In this document: positions 1 through 41,591 of the stretch, in pieces
Layout of the letters: every line of letters starts with the position of its first letter
Numbering within the stretch: the first letter of the stretch is position 1
IMG/VR virus record: IMGVR_UViG_3300005288_000009
Location: 1 to 41,591 of that record
Length of the DNA stretch: 41,591 nt
Strand: one strand, 5' to 3'
Origin: a virus
Notes under the pieces: generated by a model
What the model was told of the DNA's origin: nothing
The model's database searches: none
Seen by the model: the letters and a program-made list of their open reading frames with translations, nothing else
Made by a program: the position numbers and the translations under genes

Positions 1-36
1 CAAAATGCTTCAGTGATTACGCGAATAACAACTTCA
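1..36. repeat. Terminal direct repeat, left copy
   Basis: The first 36 bases are identical to bases 41556-41591. An exact overlap of this size at contig ends usually means a circular assembly closed on itself, so the molecule is probably complete and one copy is redundant. It is too short to be a typical physical terminal repeat of a phage, but that cannot be excluded from sequence alone. Confidence 0.95.
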
Positions 37-178
37 GATTTAAAGAGCGTTGTAAATTGTGGTGGCCGGTGTCGATCTCCGGCTTGGAGTTGTTTAGGGA
101 CTTGCGCGAGTTACGGGATGGATACCGTTGTTCAGATCCGCCAAGCTTCCGGCCCTTGCTGAGCATCGACCTGCTCAT
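17..178 (-). CDS. Possible 53-aa protein next to the circular junction
   Basis: An ATG at 178 opens a 53-codon frame on the minus strand, ending at a TAA inside the junction-proximal inverted repeat. The product would be basic and Ser/Asn-rich, beginning MSRSMLSKGRKLGG. It lies 15 bases downstream of a minus-strand promoter-like element at 193-221, the main reason to consider it. No good ribosome binding site is visible and no family is recognised. The region could equally be an untranslated leader running through the junction towards the tRNA-like elements. Confidence 0.2.
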   Translation of the reverse strand: MSRSMLSKGRKLGGSEQRYPSRNSRKSLNNSKPEIDTGHHNLQRSLNLKLLFA

Positions 179-192
179 TCACCACGAAACGA

Positions 193-221
193 ATCATCTC
201 CCGCCAAGCAAACTATGTCAA
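193..221 (-). promoter_or_regulatory. Leftward copy of the phage promoter/operator element
   Basis: On the minus strand TTGACA (221-216) is followed by TAGTTTGCTTGGCGGGA and then GATGAT (198-193). The TTGACATAGTT start and the GGCGGGA block match the plus-strand copy at 4611. The -10 box is weak (GATGAT). It points out of the control region, leftwards across the circular junction. Confidence 0.45.
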
Positions 222-223
222 AC

Positions 224-239
224 GATTATCGCGACAATC
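224..239. promoter_or_regulatory. Near-palindromic TTATCGCGACAA site
   Basis: GATTATCGCGACAATC is an imperfect palindrome directly upstream of the leftward promoter-like element at 193-221. Related sites occur at 4559-4570 (perfect TTATCGCGATAA) and 9210-9221 (TTATCGCGACAA). Each lies near a copy of the TTGACATAG element, which suggests a second operator class. No protein can be assigned to it. Confidence 0.4.
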
Positions 240-289
240 AAAGGAAATTTTCTTGCTGATTTGAAATCCTGACTTTCTGGTAAGGAAAT

Positions 290-580
290 CGATTTGTGCC
301 CGTGTGCTCTTTTTGTGCCCGTCAAAAGAGCACAGCTCCAGCCCTTTAAATACGTGGCCTCCAGAGCATTTTGATGAATTTGTGCCCGTGTGCCCGTCAT
401 TCGCACATTCGGAAATTTGCACGCTACCACGTTAATTGATACTGATAATCAATAACTCGTAAAAAGGGTGTTTTTTTAAAAAAAGGAGCACAAGAGCACA
501 GAATGCCTCCAGCCCTTATTCTACGTGGCCTAGACCTGTGCTCTTTTTCGGGCACAACTCGGGCACAACGGGCACAAATT
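290..580. other. Origin-like repeat region (candidate replication origin)
   Basis: The region has no credible gene. TGTGCCCGT occurs at 295, 314, 381 and 389, and its reverse complement CGGGCACA at 549, 560 and 569. GAGCACA or its complement occurs at 303, 328, 486, 494 and 537. A 25-base direct repeat (336-360 and 507-531, 21 identical) contains TACGTGGCCT. Between the arms lies an AT-rich core (about 430-486) with the small inverted repeat ATTGAT/ATCAAT. Iterons around an unwinding-prone core, just upstream of a primase/helicase-like gene, fit a replication origin. An operator array is the alternative. Confidence 0.5.
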
Positions 581-710
581 TGCACCAACCTTAGAGAAGT
601 AAGATGGAGAAGGGAACGAAAGGAACAAGATGAGAACAAAGGTTGACTAGATTTTTTGATTGACGCAGAATCGCCGAAAGCAAGATAACCAAGACGCAAA
701 GGATCACGAT

Positions 711-920
711 ATGCAGACAGATGTGGGTGTCCCGATTCCGAAGGTGAATCGCTACAATTTTGCAGATTGGCCGGTCGGCGGCAGCAAATACTATGACCTG
801 CTCAGCGAGGTTGAAGCCTGTGCAAGCGCCGCCTATTCGTATGCCAGGTGGCACAAGAACGGCTTCAAAATGACCCGCCGCAAAGAGGGCGACGGCTACC
901 GTATTTGGCGGATCAAATAA
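711..920 (+). CDS. Small basic protein upstream of the DUF3987 protein
   Basis: A 69-residue protein of unknown function. ATG 711 is chosen because AAAGGA lies 7 bases upstream; a longer TTG-initiated form from 660 has no such site. The C-terminal half (about residues 35-69) looks like a small helical domain ending in a conserved-looking basic patch (MTRRKEGDGYRIWRIK). Phage genomes often place such a small protein just before a DUF3987 gene. Its stop codon overlaps the next ATG by one base (TAATG), so the two are probably translationally coupled and may act together in replication initiation. That role is inference. Confidence 0.75.
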   Translation: MQTDVGVPIPKVNRYNFADWPVGGSKYYDLLSEVEACASAAYSYARWHKNGFKMTRRKEGDGYRIWRIK

Positions 921-2485
921 TGGATATCGATATCAGTAATCCGCCTGCATTTGATGTTGCTCCAGTCGAGCTATATACAACTGTCATGCCTGACGACGAT
1001 GAGTTCGCTATATCTGCATTTGATATCGGCGTCATCGATCATGTCGCCGCAACAGAAGTTCCGCTGCCAGAGCTGAAACCAGAAAGAAAGCAGTACAAGC
1101 CGAAGGTAAAGAAGCAAGCTCAGGACGATTCGGAGTTTGTTCCGGTATTGCTCCAGATGAGTGAAAGATTGCTCGGCACAACTATCGGTAAGCTGACTAA
1201 AGTTGTTCACGAAAAGATTGAGTTTCCTGAAGTCAGTACTTTCTTTGCACTGTTGTCGGCTGCCAGTTGTTCGGTGTCGATGGCGTATGCGACTCAGTAC
1301 TCGACTGACTCCTGTATCGCCCTTGGCATGTACACGATCATTGAGCAGCCGCCCGCCATGATGAAAAGCTACCTGCTAGATGTCGGCATGAAGCCTTATC
1401 GCCTGGGCGTGGCTGCGCACAACAAGAAGGTCGGCGGTATCAATCGCGAGATGAAGGAGCGTGACATTCCCGCCGAGCAGCACCTGAAGCGCACGTTCAG
1501 CGAGACCTCTGACGGCACGTCGGCATCTATCGACGGCTTCCTTTCTGGATGCTCAGAAGGCCGGTTCGTGGTGTCTAGCGCCGAGCAGTCAGGGTTGCAA
1601 TCGTTGTTCCCTGAAAACGGATCGTTTGCCAGCACCAACGAACTGATTCTAAAGGGGTACGCCAGCGAGTACGTGTCCGGCATGCGAGCAGGCCGCAAGG
1701 CATTCACTGGCATGGTTCAGGGCTGCGTGGTGATCATCGCTCAGCCTGGGAGCAGTAAGCGCGTCCTGTCTGCCTCTGGAGGCTCCGGGATGGCTGAGCG
1801 GTTCATCTACCTGGCCGAGCCTGATCCGATTGGCTTCCGTAGAAACGAAGGTCACTTCCCGACGCGACGTGAAAAGGAGGCGTTCGAGCAGGCGTGCGGG
1901 GCTTGTGTCGACATCTATTCAGGCATGGCTTTAAAGCAGCATGGCGCCGACGATGACGAGCGGGTCGTCATGGACCCAGAAAATCTGATCAGGATCAAGG
2001 CATCAGACGAAGGCTATCGGATTCTGCGCGAGGCAAAGAACTCGACGGAGAGCTATCTCTATGACCTGAAGATGGCAGGCGAAATGGTCATGATGGGCTG
2101 GCTGGCCAAGATCGAAACGCACGTCATGAAGATCGCCGGAAACATCCATGTCATCGAATGCATCTCGAACAACTGCAAAGTGCCTGAGATCATCCCAACA
2201 TGGATCATCGAAGAGTCGATTGAGCTGGTTTTGATGCTGTCAGAGCACATCAAAGGGATCTTGAACAGTGCTGGCGAGTCAGGATCGCAAGCCGAGGAGG
2301 AGACGATAATCGATATCCTGACCGGCAAGCCAATGGAGCGCCGAGCGCTGGCACTCAGGGCGAAGAATCGCAAACCGTTCAAGGCTATGCCAGCTGGATT
2401 CAAGATCGCAACCGCCAGGATTGACGCCATGATCACCGCCGGATCGCTTTCGGTGACCACTGCCGGGAAGATTGAAATCGTATGA
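920..2485 (+). CDS. DUF3987-family primase/helicase-like protein
   Basis: A 521-residue protein. ATG 920 overlaps the upstream stop; a GTG at 848 lies inside the upstream gene and is not preferred. Residues about 100-350 match the DUF3987 pattern: a hydrophobic segment, then EQPPAMMKSYLLD (140-154) where the P-loop should be, a glutamate/glutamine motif after VVSSAEQSG, and IIAQPGSSKRVL before GMAERFIYLAEP. DUF3987 proteins are replication-associated NTPases of phages and prophages. Here the usual Gly before the P-loop Lys is Met (AMMKS, Lys149), so ATP binding may be weak or lost. It is the first large early gene and lies beside the origin-like repeats. Confidence 0.8.
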   Translation: MDIDISNPPAFDVAPVELYTTVMPDDDEFAISAFDIGVIDHVAATEVPLPELKPERKQYKPKVKKQAQDDSEFVPVLLQMSERLLGTTIGKLTKVVHEKIEFPEVSTFFALLSAASCSVSMAYATQYSTDSCIALGMYTIIEQPPAMMKSYLLDVGMKPYRLGVAAHNKKVGGINREMKERDIPAEQHLKRTFSETSDGTSASIDGFLSGCSEGRFVVSSAEQSGLQSLFPENGSFASTNELILKGYASEYVSGMRAGRKAFTGMVQGCVVIIAQPGSSKRVLSASGGSGMAERFIYLAEPDPIGFRRNEGHFPTRREKEAFEQACGACVDIYSGMALKQHGADDDERVVMDPENLIRIKASDEGYRILREAKNSTESYLYDLKMAGEMVMMGWLAKIETHVMKIAGNIHVIECISNNCKVPEIIPTWIIEESIELVLMLSEHIKGILNSAGESGSQAEEETIIDILTGKPMERRALALRAKNRKPFKAMPAGFKIATARIDAMITAGSLSVTTAGKIEIV

Positions 2486-2826
2486 CCTTCGAAGAAGCCA
2501 TCCGCGCCCAATACGGGATAAAGGTTCCGATTACCGCTGAAGATCTGAAGCTCAGGAAGTTTCGGATCGACGAGCTGCGCAATGGCTTTCTGATGAAAAT
2601 GGAGAAAACAGGTGTTTTTGGGTCGTTTATTGATGCGGAAACCTTCATTTGGACCGAAAACAGCGTCACTCAGTACGAGCAAAAGCACAAAGAGAACAAA
2701 GAAATCCGCGCTGAATGGCTGATCTGGGAGTGCGCCAGGTCGATGATTGAGCGTGGGGAAAGGTTGGGAAGACAGGACGGCGAGCGATTGGCGCTTGCCG
2801 TGCAACGGTTAGAGGCGTGGCTATGA
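2482..2826 (+). CDS. Hypothetical protein, 114 aa
   Basis: Begins with an ATGA overlap with the DUF3987 gene, so it is almost certainly co-translated with it. The protein is charged and mostly helical in appearance, with a Lys/Glu-rich stretch at about residues 70-80 and WLIWECARSMIERG after it. No family is recognised. Position suggests a replication accessory or host-takeover role, but nothing in the sequence proves it. Confidence 0.75.
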   Translation: MTFEEAIRAQYGIKVPITAEDLKLRKFRIDELRNGFLMKMEKTGVFGSFIDAETFIWTENSVTQYEQKHKENKEIRAEWLIWECARSMIERGERLGRQDGERLALAVQRLEAWL

Positions 2827-3029
2827 CAGGAATAATCGGCGAGGAATATGGGCGCTGGGCGCGCAATCGCATCACTAAGAAGTATGCGCAAAAGCCGCGC
2901 ATCAAGGTTGTCGGCAGGCTTCGCGGCGAACAATGGTGGCAGTGTCGCGGCGGAATCAATTATGACGGCCACGGCTGGACGCCAAAACAGGCCTATGACT
3001 ACTGGCTGCAAGATCTGATCCCTTTCTGA
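2823..3029 (+). CDS. Hypothetical protein, 68 aa
   Basis: ATG 2823 forms an ATGA overlap with the previous stop; a GTG two codons earlier is possible. The protein is basic and Trp/Gly-rich, with WWQCRGGINYDGHGWTPKQA near its C terminus. No family recognised. It sits in the tightly packed early operon. Confidence 0.65.
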   Translation: MTGIIGEEYGRWARNRITKKYAQKPRIKVVGRLRGEQWWQCRGGINYDGHGWTPKQAYDYWLQDLIPF

Positions 3030-3044
3030 CAGGAGCACCAAATA

Positions 3045-3329
3045 ATGAATATCGATAAAATGCGTGAAGAGTTTGAAGCTAAATTCCCAGTGCCGATTGG
3101 AATCTGGTGGTCGGAAGAGGGAGGTAAAGAGGGTGGGCGATATATGACCGAGTTAGCCCACGTGGGATGTGTTTACCATCAGGGCAGGTGGGAAGGCTGG
3201 CAAGCATCACGAGAGTCGCTGGCGATTGAGTTGCCCAAGCCAGAAGATCAGTGCGATGACGGCGCTACCGGGGCAATCTATCAGTGCATCGAAGCAATCG
3301 AAGCTCACGGCCTAAAGGTGAAACCATGA
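3045..3329 (+). CDS. Hypothetical early protein, 94 aa
   Basis: Starts at ATG 3045 behind a strong AGGAG in the context GACAGGAGCA, the same initiation context found before the ParB-like, RecA-like and 13829 genes. The protein opens with a helical acidic/basic stretch (MNIDKMREEFEAKF) and has a short aromatic middle (GIWWSEEGG, HQGRWEGWQAS). The pattern of a helical N terminus followed by WxxGWxA is common in small phage early proteins of unknown function. Confidence 0.75.
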   Translation: MNIDKMREEFEAKFPVPIGIWWSEEGGKEGGRYMTELAHVGCVYHQGRWEGWQASRESLAIELPKPEDQCDDGATGAIYQCIEAIEAHGLKVKP

Positions 3330-3577
3330 CCACAATCCACCAACTCCGCACCAACCTGGAATCGGCCCAGCAGCAATTCCTGTCAGCCGACATCGAGCAC
3401 CCGACCGCCGTACTGATTGCCAAGGATCTGCTGACCAATGCCCGCTTCGATTACTGGGCGGCGTGCGCGGATCTGGTTACACGGCTGCCGTCATCGATCA
3501 TCGCCAGCAAATCGGCATATGGTTGCACTGATGAGCTGATTGGTATTTGCGAGGAGATAACCGGTGAAAATATATGA
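3326..3577 (+). CDS. Hypothetical protein, 83 aa
   Basis: ATG 3326 overlaps the preceding stop as ATGA. A longer in-frame start at 3284 would run inside the previous gene and is rejected. The protein is Ala/Leu-rich and probably helical, with no Cys cluster or membrane segment. Function unknown. Confidence 0.65.
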   Translation: MTTIHQLRTNLESAQQQFLSADIEHPTAVLIAKDLLTNARFDYWAACADLVTRLPSSIIASKSAYGCTDELIGICEEITGENI

Positions 3578-3887
3578 CCTGACTTTCACTGACGGCAAAT
3601 CCTGCCGCCACATCGTCCCGCGACCACAAGAAACCGAAGAGGAAGAATTACGCATCACCGCCATGATCTTCTGCGGCCGCCTGGCATCAATGGAGCGGAT
3701 CATTGCGCCACCACCGACCAAGCTCCCCTGGCAACAACAGAAGAAAGGGCTATGGACCTTAGGCCTTTTCGTTCTAAAGCGCCTTGACGCCGAAACTTTC
3801 CACTGCTTCTGGCCTGGAGGTGAGGTAACCGGCGACAAGGATGAGGTGTCTGCTACCGTTCGTCTGAACTGGGACTGTGGTATTTGA
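3564..3887 (+). CDS. Hypothetical protein, 107 aa
   Basis: Starts at GTG 3564 with GAGGAG seven bases upstream, overlapping the preceding gene by 14 bases. It has an acidic run (EEEELRI) at about residues 25-31 and a C-terminal aromatic stretch (FHCFWPGGEV). Its TGA stop lies inside the TTGACA of the next promoter-like element (3884-3889). Function unknown; last gene of the first early unit. Confidence 0.7.
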   Translation: MKIYDLTFTDGKSCRHIVPRPQETEEEELRITAMIFCGRLASMERIIAPPPTKLPWQQQKKGLWTLGLFVLKRLDAETFHCFWPGGEVTGDKDEVSATVRLNWDCGI

Positions 3888-3911
3888 CATAGTTATTATG
3901 CCGACTAGCCT
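3884..3911 (+). promoter_or_regulatory. Promoter/operator element upstream of the 3995 gene
   Basis: TTGACATAGTTATTATG at 3884-3900, followed by TAGCCT at a 16-base spacing. This is one of the best matches to the repeated phage element, though the -10 box is poor. TGaCATAGT could alternatively act as an extended -10. The leader to the next ATG is about 95 bases, unusually long for this phage. Confidence 0.6.
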
Positions 3912-3987
3912 CAAGGTTGCCGCACAGACATGACAACGACGGCGCAGTACACCGCACGGACGCTACCCAATCTGACAGCTTGAGGTA
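3909..3987 (+). promoter_or_regulatory. Leader with SD-sequestering stem and possible 17-codon leader peptide
   Basis: CCTCAAG (3909-3915) pairs perfectly with CTTGAGG (3979-3985), and the second arm contains the GAGG used by the gene starting at 3995. A short frame, ATG 3930 to TGA 3983 (17 residues, Thr-rich), ends inside that arm, so ribosomes reading it could open the stem. No strong ribosome binding site precedes it. Translational regulation is a testable guess. Confidence 0.3.
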
Positions 3988-3994
3988 GTGACAA

Positions 3995-4555
3995 ATGAAA
4001 ACCAAAACGCAAAATCTCGCAGAAATATTCACTCAAATCCAATCGGCGGCCAATGCTGTCGAGGATATCTCCAAGGGCATATTGGCCGCGATCAAAGCGG
4101 CCAAGGCCACTACGCTGGACAAGTTCAACGCAATGGTCGAAGAGGCCTATAAGGCCAACGGCTGGAGTCAGAAAGCAGGTCGAAGAATGCCTGGCGACAC
4201 GACAAAGGCAGCGCCGCGAGCTGTCACGTTCTATGTGTCGACCATTCGCGCCGCCTACCGACTGAAGCTCAAGGTGATGAATTACGACCTGATGCAGGCC
4301 GTACGCGATGACATCGCCAGAGCGCGCAAGACCGAACGAGATGCGGCCAAGGCGAAAGTCCAACCGGCTCCAGCCCCCGAAGTCGTCGGCATTCAGGTCC
4401 AGCAAGAAAACACGCTGACTGGCGCGCTCTGGCATGACGCCGTTGTTTTGTGGGAACACCTGCCCGATGAGCAGCGCGCGCTTTTCGAAGGCCAGGTACG
4501 TCGGTTGCTTACCAAGTATCGCAAGGACGCCCCGGAAGAATTGCTCGCGGCCTAA
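3995..4555 (+). CDS. Hypothetical Ala/Lys-rich protein, 186 aa
   Basis: Monocistronic: own promoter element upstream and a Rho-independent terminator downstream. ATG 3995 follows GAGGTAG with good spacing. The N-terminal two thirds (1-125) look helical and basic, including a Lys-rich WSQKAGRRMPG segment; an Ala/Pro linker at about 127-135 leads to a C-terminal helical part with WHDAVVLWEHLPDEQRALFEGQVRRLL. The layout of a basic region plus small C-terminal domain suggests a nucleic-acid-associated protein, but no family is recognised. Confidence 0.75.
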   Translation: MKTKTQNLAEIFTQIQSAANAVEDISKGILAAIKAAKATTLDKFNAMVEEAYKANGWSQKAGRRMPGDTTKAAPRAVTFYVSTIRAAYRLKLKVMNYDLMQAVRDDIARARKTERDAAKAKVQPAPAPEVVGIQVQQENTLTGALWHDAVVLWEHLPDEQRALFEGQVRRLLTKYRKDAPEELLAA

Positions 4556-4558
4556 TTG

Positions 4559-4570
4559 TTATCGCGATAA
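4559..4570. promoter_or_regulatory. Perfect palindrome TTATCGCGATAA
   Basis: A perfect 12-base palindrome three bases after the stop of the 3995 gene and before its terminator. It matches sites at 226-237 and 9210-9221 with one changed base. It is a possible operator for an unidentified regulator. Confidence 0.4.
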
Positions 4571-4573
4571 TCG

Positions 4574-4598
4574 AAGCCTGGAGAAATCCGGGCTTTTT
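4574..4598 (+). terminator. Rho-independent terminator after the 3995 gene
   Basis: AGCCTGGA (4575-4582) and TCCGGGCT (4587-4594) form a stem with a GAAA loop, followed by a T run. It separates the 3995 gene from the next promoter element at 4611. Confidence 0.85.
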
Positions 4599-4610
4599 GT
4601 CGTTTAGAGT

Positions 4611-4639
4611 TTGACATAGTTATTAGGCGGGAATAGGAT
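4611..4639 (+). promoter_or_regulatory. Promoter/operator element of the small-protein operon
   Basis: TTGACA (4611-4616), 17-base spacer TAGTTATTAGGCGGGAA, then TAGGAT (4634-4639). It lies directly after a terminator and 39 bases before the next ATG, so this copy is one of the best arguments that the element is a sigma-70-type promoter. Confidence 0.75.
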
Positions 4640-4677
4640 TGCCCTTGTAGAAACAAATCCGCCAGCAGGGGTAATTC

Positions 4678-4824
4678 ATGAAAGACCGCCGCCGCTACAA
4701 AGGACTCCAGGTCGCCGATATTTCGATGGGCTACCTCCGCTTTGTCGAGCCGTCTCTTGCCTATGAGTTGTGGTACATGCTCAGTGCCGAGAACGCTCCC
4801 TTCCTCCCGATTGAATTCCGATAG
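4678..4824 (+). CDS. Small basic protein, 48 aa
   Basis: ATG 4678 follows CAGGGGTAATTC with good spacing and lies just after a promoter. The product starts MKDRRRYKGLQVADISMGYL and ends with a hydrophobic/aromatic part (FVEPSLAYELWYMLSAEN). It is the first gene of a long operon of small proteins. Function unknown; an early host-interaction role is possible but not shown. Confidence 0.65.
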   Translation: MKDRRRYKGLQVADISMGYLRFVEPSLAYELWYMLSAENAPFLPIEFR

Positions 4825-4833
4825 GGGTCAGCC

Positions 4834-4914
4834 ATGCCAGCCACTAAATACGATCTGATCATCAGCCTGGCAGCCATCGTTGTAATCGTTATTTTGGCTG
4901 GAGTGAATCAGTGA
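4834..4914 (+). CDS. Tiny single-pass membrane protein, 26 aa
   Basis: ATG 4834 follows AGGGGT. After a short polar start (MPATKYD) the rest is one hydrophobic segment (LIISLAAIVVIVILAGV). The stop overlaps the next GTG as GTGA. Such mini-membrane proteins are common in phage early operons. Function unknown. Confidence 0.5.
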   Translation: MPATKYDLIISLAAIVVIVILAGVNQ

Positions 4915-5087
4915 CTCCATCGAATCGCATCTACATCGGCGGCCCGCCCCTTGATCCGCCCGAAGACCTCGTAATGGTCAACTGCACTTACTGCCACAAG
5001 AGCGCCTATTCGGCTGAGTGGATTTCTAACCATGGTGATTGCCCGAGATGCGGAAAGCCGTATGCCGGGAAACAGAGTGAGGATTGA
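4911..5087 (+). CDS. Zinc-ribbon mini-protein, 58 aa
   Basis: Starts at GTG 4911 in a GTGA overlap. Two Cys pairs, CTYC (about residue 25) and CPRC (about 46), are spaced as a four-Cys zinc ribbon, followed by GKPYAGK. A small zinc ribbon of this kind usually binds nucleic acid or a protein partner. No specific family can be named. Confidence 0.65.
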   Translation: MTPSNRIYIGGPPLDPPEDLVMVNCTYCHKSAYSAEWISNHGDCPRCGKPYAGKQSED

Positions 5088-5089
5088 TT

Positions 5090-5428
5090 ATGGCGGCGAC
5101 CATTGAAGTTTCGTGCAAGTGGTGCGCGTGCCGGTTCATGGCGCGCACCGCCGACCGCAAGCGCGGCTGGGCAAAGTACTGCTCGAAAGCGTGCGCCGCC
5201 AGCCTTAAGTCATTCGGTCACAACAAGGCTTACTGGGAAGAGAAGAACCCAGGCAACCACCTGAAAGCGTCGGGTTGCGCTGGAGTTTTGAAGCGGTCGA
5301 ACATCCAGAAATACGCGGATCGTCTGTTTGCTTCAGCTGAAGAATGCGAAGACATCGATATCAGCGACATGGATTTCGGCGCATCAGACGGTGGCGGCTA
5401 CGAGTGCTACGACGGAACGCCTATATGA
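5090..5428 (+). CDS. Zinc-finger protein, 112 aa
   Basis: ATG 5090 with GTGAGGA upstream. An N-terminal Cys cluster, CKWC then CSKAC about 20 residues later, resembles the short zinc fingers of phage proteins of the CxxC...YCSxxC type. The middle is basic (GHNKAYWEEKNPGNHLK) and the C terminus is very acidic and Gly-rich (EECEDIDISDMDFG). Nucleic-acid binding is likely; the target is unknown. It overlaps the next gene as ATGA. Confidence 0.7.
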   Translation: MAATIEVSCKWCACRFMARTADRKRGWAKYCSKACAASLKSFGHNKAYWEEKNPGNHLKASGCAGVLKRSNIQKYADRLFASAEECEDIDISDMDFGASDGGGYECYDGTPI

Positions 5429-5514
5429 CCCTGCTCGCCTACTGGCTTCTCGCATCAATAATCACGGCAGCGCTGACGTGCCGCCTGTTTCATAACGGAC
5501 TATCGGAGGTTTGA
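5425..5514 (+). CDS. Tiny membrane protein, 29 aa
   Basis: ATG 5425 overlaps the previous stop as ATGA. The sequence is one hydrophobic segment (LLAYWLLASIITAAL) followed by a short polar tail. The GGAGG inside its last codons serves as the ribosome binding site of the next gene. Function unknown. Confidence 0.45.
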   Translation: MTLLAYWLLASIITAALTCRLFHNGLSEV

Positions 5515-5517
5515 AAA

Positions 5518-6009
5518 ATGAGTGAAGTGAATTTAAACCAAGCAACAGGTCGCAATATTCCACTTGCATCAGAAGTGCAGAGATACACCTTCAAGGGTGC
5601 AGCCGGTTATTACGTGTACTCGAAAGACTACGACGCCGCCCAATCCGAACTGTCTACGCTGCGGGAAGAGCTGGCCGAATCAGGGAAGGCTGATCACTTG
5701 CGACAGCGCATTGCGTTCTTGACCACGGAGATCCACAAACAGGCCGAGCGCCTGACAGCCGCCGAGCAGCGGAATGCGACCTTGATTGAGCTATTGCGTG
5801 AAGCCGCAACGATCCCGTATCGCGACAACCTGCTCGGCAGAATTCATGCAGCACTGGCCCAACCCACCGAATCGGTATCCGAAACTTGTACTTCATGTGA
5901 CGGTTCCGGCGAATACATAGACGCTATTGGCGACTGGCGCGGTTACTGCTCATGCCCGGCTGGAGTAGCACTGAAGAACAAACCCACCGAATCGGGAGCA
6001 AGCGAATGA
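5518..6009 (+). CDS. Coiled-coil protein with Cys-rich C terminus (ead/Ea22-like style)
   Basis: A 163-residue protein starting at ATG 5518 behind GGAGG. Residues about 38-105 are a long coiled coil (SELSTLREELAESG through AEQRNATLIELLREAA). The C-terminal part has CTSCDGSGEY and CSCP, a DnaJ-like CxxCxGxG zinc motif fragment. Coiled coil plus a small C-terminal module is typical of the variable ead/Ea22-like proteins of phage early regions. Function unknown. Confidence 0.65.
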   Translation: MSEVNLNQATGRNIPLASEVQRYTFKGAAGYYVYSKDYDAAQSELSTLREELAESGKADHLRQRIAFLTTEIHKQAERLTAAEQRNATLIELLREAATIPYRDNLLGRIHAALAQPTESVSETCTSCDGSGEYIDAIGDWRGYCSCPAGVALKNKPTESGASE

Positions 6010-6263
6010 ACCGCGAGTCAATGCCGATCATGGGCAGCAAGCACCTGAAGAACATGCCAATGGCCATGCTCAGCGAAAAACAGGCCATGAAGAACCATGG
6101 GCAAACTTTGGAGCGACTGGCAGAACGCGGCGGCATATGCCCATCTGAAGCGATTTCAATAATGGATGGCCTGCACTGGGGCGCAGTTAAAGTCTGCGAT
6201 GAAAACGACCTGCTGCTTTCCCGTCGAGTTGCGCGATTTAAGGAGCAAGCGAATGAGCAGTAA
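6006..6263 (+). CDS. Hypothetical protein, 85 aa
   Basis: ATG 6006 overlaps the preceding stop (ATGA) with GGGAGCAAGCG upstream. The protein is Met- and Lys-rich (MPIMGSKHLKNMPMAMLSEKQAMKNHG), with a C-terminal part resembling a small HTH or helical domain (CPSEAISIMDGLHWGAVKVCD). No family recognised. Confidence 0.6.
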   Translation: MNRESMPIMGSKHLKNMPMAMLSEKQAMKNHGQTLERLAERGGICPSEAISIMDGLHWGAVKVCDENDLLLSRRVARFKEQANEQ

Positions 6264-6912
6264 AATTGAAGCAGATGTAATCCATCAGATGGCTTTTGAA
6301 GAAGGCCAGCCAGCCGATAACGGCGATGGCTACAACTTCACGGCGGAAGAGTTCGATCTTTTTGTAGAGCGGTTGCTAACCAGTACTGCCCCTGTCGTCG
6401 AGCGCCAGCCTGCCGTACTTGCATATCGGATAGATGAATGCGCCAGGATGATTGAAGACCCAGAGCCGGACGAAGATAGCTGGGTGAAATGGGAAGAATA
6501 CCGGGTAGAACTCGCCGAACTGCAAGCCACCATCGCACGGCAGGCTGCGGAGATTGAGCGGCTGCGACAACTCCCAACGCGTAACGCTTTGATCAAAGAG
6601 CGCGAACGGTTGAAGGATGAAATCGAGCGGCTGAAGGGTGGGCAGGGTGAGGCGGTGGCGGTGGTCGTTAGTTCGTCATGGAACTCTGAAACCGGATCAT
6701 CTTGTGTCATACAGGCAATCATGCCTACGGTTCTTGATAGCGGAACGAAGCTCTACACCTCGCAGCCCGCGAAGGTATCGGTGGGCTGGATTTACGAGGA
6801 CGGTAAGGAATTCACTCGTTGCGCCGATCATGCGCACGACCTGATGGCTGAAGGTATTGAACTAACTCCAGTTTTCGCCTGCCTCGACAAGGTCAAGGAG
6901 CTGAATCAATGA
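6253..6912 (+). CDS. Coiled-coil early protein (ead/Ea22-like style), 219 aa
   Basis: ATG 6253 with GGAGCAAGC upstream, overlapping the previous gene by 11 bases. The acidic N-terminal part (1-90) is followed by a coiled coil at about residues 90-135 (ELAELQATIARQAAEIERLRQL) and a C-terminal globular part with LYTSQPAKVSVGWIYEDG. This mix of coiled coil and LYTxP-type tail is typical of ead/Ea22-like proteins, which vary greatly between phages. Function unknown. Confidence 0.7.
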   Translation: MSSKIEADVIHQMAFEEGQPADNGDGYNFTAEEFDLFVERLLTSTAPVVERQPAVLAYRIDECARMIEDPEPDEDSWVKWEEYRVELAELQATIARQAAEIERLRQLPTRNALIKERERLKDEIERLKGGQGEAVAVVVSSSWNSETGSSCVIQAIMPTVLDSGTKLYTSQPAKVSVGWIYEDGKEFTRCADHAHDLMAEGIELTPVFACLDKVKELNQ

Positions 6913-7127
6913 GATCGTTCTACGGCAAAGATTGCGCCAAGCATCCTGAATGGGCTGGTCGTCGCTACTTGCCGAGTGGTTGTTGCGTCGGCTGCCAGCG
7001 CGAGCTAAATCGTGCCGGCAACGCAAGACGCCGCGATCAGATGAAAGAATTAATCGCTGCTGCGATTGAGGCTCCGAAAACACCAAGACTTGAAGCTGCA
7101 CTTTCGGCAATGGGATATTCATTATGA
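6909..7127 (+). CDS. Cys/Arg-rich mini-protein, 72 aa
   Basis: ATG 6909 overlaps the previous stop. The N-terminal part has Cys at DCAKH and CCVGCQREL, consistent with a small metal-binding module of the type seen in phage proteins ending RRYLPSGxCxxC. The C-terminal half is helical. Function unknown. Confidence 0.6.
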   Translation: MRSFYGKDCAKHPEWAGRRYLPSGCCVGCQRELNRAGNARRRDQMKELIAAAIEAPKTPRLEAALSAMGYSL

Positions 7128-7408
7128 TCGCGCCTGAATCAGAACTTCGATTCCACGTCCTTCGCCTGGGGTCTCGCAAGCTGGCAGCAAAGCTGTACGG
7201 TGTCAGCTACGTCCGCTACTACCAGGATCTGCCGACTAACGACCTTGACAGGCTAAGGCGCGGCCAGATGGTGACGATCGGTGGCGTGCTGGCCAAGAAG
7301 TGTTTGCAATGCGGGACGGCCAGAGAAATGCAGTACTTCTGGGCTAATCCTTCCGCAAAGTCAGGATGTCGCGAGACCTGCGAGTTTTGCAGATTGAAAA
7401 AACAATGA
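7124..7408 (+). CDS. Zinc-binding protein, 94 aa
   Basis: ATG 7124 overlaps the preceding stop. An N-terminal helical region (residues 8-35, LGSRKLAAKLYGVSYVRYYQ) is followed by two Cys pairs, CLQCG and CEFC, with an extra Cys, a likely zinc ribbon. It is the last gene of the operon, followed by a terminator. A DNA-binding role is plausible but unproven. Confidence 0.65.
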   Translation: MIAPESELRFHVLRLGSRKLAAKLYGVSYVRYYQDLPTNDLDRLRRGQMVTIGGVLAKKCLQCGTAREMQYFWANPSAKSGCRETCEFCRLKKQ

Positions 7409-7450
7409 GCGCAAGCATATGATCCATTAGTCAACGCTTCCAGTAATACC

Positions 7451-7477
7451 AAGCCGACCAAATAAGTCGGCTTTTTT
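7451..7477 (+). terminator. Rho-independent terminator ending the small-protein operon
   Basis: AAGCCGAC (7451-7458) pairs with GTCGGCTT (7466-7473), followed by a run of T. It faces the opposite terminator at 7515-7538. Confidence 0.9.
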
Positions 7478-7514
7478 ACGTCCGCATTTTCTCCAGCAGC
7501 AAATCGCAGCCAAT

Positions 7515-7538
7515 AAAAAACCCATCCGGAGATGGGTT
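7515..7538 (-). terminator. Rho-independent terminator after the primase gene
   Basis: On the minus strand AACCCATC and GATGGGTT form an 8-bp stem with a 4-base loop, followed by a T run (7520-7515). It lies 43 bases beyond the primase stop. With 7451-7477 it separates two converging operons. Confidence 0.9.
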
Positions 7539-7580
7539 GCCTGGCGGGCGCTTGACAGGAGCTTGCCGAGGAACTTCAGG

Positions 7581-8444
7581 TTATGCGCAGCACTGCCGTC
7601 TGTCAACCTTGGCGTACGGGTCGAGTGGCAGCGCGATGATTGCGCGGCCTTCTTCAATGTGGTGATCAGCCTCTGACGGGTCGCAACCGATGTGGGTAAA
7701 TCGGTCCTTGCAATTGGCCAGCATCCAATTGAAGTTGTCGTATTCCATGGCGCACAGGACTCTGGACTTACCCATCTGCGACCACCAGATTCGCCAGGCG
7801 TGCGCGTAGTCGATGCAGATAATTGTTTTGCCGTCGTGCTCGCCAGTGTCTGTCGGCTCAAGGATTGCGGTTGAGCCAAAGGATGGATTGCCAGCGGCAT
7901 AGGTGATTCCCTTGCTACTGATCGCGGCAACGTTGACCTCTTCGGAAATGTTGTTGATGAGCGGGACGATGATAGAGCCTTTCAAGATTAAGCATCCGTG
8001 TTCGGGTGAAGTGTTGTTGCGCAGAAGGTATGAGTGATTCGGCGATGCGTCGGCGTTTCGGATGATCTGCGTAGCCTTCTCGCGGTCTTCGGCGTGGCCT
8101 GGCAGATCGCATCGAGTTGCGCGAATCACTGGCGTGCGCGGCCTGGCTTCGACCGACTCAAGATTCAGCTCGCCAAGGATCGATTGTACGGCATCACGGA
8201 AATCAGCACCCTGATGCTTCATGACAAAGCCGACAGCATCGCCGCCGGCGCCGCAGCCGAAGCAGTAATACATTTCCTTTCCTTCGTTGACCGTGAAGCT
8301 CGCCGACTTCTCTTGATGGAACGGGCAGCGAGCCGACCAGTTCTTCCCGGTTTTTTTAAGCTCCGGCAGATACCCTCGAATCACGCCGACAATATCCTCG
8401 TTGGCGCGGTCGACGACGTGTTGCGGTACGAGTTGACCGCTCAC
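7581..8444 (-). CDS. CHC2 zinc-finger DNA primase
   Basis: A 287-residue protein. GTG 8444 is chosen because it overlaps the regulator stop as GTGA; longer starts lie inside the regulator gene. Residues 1-75 form a DnaG-type CHC2 zinc finger: Cys40, His43, Cys61 and Cys64 (CPFH...CFGC), followed by GGDAVGFVMK. The C-terminal part (about 200-270) is Toprim-like in position, but the expected EGxA-type motif reads CIDYAHAW, so it is divergent. The protein probably makes or licenses primers for phage replication. It is co-transcribed with the HTH regulator and lacks a fused helicase; DUF3987 and the SF2 helicase may supply that. Confidence 0.88.
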   Translation of the reverse strand: MSGQLVPQHVVDRANEDIVGVIRGYLPELKKTGKNWSARCPFHQEKSASFTVNEGKEMYYCFGCGAGGDAVGFVMKHQGADFRDAVQSILGELNLESVEARPRTPVIRATRCDLPGHAEDREKATQIIRNADASPNHSYLLRNNTSPEHGCLILKGSIIVPLINNISEEVNVAAISSKGITYAAGNPSFGSTAILEPTDTGEHDGKTIICIDYAHAWRIWWSQMGKSRVLCAMEYDNFNWMLANCKDRFTHIGCDPSEADHHIEEGRAIIALPLDPYAKVDRRQCCA

Positions 8445-8878
8445 TTCTGAAGGCTCAGCAGCGTGGGCAACTTGATCGCCGGAATGCGTCCGCGTGACTT
8501 GTACGTGTGATAGTCGCTGACACTGATGAATGCCGCCGCGCACAGATCCTTAACGCTGCCAAATTGCTTGGCTAGGCTGACCAGCAACTTGGCGTCACCG
8601 GTGATTGCCACTGGCTTAACGCCTGGATTCGGACCTGGGAATTCCTGCGCCCATTCTTCAGCAGTCAGGTCAGGTCGAAACTCTTCTTTCATTCGCCCGG
8701 TCTTCTCCGCCAGCGCGAAGGCGGCTCGACGGGACATGTAGCCCCTTTTAACCCAGAGTGCCGCCGCTGGTTGGCAGACGCCGACAGCGCGACCAAGCGC
8801 AGCCGCAGAGCCATATTCATCGATCAGGCTTGCAAGCACTCGGCCCCGGTCGTCCTGCTGAAGGTCAATTGGAGGCAT
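8441..8878 (-). CDS. Double helix-turn-helix regulator (YdaS/Cro-like)
   Basis: A 145-residue protein from ATG 8878; ATG 8899 (seven residues longer) is possible but has no ribosome binding site. Two similar HTH units are visible: residues about 12-60 (LIDEYGSAAALGRAVGVCQPAAALWVKRG is read in two parts) and about 98-143 (LAKQFGSVKDLCAAAF, then SDYHTYKSRGRIP). Each resembles a YdaS/Cro-type single HTH, so one chain may bind an operator as a pseudo-dimer. The gene is divergent from the 8941 gene, with one TTGACATAG element between them. It is the best candidate for the repressor of that element, and it may control its own primase operon. Confidence 0.75.
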   Translation of the reverse strand: MPPIDLQQDDRGRVLASLIDEYGSAAALGRAVGVCQPAAALWVKRGYMSRRAAFALAEKTGRMKEEFRPDLTAEEWAQEFPGPNPGVKPVAITGDAKLLVSLAKQFGSVKDLCAAAFISVSDYHTYKSRGRIPAIKLPTLLSLQK

Positions 8879-8892
8879 ATTTGAATTCCGTG

Positions 8893-8921
8893 TTGACATA
8901 GTGATTATGTTTCGCGGATAG
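8893..8921 (+). promoter_or_regulatory. Promoter/operator element between regulator and the 8941 gene
   Basis: TTGACATAGTGATTATG at 8893-8909; the -10 at standard spacing is weak (GGATAG). On the other strand CATAAT (8909-8904) could serve as a -10 for the regulator. The element overlaps the alternative regulator start codon (8899-8897), as expected for an autoregulatory operator. Confidence 0.6.
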
Positions 8922-8940
8922 TACCACCGGAGCGACAATT

Positions 8941-9225
8941 ATGGCAATCGAGAATCCATTAATGAAAACGCATAGCAGATGCCGAAATTGCTTGGCCAGG
9001 CGCAAGCTCAAGAAACACCCAGACGCCTATCGCATCCAACCTAAATGTATATGCTGCGCCCGAGACTGGCGCAAGGACGAATACCGGCACCGAGTCGAGG
9101 TTGTGCAGATGCGCTTGAAGCTGGGCCGATACCTGCCCTGTCATTCCGATTGTTTCCATCATCCGCACCGAGCCGGCTCAACAGGCTGCAAATTCGACAA
9201 AGACTTTAATTATCGCGACAACTGA
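8941..9225 (+). CDS. Cys/His-rich basic protein, 94 aa
   Basis: ATG 8941 follows CCGGAGCGACAATT. The protein is very basic and carries CRNC (about 14-17), CICC (about 37-40) and CHSDCFHHPH (about 61-70), enough ligands for one or two zinc sites. It is the only gene in its unit before a new promoter element. Nucleic-acid binding is likely; no family is recognised. Confidence 0.7.
   Translation: MAIENPLMKTHSRCRNCLARRKLKKHPDAYRIQPKCICCARDWRKDEYRHRVEVVQMRLKLGRYLPCHSDCFHHPHRAGSTGCKFDKDFNYRDN
9210..9221. promoter_or_regulatory. Near-palindrome TTATCGCGACAA
   Basis: Third copy of the palindromic element, identical over 12 bases to 226-237. It spans the last codons of the 8941 gene and lies 14 bases upstream of the TTGATATAG element of the ParB-like gene. 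Confidence 0.4.
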
Positions 9226-9234
9226 TTCGATGGT

Positions 9235-9263
9235 TTGATATAGTTGTTATCCGCACAGAAATG
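9235..9263 (+). promoter_or_regulatory. Promoter/operator element of the ParB-like gene
   Basis: TTGATATAGTTGTTATCCGC starting at 9235. The canonical 17-base-spaced -10 is absent (GAAATG), but TGaTATAGT (9236-9244) reads as a good extended -10. The next ATG is at 9280 behind GACAGGAGCAA. Confidence 0.55.
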
Positions 9264-9279
9264 ACAGGAGCAAGACAGC

Positions 9280-10191
9280 ATGGCTTTTACCCTCAACAAT
9301 ATCGCATCAGACAAAGAAAACACTGCTGCAAAACGTGGCGATTCGATTCGCGCACTGCACAGCAAAATCAAGATCGTCAACGGCTTCAATGAGCGCGATT
9401 TTCAGCGCGAAGACGTGCGACTTCATATTGCTTCAATCGTTGCCGCGCTGATTGCTGGCGAGCCAATCCCCGCGCTGGTCGTCTGGACGAATCCAGAAAC
9501 CGGCGACATCGAACTGGTTGACGGTGAGTGCCGATACTGGGCGTACAGCGATTTCGCTGGCGCATACCCGGATCGCTTCGATGGTTATGTGAGTGTTGTT
9601 CCGTTCCAGGGTACGCCAGCGCAACGCAAGGCCATGGTCGCCAAGAGCAACAGCCAGTTGCCACTTGATCCTGTCCAGCGTGGTCGCGTCTATGTTTCGC
9701 TGCGTGATGAACACGGCATGACTCGCCAGGATATCGCTGCCGAAATGGGCAAGTCATTGGCGCACGTCGATCAGATGATTCTGCTGGCCAGCGCAAAGCC
9801 GGAAGTTCTAGCAGCGGTCGACTCTGGATCGATCAGCGCAACCGAGGCCGTGAAGCTGACTCGCGAGCATGGTGATGACGCACCTGCCGAGCTGGAGCGC
9901 CGCCAGGAAGCCGCTAAAGATCTCGGCAAGGGAAAGGTTACAGCCAAGGTTGCGGCGCCCAAGAAGGCTGCTGCGCCGAGTCGCCCGAAGATTGACATGA
10001 TCGTTTCGGCTGCTGTTGTGCTTATCAATCGACTGGCTGCCGACGTCCTCCGCGATATTGATCGGCCAGAAGACACTGAAGTCCGCGTCAGCTCTCACGC
10101 GCTGGCCGACTTGCTCCAGGCCGTCAATGACATGCGCGAATCTGGCAAGGCGCCGGATGCTGATCGCCAGGTTGAATTGCTAATCGAGTGA
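9280..10191 (+). CDS. ParB/KorB-like nuclease-fold DNA-binding protein
   Basis: A 303-residue protein. Residues about 35-110 match the ParB/Srx N-terminal fold (INGFNERDFQRED-type start, then ELVDGECRYWAY where GERR is usual). Residues about 145-190 form the KorB/ParB HTH (MTRQDIAAEMGKSLAHVDQMILLA, read in parts, then SGSISATEAVKL). An Ala/Lys linker leads to a helical C-terminal part. No ParA partner is present, so partitioning is unlikely; such lone proteins in phages are usually transcription or replication factors. Strong SD (AGGAG) and its own promoter element. Confidence 0.85.
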   Translation: MAFTLNNIASDKENTAAKRGDSIRALHSKIKIVNGFNERDFQREDVRLHIASIVAALIAGEPIPALVVWTNPETGDIELVDGECRYWAYSDFAGAYPDRFDGYVSVVPFQGTPAQRKAMVAKSNSQLPLDPVQRGRVYVSLRDEHGMTRQDIAAEMGKSLAHVDQMILLASAKPEVLAAVDSGSISATEAVKLTREHGDDAPAELERRQEAAKDLGKGKVTAKVAAPKKAAAPSRPKIDMIVSAAVVLINRLAADVLRDIDRPEDTEVRVSSHALADLLQAVNDMRESGKAPDADRQVELLIE

Positions 10192-10198
10192 GGGCATA

Positions 10199-10348
10199 AT
10201 TGTTTTGCGCAGGCCGTGAGACGCCGAAGCAAAACAGGATCGACGGCTAACCAGAGCCTTTTGATGTTCGCTGTTCCTTGCAGGATTGACCGCCGTCGAT
10301 CCAAGTCCTGCCGGGAGTCTCACCAGCGAACAGTCAAAGGGCTTTTTT
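10199..10348 (+). ncRNA. Candidate pseudoknot-rich structured RNA ending in a terminator-like stem
   Basis: Five inverted-repeat pairs fit in 150 bases: TGTTTTGC/GCAAAACA (10201-10208 with 10229-10236); GTGAGAC/GTCTCAC (10216-10222 with 10317-10323); GGATCGACGGC/GCCGTCGATCC (10237-10247 with 10292-10302); an 18-bp stem with one bulge (10256-10273 with 10324-10342); GCAGGA/TCCTGC (10280-10285 with 10306-10311). Hairpins one, four and five nest, while pairs two and three cross them as long-range contacts. T6 follows the 18-bp stem. The element fills the gap between the ParB-like stop and the HNH gene. Exact complementarity is seen; RNA function is inferred. Confidence 0.6.
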
Positions 10349-10361
10349 GTGGGTTGAATTT

Positions 10362-10973
10362 ATGCGGGCGAAAAACAAACTGCTATTTGGAGTCGGTGTT
10401 AACGACGCCAGTTATGAGGTTTATTCTTTCGAGCGTCGAAACGGCAAGTATGCGATCGCATGGAGATGCCCTCTGTATTCAGCTTGGTGCGGCATGCTTG
10501 GTCGATGCTACAACGAGAGGGAGCTGCGCCGAGCGCCAACGTATCTTGAGTGCGCCGTATGCCCTGAATGGCTTAAATTTTCATCGTTTAGCTCATGGAT
10601 GGCAACGCAAGGTTACTCCGGAAAGCAGCTAGACAAAGACATTTTGCACCCGGGCAATAAGCTGTACGCGGCAGATAGGTGCGTATTTGTTACGCAGGAT
10701 CTGAACAAGTTTTTAACTGATGCCGGTGCCGCTCGTGGTGAATGGCCTATAGGCGTCTCGTGGAATCAGAGAGATAAAAGATTTCAGGCGGCATGCGGAA
10801 ATCCATTTACCGGCACCAGGGACAGGCTCGGGTATTTCCTTTCGCCGGAAGCCGCACACGAAGCTTGGCGAGAAAGAAAACACAAATATGCATGCGCATA
10901 CGCTGACATTCAGGATGACCCAAGAATTTCTGCCGCTCTCAGGATTCGCTACATAAAACCAAGGGAAGCATAA
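10362..10973 (+). CDS. AP2/HNH-type homing endonuclease
   Basis: A 203-residue protein from ATG 10362; the SD is poor. Residues about 35-125 carry the HNH-family pattern YSAWCGMLGRCYNERE, then CPEWLKFSSFSSWM, LDKDIL, GNKLYAADRCVFV and a final LN. Residues about 135-190 form an AP2-like DNA-binding domain (GVSWNQRDKRFQAAC, LGYFLSPEAAHEAWRERK). Free-standing endonucleases of this type spread between phages by cutting sites that lack them. It lies between the ParB-like gene and the helicase gene, directly after the structured element at 10199-10348, and its end supplies the SD of the helicase gene. Confidence 0.85.
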   Translation: MRAKNKLLFGVGVNDASYEVYSFERRNGKYAIAWRCPLYSAWCGMLGRCYNERELRRAPTYLECAVCPEWLKFSSFSSWMATQGYSGKQLDKDILHPGNKLYAADRCVFVTQDLNKFLTDAGAARGEWPIGVSWNQRDKRFQAACGNPFTGTRDRLGYFLSPEAAHEAWRERKHKYACAYADIQDDPRISAALRIRYIKPREA

Positions 10974-10974
10974 A

Positions 10975-13011
10975 ATGCCATTATTGGAACATCAGCTGCC
11001 AGTTGTGGCAGCAATGCAGAAGCACTTCAGGTCACGCGAGATGACTAAGTGGCATGATCGGGAGATTCACCCCCCGATAGTTTGTAATGCCTCCGTTTCG
11101 TCTGGCAAGTCCGTAATAATTGCGGCCCTGGCTCTTGCGGTTCGAAAAGCAGCGCTTGGAGCCGCAAGGCCGAGAAGTGTTTTTGTCCTTGTGATTCAAA
11201 GGCAAGGAGAATTGTGCATGCAGAACTCGGCGGCAGCCTGGGAATTCAACGACGAGTCGAAGCTGCTCAATAACTCGCTGTTCAGCGCCAGTTGCGGCAA
11301 GGTCAAGTCGACCTACTTTCAGGTTGTTTACGCCACCGAGGGCACTATTTCTCGCGCCCTGGGTTTCGGCGTAAAAGAAAAGGAAGGCGACGAACCAGAG
11401 CCGCGCAAGTGTCAATATCGTTTCTCGATGTACACCGCCGATGAAATGGCCAAGACTCCCGAGCAGCGCGCACTGATGAAGAAGTTTCACCCGGACCTGA
11501 TCATGTGGGATGAGGGCCACCAGATCCCATACGACAAGCCGGACAGCATGGCGGTCAAGATCCTTGAGCACTTCTACGACTGCAAACCAGGAATGCGCTT
11601 GGCGTGCTTCAGCGGGTCTTGCTTTCGAGGCATCGAGTCCATCGTCGGCGATACGCCTCAGCACCTGTGGAGGAAGTTCGCCAGCATCAAGCCGGATGAT
11701 CCTGATTATCCAGAAGGTGGCGTAGGCGACGGCATCATCACTACCGAATTCATGATCGAGCAAGGCTGGGTCGTGCCGCCGACGTTTGGCTATCCGGATG
11801 ACACGGATAAGCAATACGACTTCAGCCACCTAAACCCGAACGGCTGGGAATACGACGAAGCCGAGATGGACGCCATTGTCAGCGACCACCAAAAGCTGCT
11901 GGCGGTATGTTCCGACGTAATCGAGAAGGCAGCCAGCCGCAAGGGTGTCTTGATCTTCGCGGCAACCCAGCGGCACGCCAGGCAGATTGCTGCCGCCATG
12001 AAAGACCTTGGCGTTGATCCTGACACCATTGGCGTAATCACCGAGAAGACCAAGGACAAGGATCGTCGCCGGATTCTGGATCAGGCGAAAACCGGCGTCA
12101 TCAAGTACACGATCAACGTCGCCGTGCTGACTACGGGGGTCAATGTTCCCTGGTGGGACACGCTGGTATTCATGCGGCCAATCGGATCGCTGGTTCTGCT
12201 CATCCAAGCTATCGGTCGAGTGCTGCGCCTGCTGATCCTTGACGGCGAAGTCCCGATGTTCGAGCGCTCCAACTTGTTCGGCCTGACTGCGGCTGATCGC
12301 CTGGAGCTGATCGCGGCCAGCAGCAAGCCTGATGCTCTGGTAATGGATTACGCCGACGTCATGAACACGCTCGGGCATTTGTACGACAATCAGATCCTTG
12401 AACAAGCCGAGCTGGAGAAGGCGAAGAAGGAGAAGAAGGATCTGATCGAGTGTCCGAAGTGCATGGCCGACCTGGGCATTCAAACCATGAACAGTCCTTC
12501 GGCGCGCCGCTGCATCTATCGCGACAGCAAGGGCGAGCGCTGCGAACACTTCTGGCACTTCAGGTTGTGCCCTGGCTGCATGACGCAGAACGATCAGGTG
12601 GCTCGCGAGTGCCGGTCATGCCGCCGCATGCTAATAGATCCGAATGCCGTGCTGAACAATAAGAGTTATTCCGATGGCGAGTCGATTCCGGTCCGCTCGA
12701 TGAAGGCGGGCCACGGATCAGGCGGCAAACTCTGGTTCCGATACGAACTGTCGACCGGCGACACGCCGATGGAGATCTTCTATCCGCATGCCGGCGATAA
12801 CAAGAAGGTCAACAACATCATCTGGGGCAAGTTCGTTGATGCGCTGCCGATTGATCAGCGGTCTCGCTTGCGTCTTCGGGCCATGAAGGCTGAAACCGTG
12901 ATGGAAAATATTGAGCTGATCCCGGTTCCGGCTGAGTTGTCGGCGCGGAAGAAGGGGAGCCGCTGGACGATTGGGCGTCGGCGGTATGCGGAAGTGGAGG
13001 TGGCATTATGA
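10975..13011 (+). CDS. SF2 DEAD-like helicase with C-terminal zinc ribbons
   Basis: A 678-residue protein. Walker A ASVSSGKS with Lys45, Walker B DEGH at 179-182, and helicase C-terminal motifs around residues 330-420 (GVLIFAATQRHARQIAAAM, TTGVNVP, IQAIGRVLR). Residues about 490-550 carry paired Cys motifs (CPKC, CPGC, CRSC) that form zinc ribbons. It resembles phage replicative or recombination helicases of the UvsW/RecG-like DEAD group and probably unwinds forks or origin structures. ATG 10975 follows AGGGAAG. It is followed by an ATGA overlap with the C39-like gene. Confidence 0.9.
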   Translation: MPLLEHQLPVVAAMQKHFRSREMTKWHDREIHPPIVCNASVSSGKSVIIAALALAVRKAALGAARPRSVFVLVIQRQGELCMQNSAAAWEFNDESKLLNNSLFSASCGKVKSTYFQVVYATEGTISRALGFGVKEKEGDEPEPRKCQYRFSMYTADEMAKTPEQRALMKKFHPDLIMWDEGHQIPYDKPDSMAVKILEHFYDCKPGMRLACFSGSCFRGIESIVGDTPQHLWRKFASIKPDDPDYPEGGVGDGIITTEFMIEQGWVVPPTFGYPDDTDKQYDFSHLNPNGWEYDEAEMDAIVSDHQKLLAVCSDVIEKAASRKGVLIFAATQRHARQIAAAMKDLGVDPDTIGVITEKTKDKDRRRILDQAKTGVIKYTINVAVLTTGVNVPWWDTLVFMRPIGSLVLLIQAIGRVLRLLILDGEVPMFERSNLFGLTAADRLELIAASSKPDALVMDYADVMNTLGHLYDNQILEQAELEKAKKEKKDLIECPKCMADLGIQTMNSPSARRCIYRDSKGERCEHFWHFRLCPGCMTQNDQVARECRSCRRMLIDPNAVLNNKSYSDGESIPVRSMKAGHGSGGKLWFRYELSTGDTPMEIFYPHAGDNKKVNNIIWGKFVDALPIDQRSRLRLRAMKAETVMENIELIPVPAELSARKKGSRWTIGRRRYAEVEVAL

Positions 13012-13364
13012 GTGGGGTTCGTCAGCGTCAACACAACGACTGCGGGGTTGCGGCGCTCGCATCATTGACCAGCAAGACCTATGAAGAAATCGAGACGGCC
13101 TGGAGAATAGCGCTAGGACGAGGCCCTGGATGCAGCAATTATTCGGACCTGTTGAAAGTTTTGGCTCAGCTTGGTATCGATGCCAAAAAGGTCAAGACAA
13201 CCGAGCGCGGTATTCGGCGGGCCAGATACAAGGCTGGCGACAACCATTCGCACTGGATTGTCATGATTGGCAGTGATGGTGTCTGGTGTCCGTACTGGGG
13301 TTGGTTCCCGAATACATGGGATCACCCAATGCCACGGCTCGGCCATGGGATCGAACTCGTATGA
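13008..13364 (+). CDS. C39-like cysteine peptidase
   Basis: A 118-residue protein starting in an ATGA overlap. QHNDCGVAALASL (residues 8-20, Cys12) matches the peptidase C39/papain-like nucleophile motif, and SHWIVMIG (His82) matches the histidine motif. The usual following Asp-Pro is not clear. Such small C39-like proteins occur in phage replication modules and could process a phage or host protein, but the substrate is unknown. An inactive structural relative is possible. Confidence 0.7.
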   Translation: MSGVRQRQHNDCGVAALASLTSKTYEEIETAWRIALGRGPGCSNYSDLLKVLAQLGIDAKKVKTTERGIRRARYKAGDNHSHWIVMIGSDGVWCPYWGWFPNTWDHPMPRLGHGIELV

Positions 13365-13750
13365 TCCGCATCTACGACAGCGGCTATCGCGGAGAATGCC
13401 GCTTGGAGCGATACGAGCAAATCGATTGCGCATCCTGGCTGAAGTACAACTTTCCCGAGCGCTGGCCTCTTATCCTGCATATCCCTAACGAGGCCAGTGG
13501 ACGTGGTAGCAGCCACCTCCAGACGAGGATAAAAGAGGGTGTCAAGACTGGGGCCTCTGACATTCTCGATCTCAACAGGCTTCCGGGAATATTTGAGCTT
13601 AAGCGCCTTGACCGCACGAAATCCAAAGTGGGAAAGGAGCAGCGAGAATTTCTCCAGGCTGCCGCCGATGCCGGCCACTTCGCCTGCATCTGCTACGGCT
13701 TCGAGCAGTTCAAGCTGGCCTACGCCGATTATCTGTCATTCATCGCATAG
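13361..13750 (+). CDS. VRR-NUC nuclease
   Basis: A 129-residue protein from ATG 13361 (ATGA overlap); longer frames upstream lie in the previous gene. KTGASDILDL (Asp67), then FELKR (Glu79-x-Lys81), then KEQREFL (Gln94) is the VRR-NUC PD-(D/E)XK core. These small nucleases cut branched DNA such as Holliday junctions or flaps and are common beside phage helicases. Last gene of this unit; a promoter element follows its stop by six bases. Confidence 0.88.
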   Translation: MIRIYDSGYRGECRLERYEQIDCASWLKYNFPERWPLILHIPNEASGRGSSHLQTRIKEGVKTGASDILDLNRLPGIFELKRLDRTKSKVGKEQREFLQAAADAGHFACICYGFEQFKLAYADYLSFIA

Positions 13751-13756
13751 AAACGA

Positions 13757-13785
13757 TTGACATAGTTATTATACGGGCTTAATCT
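13757..13785 (+). promoter_or_regulatory. Promoter/operator element of the 13829 operon
   Basis: TTGACA (13757-13762), spacer TAGTTATTATACGGGCT, then TAATCT (13780-13785). The ATG at 13829 follows a GACAGGAGCAATACA context. Confidence 0.7.
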
Positions 13786-13828
13786 CTCGCTACCGAAACA
13801 GACATTCCTCGACAGGAGCAATACAAGA

Positions 13829-14113
13829 ATGACGATCATCAAGAAGACGGTTTATCTGCATCATGAGGTTGACGGTGACCGGGCCGCCTATGTTATCCGC
13901 GACCAGGATTTAAGCTGCCTCCAGCAATACACGCTTTTGGCAACTCAAGAAGTCGAGTTCAACATTGGCGACTTTGACGGCCGCGAGAAGGAGATCGAGA
14001 TTGTCGAAAAGGCTCTTGAGCAAGTGCGGGCGGAATCCCAGTCGCGAATCAATTATCTGCTCGACCGCATCAGCAAGCTGAAATGCCTGACTCATGAAGC
14101 GGAGGCTGTGTGA
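13829..14113 (+). CDS. Hypothetical protein, 94 aa
   Basis: ATG 13829 with AGGAG at good spacing. Beta-like N-terminal half (KKTVYLHHEVDGDRAAYVI) and a helical, probably coiled-coil C-terminal half (KEIEIVEKALEQVRAESQ). First gene of the exonuclease unit, which suggests a recombination accessory role. No family recognised. Confidence 0.65.
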   Translation: MTIIKKTVYLHHEVDGDRAAYVIRDQDLSCLQQYTLLATQEVEFNIGDFDGREKEIEIVEKALEQVRAESQSRINYLLDRISKLKCLTHEAEAV

Positions 14114-14382
14114 TGGCTGACATCAAACCAATCCACGCAAACAGTCGCGACGGCGGCGACATTTACCGTCTGCTGAATCTGGTTCACGCCATGGCTGGCC
14201 AGCTCGCCAATGAGCCAAAGAAGTCCTTCACTCTGGCGCGCACCAATAGCGATCCGCAATATGGACCAATCATCACCGTATGGACCAATGGCATCGTTGA
14301 TATCGAAGCGCGTACATGGCGAGATCAAGAGCCTGCCTATCACGAATATTCGATGACTCGCGTTGTTAAGGAAGCTAAATAA
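14113..14382 (+). CDS. Hypothetical protein, 89 aa
   Basis: ATG 14113 overlaps the previous stop (TGATG) with GGAGG seven bases upstream; GTG 14110 is an alternative. No motif is recognised; the middle (SFTLARTNSDPQYGP, then TVWTNGIVDIEART) looks like a small beta domain. The stop overlaps the exonuclease ATG as TAATG. Confidence 0.65.
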   Translation: MADIKPIHANSRDGGDIYRLLNLVHAMAGQLANEPKKSFTLARTNSDPQYGPIITVWTNGIVDIEARTWRDQEPAYHEYSMTRVVKEAK

Positions 14383-15320
14383 TGCCTACTGCCGTATTCA
14401 CCCCCGACCAACTCACCAACGAAGCCTACCAAGATCTGCCGCAGCGATCCGGTAGCTTCCTGTTCAAGATGTACAAACACTCGGCTGCCAAGGCGCGCTT
14501 CGGCGACCAGCCAAAAGGCAAGCCGCTGGACTTCGGCATCTGGTCGCACGCCATGATGCTGGAACCTGCGCGGTTCGCCGAGGAATACGCCAGAGACTTC
14601 GATAGCAGCGTTTACGAGTCGATCATGACCAAGGGTCAGGATTACAAGGACTGGCTCAAGGAGCGCGGCCTGAAGGTCTCAGGCACGAATGCCGAACTGG
14701 TGACTCGCATCGTCGAAACAGGCGAGCAGGTTCACATCGAAGACGTCGAGCGGGAGTTGTTCCGCGCTGCGCTTCCAGGCCGTGAATTCATCCCGGTCGT
14801 CGACTTCGACAAGATCGAGGCGATGCGCCACTCGCTGATGGCCGATCCTGATAACCGCGCCATGTTCGAAGGAGGCTTCTCGGAGCTGTCCATTGTCAGT
14901 GACGAGTTCAAATGCCGGCCCGACCTGATGACCAAGGGCGAATGGCTGGTCAACTACAAGACCACGATGGACGCTGAAACCGAAACGTTCGGGCGCAAGG
15001 CTACGGACATGGGCTATCCGATGCGCGCCACCATGGAGTGCGAGCTGTTCAAGCAGGCATACGGTCACTACCCGGCCGGCTACATCATTCTGGCGCAGGA
15101 GAAGGAAGCGCCGTATCTGTGCAAGCCGTTCACCATTTACGAGCGGTCACGCGGCGATCACAGCGAGCAGCCTCAAGCCTGGCAGATGGGGCGCAAACAG
15201 TTGGTCGAAGCCATCAAGATGTATCGCAAGTGCCGTGACGCTGATGTGTGGCCAGGTCTCGGCGGTCGCGAAGATCTTTATGTGCCCGACTACCAACTCA
15301 AGCGCGAAGGCGTGATATAG
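14382..15320 (+). CDS. PD-(D/E)XK exonuclease (RecE/DUF3799-like) with SAP-like segment
   Basis: A 312-residue protein. LDFGIWSHAMMLEP (49-62, with His56) and CRPDLMTKGEWLVNYKTT (178-195, Asp181 and Lys193) match phage exonucleases of the RecE/DUF3799 group; the usual DLKTT reads NYKTT. Later motifs (MECELFKQAYGHYP and Gln/Tyr-rich segments) fit the family. Residues about 88-113 (YKDWLKERGLKVSGTNAELV) look like a SAP DNA-binding motif inserted in the fold. It probably degrades one strand of double-stranded ends to start recombination with the downstream ATPase. Its stop lies inside the next promoter element. Confidence 0.85.
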   Translation: MPTAVFTPDQLTNEAYQDLPQRSGSFLFKMYKHSAAKARFGDQPKGKPLDFGIWSHAMMLEPARFAEEYARDFDSSVYESIMTKGQDYKDWLKERGLKVSGTNAELVTRIVETGEQVHIEDVERELFRAALPGREFIPVVDFDKIEAMRHSLMADPDNRAMFEGGFSELSIVSDEFKCRPDLMTKGEWLVNYKTTMDAETETFGRKATDMGYPMRATMECELFKQAYGHYPAGYIILAQEKEAPYLCKPFTIYERSRGDHSEQPQAWQMGRKQLVEAIKMYRKCRDADVWPGLGGREDLYVPDYQLKREGVI

Positions 15321-15330
15321 TTATTATTCT
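15312..15330 (+). promoter_or_regulatory. Promoter/operator element of the RecA-like ATPase gene
   Basis: GTGATATAGTTATTATTC at 15312-15329, overlapping the exonuclease TAG stop. TGaTATAGT (15313-15321) reads as an extended -10. A short GGCGC/GCGCC hairpin (about 15342-15362) and the GACAGGAGCAATACATG start context follow. Confidence 0.5.
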
Positions 15331-15385
15331 TTGTTTCGTTATTTCCGGCGCTCAAATGGGCGCCAACCCCTGACAGGAGCAATAC

Positions 15386-16417
15386 ATGTCCATTCTTAAT
15401 ATCCGCCCTGCTGTCCGTGAGGGCGCCAGGATCGTGCTCGGCGTATCCGGCGTGTCTGGTAGCGGCAAGACCTACACGGCGCTCCAGATCGCCTGGGGGC
15501 TCGCCAATGGTGACGCCAGCAAGGTCGGCTTGCTCGACACCGAGAACAAGCGCGGCAGCCTGTACAGCGACATCCTCGTCAACAAGGACAAACAGGTTCA
15601 GCAGTTCCTGATCGGCGACCTGTATTCGCCGTTTTCCCCACAGCGCTACGCGGCGGCCATCAAGGAATTCCAAGAGGCTGGCGTCGAAGTGCTGGTGGTC
15701 GACTCGGCCAGCCACGAATGGGAAGGTGAAGGCGGCTGCGAAGACATCGCTGACGACGGCGGTAAGGTCGCCAACTGGAAGAAAGCCAAGCGTGAACACA
15801 AGCGCTTCATGAATACGCTACTGACGTGTGACATGCATATCATTGTCTGCTTGCGCGCTAGGGAGAAGACCAGCTTTGTCGATCCGAAGAAGCCGGTCAG
15901 CCTTGGTATTCAGCCGATCTGCGAAAAGAACTTCATGTTCGAGATGACCGCGAGCCTGTTGATTCATGAGCAGGGCAAATACCGCGACATTCTGAAATGC
16001 CCTGCCGAGCTTCAATCGATCCTCGACAAGCCCGATGGCTACCTTGGCGCCCGCGAAGGCCTGGCGCTGCGCAAATGGATAGACGGCGGCAAGCAACTTG
16101 ATCCGGCTATTGAGCGCGCACGCAATACGATCCTCAGCCGAACAGCGGAAGGACTGACGGTCATTGAATCGCTATGGTCCGAACTGGACGCCAAGACCAA
16201 GAAGGCGCTCGGCCAACAGTTTATCGACATGGCCCGCAGCAGCGCCGCTGAATTCGACCGACAGGCTGCCGAGCGCAATCCGGTCGACGAAGACGATATC
16301 GATCTGTCTGCTGGCGGTTTCAACCCGCTGGATCGCGCCACGCCAGATCTCGTGGCTGCGCATCAGGACGCGCCGCCAGCCTACGAAGAGGGCGACCCGT
16401 TCTCGATGGATCAGTAA
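15386..16417 (+). CDS. RecA-like AAA ATPase (Sak4-like recombinase)
   Basis: A 343-residue protein. Walker A GVSGSGKT (Lys28), a DTE motif after the first strand (LLDTENKRG), Walker B VLVVDSASHEWEG (Asp106), and a RecA-like core to about residue 220. This matches phage ATPases of the Sak4/AAA_24 type that act in single-strand annealing recombination with an exonuclease partner. The acidic C terminus (EEGDPFSMDQ) resembles a protein-interaction tail. Strong SD, own promoter element, terminator downstream. Confidence 0.85.
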   Translation: MSILNIRPAVREGARIVLGVSGVSGSGKTYTALQIAWGLANGDASKVGLLDTENKRGSLYSDILVNKDKQVQQFLIGDLYSPFSPQRYAAAIKEFQEAGVEVLVVDSASHEWEGEGGCEDIADDGGKVANWKKAKREHKRFMNTLLTCDMHIIVCLRAREKTSFVDPKKPVSLGIQPICEKNFMFEMTASLLIHEQGKYRDILKCPAELQSILDKPDGYLGAREGLALRKWIDGGKQLDPAIERARNTILSRTAEGLTVIESLWSELDAKTKKALGQQFIDMARSSAAEFDRQAAERNPVDEDDIDLSAGGFNPLDRATPDLVAAHQDAPPAYEEGDPFSMDQ

Positions 16418-16423
16418 AACCAG

Positions 16424-16448
16424 AAGCCTGCATTCGTGCGGGCTTTTT
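16424..16448 (+). terminator. Rho-independent terminator after the ATPase gene
   Basis: AGCCTGCA (16425-16432) pairs with TGCGGGCT (16437-16444) around a 4-base loop, followed by T5. Confidence 0.88.
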
Positions 16449-16459
16449 GTTATCTGGTG

Positions 16460-16488
16460 TTGACATAGTTATTATGCGGGCATAAGAT
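16460..16488 (+). promoter_or_regulatory. Promoter/operator element of the last early operon
   Basis: TTGACA (16460-16465), spacer TAGTTATTATGCGGGCA, then TAAGAT (16483-16488). This is the clearest copy: right after a terminator, intergenic, with full -35, spacer and -10. Confidence 0.78.
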
Positions 16489-16522
16489 CTTGGCAGCAGA
16501 AACGAACAGCGGAGAGAATGAA

Positions 16523-16708
16523 ATGGCGCAAAACTGGCTGGTAAACTTCATCGATAAAGACGGTAAGACCATGGCTATAAAACAGATCAATTGCTATCAG
16601 GCATACAGAGCGCCAGCAATCGCAGTGGCTGCGATGAAGAAGAGAGACCCAGAAGGCACCGAGCTGATCGTCCGCAATACTCATTCAATAAAAATTGAAG
16701 ATGCTTAA
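16523..16708 (+). CDS. Hypothetical protein, 61 aa
   Basis: ATG 16523 follows CGGAGAG. Short alpha/beta-looking protein (WLVNFIDKDGKTMAIK, then IAVAAMKKRDPEGTELIVR). First gene after the promoter. No family recognised. Confidence 0.6.
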   Translation: MAQNWLVNFIDKDGKTMAIKQINCYQAYRAPAIAVAAMKKRDPEGTELIVRNTHSIKIEDA

Positions 16709-16720
16709 TTGGAGAATCCC

Positions 16721-16960
16721 ATGATCACCGAAGTTCTACGTGAACACGAAGACGGCACAGGCTTCACGCTGACCACGCTCGATCCGAAGTCAGCCTTCGC
16801 CATGGCCGAGAAGATGGCGTTCAGCGGTAATGATTATTCGATTAAGCTCGGCGGCCAGAAGGGTGGCGAGTGGGTTTTGGTGGTAGACAAGAAGAGGCGC
16901 GGCTTCTGCGATTGCAATCAAGGCCGCCTGCCATGCACCTGTAAGGGAGTCGCATCATGA
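16721..16960 (+). CDS. Small protein with CxC-type Cys-rich tail, 79 aa
   Basis: ATG 16721 with TTGGAGAATCCC upstream (GGAG). The C terminus has CDCNQGRLPCTC, four Cys in twelve residues, likely a metal site. Function unknown. The stop overlaps the next ATG (ATGA). Confidence 0.65.
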   Translation: MITEVLREHEDGTGFTLTTLDPKSAFAMAEKMAFSGNDYSIKLGGQKGGEWVLVVDKKRRGFCDCNQGRLPCTCKGVAS

Positions 16961-17112
16961 AAAACAAAATCCACCGCGATCTACCCTGGAAGCCGATGCA
17001 CTGGGTAGGCGGCAAGACACCGATCAACCTGTGCGAGCTCAGTGACGACACCATTGAGAAGTACGCGGCCAGGAAAGCAACTTCGGCTATTTTGAGGGCG
17101 ATGCGGAAATGA
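16957..17112 (+). CDS. Hypothetical basic protein, 51 aa
   Basis: ATG 16957 overlaps the previous stop; its own TGA overlaps the next ATG. Sequence starts MKNKIHRDLPWKPMHWVGGK. No family recognised; supported by its place in a run of ATGA overlaps. Confidence 0.5.
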   Translation: MKNKIHRDLPWKPMHWVGGKTPINLCELSDDTIEKYAARKATSAILRAMRK

Positions 17113-17201
17113 CCCCTTTCAAATGGTGGATTTCTGGCTGGTGTCTAGGCTTTGTTGTTGGCGTGTGGGGCGGACTTCTCATCTGCCTCGCTCACGGCTG
17201 A
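17109..17201 (+). CDS. Tiny membrane protein, 30 aa
   Basis: ATG 17109 overlaps the preceding stop. One hydrophobic, Trp/Gly-rich segment (WWISGWCLGFVVGVWGG, then LLICLA). The TGA ends at 17201, directly next to the holin-like stop on the other strand, so the two converging operons meet with no gap. Confidence 0.45.
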   Translation: MTPFKWWISGWCLGFVVGVWGGLLICLAHG

Positions 17202-17792
17202 TCACTTATCCGGCTTCGTCACCGTACCAGCAGAGGTGGCGAAGTCGGTAACAATCGCGTTCTGCTTCTGCGATTCCTTGGTCATGCCAAACCAGAAACC
17301 CATGACTTCCTTGGTCATGCCCAGCCATAGGCCGAGCACCATGCCCACTGTCAGGGATGCCGTTGGATCAGTGATCGCGGCATTCGCCCAGCCGAGCATG
17401 GTCGCCACCACCACAAACAGCGAGCCAGCCAGCGTGACAACGGTCAGCGTCGGGCGGATCAGATCATTTGGTTGCTTGGCCGCCAACTGCCTGGCGCTGT
17501 CCCGGTCAGCCGCTTCCGCCTGATACTGCGCGCCAGCAGCCTGAATCCGTACTGTTTCGATCTGCACTGCGAGCTGCTCAAGCTGTACGCGAGCATTCGT
17601 TTGCAGCTCGGTAATACGGATCATGGCGTCAGGGCTCGCCACAAGCGCAGCATTGACCGCATCAGGGTCATTCGATACGTTCAGCGCGCTAGCGACCAAA
17701 GCGCCTACAGCAGCGCCAGCGGGGCCGCCAAGCAGGGTTCCGACGATTGGAGCGGCGCGCCCAACGATTCCGCCTATGTCAGACCAGTTCAT
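17202..17792 (-). CDS. 3TM-type holin
   Basis: A 196-residue protein with a Gly/Ala-rich N-terminal hydrophobic segment (about 12-38, GTLLGGPAGAAVGALVASAL), a helical middle (about 55-105) and two more hydrophobic segments (about 112-135 and 145-165). This matches the three-transmembrane holin family found with GH108 endolysins. It would permeabilise the inner membrane to release the endolysin. It is the last gene of the late block and overlaps the endolysin gene (ATGA). Confidence 0.8.
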   Translation of the reverse strand: MNWSDIGGIVGRAAPIVGTLLGGPAGAAVGALVASALNVSNDPDAVNAALVASPDAMIRITELQTNARVQLEQLAVQIETVRIQAAGAQYQAEAADRDSARQLAAKQPNDLIRPTLTVVTLAGSLFVVVATMLGWANAAITDPTASLTVGMVLGLWLGMTKEVMGFWFGMTKESQKQNAIVTDFATSAGTVTKPDK

Positions 17793-18259
17793 TCATCGAC
17801 CTCCAGATTGTCAGCGATGCGTCGAGCCCAGCCTTTGCCGAAGGTTGGCCATGTTGCCAGGTCGGTCATGAAGCGCAGGCGTATAGCGCTGTACTTGGCC
17901 GGCGTCACCATTGATGCGGCTGACAGGGTGCGAGGGCCGATCACACCGTCTTGCGTAACGCCTGCAGCACGCTGGAGCCACTTGATAGCCTGCCCTGCGC
18001 CGCTGTTCACAGCTGCGTCAAAGACATGGAATCGCAGATGATCAGGTAGCTGGCCAGCCTTGATTGGAGCCCAGTAATCTTTCTCGTAAATCGACAGCGC
18101 TACCGACAGCGGAAGGCTGCGCATGTCACCCTGATAACCATTCGCTCGGGCGACTCGTTGCGTGATGCCGAAGTTCGTAGCGCCGCCAGGGTCGCGAGGG
18201 TGATCGACAAAGCCACCCTCATTGCCGAGCAGGTGTTTCAGGGATTGCTCAAGGTTCAT
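17789..18259 (-). CDS. Endolysin, glycoside hydrolase family 108
   Basis: A 156-residue protein. LGNEGGFVDHPRDPGG (11-26) followed by ATNFGIT is the GH108 signature with catalytic Glu14. The rest (FDAAVNSGAGQAIKWLQRAAG, DGVIGPRTL) is the C-terminal part of these N-acetylmuramidases, including a small peptidoglycan-binding-like segment. It degrades the cell wall at lysis. No signal peptide, so release depends on the neighbouring holin. Confidence 0.93.
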   Translation of the reverse strand: MNLEQSLKHLLGNEGGFVDHPRDPGGATNFGITQRVARANGYQGDMRSLPLSVALSIYEKDYWAPIKAGQLPDHLRFHVFDAAVNSGAGQAIKWLQRAAGVTQDGVIGPRTLSAASMVTPAKYSAIRLRFMTDLATWPTFGKGWARRIADNLEVDE

Positions 18260-18528
18260 TTGATCTCAACTCCAGGCTTGCACGCGCCGATCAAGCTGGC
18301 AATCTCCTTATCCTTCTTGGCCAGCTGGCGCATATAACGGTTATGCAGACTGGCCCGCTCTTTGGCGCCAACTTCTGCAATCTTTTCAAACGATTCCTGA
18401 TACCGCATTGAAGCCATTGAATAGCCGAAACCTACGGCCAGCGCAATGGATAGCGCGCCATAGCATAGAAACCGGTTTCGCTCCTTTGTGACCCGGGTCG
18501 GATCGCAACTATGAGATTGATCGGACAT
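18256..18528 (-). CDS. Membrane-anchored lysis protein, possible inner-membrane spanin
   Basis: A 90-residue protein. ATG 18528 follows GGAGGTTCAA; a longer start lies in the upstream gene. Short polar N terminus, one transmembrane segment (about 22-43, FLCYGALSIALAVGFGYSMA), then a charged helical part (about 50-80). This topology beside holin and endolysin fits an i-spanin (Rz-like), though it is short. No lipoprotein (o-spanin) frame was recognised inside or beside it. Confidence 0.6.
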   Translation of the reverse strand: MSDQSHSCDPTRVTKERNRFLCYGALSIALAVGFGYSMASMRYQESFEKIAEVGAKERASLHNRYMRQLAKKDKEIASLIGACKPGVEIK

Positions 18529-18865
18529 TTGAACCTCCAGCAAGCCTTCGAACTTCGGCGCGCAACTCGTCGTTTTCTTCGCGCAGGTTCTTTAGCTGCT
18601 CGATCATCACGGCGTTTTGCGCTTTCATTTCCGACTGATCAATGATGATTTGGTTCAGCTTTGCCCGGTAATCGTCGATAGCCGCCTCGGCCTTTTCTGC
18701 CCTTCTCTGCCACCGGTCGCGGTCATCAGTCAGAATCGTGGCCTGGGTTACATCGTTTTTCTGGGATTGCTGCCATTTGTTGAATGCGCCCATGCAGGCA
18801 AGGAACGTGCCGACAGCGGCACCGATTGCTGCCGGGAGGCTTGCGAGGCTTGCAGGGTCATCCAT
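18509..18865 (-). CDS. Membrane-anchored coiled-coil protein of the lysis cassette
   Basis: A 118-residue protein. ATG 18865 follows AAGGATTCAGC; an ATG at 18895 is possible but lacks a ribosome binding site. One hydrophobic segment (about 8-28, LPAAIGAAVGTFLACMGAF), then a long coiled coil (about 35-105, with EKAEAAIDDYRAKL and EQLKNLREENDELRAEVRRL). Such proteins sit next to holins in many phages and may be a second holin, an antiholin or a spanin component. It overlaps the next lysis gene by 20 bases. Confidence 0.6.
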   Translation of the reverse strand: MDDPASLASLPAAIGAAVGTFLACMGAFNKWQQSQKNDVTQATILTDDRDRWQRRAEKAEAAIDDYRAKLNQIIIDQSEMKAQNAVMIEQLKNLREENDELRAEVRRLAGGSNVRSIS

Positions 18866-18936
18866 GCTGAATCCTTGGCGAAGTAGTCGCGCCATCCACT
18901 ACAGATGGCGCATTGGCATTATCGTCAAGATAACAC

Positions 18937-19473
18937 TTATTGGAGCTGTGGCGAATCAGGAGCTACGGCCGAGACTGTTAGATCCATGCCTTCGGCTGGC
19001 TGCACAGGCCATTCAACTTCAGGCGGCCAGCCCTCTTGGCTTGTTACGCGCCCAAGATAGATGGCGTAGCGCTTCCACTCGATTAGCTGGGCCTGCCTGA
19101 TCGAAAGTTCGGCCACCTCGGCTGTTGTTGCCTCTTCAAGCTCGATGGCGTCATTCAGCACGCCGATGCGATTAGTCAGAGCTGACTTTTGCGCCGTCGC
19201 TAGCTGAGTCAGCCTCTGAAGTTTTGCGCTCTGACTCGCCAGAATCTCAGCCGGGGTTGGCGGCGGAACTTCAGGCGCTGGCGGCTGGATGAATTCACCA
19301 TTTACATAGGTCCAGCCAACGCCAGCCACATCAGTTTGGATGGCCAGATACCCATCCGGGACAGTCCATCCGATCCCGGTCTCTTCCGTATATTCGACGC
19401 CGTCCCACACGATCATATTTTCAACGATCCCGGTCGTGGTATTTACTACAGCCCAATTCTGAACGATGGCCAT
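18937..19473 (-). CDS. Tail fibre assembly protein
   Basis: A 178-residue protein directly downstream of the tail fibre gene. N-terminal beta-rich part (NWAVVNTTTGIVENMIVWDG), Pro-rich linker (about 88-98, PPAPEVPPPTPAEIL), and helical C-terminal part with LIEWKRYAIYLGRV, the typical end of phage tail fibre assembly chaperones. It would help fold or trimerise the fibre. Confidence 0.8.
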   Translation of the reverse strand: MAIVQNWAVVNTTTGIVENMIVWDGVEYTEETGIGWTVPDGYLAIQTDVAGVGWTYVNGEFIQPPAPEVPPPTPAEILASQSAKLQRLTQLATAQKSALTNRIGVLNDAIELEEATTAEVAELSIRQAQLIEWKRYAIYLGRVTSQEGWPPEVEWPVQPAEGMDLTVSAVAPDSPQLQ

Positions 19474-20505
19474 TTATGCAAATTCCTCGATTATCAAAAC
19501 ACCGGCTGTACCCGCTGCGCCTGCGCGAGCGGCAAAGCTGGACGGCGTAACAGCCCCGGATCCACCAGCTCCATAGCCAGTACCTGATACAGGGGTGGAT
19601 AGCGTGGTAGAGAAGCCACCAGCCCCGAGAGGAGTAGACCCCCCCACCCCGGAAGTTGTGAGGCCGCTTGTAGTGGTTCCAACGCCAAATGTACCAGAGA
19701 TGCCCGTCATGTTTACTAGCGAGCCGCCAGTTGGGGCTGCGCCCGGAGTGCCACCGATGGACAGCGCAGGGCTACTATTCGGCGTGCTGGCAACAGCAAC
19801 AGCCCCGCCGCCGCCGGGGATAACCATCAGCGCGCCGAGCGATGTGGTCCCGCCATTGCCGCCATTGTTTGGCCCGGATGCTCCTGCGGCGCCGGCAATA
19901 CCTATGCTTGCAGAAATGCTTGCACCGATTTGCGCTGCGGTAAACCAGCCCTCGCTGTACCCGCCTGACGCCCCTCCTCCTGTAACCGTGTAAGTACCGG
20001 CAGCCGTAGCAGCTGAACCACCAGAGCCGCCTCCGCCTCCGACTCCGCGAACCCGACAGGTCTTCATTCCAGGGGTGGGTGTGTACGTCCCGCTGGTCGT
20101 GATTTTCTGCGTACCGATGAGCTGCCCTGCTGCCAACGGCTTCCACGATGCAGGACTTGAAGCCGGCGTATTCCCTGTGTTTGCGTTAGCTAGGGAGATA
20201 TAAACAATGCCGCTATCCTGCGTAACGCTACCCGCGAAGTATTCCTGCGCGGCGTTGTACTCGGCCACGCCCATCTGGTGCAGGTACGCCAGGATCTGCC
20301 CATGCGTATAAGAAACCGCATTGAAGTCCTGAAGTGTCGGCTGATCCGACGGGCCAACAATCCCCCATCCGCGCAGAAAGTCAGGCGTGAACTGACTGGT
20401 GATGTCGTCGGCCTGAGTGACCTCGCCGAAGATGGTTCTCTCGGTCCCTAGCGAAGATGACGCGAATGGAACAAGGTTCCCGCTGTACCGCACAATTTTT
20501 GCCAT
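19474..20505 (-). CDS. Tail fibre protein with glycine-rich C-terminal domain
   Basis: A 343-residue protein. Residues 1-130 form the baseplate-attachment part (MAKIVRYSGNLVPFAS, then QADDITSQFTPDFLRGWGIV). From about residue 150 the sequence is extremely Gly/Ala/Ser/Thr-rich (VGGGGGSGGSAATAAG, PGGGGAVAV, GAGGSGAV) and ends GVLIIEEFA. This is the glycine-rich fibre tip domain found in many phage receptor-binding proteins. The unusual composition makes it the most likely host-range determinant here. Confidence 0.85.
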   Translation of the reverse strand: MAKIVRYSGNLVPFASSSLGTERTIFGEVTQADDITSQFTPDFLRGWGIVGPSDQPTLQDFNAVSYTHGQILAYLHQMGVAEYNAAQEYFAGSVTQDSGIVYISLANANTGNTPASSPASWKPLAAGQLIGTQKITTSGTYTPTPGMKTCRVRGVGGGGGSGGSAATAAGTYTVTGGGASGGYSEGWFTAAQIGASISASIGIAGAAGASGPNNGGNGGTTSLGALMVIPGGGGAVAVASTPNSSPALSIGGTPGAAPTGGSLVNMTGISGTFGVGTTTSGLTTSGVGGSTPLGAGGFSTTLSTPVSGTGYGAGGSGAVTPSSFAARAGAAGTAGVLIIEEFA

Positions 20506-21221
20506 TAGATCACCTTCCTGGCCAGGTAACCGCCCTGGCGCAACGGATCGAATTTGTCAGCGAATCCGCGAGCTGACGGGTTAATTGAAAAGCCGAATGA
20601 TTCATCTGGAGCGGCCTGGATGACAACCTTATACCTGACCGCTTGAGGCTTCGGCAGAAGATTAAGCGCCTGGATGAGCCGTAGACGATCAGAGCTTACT
20701 GTCGGCGACACGTAAAGCGTGAGCGTCATGTCCAGATTGTCGATCACATAAGCCTGACCTTCAAAGGCCGACAAGACCACATCCTGAATGCTGATGTATT
20801 GATCGCTAGACACATACCCTGACGCCCGATTCTTGGCCGCTTTCACGCGGATAAAAAACCGATAGTCATTATCGTTAAGCTGCAAGTCGGTAAAGGCCGA
20901 CGAGAACTTGTCGAAGAATGGGCCGCCGATTCTAAGGGAGTCGAACCGGTCAGCGAAGCCTTCGTTAGCCGGGCTGATGCTGAAGCCGAAATAGACTTTG
21001 GCAATCACCTCTGGCACTGATCGGCTGATGCCAACGATTCGACCAAGCACATCGAGTTGCGCGCCGACAGCGTTGTCTAGATCGAAGGCCGGATCTAGCG
21101 CGTCGAGGAATGCCCGCGTGGTTTCCCATGTCGACGCCTGAAGCTCTATCTCAGCCTTGGCCTTGGGCTTCTCCCAATACTGCTTGATCAGCAGATTCGT
21201 GGTTTCGTCGACCAAGGCCAT
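20505..21221 (-). CDS. DUF2612-type baseplate protein with an internal repeat
   Basis: A 238-residue protein between the baseplate J-like protein and the fibre. The N-terminal part (LLIKQYWEKPKAKAEIELQA, then FDLDNAVGAQLDVLGRIVGI) matches DUF2612, a gpI-like linker between wedge and fibre. A motif occurs twice: FGFSISPANEGFADRFDSLR at about 78-97 and FGFSINPSARGFADKFDPLR at about 209-228, each followed by a GG. The duplication may mark two equivalent attachment sites. Its start overlaps the J-like stop and its stop overlaps the fibre start. Confidence 0.82.
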   Translation of the reverse strand: MALVDETTNLLIKQYWEKPKAKAEIELQASTWETTRAFLDALDPAFDLDNAVGAQLDVLGRIVGISRSVPEVIAKVYFGFSISPANEGFADRFDSLRIGGPFFDKFSSAFTDLQLNDNDYRFFIRVKAAKNRASGYVSSDQYISIQDVVLSAFEGQAYVIDNLDMTLTLYVSPTVSSDRLRLIQALNLLPKPQAVRYKVVIQAAPDESFGFSINPSARGFADKFDPLRQGGYLARKVI

Positions 21222-22399
21222 TAGACCACCTCGGTTACGGTGATGTTCGCCACGACGATTTCAAATTTGGAACCGGGATCAGGCGAAAGACTGCCATCAA
21301 TGAAGGTGATGTTGTCGTCGCTGATTTCCATATCGGTCAAAATGAAGTCGTCGCCGGCTGTATAGGCTAGGCAGTACAGAGCGGACGCCTCAAGAGACGT
21401 ACCGATGTAGAATTTGTAGGCGGCGATCTTCTGTTTCAGTAGCGCGACATCGACAGGAACCAGCGGGTTTCTGCGGGTCGCCGTCAGCGTCACGTAAACC
21501 GGAACCATAACCGGCCTGTCAAGGCGGCGGATCTGATGCACGACGAACGTGCTTCCATCTGGCCGGGTCAGCGTCTCAGGGATGCTCGCCACGATTGCGC
21601 CCTTCATGCCCGCTCCGCCAGTCTTCTGGAAAAGCATCGCCTGCATGATGTCGTCGATTGTTCCGCCTTCTACTACAGCCCAGATACTGTGCGCGTCAAG
21701 GTCGTTGATCGGGTCGTAAACGTCAGAGTCATTATCGTAGACGCGAGCATCTGTCACGCCAGCCGTGTTCAGCAAGCGCGCAGCCAAGGAATTGGTCGTG
21801 GAGAACGCCGGATTCTCAAGGCTCAGATTGCGCTTCTGGATGAATTCTTCGTCGGTCTCTTCATCCTTGCCTGGCTCGGCATCGACAGCAGCAGTAAAGC
21901 CCGTCACGCCAAGCACAACAGTCACGGGGGTGAACACCGCACCAGCAAGACCGGTTACCGAGCCGAAGTCGGTCGCCTGGAATGTGATCGCGGTCGTACC
22001 AATCGGCAGAATTACCGGCGCCGGAAGTTCCCATAGCTGGCCGAGGTCGTCAGATATTTGATATCCGGTCGGCAGCGTCAGGATGCGAGTCGTGACGACA
22101 GAAAGATCCCAGAAGGACCGGGTCGCAGGTCGCGGGAATACGCCGGACAACTTGGCGATTTTCGCCTGGAAGATGCCGCGTGCAAAGTCGGGGTCAAAGT
22201 TGTTGGCGATCCACAGCCCGAACGCCTGCATGTCCGCCCGAGACTTAGCCTCAATGGCTACGCGCTGGCCGTCAGGGCTCTCCTGGCTGAGATTGATGTC
22301 GACGCCGTAGATCGCTTGATAGCCGGCAACGAGTTCGGCAAGGATCTCGTCGAAGCTCTGAATCGTTATGCCATTGGCATCAATCGTCGGGCCTGCCAT
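21221..22399 (-). CDS. Baseplate J-like protein
   Basis: A 392-residue protein with the gpJ wedge pattern: N-terminal DEILAELVAGYQAIYG, a middle beta-rich LTLPTGYQISDDLGQLWEL region, and PGKDEETDEEFIQKRNLSL at about 196-214, which is the hallmark of the family. It forms the baseplate wedge around the hub, with the gp25-like protein encoded just upstream. Confidence 0.92.
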   Translation of the reverse strand: MAGPTIDANGITIQSFDEILAELVAGYQAIYGVDINLSQESPDGQRVAIEAKSRADMQAFGLWIANNFDPDFARGIFQAKIAKLSGVFPRPATRSFWDLSVVTTRILTLPTGYQISDDLGQLWELPAPVILPIGTTAITFQATDFGSVTGLAGAVFTPVTVVLGVTGFTAAVDAEPGKDEETDEEFIQKRNLSLENPAFSTTNSLAARLLNTAGVTDARVYDNDSDVYDPINDLDAHSIWAVVEGGTIDDIMQAMLFQKTGGAGMKGAIVASIPETLTRPDGSTFVVHQIRRLDRPVMVPVYVTLTATRRNPLVPVDVALLKQKIAAYKFYIGTSLEASALYCLAYTAGDDFILTDMEISDDNITFIDGSLSPDPGSKFEIVVANITVTEVV

Positions 22400-22752
22400 C
22401 AGATGGTTATCTCTTCGCTGAATTCGTCGTCAAAAATCGTGCCAAACGCAAGCATTATAGTGGCTTTGCGTGTGCTTGTCTTGGCCTCGATATCCAGCTT
22501 GGTGATGGTGGTTACGCCATCGGTGGACAAGGTGACCCGCTCGACGGCGCGCAGGATCTCTTCCTTGGTTTCTCGGCGGCCAAGAAGGTCGATCCAGTCA
22601 ATGTTGGCATCAACATCAAGGAAGAAGTCGGAGCGGAAGGATTTTAGGCGGGTCACAACGTTCTGGCGGACGGCGTCGCCACGGGAAATGTAGACGGCAA
22701 GGCCTCGGCCAAACCGCCAGTCACCGTCTTCATCTAATCCGGATACGCGCAT
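22399..22752 (-). CDS. gp25-like baseplate wedge protein
   Basis: A 117-residue protein. RGDAVRQNVVTRLKSFRSDFFLDVDANIDW followed by EEILRAVERV (read in parts) matches the small gp25/W-type wedge proteins of contractile tails. It lies between the spike and the J-like gene, the expected order. Confidence 0.8.
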   Translation of the reverse strand: MRVSGLDEDGDWRFGRGLAVYISRGDAVRQNVVTRLKSFRSDFFLDVDANIDWIDLLGRRETKEEILRAVERVTLSTDGVTTITKLDIEAKTSTRKATIMLAFGTIFDDEFSEEITI

Positions 22753-22790
22753 GTTGTCACCTGCAAGAGCTATGCCAGCATCTTACATCA

Positions 22791-23396
22791 TCATGCGACG
22801 TTTGTGATGAGTCCTGCTTTCACGGTTACAGTTCTGCTGTCACCGGTTGCGAATGTTCCTGTCCAGCCTGGAATGCCCGTGACCGAGTAGGTTGTCGAGT
22901 CGGTGTTCAGGCTGACATCCAGGCTTCCGATCAGCGTGTAGTTTCCGGTATGAATCCAGTTACCTGTCACCGTCGAATCACCGAATCGCTCAATGGTCGT
23001 AGGGATGGTCTTTGCCATGGATGCAGGGGATACGCCGACCAGCGCGAAGCAGTCGCTGTAATCATGCATGCGCTGTTCGATTGGCGGCACGTTGTCGGCG
23101 CCGCCATACCAGCGGTCAAAGCAACGCTCGCTGACCAGCAGAAGGCAGTAGTCGCCTTCAGTGATCGGATGGGCGTCATAGCTGGTGCCACCACTGAGGA
23201 ATACCGGAGGCACAGACGGGAACACTGGCAGGTCAATAGCCTCACCATCAACCACGCGTTGAATCACCGGCTTCACGTCAATAGTTTTCTCGCCAACCGA
23301 GGTCACCCTGGCAATCACGATGGTATGGGTATTCGCCAGCTGCGTGATGATGGCGTCATTCGTTACATCGTTCAGCTCAACCTTTGCTTTTGTCAT
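22791..23396 (-). CDS. Gp138-type membrane-puncturing spike
   Basis: A 201-residue protein. ATG 23396 overlaps the hub stop (ATGA); a longer frame starts inside the hub gene. The N-terminal OB-like part (IVIARVTSVGEKTIDVKPVI), PITEGDYCLLLVSERCFDRW (about 80-100), and a beta-helix-like C terminus rich in Thr/Gly/Asn match the Gp138 spike family. It would form the tip that pierces the outer membrane. Confidence 0.85.
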   Translation of the reverse strand: MTKAKVELNDVTNDAIITQLANTHTIVIARVTSVGEKTIDVKPVIQRVVDGEAIDLPVFPSVPPVFLSGGTSYDAHPITEGDYCLLLVSERCFDRWYGGADNVPPIEQRMHDYSDCFALVGVSPASMAKTIPTTIERFGDSTVTGNWIHTGNYTLIGSLDVSLNTDSTTYSVTGIPGWTGTFATGDSRTVTVKAGLITNVA

Positions 23397-24292
23397 TTCG
23401 GCACCACGTATTCTTCGGCGAGATCGCCGCTGACCTTCATCATCCAGTCGCTCCCCTCGTAGTCGCCGTTGTAGGTGATGAGTCGCACCTTGTAGATGCC
23501 GTTGGCGCCAGGCGACACGGTCGAGATCAACTGAACCAGGCCGCCGACCTTGATCGACGTGTTCATCCACATGTTCATGATGATCTCTTTCTTCTTCGGC
23601 TCGATGTTCTGAAGCCCTGTCTCGGCGCTGACGACCGGGATATAGCCCGACACCACCTCTTTTTCGCTGAGGATATTCAGGCGCTCATCATCGATAAACC
23701 AGCGCTGGTCAGGGTCAAGCATTTCCTGAATCGTTGCCATGGAGTTGCCGACGAGGATCTTCGGTCGCGTGATGTCCTTCTGAGCGCCGATCTTGCCCTT
23801 CTTGGTGTTCGGCATAGTCCCGAGAACCGCATCGATTGCAGCGCTCTTGCTGGTGACTGATGTGCTGACGAATGAATTCAGGAAGTCATGGCCGCCGTCC
23901 AGGCATGTCAGTGTAGTGACGAACTGTGGGCCTTCGCGGGTTGATCCGGCCTCGTCGACAGAGCCTCGAAAGATGGTCTCCAGTCGTCCAAGATAGCCGA
24001 CCTGTAATTCGACGGGGAAATAACGACTATCGTTCGCCCGTAACTCTTTCTTTGGCGCCGGATTGCCATCGGCATCGGCCTTGACGTTCTTGGGCGGCTT
24101 GTCGTCTTTGTCTCGGACCAAGATCCGCCGCTTTGAATCGTTCAGGCCGTCGATCTTGACTGTCATCTTGTTTAGCGTCGGATCGTCAGACTTGTCAGCA
24201 GTGAACACTATTCGGAAAGGCGGAAGGATGGTGACAGCCTGCGAGCCAATCCCGATTGTTAGGCGATAGTCTCGCAGGAATCTGTCGACCAT
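23393..24292 (-). CDS. Baseplate hub protein (gpD-like)
   Basis: A 299-residue protein. Beta-rich N-terminal part with RIVFTADKSDDPTLNKMTVKI, a middle LTCLDGGHDFLNSFVSTSV, and a C-terminal part (TVSPGANGIYKVRLITYNGDYEGSDWM, read in parts) as in hub proteins of compact contractile tails. The hub carries the spike encoded next. ATG 24292 follows the small membrane ORF at 24295-24468. Confidence 0.75.
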   Translation of the reverse strand: MVDRFLRDYRLTIGIGSQAVTILPPFRIVFTADKSDDPTLNKMTVKIDGLNDSKRRILVRDKDDKPPKNVKADADGNPAPKKELRANDSRYFPVELQVGYLGRLETIFRGSVDEAGSTREGPQFVTTLTCLDGGHDFLNSFVSTSVTSKSAAIDAVLGTMPNTKKGKIGAQKDITRPKILVGNSMATIQEMLDPDQRWFIDDERLNILSEKEVVSGYIPVVSAETGLQNIEPKKKEIIMNMWMNTSIKVGGLVQLISTVSPGANGIYKVRLITYNGDYEGSDWMMKVSGDLAEEYVVPK

Positions 24293-24294
24293 GA

Positions 24295-24468
24295 TTACTC
24301 CCAGATGCCAATGATCAAACCGACAGGAAACGCAAGCATCCCAATAAGCATGAGCACAACAGAGACCTTTACAAGCCCTGGCTGCTCAGGTGGCTTTTTC
24401 GCAAGCCGGCCCAAGGCCAAGAAAAAGACAAATATCACCAATCCAGTTAACGCAATTCTATATCCCAT
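24295..24468 (-). CDS. Small two-segment membrane protein, 57 aa
   Basis: ATG 24468 follows CGGGAAACGCTGA. Two hydrophobic segments (about 5-20, ALTGLVIFVFFLALG, and about 33-55, VVLMLIGMLAFPVGLIIG) flank a short polar loop. It lies between the accessory gene at 24520 and the hub gene. Function unknown. Confidence 0.55.
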   Translation of the reverse strand: MGYRIALTGLVIFVFFLALGRLAKKPPEQPGLVKVSVVLMLIGMLAFPVGLIIGIWE

Positions 24469-24469
24469 T

Positions 24470-24523
24470 TCAGCGTTTCCCGAGGTTGCGGAGGTGGATG
24501 AGCATGTAGAGGGTGGCGATCAT
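24470..24523 (-). CDS. Possible 17-aa coupling peptide
   Basis: ATG 24523 forms an ATGA overlap with the upstream stop, and its TGA lies one base before the ATG of the 57-aa membrane protein. The product (MIATLYMLIHLRNLGKR) is short. It may only couple translation. Low confidence. Confidence 0.25.
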   Translation of the reverse strand: MIATLYMLIHLRNLGKR

Positions 24524-25056
24524 GGCTTCACCTGCTGCCAGCCGGAGTCGATGGCCAGTCTGAACGTTTCACGAAGTCCTTCTGGGATGTTTTCCCATTT
24601 GCTATGCGACGCGAAGTAAATCGACTCGTACATTACTCTTGCTTTGCTGTCGCGCTCTTCCGCCGCGATCTGCTCGGGCGTGCGGATGGGGCGGAAATAA
24701 CGCGCTGTTGAATAGGTGACAATGTCTTCATATTCGAAGACCGCCACTTCATATCCACGCTTTTCGGTGTGTGCGATAACCTTTACTTCAGTCCACTCAC
24801 GATCATCGATTCTGCCTTCGTGTTCACACACCGTCCCAACCGGCGGCAGGCCTTCGCCGCTCCATACAGAATGAGCGGGCCTTTCGTGAATGGTAAAGAA
24901 CTGCCCCTCGCGGACGGAGCGAAATTGCCCCTCGTTCTCATGTTCGAAAACCTCGCCAGAGCGACGATACCATCCACTATGGCACCGATGAGTTCCGAGT
25001 CCTTCCAGCCATAGCGGGAATCCTTCAGGCTGCTTACTCCAATCGATCTGGCTCAT
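24520..25056 (-). CDS. Hypothetical accessory protein, 178 aa
   Basis: Overlaps the PH-domain gene as ATGA. The N-terminal part (WLEGLGTHRCHSGWYRR) and the middle (GLPPVGTVCEHEGRIDDREW, VKVIAHTEKRGYEVAVFEYED) resemble small phage proteins of unknown function, often found with a predicted beta domain. The C-terminal part is helical. With the PH-domain gene it forms a cassette inside the baseplate region and is unlikely to be structural. Confidence 0.7.
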   Translation of the reverse strand: MSQIDWSKQPEGFPLWLEGLGTHRCHSGWYRRSGEVFEHENEGQFRSVREGQFFTIHERPAHSVWSGEGLPPVGTVCEHEGRIDDREWTEVKVIAHTEKRGYEVAVFEYEDIVTYSTARYFRPIRTPEQIAAEERDSKARVMYESIYFASHSKWENIPEGLRETFRLAIDSGWQQVKP

Positions 25057-25607
25057 GCCGCACCGCCTTGCTTGAGCAGTCGAGCAATGAACTGATCGCG
25101 AGTCTCATCATCTCGCTGCCATAATCCACGGTTACGGCCCAGCTCATCGAGGACGCTGCCTGTCGCGCACATGACTTCCATCGACATGCGCAACTCAGGA
25201 TCGCAAGCCTGATCAACCCGCGCGCGAAACGCCAACGGATCACGCACACCCTTCATCACCGCATCATTCCCACCGCTACCCGAGATGACCACGTCGCCGT
25301 AGCCGAAGATGCGCCCGAGGAAGCCTTGCTTGACCGACACCGATTCAACCTTGCTCAGCCGGATCTCAGCGGTGTCGCGCATGATCACGCCGGACTTGCG
25401 GATAACGCGCTTGCTGGTGATGCCCATCTCGGTCGACCGGATCTTCAGGTAGGCATACAGCAGCAATGCAGCGCTGATCGGCAGACAGATGATCGACACG
25501 CCGAAGATTACGGCGGCGCAGTAGATGTGGAACAGCGACCACTTGGAGATTTTGCCCTCGGCTAGCAGGGTTTCGTCGGTGGCCAGGGTTTGTTGGATGT
25601 AACTCAT
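25053..25607 (-). CDS. PH-domain (bPH2-like) membrane protein
   Basis: A 184-residue protein. ATG 25607 follows GGGAGCAAAATC. Residues about 23-52 form a hydrophobic membrane region (WSLFHIYCAAVIFGVSIICL, SAALLLYAYLKI), followed by a bacterial PH-like domain (about 55-110: GITSKRVIRKSGVIMRDTAEIRLSKVESV in parts, then GYGDVVISGSGG). Such proteins are membrane-associated accessory (moron) genes in phages. It has its own promoter element at 25645-25673 of the type otherwise found only in early operons. Confidence 0.8.
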   Translation of the reverse strand: MSYIQQTLATDETLLAEGKISKWSLFHIYCAAVIFGVSIICLPISAALLLYAYLKIRSTEMGITSKRVIRKSGVIMRDTAEIRLSKVESVSVKQGFLGRIFGYGDVVISGSGGNDAVMKGVRDPLAFRARVDQACDPELRMSMEVMCATGSVLDELGRNRGLWQRDDETRDQFIARLLKQGGAA

Positions 25608-25644
25608 GATTTTGCTCCCGTCATGCGCTTCATTGCGCAACCGA

Positions 25645-25673
25645 ATAATCGTAGAGAATAATCATTATGTCAA
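25645..25673 (-). promoter_or_regulatory. Promoter/operator element of the PH-domain cassette
   Basis: On the minus strand TTGACA (25673-25668), spacer TAATGATTATTCTCTAC, then GATTAT (25650-25645). The -35 overlaps the stop of the baseplate plug gene. This is the only copy inside the late block. Confidence 0.65.
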
Positions 25674-26011
25674 GTCGGAACTTCCAAACCTCGACGTTCC
25701 TGCATCTCTTCGGCGGTTACGAAATACAGTTCGCATCGACCCTCGCTGAAGTCGCCCAGTCGAAACGGTGCTAACCCACTTGAATCAGTTGTCGCGCAAA
25801 AGAAATCGAAAGGCCAGTTCAGCGCCTGGATATGCAGGCACCCAAGGCTCAGCATGAAACCGTTGCGGGTCACGTTGCGCCAGCTCACATCGAACGACCA
25901 AAACTGTGAGACCTCGTAGAAGTTCAGGATGATGATGATCTCTTCATCGTCGACCAGCAGCACATGCCGCTGGCTCGGATCGTCGGTGATATTGGTTATT
26001 TGAAATGCCAT
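25670..26011 (-). CDS. Baseplate plug protein
   Basis: A 113-residue protein. PSQRHVLLVDDEEIIIILNFYEVSQFWSFDV (in parts) is the pattern of small phage baseplate plug proteins seen in compact contractile tails. It lies between the Dit-like and hub genes, the expected place. It would close the hub together with the spike. Confidence 0.75.
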   Translation of the reverse strand: MAFQITNITDDPSQRHVLLVDDEEIIIILNFYEVSQFWSFDVSWRNVTRNGFMLSLGCLHIQALNWPFDFFCATTDSSGLAPFRLGDFSEGRCELYFVTAEEMQERRGLEVPT

Positions 26012-26803
26012 TTATGACCGCCCGATGATTGCCGACAGCAGTGATTTTTCTTTCTTCTTTCCTGCGCCGTCGCCTGACTTTGGAGACTGAACGCCCTTGT
26101 CTACCGTCTTTCCGACCTGGCTTTTAACGGCTGGCGCGGGCTTCTTGTAGAACTTCGACACGTCCGAGAATACCGTCTTCGCGATCCGGAACTTCTGCGC
26201 GGTCAGCGTGAACGAAAGGGCGTTGCGCTGGTTATCTCGCGTAATCGTTACGTCGTTGATCGCCATGCTGTCGTGAAGTCGAAACGGCATGCTGATCGAA
26301 ACCAATTGCTTGCCGTAATGCAGCGACTCGATGTAATCGATGAACTGTTCGCGCAGGCTTTTGGTCCCTGTCTTATTGCCGGAAATTCCGCTGACACTCA
26401 GGCCAATCTTGATGCCGTCGTTGATGCTGTTGTTGATCGATCGATACCGGTCTGCCGCCGAGTCGATTGCCTTGTTGACGCGCTGGATCTGCGACACCGT
26501 GCGCTTCGGAAGGAACGAATTCATCTGCGCGATGGTCGGGATTCGGCTCTCGGACGCGCTCTGCGGTGGCGCCTGGATGAATAGATCCGCGACGTCTCCG
26601 GAGATCGTCAATTTGATTGGCGCGTTAATCAGATGATCACCGATATAACTGCCGTCCTCGACCGTTGATGTCGGCGACGCGGTCGAATACTGCGTCTGGT
26701 CGCTAACCCTGGCGAACATGGTGAAGCCGCCGATGCCGACCTGCTGAGTCGAGGCCGAATCGAGCGCCTTATCCTGGCCCGCCTTGAATTCCTGAATGGT
26801 CAT
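26012..26803 (-). CDS. Dit-like baseplate/tail protein
   Basis: A 263-residue protein following the tape measure gene. The N-terminal part (IGGFTMFARVSDQTQYS, then DHLINAPIKLTISGDVADLF) matches the Dit-like N-terminal domain of phage tail proteins. A middle helical part and a basic Lys/Gly-rich C terminus follow. It links the tail tube to the baseplate hub. It overlaps the tape measure gene (ATGA). Confidence 0.75.
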   Translation of the reverse strand: MTIQEFKAGQDKALDSASTQQVGIGGFTMFARVSDQTQYSTASPTSTVEDGSYIGDHLINAPIKLTISGDVADLFIQAPPQSASESRIPTIAQMNSFLPKRTVSQIQRVNKAIDSAADRYRSINNSINDGIKIGLSVSGISGNKTGTKSLREQFIDYIESLHYGKQLVSISMPFRLHDSMAINDVTITRDNQRNALSFTLTAQKFRIAKTVFSDVSKFYKKPAPAVKSQVGKTVDKGVQSPKSGDGAGKKKEKSLLSAIIGRS

Positions 26804-28398
26804 CGGCCACCTCGGTTAACTTGAGTCTTGGCAGTTTTCAATTGGTCTTGCAGGGCATTATCCACAGCCACGCCTGCGCCTTTCGGATCGCTGGAACTGA
26901 TGTCGATCTTGATTTCCTGCTTGATCTGACTGTTGTTTACCGACGTGTTGCCGGCTGGCGTCATTGCCACGGCCTCGTTCGGGCTCATGCCTGGCACATC
27001 CCAAGGGTCTTGCCCGCTACCGCTCGGAAGTGGCGAGGCGTTGCCAGCAGCGGCGCCAGGAGAATCCCCAGTGCTGATCAGGTCAATCGCCCAGTCAGGC
27101 AGGATCGACATCGCGGCCGACTTGATGCCGCCAAGGATCTGGCCGAATGCCGCGCCGATGAAATCGAACAGCGACAGGAAGATATTTTTGATCCCGTTGC
27201 CGACAGAGCTGAATGCCGCGAGCAATGAATCCAGGGCGCCAGACCAATTGCCGGAGAACGCCTTGATCAATGCATCGAACAGGAATCCAAGCGCCTCAAT
27301 GAATGGCTGAGCCAGTGCCAGCAGCGCGGCAAACATCGCCTTGAATGCGTCGACGACACCCTGCAATACCGGCACGATATCCCAGCCGAAGAACTCCATG
27401 AAGAAGTCAGCGATAACAGACTGCCCACCATTTAGCGCCACTATCAGATCATCAACGATCAGAAGGAGCGCGACGATGGCCGCAGTGATCAGCACGACTG
27501 GCGACAGAACGATCCCCATGATGGTGGCCAGACCTCCCGTAGCAAGTTGCGCAACGAGAAAGGCTGCCCCTAGAGCCAGGGCAATCGGGGTCATGCGTAC
27601 AAAGAACCCGGCCGTTGCATTGATGACTTCGCCCAGGTACTGGAGGCCGTCTTTGATCAGGTCTTTGTTTGCGATAAGGAATTCAGTGAATCCGTCAGTG
27701 ATTCGCTGGGTAGACGGCGCCAGACCGATAGCGATCTGCTGGCTGAGCGCGCTGACCGCAAACTTTGCGGTATCCAATGAGTCATGGAAGTCGGCAGCTA
27801 TTGCGACCTGATCGGCCGTGACAATTCCGAGGGCTCGCGCTTTCTCGGTCATGAGGCCAATCTCTTCGCTGGACGCGTTAAGCAGCTGAAGAGTCGAAGG
27901 GTCAAGGCCTAGCGAGGCGATCATCGACTTCTGCGTACCCTTGTCCGTGCCGAGCCTGGCGAATGACTCGCGCAGCTCGTTGAACAGGACGTCGGCGGTC
28001 TTCACATTGCCGCTGGCATCTTTGACGCTGATGCCAAGCTCATCGAAGGCCTTTTTTCCGCGACCAAGCCCCCTGGCGGCGTCACCAGCAACTTTCGATA
28101 GCCCGTTAAGGCTGGCGCTCATCGCTTCGGTGCTGGAGCCGGAGAGCATGGCAGCAAACCCCAGCTCTTGGATGCTCTCCACTGCGATACCTGTCTCGTT
28201 ATACATGTCACCCAGAGCATCGGCTGCCTCGGTGTTTGAGGCAACAAAAGCGAATACGCCCCCCGCAGCGCCAATGAGAGCAGCACCAACGCCAGCCAGC
28301 AGCGCAAGTGACAGCTTCAGGTTTTCGTTGAATTCCCGTTGAGGCGCGAGATCCCCGACGAAACTGAACTGGGTGACTAATTCGTTCACGACCGCCAT
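26800..28398 (-). CDS. Tail tape measure protein
   Basis: A 532-residue protein after the chaperone genes, as expected. Hydrophobic segments at about 30-52 (LLAGVGAALIGAAGGVFAFV) and about 270-325 (ALGAAFLVAQLATGG, SPVVLITAAIVALLLIVDD), a helical Ala-rich body, and a Gln/Asn/Ser-rich C terminus are typical. The length implies a short tail, of the order of 80 nm if it scales as in other phages. Starts in a TGATG overlap with the frameshift ORF. Confidence 0.9.
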   Translation of the reverse strand: MAVVNELVTQFSFVGDLAPQREFNENLKLSLALLAGVGAALIGAAGGVFAFVASNTEAADALGDMYNETGIAVESIQELGFAAMLSGSSTEAMSASLNGLSKVAGDAARGLGRGKKAFDELGISVKDASGNVKTADVLFNELRESFARLGTDKGTQKSMIASLGLDPSTLQLLNASSEEIGLMTEKARALGIVTADQVAIAADFHDSLDTAKFAVSALSQQIAIGLAPSTQRITDGFTEFLIANKDLIKDGLQYLGEVINATAGFFVRMTPIALALGAAFLVAQLATGGLATIMGIVLSPVVLITAAIVALLLIVDDLIVALNGGQSVIADFFMEFFGWDIVPVLQGVVDAFKAMFAALLALAQPFIEALGFLFDALIKAFSGNWSGALDSLLAAFSSVGNGIKNIFLSLFDFIGAAFGQILGGIKSAAMSILPDWAIDLISTGDSPGAAAGNASPLPSGSGQDPWDVPGMSPNEAVAMTPAGNTSVNNSQIKQEIKIDISSSDPKGAGVAVDNALQDQLKTAKTQVNRGGR

Positions 28399-28538
28399 CA
28401 GGGGTTCCTTGTCTTGTGCGCCTGAATATCGGCGGTGATTTGTTCGAACTCGATAGCGTCAAGAAACTCGGTCGTATCCATCGCTTGGATTTCGGCCAGG
28501 CTGCCATACCCGGCCTTTACCAGAGCGAACATTGCCAT
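28398..28538 (-). CDS. Downstream part of the tail assembly chaperone (-1 frame)
   Basis: The -1 frame downstream of the chaperone stays open from inside the upstream gene to TGA 28398 and reads DLIRETNVSGERMAMFALVK, then AGYGSLAEIQAMDTTEFLDA. This resembles the C-terminal extension of frameshifted tail assembly chaperones. The coordinates start at the first internal ATG (28538); a fused product from 28966 is likely. No perfect slippery heptamer was found; candidates lie around GCAGGGGAG and GAGAAACC. Confidence 0.65.
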   Translation of the reverse strand: MAMFALVKAGYGSLAEIQAMDTTEFLDAIEFEQITADIQAHKTRNP

Positions 28539-28549
28539 GCGTTCGCCGC

Positions 28550-28966
28550 TTACATTGGTTTCTCGGATGAGGTCTTCGCTGGCTCCCCTGCTTGGGATGC
28601 TGAGGCGATACCTGCGGCGCGAATAAAAGGGTAGGACATCACCCCCATGGCAACGCTGAGCAGGTTGATATAGTCCTCTGGAAACTCTTCCCAGTGATCG
28701 CGAGACTTGGCAACCGTCACGCCGCCGAACGAGATGTTAGCCCACATCACCTCTTCGACGTTGGCGTATTGCGGCGTATCCAAGAAGCTGAAGTCCTGGC
28801 TGCCGATCTGCCGCTGAACCGACGTGTAGAACGCGAACACCTTGCGGCGCTCGACATGGGTCATCTTGTGGAATTTGTACGTGCGGCCATTGATCTCGGC
28901 TTCGCTGTCCTCGTAGACAGCTTTGACCTGAGCCATTGCCTTCGCCCGCTGCTCCTGTACGCTCAT
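28550..28966 (-). CDS. Tail assembly chaperone, upstream part
   Basis: A 138-residue protein between tube and tape measure genes. EAEINGRTYKFHKMTHVERR and FLDTPQYANVEEVMWANISF match small chaperones that coat the tape measure during tail assembly. The TAA at 28550 lies 12 bases before the internal ATG of the -1 frame, so a fraction of ribosomes probably shifts to make a longer protein. Confidence 0.82.
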   Translation of the reverse strand: MSVQEQRAKAMAQVKAVYEDSEAEINGRTYKFHKMTHVERRKVFAFYTSVQRQIGSQDFSFLDTPQYANVEEVMWANISFGGVTVAKSRDHWEEFPEDYINLLSVAMGVMSYPFIRAAGIASASQAGEPAKTSSEKPM

Positions 28967-28969
28967 AAA

Positions 28970-29401
28970 TTACAAGCTCCGTTTCGCGGTGCGGAATTGG
29001 ACGGTGTACTGCATCAGCGCGTTCCCGTCTTGGTTGTTGCGGGTCTGAGTAGGCAGCGTGGTGATGCTGCCGCCGTCGAGGTTCCAGCTTTCAATGCCGG
29101 CACCGCCGTCGATGGTGTAGGACTCTTTCGCGGAGCCCTCAATGACTGCCGCACCTTCGGTGTTGATCAGGCTGAGCATGAAAATATCGTCAGCGCTGTA
29201 CTTCTGCACGCTGAACGCCAGGTCATACACGTCCTTGTCCATGCGCTCGCCGATGGTCACGCCACCAGCTGCGGAGTTGACGCGAGACGTGTGCGCATTG
29301 ACCGGGGTGAGCGCCAGGTAGTCGCCCTCGGCGAAGCTCTTGAACGTGTAGTCATTCAGGATCAGCGAGCCGCTGTCCATTGAGATTGTAATGATGCTCA
29401 T
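28970..29401 (-). CDS. Tail tube protein (DUF3277-like)
   Basis: A 143-residue, beta-rich protein next to the sheath gene. MSIITISMDSGSLILNDYTF, then GVTIGERMDKDVYDLAFSVQ, matches DUF3277 tube proteins of contractile phages. It polymerises into the inner tail tube. Confidence 0.88.
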   Translation of the reverse strand: MSIITISMDSGSLILNDYTFKSFAEGDYLALTPVNAHTSRVNSAAGGVTIGERMDKDVYDLAFSVQKYSADDIFMLSLINTEGAAVIEGSAKESYTIDGGAGIESWNLDGGSITTLPTQTRNNQDGNALMQYTVQFRTAKRSL

Positions 29402-29412
29402 TGGTCAGCCCC

Positions 29413-30906
29413 TCAGGCGTTGAAATTAATGATGATCGACGCTTCATGGATTGCGCCGGAGTTTTTCACAGCGCATTGCAGCACTGGAGATTTGCGTGCC
29501 TGGCGATCCGCTTGCGGCTGGTCCTTCAGTAAGCCGGCCAGCCAGTAGAAGCCGAACTGCTCGATGTTGCGATTAAAGGTGTTGATGTTGCCGAAGCTAT
29601 CAGGGCTCGACCAAGCGCCTGGAGCGAACACGCCAGCCCGAACGAAGCCGCGAGAGGTTTTTTCTCCCTGGGCGACCAGGGTGTTAACGCCCTGCGTGGT
29701 CTGTGGGATTTTGGTCCCGGTCGCCTTCAGGATGTTGAACATGTCAGTTTGCACTGCATCGATGAATGCCGTGATGTTGTAGACGTTGTCAACGAAGTCG
29801 TTGGCCGGACTGGTCAAAACAACCGGCGTATCCTTGATGCTCGTGTAGAGATCCAGGCCGACCCGCTTAGCGCTGTCCATTTCCGTATCTGAGTAGGTCT
29901 CGGAAGGAACGCTGAGGGTTTTCAGGTTCATTGTCATCGCCGAGTTTTCGGCGTTGAAGTTGACGGTATGCGTGCGCGCCATGTAGGTAGCTGCGAGCAG
30001 ACGATTTCCTGACTTGCTGTACAGGCTGCGGAAGTTCGTCTGGCTTGCCAGCTTCACAGCCCAAACTGGGTTGGCCGCAGAAACAGCCAGATAGCTGGAG
30101 CCGGTGAAGACGTTGTAAATAATGGTCTGGTTCGCGCCAGCCCACGCGGCAATCGCCGGAATCTCTGCATCCAGAACCAAGTCGGTGAAAACGCCGCCCT
30201 TGAAGTTTACCAGAGCCTTGAGCGCCGACAGAGAAGCAACCTTGGTTTCGATTGGCAGTACGACCGACGCGGCGCCCTGGGCCAGCGTGCCGCCTGTGCC
30301 ACTCGACATGGTAAGCAATCCACCAATGAAAGTGCCAGCCGGACCAGGCGTCATGTAGGTCAGTAGACTGGTGGCGCCAGTGGTCGAGCTGGTCACGGTC
30401 AGATAACCGTTATTGTGCGATACGACCGCGCCAGTAATGGCGGTATCGAGAATCGCAGCAACGCCATCCAGAGTGGTGACCGCGCTGAAGTCCAGGGATG
30501 CCGCAACAACCGGGGTCGCATCAACGGTGATGTTGAAGCTGCCGTTGGTGATGGTTTGGAGTTGCGAGATTAGCGTGGACTCAACGAGCTGCGTACTGCG
30601 CAGAGTTGCGGCGGTCGCCGGAACGGTTTCAGCTACAGCGCGATGCAATCCCACGATGAGCGTGCCGCCAAAGTTGGTGGCGTTCGGCTTGGTCCCGAAG
30701 ACGGTCTGCGCGTATTGAGTTACGACGGATGCTGTGCCCCAGTCGGCCTCTACGGCAGAAATTTCGAGGTAAGCTCGATATCTTTCAGCGCTAGTGATAA
30801 CGCCAGTCTCGCTCGTGAGGACGGCGATGACATTCATGTTGTCCCTGGAAGCCTGCTGACCTTCTGGAAGAAGAGCAACATTGACTACCCGATTGATACT
30901 GGCCAT
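29413..30906 (-). CDS. Tail sheath protein (DUF3383-like)
   Basis: A 497-residue protein. ATG 30906 follows GAGGGC; a longer frame from 30972 would overlap the GIY-YIG gene and is rejected. N-terminal INRVVNVALLPEGQQAS, a central beta-rich insert (about 115-230, Thr/Ser/Gly-rich), and a C-terminal GINT-like GNINTFNRNIEQFGFYW fit the DUF3383 sheath family. It forms the contractile sheath. Confidence 0.92.
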   Translation of the reverse strand: MASINRVVNVALLPEGQQASRDNMNVIAVLTSETGVITSAERYRAYLEISAVEADWGTASVVTQYAQTVFGTKPNATNFGGTLIVGLHRAVAETVPATAATLRSTQLVESTLISQLQTITNGSFNITVDATPVVAASLDFSAVTTLDGVAAILDTAITGAVVSHNNGYLTVTSSTTGATSLLTYMTPGPAGTFIGGLLTMSSGTGGTLAQGAASVVLPIETKVASLSALKALVNFKGGVFTDLVLDAEIPAIAAWAGANQTIIYNVFTGSSYLAVSAANPVWAVKLASQTNFRSLYSKSGNRLLAATYMARTHTVNFNAENSAMTMNLKTLSVPSETYSDTEMDSAKRVGLDLYTSIKDTPVVLTSPANDFVDNVYNITAFIDAVQTDMFNILKATGTKIPQTTQGVNTLVAQGEKTSRGFVRAGVFAPGAWSSPDSFGNINTFNRNIEQFGFYWLAGLLKDQPQADRQARKSPVLQCAVKNSGAIHEASIIINFNA

Positions 30907-30953
30907 TATTAAGCCCTCTTTTGCGGTAGCTGAAATATAGCAGGAATCATACC

Positions 30954-31757
30954 ATGCACGAAACATGCCCACCAGCCAATGACCACTACGTCTACCTACA
31001 TAAGAAAGCTAGCACCGGCGAGATTTTCTATGTCGGCGCGGGCCGGAAGAATCGAAGCAGATCAAAATGCGGAAGAAGCAAATTCTGGCAGGCAACCGTT
31101 GCGAAGCACGGCCTGGATATCGAGCTGTTCGCTGTCGGCCTCTCGTTTGCTGATTCAAGGACTTTGGAGATACTGACTATCTCCAATCTTCTGCGCGTAG
31201 GCATCAGGCTTTGCAATATGACTGCTGGCGGAGAAGGGTTGAACGGGTTAAAGCATCGAGATGAAACCAAGGTCAAAATAGCCGCGAGCAACATCGGCAA
31301 GAATCTTGGCAAGAAGCCGAGCGAAGAGACTAGGGCGAAACTCAGCGAGGCTCGCAAAGGCAGAGTTCACAGCCTGGAATCCAGAGCGAAGATGTCGGCA
31401 ACCCAGAAAGGGCGCCCCAAGAAAAGCCCGCCACACAATAAAGGCAAACCCATGCCGGAAGAGCAGAGAGCCAAGCTTTCAGGGATTCCAAAGAGCCAGG
31501 GTCATATCGAGGCGATCAGAGCCAAGGCCGTTGAAAGATGGGCCGCAATCCCGAAAGAGGATAGGCCGAAAGTTGATAACTCTGGAGAAAATAACCCGCG
31601 AGCAGACAGGCATGAATACCTGTTTGTTTGCGATGACGGGAGATTCTTCAGAGGCACAAGAGTGGCGTTCCTTGCTGAAACAGGCCTGAATCCAAAAGCA
31701 CTTTTCCGCTCGGCGCCAGCAATGAATCTTCGTGGCTGGAGGTACTACTGCTCATAA
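30954..31757 (+). CDS. GIY-YIG homing endonuclease with NUMOD3 repeats
   Basis: A 267-residue plus-strand gene inside the minus-strand late block. Residues 11-31 hold the GIY-YIG core (YVYL...FYVGAGR), and LEILTISNLLRVGIRLCNMT follows. Several NUMOD3 repeats are visible (SEETRAKLSEARKG, SLESRAKMSATQKG, PEEQRAKLSG), then a C-terminal NUMOD-like part (YLFVCDDGRFFRGTRVAFL). ATG 30954 follows CAGGAATCATACC. It lies between sheath and neck genes and its 3' end overlaps the neighbouring gene by 13 bases. Confidence 0.88.
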   Translation: MHETCPPANDHYVYLHKKASTGEIFYVGAGRKNRSRSKCGRSKFWQATVAKHGLDIELFAVGLSFADSRTLEILTISNLLRVGIRLCNMTAGGEGLNGLKHRDETKVKIAASNIGKNLGKKPSEETRAKLSEARKGRVHSLESRAKMSATQKGRPKKSPPHNKGKPMPEEQRAKLSGIPKSQGHIEAIRAKAVERWAAIPKEDRPKVDNSGENNPRADRHEYLFVCDDGRFFRGTRVAFLAETGLNPKALFRSAPAMNLRGWRYYCS

Positions 31758-32251
31758 ATCAAGCCTCTCTCGCCAATTATACGGAGCTGCGCCGTATCAA
31801 TACGCAGTATATCAACAATCAAGGATGGACTGTAGTGGACTTGGCATTCTAGTTGCATGCGTTCGCCGTACTGCTGGCCGGTCAACTGCTTGACGTTGGT
31901 TGCTGCGCGAGGATGGAAAACGGTTATGTTCAGTTCTCGCTGTAGGTCGAGCGAAGGCTCTCCGCGAGACAGCAGTCGGAAGTTGCTGCACAGGGTTGCG
32001 GCTGTTGGTCCGTAGAAGTCGAAGGTGAATGCCCGCGATACCAGTTCGGTATATCGCATCTTCTCGGTGTCGCCTTCGTAGTCGGCCGAGCTGGAAAGCG
32101 GGACATCGCCGGACAGCGAGTCGACCACGATGTAAGGCAGTTCGAATTCTTGTCGGTTGAAGTTCTGGCGTCCAGCCTTGACGTACTGCTCTGGATGCGT
32201 GAGCAGATCGCGCACGTAGCGCTGAAGCTGAATAAGGATCGGCTCGGTCAT
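31745..32251 (-). CDS. Tail terminator / neck protein
   Basis: A 168-residue protein. Helical N-terminal part (LIQLQRYVRDLLTHPEQYVK), then LPYIVVDSL, TELVSRAFTFDFYGPTA. This looks like the neck/tail terminator proteins that cap the sheath and tube. Its position between connectors and sheath supports the call. The exact family is not certain. Confidence 0.6.
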   Translation of the reverse strand: MTEPILIQLQRYVRDLLTHPEQYVKAGRQNFNRQEFELPYIVVDSLSGDVPLSSSADYEGDTEKMRYTELVSRAFTFDFYGPTAATLCSNFRLLSRGEPSLDLQRELNITVFHPRAATNVKQLTGQQYGERMQLECQVHYSPSLIVDILRIDTAQLRIIGERGLIYEQ

Positions 32252-32595
32252 GGCGTGACTACCAGCAAGGGGTTCTTCGTCTCTTCGCCGACAGCTTCCG
32301 TGCAGCCGTACTGGCCATACCCTTTACGGAACGGAACCAGCTTGAAGTCGCGCCCGAGCCATTCGACATATTGGCCGATAGCCATTGGCGAGACACTGTG
32401 GATCTGGATGTACTCAAGGGAGAAATCAATCTGCTCGACCTTGAGCTTTTCAGGATCTGCCGGCTGGACGACGGCCATGATGTTGGCGCCGACGATGGTG
32501 ACGGTCGGCACGAAGTCAACAGTCGTTTCGCTGACGGTTTTCAGCACGATAGGTTGCGACCACTCGGTCAGGACTTCGGACATGTCAGGAAGCAT
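32248..32595 (-). CDS. Hypothetical structural protein of the connector region, 115 aa
   Basis: ATG 32595 is chosen because GGAG lies 9 bases upstream; ATG 32583 (four residues shorter) is possible, and the longer frame to 32751 is mostly a shadow of the 32585-32764 gene. Beta-rich sequence (TVDFVPTVTIVGANIMAVVQ, then PMAIGQYVEWLGRDFKLV). It lies in the head-tail connector cluster, so it is probably structural. No family recognised. Confidence 0.6.
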   Translation of the reverse strand: MLPDMSEVLTEWSQPIVLKTVSETTVDFVPTVTIVGANIMAVVQPADPEKLKVEQIDFSLEYIQIHSVSPMAIGQYVEWLGRDFKLVPFRKGYGQYGCTEAVGEETKNPLLVVTP

Positions 32596-32764
32596 TGAAA
32601 TGCACTCCGCAGATCCTCTTAACTTGTCCAACCCAGAGCACGGCTTTCCAGCCGAATATTTCCACATAGCCAAGCTGGCCGACTTGTACCTTGCGAGCGA
32701 CTGGCCAGCCGAAAATTGCATAGGTCGCTTCGCTGCCAATTTCGATATCAATGAGCTTTGCCAT
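32585..32764 (-). CDS. Small hydrophobic/beta protein, 59 aa
   Basis: ATG 32764 overlaps the upstream stop as TAATG. The product (MAKLIDIEIGSEATYAIFG, then WPVARKVQVGQLGYVEIFGW) looks like a small beta domain. It overlaps the start region of the next gene by 11 bases. Being short, it is easily missed by length-filtered gene calling, but its coupling to both neighbours supports it. Function unknown. Confidence 0.55.
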   Translation of the reverse strand: MAKLIDIEIGSEATYAIFGWPVARKVQVGQLGYVEIFGWKAVLWVGQVKRICGVHFNAS

Positions 32765-33243
32765 TATTCAACCACCCAAGTAATGGAGTTCCGAAGAAGC
32801 CCGGTATCGATGAGGATACCAGAAGAGCCCTTCGCTTTCTTGGTGGCGTCCGCGATGTCCGGCCAGGTTCCGTAGCCCTGCGTTTTGAATGCGCCAACGC
32901 TGATGTTCCTGGCGACAAGACCGACACGACCCAGAGCGACTTCGACGTCAAGGCCTTTCTCAAGGACCAATTTAAACTGGCCATCGATCAGCTTCTTGAT
33001 GTCGGATTGCTTTTCAATGAAGGGGGCGCGGAGAAAGGATCGCATTGGCACGAACTGCGTTCCGTACTCATGCCAGATGCCAACCTCTAGAACCGTTGGC
33101 GCGGACTTGTCGCCATCGGATTTGTACGCCTTGCTGGTAGCGGCCTCACTTGCAGGCAGGCCAACCTTTACGACTGCGTTCTTGGCGCGCTCCATTGCCT
33201 TGAGCTGCTTTTGGGCCAGCGCCAAGACCTCGGCGGGAGTCAT
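32764..33243 (-). CDS. HK97 gp10-like neck/tail completion protein
   Basis: A 159-residue protein from ATG 33243 (ATGA overlap); the longer frame runs into the previous gene. VLEVGIWHEYGTQFVPMRSF, followed by LRAPF, is the typical motif of gp10-like tail completion proteins. N-terminal helix (PAEVLALAQKQLKAMERAKN) and C-terminal DTGLLRNSITWVV agree. Confidence 0.82.
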   Translation of the reverse strand: MTPAEVLALAQKQLKAMERAKNAVVKVGLPASEAATSKAYKSDGDKSAPTVLEVGIWHEYGTQFVPMRSFLRAPFIEKQSDIKKLIDGQFKLVLEKGLDVEVALGRVGLVARNISVGAFKTQGYGTWPDIADATKKAKGSSGILIDTGLLRNSITWVVE

Positions 33244-33587
33244 ACAAAGCGAGCCCCGGTGCGTCGGCCGCCGCTGAGAATCCAGTAGGTCTGGCCGTAG
33301 CGGTTTGAGTTGAACCATGAAGCGAGGTTGCTGCTCTGGCTGGCCGACGCCTCATAGGAAACCGAGACGCTGCCGACGGACTTGCTGGCGACGTTGCGCG
33401 CGGAACCAGTGCCGGGTGCCGCAGCATTGGTGAGCAAGAAAGCGATCAGGTTAAGGATCGCCTCCTTGTTCTTATCGTTGTACTCAAGGCAGGTATAAGA
33501 AGGCCAGGTCGACGCGACAGCTTCAACCCACACAATCGGCGGAACCGCTGTTGCGAATCGGGCTTCGAAGTCGGTCTGGATACTCAT
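33240..33587 (-). CDS. DUF4054-like head-tail connector
   Basis: A 115-residue protein. FEARFATAVPPIVWVEAVAS, then YNDKNKEAILNLIAFLLT and SASQSSNLASWFNSNRYGQT fit DUF4054 connector proteins located next to gp10-like genes. Probably forms the adaptor ring under the portal. Confidence 0.78.
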   Translation of the reverse strand: MSIQTDFEARFATAVPPIVWVEAVASTWPSYTCLEYNDKNKEAILNLIAFLLTNAAAPGTGSARNVASKSVGSVSVSYEASASQSSNLASWFNSNRYGQTYWILSGGRRTGARFV

Positions 33588-33856
33588 TATTTTACCTTGA
33601 TCAGGCCGAGGGTTTTGGCGCGCTCAACCTTGGCGTAGAAACGCGGATCCGCCAACTGAGCGGCAGTCAGCGTTGCTTCGCCGTAGCTGGTCAGACCGAG
33701 AACCTTCATCGGGTTGGCTTGTAGGTTGATGATCACAACCGAGCCATCATCCTGGGAAGCGTCGAAACGCGCCTGGATTTCATCTTTGATCTCGGCGTTG
33801 GCGGCGGTCAAATCAACTTCTGGCTCATTGTCAACTGGCTGCTTAGATTTGCTCAC
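33587..33856 (-). CDS. Small head-associated protein, 89 aa
   Basis: Starts at GTG 33856 behind GGAGG with 8-base spacing; the longer frame from 34279 is a shadow of the capsid gene. N terminus is acidic and disordered-looking, C terminus ordered (VIINLQANPMKVLGLTSYGE, then FYAKVERAKTLGLIKV). This resembles small proteins found between capsid and connector genes. Function unknown. Confidence 0.62.
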   Translation of the reverse strand: MSKSKQPVDNEPEVDLTAANAEIKDEIQARFDASQDDGSVVIINLQANPMKVLGLTSYGEATLTAAQLADPRFYAKVERAKTLGLIKVK

Positions 33857-33868
33857 GGGCAAACCCTC

Positions 33869-33896
33869 CAAAATAGGCGGCGCATCCTTGCGCCTA
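33869..33896 (-). terminator. Possible terminator after the capsid gene
   Basis: On the minus strand GGCGC and GCGCC form a stem (33894-33890 with 33883-33879), extended by partly paired TAG/CTA flanks and followed by TATTTT. It may reduce readthrough from capsid to tail genes. Confidence 0.4.
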
Positions 33897-33903
33897 GGGA
33901 AAA

Positions 33904-34887
33904 TCAGAGACCGGTCAAAGTGGCAGCAGCGCCATCTTCGATCACGTCCAAGCCAGCGATGGAGAAGTACGACTCCATGTAGTACTTGAAGCCGCGCTGG
34001 TCGATGCTGGAGATTTCCAGCGGCACCGGCAGACGGAACTGCATGGCGCGACGGTTGCGCGAGAAAGCCACGGTTACCGAGGTCACGGCAGCGTTGCCGG
34101 CTTCGGCCTGATTGGTCATGCCGAAGGTGATGCCTGGGAAGTTGTCCTGCAAAGCACGCAGCACGCTGGACGAGCCGGCAGCCGAGTTCAGGATCTTCGT
34201 GGTGGCGATGTTGTACACCGACCAAGGCATGGTCACATGATCGGCCTTGTAGGCTGGCACGTTGAACACGTTGGCCCACTGACGGTTGATCAGGTCGGCG
34301 ATTTCCTGATACAGCTCAGCGCCGGTTGCAGCAACAGCGGTGACGGCGGCAGTGTCAGTATCCCAGCCAGCGTAGTTCAGCAGGCCGCGAGTCTTGAACG
34401 TACCGTTCGAGCGAACCTGGCCGACATAGCCGATGGCGTCGATCTTGCGGTTATACAGCTCGTTGTGCGCTTCCATGAACCGGCTTGGCAGGTTGATGTT
34501 TTGCAGCTCGGCCTTCTTCAGCTCGATTTCCGACCAGTCAGACTCGGCATCCATGGTAAAAACCGGGATGTTGTCGTCTTCACCTTCCAGCGTGATCTTG
34601 CCGGTGGTGTTGGTGTTGGTGCCAGCTTCGCGGAAGTCACCAGCGATGGCCAACTTGATCTTCTTGATCGTGTCAGTGTAACCGCCTTCGTTGTTGACCG
34701 TGATGCCCTGCATCAAGAAGGTCAGCTCAGGGTATTCCTGAGTGAAGATCTCGGTGCTGAGGTGCTCAAGGTTGCGTGCCAGGATGATGCCGCCGGCATC
34801 GGTGAACTTCTTGGCGTGTGCAGCCTTGTCCTCGAAGGACTTGATGTTGTACAGCTTGAACGGATCAGGCTTGATGATTTTGCTCAT
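33904..34887 (-). CDS. Major capsid protein (DUF2184-like)
   Basis: A 327-residue protein after the decoration protein gene. LARNLEHLSTEIFTQEYPEL, NEGGYTDTIKKIKLAIAGDF and a C-terminal LPVPLEISSIDQRGFKYYME agree with DUF2184 major capsid proteins. It forms the icosahedral shell. The strong SD context and position between decoration and connector genes support it. Confidence 0.9.
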   Translation of the reverse strand: MSKIIKPDPFKLYNIKSFEDKAAHAKKFTDAGGIILARNLEHLSTEIFTQEYPELTFLMQGITVNNEGGYTDTIKKIKLAIAGDFREAGTNTNTTGKITLEGEDDNIPVFTMDAESDWSEIELKKAELQNINLPSRFMEAHNELYNRKIDAIGYVGQVRSNGTFKTRGLLNYAGWDTDTAAVTAVAATGAELYQEIADLINRQWANVFNVPAYKADHVTMPWSVYNIATTKILNSAAGSSSVLRALQDNFPGITFGMTNQAEAGNAAVTSVTVAFSRNRRAMQFRLPVPLEISSIDQRGFKYYMESYFSIAGLDVIEDGAAATLTGL

Positions 34888-34890
34888 GAC

Positions 34891-35376
34891 TTAAACCCCG
34901 GTCAGGTATTTTGGAATCAGGATGAGCCAGCAGCCGGGGCGTTTTGGCTCCCAGAATACGGCGCCTGGAACTGCTACTGCGCCAGCAGCGGTTTCGGTTG
35001 CGGTGCCGACGTTCGCGCCTGCGGTGTTGAACGCATAAACCTGCTGGAATCGAGTCGGGGTGTCGCCTGGGAAAACTTCCACGGTGACGAAGCCGAAGTT
35101 AACGCACTCGGCGACTTGGTCTGGCGCGATACCCAGTTTGGTGTAAGTCAGGTTTTCCAGGGCGCTGGAGATCTTGCGGCGAACAACACCGGCAATGATC
35201 GGAGTGGCCGAGGCATCGAGCAGATCGAGCGAACCGGTATCGAACTTGGCGAACCGGCCAGGGACCAGACCTTCTTCCCAGACGTCGAACGCCGAGCAGT
35301 TGTAAGGCGATGCGGCGATAAACTCGCCAGGCATCAGGTCCGGTGGAGTGATTACAACAGCTTCATTAAAGGCCAT
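34891..35376 (-). CDS. Capsid decoration/stabilisation protein
   Basis: A 161-residue beta-rich protein between protease/scaffold and capsid genes. ASATPIIAGVVRRKISSALE, VNFGFVTVEVFPGDTP and FNTAGANVGTATETAAGA are typical of DUF2190-like cement proteins that stabilise the shell. Confidence 0.75.
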   Translation of the reverse strand: MAFNEAVVITPPDLMPGEFIAASPYNCSAFDVWEEGLVPGRFAKFDTGSLDLLDASATPIIAGVVRRKISSALENLTYTKLGIAPDQVAECVNFGFVTVEVFPGDTPTRFQQVYAFNTAGANVGTATETAAGAVAVPGAVFWEPKRPGCWLILIPKYLTGV

Positions 35377-35378
35377 GA

Positions 35379-36515
35379 TTATTTACCTTCCTGTTCTTTT
35401 TTGAGTCGAGCCGAAAGGCTGTTGTCATCGGCAGAGCGGTCGCCGAAGGTTTGATACTCGCCACCGGATTTCTTCAGCAGCTTGAAGGCGACAGACAGCT
35501 CGGAGTCGCTGAACTTCTGCGAGCCGTGCTCGACAGCCAGAGCGTCACGCATCAGTTGCGCGGTCGACTTGTCAGCGAAGCTGTACGTCTCGGGCAGGAT
35601 GGTGCGGGCCTTGTCGATGACGGACGCGTGAGTCTTGACCGCCGAGTCGACAGCGCGGCGAGTGGCATCGCTGAACTTCTGGGCGAGCACCTTGCGCATC
35701 GAGTCAGTGACCTTGACCGGTTCGCCAGTTACGGCGCCCGCGCTTTCGTCGACCAGCTTGGCCGCCTCTTCGTCGGTCATGTCCGGAACTTCGGCGACCG
35801 GATCGGAAGCCGGAGCTTCGACGCCAGCAGCAGTAGCGGCAGCCATGACTTCCTGAAGCGCTGGCAACAGCTCGGCCAACTTATCAGCAGGTACGTTTTT
35901 GATCGCTTCCGGCAGGCCAGCGGCCAGCTCAACGATCTGCGAAAGGCTCAAAGAACCTTCGGCGTCCAGGAACGCCTTATGCAGCTTTTTCATAGGCCTG
36001 TTAGCCTCCGGGTTTGGTTTTCGGTCGATGAAGCGGCAGCCAACGCCACAGCGTCCATCAGTTACAGTGGCAAGGTGCGTCGGCACCAGGTCGCGTTGTT
36101 CGAAGTCCCATTTCTCATGAGGAACAAGACGACCTTCGTAGCCGAGAGATAATTGATTTTTGCCGCTCTCGATCTCGGCCAGCATGGCATCGTCGAGGAA
36201 CAGCTTATTCTGGATCGCCAGCGTCGAACTGGTGGCCTCGTCGAATGCATCGATAAAGGAGGCTGATTCGACACGGCTGGGAATGTTTGCAGGCTCGGTG
36301 CCTGGCTCGATGTGCTCACCGATGACCGGGATGCCTGGCATCTGCGAAACAAGGCTGGCAATGGTGGCTGGCGAGCGGTAAACGGTGAACAGCTTTTCAG
36401 GCGGCTCCATACCGATCTCGGCGCCCAGATACTCAAGCACGCCGTCGCGAACAGAGATAGCAGTCTTCAGACCGCTGTCGTATGTCGCCGCATCGCTGAA
36501 CTTGAGCTTATTCAT
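35379..36515 (-). CDS. Prohead protease fused to scaffold (DUF2213-like)
   Basis: A 378-residue protein. Residues 1-170 match DUF2213 (YDSGLKTAISVRDGVLEYLG, MPGIPVIGEHIEPG, KNQLSLGYEG, HLATVTDGRCG). Residues about 175-378 are Ala/Glu/Lys-rich and helical, as in an internal scaffold domain. The fusion would assemble the procapsid and then be cleaved. Confidence 0.88.
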   Translation of the reverse strand: MNKLKFSDAATYDSGLKTAISVRDGVLEYLGAEIGMEPPEKLFTVYRSPATIASLVSQMPGIPVIGEHIEPGTEPANIPSRVESASFIDAFDEATSSTLAIQNKLFLDDAMLAEIESGKNQLSLGYEGRLVPHEKWDFEQRDLVPTHLATVTDGRCGVGCRFIDRKPNPEANRPMKKLHKAFLDAEGSLSLSQIVELAAGLPEAIKNVPADKLAELLPALQEVMAAATAAGVEAPASDPVAEVPDMTDEEAAKLVDESAGAVTGEPVKVTDSMRKVLAQKFSDATRRAVDSAVKTHASVIDKARTILPETYSFADKSTAQLMRDALAVEHGSQKFSDSELSVAFKLLKKSGGEYQTFGDRSADDNSLSARLKKEQEGK

Positions 36516-36543
36516 TATCTAGCCTTGGCACGAATCTTGCCGA

Positions 36544-36572
36544 ATTGTAAACCTTGATTGATGGCAAAGCAA
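36544..36572 (-). promoter_or_regulatory. Possible promoter before the protease/capsid genes
   Basis: On the minus strand TTGCTT (36572-36567), 17-base spacer, then TACAAT (36549-36544), in the 61-base gap upstream of ATG 36515. It lacks the TTGACATAG element, so it may belong to a different class. Confidence 0.45.
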
Positions 36573-36576
36573 ATTG

Positions 36577-37464
36577 CTATTCGCCCTCGTCATCAACCGT
36601 CTCCGGAATGATCATCGTGTAAGTACAACGACAGTTGTAGTCCGTGCCTGGTAACAGATAAAGGCCGTCATCCGACGAATACAGCCCCTCGGCCAGGTTG
36701 AATTCTTTACCCTCTCGATCAGCATGCGCAGGACGAACTCGCTCGTCACCAGCAGTCTCCCAGATGGCTTTGGTGATGCCCAAGTTCTGCGCCCGGATCT
36801 TAGTCGTTACTGAGTTGTAATTCTGAACCTGATTGCGCGCCAGGAACTTGGCATGGTTCTTGCGCTCACTGACGATGTCGTCAAACTGACTGACGACGGT
36901 ATCGAGCGACTCGCCCTGGCTCATGGCGAACAGCGTGTTGTTCGTGAACTTCTGAAAGGTATCGTCGCGCAGTGTTTTGATCCACTGCGATGTCTCGGTC
37001 ATCAGCGCGTTTGTGGTCGACTTCAATCCCTCCTTTGCGATCAGATCGGTGACGTTGATCCCGGTCTTCGCGGCGACCTGTTTATAGAATTCCTCCTTGG
37101 ATTTCTTGTCGAGCTTTCCCAGGGACTTTTGCGTGATGGTGTCGATACGGTCATTGCTGAATTGCTTCAGGATGGACTTTGCGGCGGCTTTCGACAGGCG
37201 CAGGAGGACTGCCGCAAAGTTGCCGGTCTGGGCGTCTTCGAACTTATAGCGAGCAAGCTTCGCGAGGTCGGCAGCATCTGGAGCTTCGTCCGCGAACTTA
37301 TCCACCGTCGAAACATGCAGGCCGCCCAATACCTGGTTTTTAAACCGCTGGCCCATCTGCGCAACCATGAACTCGATCATGTCGCCGAGTTCGTTTTCAA
37401 TGCCCCGCGGGGATTTTGGCGACTTGATCTTCGTCGGCCTGGCTGCCGTCAGTTGGCGCTTCAT
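36577..37464 (-). CDS. Head morphogenesis protein (Mu gpF-like)
   Basis: A 295-residue protein next to the portal. C-terminal GDERVRPAHADREGKEFNLA, then YNCRCTY, is the hallmark of Mu gpF/SPP1 gp7-like minor head proteins. The helical N-terminal part is typical. It overlaps the portal gene (ATGA). Confidence 0.9.
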   Translation of the reverse strand: MKRQLTAARPTKIKSPKSPRGIENELGDMIEFMVAQMGQRFKNQVLGGLHVSTVDKFADEAPDAADLAKLARYKFEDAQTGNFAAVLLRLSKAAAKSILKQFSNDRIDTITQKSLGKLDKKSKEEFYKQVAAKTGINVTDLIAKEGLKSTTNALMTETSQWIKTLRDDTFQKFTNNTLFAMSQGESLDTVVSQFDDIVSERKNHAKFLARNQVQNYNSVTTKIRAQNLGITKAIWETAGDERVRPAHADREGKEFNLAEGLYSSDDGLYLLPGTDYNCRCTYTMIIPETVDDEGE

Positions 37465-38678
37465 GGCTGCAATCCAGTGGCCGGATCAGCGGTTTCAGTT
37501 GGCGCCGCAAACAGTTTGTCCCAAGGGTCATCCTTGATGATGTCGTGCGCTACCAGATACTTGTGCCCATCTTCACCCATCGATTCCAGCTTCAGCGCGT
37601 TGTCGATGACCTTGGTTTCAAAGTCCATGCGCTCGGTTGCGGTGCCGCCCTGGTTCTCTTTGAAGCAGACGTCATCGATACCGTAATGAGCGCACAGGTC
37701 GCGGATCGGGTCTTCCAGATAGTCGAATTGCAACCCTTCGACCATATCCTGGAACGATTGCCGCTCTTGATTGCCGGTGCTGTTCAGGCCTTGCACGGAC
37801 TCGCCGACCAGCATGGGAACCGGGATCGAGGTCACCAAGGCCAGGCGACGGATCGTGATGTTGTCCACCGAGTCAAGGTTTGACAGAGCCTGGGCGACGG
37901 AAATCATGTCGTCTTCGGCGTCGATCACCGCGTCGCCGTAGATCCCGCGCAACTCAGCCAGGCGAGCATAATAATTAATCAGGTATTCATCGTCGCCACA
38001 TCGCACGGCATCGGCAAACCCCTTGACCTTATGCACAAGCGTCGAGTTCTTTTCGAGGATGGTCCCGCTCGCCCGTTCAACAATGCCGTCATTGATGAAC
38101 TGCGTGTGGATCATTTCGAATTCAGAGATGCCGCCGTAACGATACGTCGGCAAGTCCTGCTCGGCCGGCATGCAGTAGGTGAAATCGATTACCCGCGTCC
38201 AGTGGAAGGACTTACCGCGAACGTTGTACTTCGCTGGCTTCATGTATCGAGCAGACTCCAGGTCGATACTGACATCCATCGGTACGACCATGTCCCCGCT
38301 GAACACGTCAAGCTTGACCTTGGCCATGTCCATCTTACCGATGAATGGTTTCGACAGATCGGCGCCGCGCTCATTCAGCAGGATGATCCCACGACCAAAG
38401 CCGAGCATGAACTTTGACGCCTTCTTTACGGCGCGCTGAAGACGGCGCTTATACAGCTCTTCGTCTTTCTCGTTCTCAAATTGCAAGGTGTCGTTGAGCG
38501 CATAACCGGTCTTGATGCCGACGATCTTGGCGCCCAGGCCGGAACGAAACATCGCCCGAGCCTCTGAATCATCCAGGCGCTGAGCGGTAACGATGTTCGT
38601 GTTCGACGCGCTCCGACGATTCGCGAGCTGGTTGACGATGTTCGTGATGCCGTCCATGAAGGTACGGGTTCGGCTCAT
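37461..38678 (-). CDS. Portal protein (DUF1073-like)
   Basis: A 405-residue protein. LGFGRGIILLNERGADLSKP, then KSFHWTRVIDFTYCMP and VTSIPVPMLVGESVQGLNST, GNQERQSF match DUF1073 portals. The portal forms the DNA entry ring and is encoded directly after the large terminase, as usual. It overlaps both neighbours. Confidence 0.9.
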   Translation of the reverse strand: MSRTRTFMDGITNIVNQLANRRSASNTNIVTAQRLDDSEARAMFRSGLGAKIVGIKTGYALNDTLQFENEKDEELYKRRLQRAVKKASKFMLGFGRGIILLNERGADLSKPFIGKMDMAKVKLDVFSGDMVVPMDVSIDLESARYMKPAKYNVRGKSFHWTRVIDFTYCMPAEQDLPTYRYGGISEFEMIHTQFINDGIVERASGTILEKNSTLVHKVKGFADAVRCGDDEYLINYYARLAELRGIYGDAVIDAEDDMISVAQALSNLDSVDNITIRRLALVTSIPVPMLVGESVQGLNSTGNQERQSFQDMVEGLQFDYLEDPIRDLCAHYGIDDVCFKENQGGTATERMDFETKVIDNALKLESMGEDGHKYLVAHDIIKDDPWDKLFAAPTETADPATGLQP

Positions 38679-40105
38679 AGCATGTTTCTCCAGTCTCGCT
38701 TGACAGGGCTCAGGATCGCACCGATGGCGTCCATGGTCGGATCTATTTGGTCGTCATGGGCGCCTTTCGGGAAGGCCGCGAATTCGGACAGGTAGTCGGA
38801 TAGCCACGGCGCATCTTCTGGCAGCAGCACATTGCCTGATTGTATCAGCGGAATGGCGTCCATGGCTCGCGTGATTTTGTCAACAGATCTTGGGATGCCG
38901 ATGACGGGGATGCCGACCATGGATTGGATGAGGCCGGTTCCGCTCGCCTTATCCTCGACATTGAAGGATCGAAGCGTGCCGTTGCCATCTGCCTTGTGCT
39001 TGGCCCAGAACGCTTTGGCCTGGGCCAGCAACTCTGGAGCCTCCCACTTGCCCCGGATCTGGTCGAGCATGACAGCCTGTCCATCCCAGGATTCGCCCCA
39101 ACACTGGAAGACGGAATAGTCATTATGCTCTTTCGTCTTCTGCGCGGTATCTGCGAACACGGCGCGCCACTTGAGTTTAGGCGGCACACCCTTCCAGAAC
39201 TTGAAGCCATCCGTCTTGAACATGTTGCCGCCAAGCGCGACGGGGGACTGTTGATACATGGCCGACCAGAAGTAATCGGACATGATCGCCTTGGTTTCCA
39301 GCAGCTTGTCGAGCGGATGCAGGTCAGGGACAAGCGCGCCTTCACGCCGAGCCGGGTTGTATCCCTTTTCGCCTGGCAGATTGACCGCGACAAACTTTAG
39401 ATGTTTGGCTTTTGCGTTGATCTTCAGGATGCGGCCTGACAGGTCGTCAGTTGCCCAACTGGTAGCCATGATGATCTGGCCGCTGTTCTTACTGAGGCGC
39501 GTCAGGAAGGTCGTGATGTACCAGTTCCAGATACCGTCCTTGATCGTCTCGCTCAATGCCTCCTGGGCGTTCTTGATCGGGTCGTCGATGACGCCGATGT
39601 CCAGGCGCTTACCAGTCAGAGGACCGCCGACACCCTGGCCAATGTATCGGCCTTTACGCCCAACGATCTCAAACACGTCGCTGTTGCGCTTGGCTTCCAC
39701 ATCCACGGTCACGGCGCGCTTTGCACTCAGCGAGGCGCCAGGGAACAGCAGATGGTATTCAGGACTGAGCATGATCCGCTGAACGTCGCGGTTCATGTCG
39801 GTCGCCAGGTCTTTGGAGTAGGACAGTCCGCCGATAGATAGATCAGGGTTCAGGCCGAAGATATGCGCAGGCGCGTACCGGCTGACGATATCCGACTTGC
39901 CGTGTTGTGGTGGCGCCTGGACTACAAGCACCGGACGCAGCCCGGCCTGCTGATCAAGGAAGAACTGATCGAGTGCCGCGCACAACTCCTGCGCAAACTC
40001 GCTGACGATGTATTCGGGGTTGATATACAGGATGAAGTCGAGAAGGCCCCTGCGAGCCTTCCTGCGCCTAAGCAGCTCTTGGGCCGCCAGTTGCACTGGT
40101 GTCAT
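38675..40105 (-). CDS. Terminase large subunit
   Basis: A 476-residue protein. Walker A APPQHGKS (Lys70), Walker B LDIGVIDD (169-175), motif ATSWATDD, and a C-terminal RNase H-like nuclease (VFADTAQKT, FNVEDKASG, GAHDDQID). It cuts and packages DNA through the portal. The packaging mode cannot be read from sequence; a headful type is possible given the circular contig. Confidence 0.95.
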   Translation of the reverse strand: MTPVQLAAQELLRRRKARRGLLDFILYINPEYIVSEFAQELCAALDQFFLDQQAGLRPVLVVQAPPQHGKSDIVSRYAPAHIFGLNPDLSIGGLSYSKDLATDMNRDVQRIMLSPEYHLLFPGASLSAKRAVTVDVEAKRNSDVFEIVGRKGRYIGQGVGGPLTGKRLDIGVIDDPIKNAQEALSETIKDGIWNWYITTFLTRLSKNSGQIIMATSWATDDLSGRILKINAKAKHLKFVAVNLPGEKGYNPARREGALVPDLHPLDKLLETKAIMSDYFWSAMYQQSPVALGGNMFKTDGFKFWKGVPPKLKWRAVFADTAQKTKEHNDYSVFQCWGESWDGQAVMLDQIRGKWEAPELLAQAKAFWAKHKADGNGTLRSFNVEDKASGTGLIQSMVGIPVIGIPRSVDKITRAMDAIPLIQSGNVLLPEDAPWLSDYLSEFAAFPKGAHDDQIDPTMDAIGAILSPVKRDWRNML

Positions 40106-40725
40106 TCGTCTTTCGCCGCAGAGCCTGCAATCAGCGCGAGCAATGCTTCATCAGAAAGCTCGGTGACATCCCTGGTCAGGATTGGGCCGCCGCCAGGGCC
40201 AGCGTGTTCGAATTTCTGCGCGGCTTCCCAGCCTCCCATCTTGGCGAGTTGAGCGATGGCCGCCACTTTGGAATGCTGCTTGATCTTCGGGCCATTCTTG
40301 CCGACTTCCAGCTCGGAGATAATCATTAGCTTGTCAGGGTCATTCGCCTGAAGATCTTCGTCAATCAGCCAGGTTGTCTGATGAACGTCGTCGCCCGTCT
40401 CAGCATTCTGGCCGACGTGTGAGGTTTTGAATTTGACGATATCAGTGAGGTTGCCGCGACCCAGAGTCGTAAGGATTTTCATGGCCTCCTCGCGAGTCAT
40501 AATTGCGTCAGAAACCGCTTGCTTTTTCATTGAATCCATGAATGCTCTAACCCCAACCTCACTTAACATTCTCGACGCAACAACATCAGCTGCATCATCA
40601 GAATTTGCACTGCCACCAGCCTGGTAATAGGCGATGCGCTGGCTCATGCCTGCAAGCACGTTCGTGGCTACTCGCTGCTGGAGCTGCGTAAGGTTATCGA
40701 ATAAGGCTTGCTGCTCAGGAGTCAT
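40102..40725 (-). CDS. Terminase small subunit
   Basis: A 207-residue protein from ATG 40725 (overlapping the previous stop as TGATG); the longer frame lies in another gene. N-terminal helices with QQRVATNVLAGMSQRIAYYQ, followed by AGGSANSDDAADVVASRMLS, resemble the HTH of small terminases. The C-terminal part is acidic and helical. It recognises the packaging start site. Confidence 0.85.
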   Translation of the reverse strand: MTPEQQALFDNLTQLQQRVATNVLAGMSQRIAYYQAGGSANSDDAADVVASRMLSEVGVRAFMDSMKKQAVSDAIMTREEAMKILTTLGRGNLTDIVKFKTSHVGQNAETGDDVHQTTWLIDEDLQANDPDKLMIISELEVGKNGPKIKQHSKVAAIAQLAKMGGWEAAQKFEHAGPGGGPILTRDVTELSDEALLALIAGSAAKDE

Positions 40726-40874
40726 CAGTATGATTTCCAGATGCGCTTGCGAAACAGGAAATATGCCGATCCCAGCTTGAGGAATACAAGGCAGCCGAAC
40801 GCGTCGAACCTGAATACAGAGCCCGACCGAGCGATACTGAATTTCCACCAATTCTTGCAATACTGGATATGCAT
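40725..40874 (-). CDS. First gene of the late operon: basic aromatic protein, 49 aa
   Basis: ATG 40874 follows a very strong AGGAGAGGGAATTAAC. The product (MHIQYCKNWWKFSIARSGSV, then FRFDAFGCLVFLKLG) has a partly hydrophobic middle and basic ends. Its stop overlaps the small terminase ATG (TGATG), so translation is coupled. No family recognised. Confidence 0.7.
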   Translation of the reverse strand: MHIQYCKNWWKFSIARSGSVFRFDAFGCLVFLKLGSAYFLFRKRIWKSY

Positions 40875-40897
40875 GTTAATTCCCTCTCCTGTCCGTA

Positions 40898-40916
40898 TGC
40901 CTGAAACTATATCACG
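40898..40916 (-). promoter_or_regulatory. Possible late promoter before the terminase operon
   Basis: On the minus strand TGATATAGTTTCAGGCATA resembles the early element, with TGaTATAGT as an extended -10. It lies between a terminator (40929-40959) and the SD of the 40874 gene. No good -35 is seen. Confidence 0.45.
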
Positions 40917-40928
40917 ATGCCGGAAATG

Positions 40929-40959
40929 AAAAAGCCCGCTTCCGTGAGGTTGCGGGCTT
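40929..40959 (-). terminator. Rho-independent terminator upstream of the late operon
   Basis: On the minus strand AGCCCGC (40958-40952) pairs with GCGGGCT (40939-40933), followed by a T run. It would stop leftward transcription from the tRNA-like/junction region before the late promoter. Confidence 0.85.
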
Positions 40960-40992
40960 AGTGATGCGGATGGCCAAATAAGGCCGCTACGT

Positions 40993-41280
40993 CTATTTGT
41001 CGATTGCCTCAGCTCCCGATGGTCCGAGGCCACGCCCGCTTTCATCTGCATCGGAGTGGATTGCACTGGGACTTGAACCCAGCCAATCGGAGGTGCCATA
41101 CCGATTGTTTACCAGCTTGCAATCCATTCCTGATAAAGACGATTGCCGCGAGTGCGGGCACTTATCTTTATCTCTCTTCGCCACCAGCGAGACAACTGGC
41201 ATACAGGTAAGCGGACCCTTGGCTAAACACATTTCTGACATTGCGCTATCAGGAGGAACGGCCTGAATCATTGCAAACAT
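40993..41280 (-). CDS. Doubtful 95-aa ORF over the tRNA-like element
   Basis: A minus-strand frame starting MFAMIQAVPPDSAMSEMCLA with several Cys (CLAKGPLTC, CPHSRQ) that resembles small Cys-containing phage proteins. However no SD is visible and the 3' third runs through the tRNA-like element at 41057-41126. Either the tRNA-like element or this ORF is probably not functional. Confidence 0.3.
   Translation of the reverse strand: MFAMIQAVPPDSAMSEMCLAKGPLTCMPVVSLVAKRDKDKCPHSRQSSLSGMDCKLVNNRYGTSDWLGSSPSAIHSDADESGRGLGPSGAEAIDK
41057..41126 (-). tRNA. tRNA-like element with unusual anticodon arm
   Basis: Read on the minus strand, ends TGGATTGCA/TGCAATCCA pair over 9 bp, and CTGGG-TTCAAGT-CCCAG is a perfect T arm. 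A D-loop-like AGCTGGTAAA is present. The arm where the anticodon should be is CAATCGG/CCGATTG with a 10-base loop, not 7, and only 35 bases lie between acceptor and T arm. A degenerate tRNA or tRNA mimic is likely; the anticodon cannot be assigned. Confidence 0.5.
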
Positions 41281-41340
41281 ATGCCAAGTTTACCGATGTG
41301 TCTGACGGTGTTGCTTGCGCTGGTTGATTCTTTTAAAAAT

Positions 41341-41425
41341 TGGAGCGGGCATCCGGATTCGAACCGGGAGTCGCTAAACTCATGCGTCATCTAGATGACG
41401 GTCAACCACAGATACATCTACCCGC
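41341..41425 (-). tRNA. tRNA-like element with encoded CCA
   Basis: Read on the minus strand: acceptor GCGGGTA/TGCCCGC followed by T and CCA, T arm with GGTTCGAATCC, and GTGGTTGA resembling a D loop. Length 85 including CCA suggests a class II tRNA with a long variable arm. The palindrome CGTCATCTAGATGACG occupies the anticodon region and gives an even-sized loop, so no standard 7-base anticodon loop is clear. It could be a divergent tRNA; the identity is unresolved. Confidence 0.6.
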
Positions 41426-41436
41426 ATTCGGTGTAA

Positions 41437-41457
41437 TTGTTATTCGTGTAACCACTG
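41437..41457. repeat. Inverted repeat, left arm (junction region)
   Basis: TTGTTATTCGTGTAACCACTG matches the reverse complement of 41566-41586 at 19 of 21 positions. The arms are 108 bases apart and the right arm lies inside the terminal repeat (also 11-31). The segment between them holds no gene. TTGTTATNCG also resembles the promoter/operator elements. Confidence 0.7.
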
Positions 41458-41555
41458 CCGAAGAATCGAAACATCGGTTCACCGCCTTAAGCGATATGCA
41501 TACTCTCAGAGTGGATTTACCTAGGATATCCAAACCTACCATTTGCAAGCATCAC

Positions 41556-41591
41556 CAAAATGCTTCAGTGATTACGCGAATAACAACTTCA
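41556..41591. repeat. Terminal direct repeat, right copy
   Basis: Identical to bases 1-36. It contains the right arm (41566-41586) of the junction inverted repeat. Confidence 0.95.

Follow-up and report, generated by a model that had tools for sequence, protein, structure and literature searches.

A proposed knotted leader RNA of phages appears to belong to an undescribed gene-control family and not to be the partner of its neighbouring DNA-cutting enzyme

Promoter-proximal conditional terminators are known from phage lambda, at pR'-tR' (6S RNA), and from other systems. Transcription-attenuating riboswitches place a conserved pseudoknotted RNA and an intrinsic terminator directly before a gene. 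In T4-type homing endonuclease leaders (I-TevI, segB, mobE), one account describes hairpins that hide the ribosome-binding site and limit expression (PMC2988022). Here we analyze a structured RNA element in a viral DNA stretch of 41,591 nucleotides (the window; IMG/VR record IMGVR_UViG_3300005288_000009) and compare it with relatives in other phages.

The element lies on the plus strand at about 10207–10348, is approximately 142 nt long and ends in U6. Its pairings fill a 150-base gap between two genes on the same strand, a ParB-like gene (9280–10191) and an HNH-family gene of PHROG 953 (10362–10973), which starts 13 nt past the U-tract. All pairings proposed by an earlier sequence-only reading were found where it had placed them. 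The P1 hairpin (10207–10230) has the general form GC, GNA/GAA internal loop, GGC/GCC; in the window it is best read as GC, internal loop GCA/GAA and GGC/GCC, closed by the loop C-GTGAGAC. The outer pairs GTTTT/AAAAC that had been assigned to this hairpin are present, but they are not conserved and probably lie before the transcription start. The loop sequence GTGAGAC (10216–10222) is the 5' strand of pseudoknot PK1; its 3' strand, GTCTCAC (10317–10323), bulges out of the 3' arm of the long hairpin. Pseudoknot PK2 joins an 11-base linker strand (GGATCGACGGC, 10237–10247) to the apical loop of P4 (GCCGTCGATCC, 10292–10302). P4 (10280–10285/10306–10311) is enclosed by P3, a long terminator hairpin of 19 bp with one bulge (10255–10273 with 10324–10343) whose strands are about 50 nt apart; both were assigned from the fold, the alignment and the helix count. 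In P3, TGTTCGCTG (10265–10273) pairs with CAGCGAACA (10324–10332), and AGCCTTTTGA with TCAAAGGGCT (10255–10264/10334–10343). Also paired are TGTTTTGC with GCAAAACA and, as an inner pairing, GCAGGA with TCCTGC. The U-tract (10343–10348) is the predicted 3' end of a short RNA and is kept in the aligned relatives, of type 1 and type 2 alike (see below). Four of the helices in the element are perfect Watson-Crick duplexes no shorter than 7 bp and together comprise 35 bp; as many helices occurred in 5 of 2000 dinucleotide shuffles and as many paired bases in none of the 2000. The plain nested minimum-energy fold has a z-score of −3.7. No second convincing copy was found within the window by a de novo descriptor scan, for which shuffled sequence gives 8.4 chance matches per Mb at a PK2 of at least 7 nt.

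Relatives were gathered through a search with the ParB-like protein, DNA comparison with phages (Orisa01–03), pattern scans of viral contigs, an HNH search, and covariance models of the window's type (R1) and of a second type (R2). Approximately 47 loci were found, some of them near-duplicates: about 29 of type 1, the window's type, and about 18 of type 2. These counts are lower bounds because the collections were searched by pattern and BLAST. Weak R1 matches on the opposite strand turned out to be the palindromic stem. Type 2 differs in sequence, with the P1 loop TTGGCGG and the partner CCGCCAA, yet its parts follow the same order. P1 comes first, then the linker strand and the long terminator stem; an inner hairpin, with a loop that is the pairing partner of the linker, is followed by the PK1 partner, the stem again and the U-tract. 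Type 2 has one small hairpin more. Three or four copies each are present in the phages G318, G320, G321 and G322; copies within one genome stand before different genes and differ from one another in PK1 sequence. Cultured carriers are the Pseudomonas phages Orisa01–03 and AH02, and the host assignment rests on these phages, not on the window itself. In AH02 (MZ501271.1, 22565–22693), the gene AH02_28 is annotated across the element and is probably no protein gene.

Compensatory changes are present in both pseudoknots and in the terminator stem. In an 11-row type-1 alignment, 94% of cells pair, and pairing falls to 29–44% when the partner is slid by one to three columns. Seventeen pairs are changed on both sides, compared with 7.5 in shuffles, none of 500 reaching 17; this control keeps the relatedness among rows, and the swap tests therefore weigh more. 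Pairing with the locus's own partner, as opposed to those of other loci, was 0.97 against 0.37 for type-2 PK2 and 0.97 against 0.34 for the upper part of type-1 P3, while PK1 occurs in twelve distinct variants, each fully complementary to its own partner (mean 0.56 to others), with none of 20,000 reassignments doing as well as the real partners; in these comparisons the strands were chosen by eye, which favours the own-partner score. The variants are GTGAGAC, GTGGAAC, GTGGAAA, GTGAGAA, GTCGAAA, GTCGTAA, GTAGTAG, CTGCAAG, TTGGCGG and TTGGTAT, together with two from HNH leaders of the same topology (L080 and L116). Within P1, the GC is invariant and all three pairs of P1b are changed on both sides. 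The element might be a plain terminator or insulator with incidental extra pairings, as its strong 19-bp hairpin with U6 would allow. We consider this improbable: the pseudoknots cross the hairpin and covary in many relatives, and a standard scan for short-loop terminators misses the element. The proposal of a pseudoknot-rich RNA exceeding a plain terminator is thus borne out by the conserved crossing pairs and their compensatory changes.

A sigma70-like promoter, TTGAAT-17-CATAAT (10172–10200, plus strand), precedes the element, with a predicted +1 at about 10207. Its −35 box (10172–10177) is supplied by the last codons of the ParB-like gene. Among type-1 loci, five promoters unrelated in sequence place the predicted +1 within 0–2 nt of P1's invariant basal GC; the promoter match at L047 is weak. 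The element had been described as inserted after GTGA at a stop codon. The boundary is not that clean, because the block common to relatives begins within the final ParB-like codons. In the window, codons at 10165–10191 are part of this conserved promoter-bearing block, and relatives without the element have a different ParB-like C-terminus.

The distance from the U-tract to the start codon is 11–15 nt in nearly all type-1 and type-2 loci examined, whichever gene comes next. The same spacing was seen in 2 of 139 other T-tract hairpins of these phages, a noisy control set. A strictly fixed spacing does not hold, as L152, L153 and L158 have 36 nt. P3 closes at the U-tract and the start region (10349–10361) is outside the conserved structure. 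A conserved GTGGG follows the U-tract; it also trails ordinary terminators in these phages and is therefore by itself no argument for a link to translation. At about 6000–6045 of L024 and at similar sites, ordinary terminators carry the GTGGG/ATTGGG...GAAAATG tail of the RNA elements. GTGGG was considered as a mimic of the P1 loop that would compete with it for the PK1 strand; the ATTGGG of AH02 and the presence of the tail at ordinary terminators led us to drop this idea. There is no room for a second promoter between the U-tract and the start codon, so expression from the element's promoter, for example of the recombinase gene at L150, would need read-through. In the window, the RNA is located between the ParB-like gene and a helicase gene (10975–13011, plus strand) that adjoin each other in L005, a relative without the element; an unconditional terminator placed between them would therefore be polar for upstream transcripts.

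The loci thus have the layout of a conditional intrinsic-terminator leader: a promoter, a structured RNA, and a hairpin with a U-tract close before a gene. This packing of promoter, terminator and start codon, together with the polarity argument, favours a leader that acts in cis and whose termination is leaky or conditional. We put at about even chances the reading that the element is a cis-acting leader RNA of an undescribed family that would make transcription of the following gene conditional. Termination itself, its regulation and the role of the downstream gene as target are inferred. Transcription would start at the base of P1, and in the nascent RNA the P1 loop would dock onto the far arm of the long hairpin, and the linker onto that hairpin's apical loop. 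Both contacts may keep the 19-bp hairpin closed, despite strands some 50 nt apart, during synthesis of the U-tract, so that termination should depend on the folded, knotted core. Some polymerases would continue into the gene a few nucleotides downstream, and interference by a factor or ligand could let all of them do so. That copies sharing a genome have private PK1 sequences agrees with action within one molecule and is what cis elements would be expected to show. We identified no alternative antiterminator fold able to switch P3 off. The earlier suggestion of a riboregulator comes close to this reading.

The window and L008 share a 155-nt RNA stretch that is 100% identical, and their downstream ORFs are 51% identical (background) and the upstream gene stretch 65%. 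An RNA block conserved far beyond its surroundings counts against a cis leader and would also fit a trans-acting product. The main rival is an independent small RNA gene, consisting of a promoter, a knotted RNA of about 142 nt and a terminator, whose product would act in trans, for example by binding a host or phage protein; its proximity to genes would merely reflect compact genomes. The block from promoter to U-tract is self-contained, and the RNA is 99–100% identical between phages with differing flanking genes. However, a start codon is close by in nearly all loci, copies in the same genome differ in PK1, and the downstream genes would be left without an obvious promoter. We regard this rival as a serious minority possibility. 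The several copies per phage also bring to mind the put-like antitermination leaders of HK022, in which a knotted RNA would modify its own polymerase to ignore terminators, including its own. The structured RNA stands at the very start of several predicted transcripts in one phage, and some copies precede recombination genes, but a U-tract terminator is what the core is organized around, and we consider this reading unlikely.

The element had also been compared with HEARO/IscB loci, as a possible mobile RNA-endonuclease unit in which it would be the guide or scaffold RNA of the HNH protein. An HNH-family gene is next in 12 of the first 13 type-1 loci, from PHROG 953, PHROG 99 (HNH_3/AP2) or PHROG 1035 (endonuclease VII-like), and the phages G001, G004 and W02 lack both RNA types as well as PHROG 953. 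A strict link failed, as L047, with an unrelated gene next, and twelve further loci (L150–L161) precede non-HNH genes. In total, 12 of the approximately 29 type-1 RNAs lie before an HNH-family gene and about 17 before others. At L150 and L159 the RNA is directly between the promoter and a gene for a RecE/YqaJ-type recombinase; seven loci of L150–L161 are followed by a PHROG 1376 protein (L161 as scanned representative) and three by a PHROG 6576 protein (L152 as scanned representative). Second copies in the same phages precede unknowns and a Rha-like gene. Type 2 is found before HNH genes (L007, L009, L011, L057 and L061), HTH_39 genes (L029–L034, with Pfam checked on L033) and others. Other HNH genes in RNA-bearing genomes have no such RNA. 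The window protein (203 aa) has no RuvC domain in Pfam or PHROG scans, in agreement with the earlier statement that an IscB-type RuvC is absent. With one RNA type common to three nuclease families, a predicted +1 that coincides with P1 at five promoters and would leave no apparent 5' guide segment of the OMEGA kind, and no match in Rfam, a guide or scaffold role is very improbable, and the mobile-unit proposal is not supported. The HNH link is secondary. The window protein itself (10362–10973) has no Pfam HNH match, the PHROG 953 'HNH' family (alignment A3) shows DKD...GNK where a typical HNH has histidine, and no solved structure matched the profile of the HNH protein.

Structured upstream regions (z below −3) were found at 12% of 73 related HNH loci and at 1.8% of 110 control starts (Mann-Whitney p = 0.004), a comparison that includes different pseudoknotted leaders. 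A structured leader is therefore commoner at these HNH genes than at control starts, yet not general. Upstream of the HNH start in L080 and L116 (about 1380–1500) is a leader with the element's topology and no U-tract; its PK1 pairs are GCAACGG/CTGTTGC and CGCAACA/TGTTGCG, and its last helix enters the likely ribosome-binding site (AGAGG), which suggests translational control. A third, smaller structured leader (GCGGATAGG..., with a loop pairing), recognized by eye, recurs after a TATAAT-like box before HNH genes in L050, L071, L093, L099, L115, L118, L121, L123 and L126; the six scanned had no Rfam match. In L066, L076 and L077, the region upstream of HNH has a further leader, whose loop contact covaries (TAGGAA/TTCCTA, TAGTGC/GCACTA).

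A HEARO or group I intron identity, raised by the sequence-only reading, found no counterpart in Rfam 15: nothing reached the gathering score, and the sole hit was a chance-level match (E 4.5) to a family other than HEARO. No group I intron catalytic core was recognized, there being no Rfam match. A type III toxin-antitoxin (ToxIN) arrangement was not seen either; each locus has one RNA unit, with HNH-family or unrelated proteins next. In bacterial genomes, searched without a positive control, the type-1 pattern was absent and the type-2 pattern gave 11 matches resembling chance matches in protein-coding sequence. A search of 299 genomes from the genus of the L044 genome (Pseudomonas japonica), likewise without a positive control, yielded no type 1 and two weak type-2 matches beside tRNA-like sequence and plain terminators. 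The plasmids searched contained no element. No paper on such an RNA was found among the titles and abstracts returned by literature searches, or in the one paper searched for terms.

The loci therefore represent an RNA family without an Rfam entry that covaries strongly, is multi-copy in some phage genomes and has cultured representatives. Control of phage accessory, recombination and homing-endonuclease genes becomes directly testable, with natural variants already at hand in the independently varying pseudoknots. Should termination prove to be knot-dependent, the element would be an example of a terminator that requires tertiary folding. More tentatively, and with the odds against it, the family may represent a novel regulatory RNA class whose sensing core would be built into the terminator hairpin through two pseudoknots, and copies with private pairing codes would fold without cross-talk, each controlling its own gene.

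Among known systems, HEARO and IscB omega RNAs resemble the element in that a structured RNA precedes an HNH-containing protein in a mobile context; the element differs in having no RuvC/IscB protein or apparent guide, in ending in a terminator, and in most loci being non-HNH. In T4-type leaders, too, a phage homing endonuclease gene is immediately preceded by an RNA structure (PMC2988022); the element, by contrast, terminates in a U-tract ahead of the start region and also heads other genes. Sequestration of a ribosome-binding site of the T4 kind was not found, as the conserved structure ends at the U-tract. Attenuating riboswitches share with the element a pseudoknotted RNA and a terminator before a gene; in the element, the core is inside the terminator hairpin rather than before it, and we identified no ligand or mutually exclusive antiterminator. 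The layout of lambda pR'-tR' is also alike, with a promoter, a short terminated leader and genes that need read-through. To our knowledge the element has no Q-like factor, unlike pR'-tR'. It differs further in that its terminator belongs to a covarying double pseudoknot and in that several unlinked copies are present per genome.
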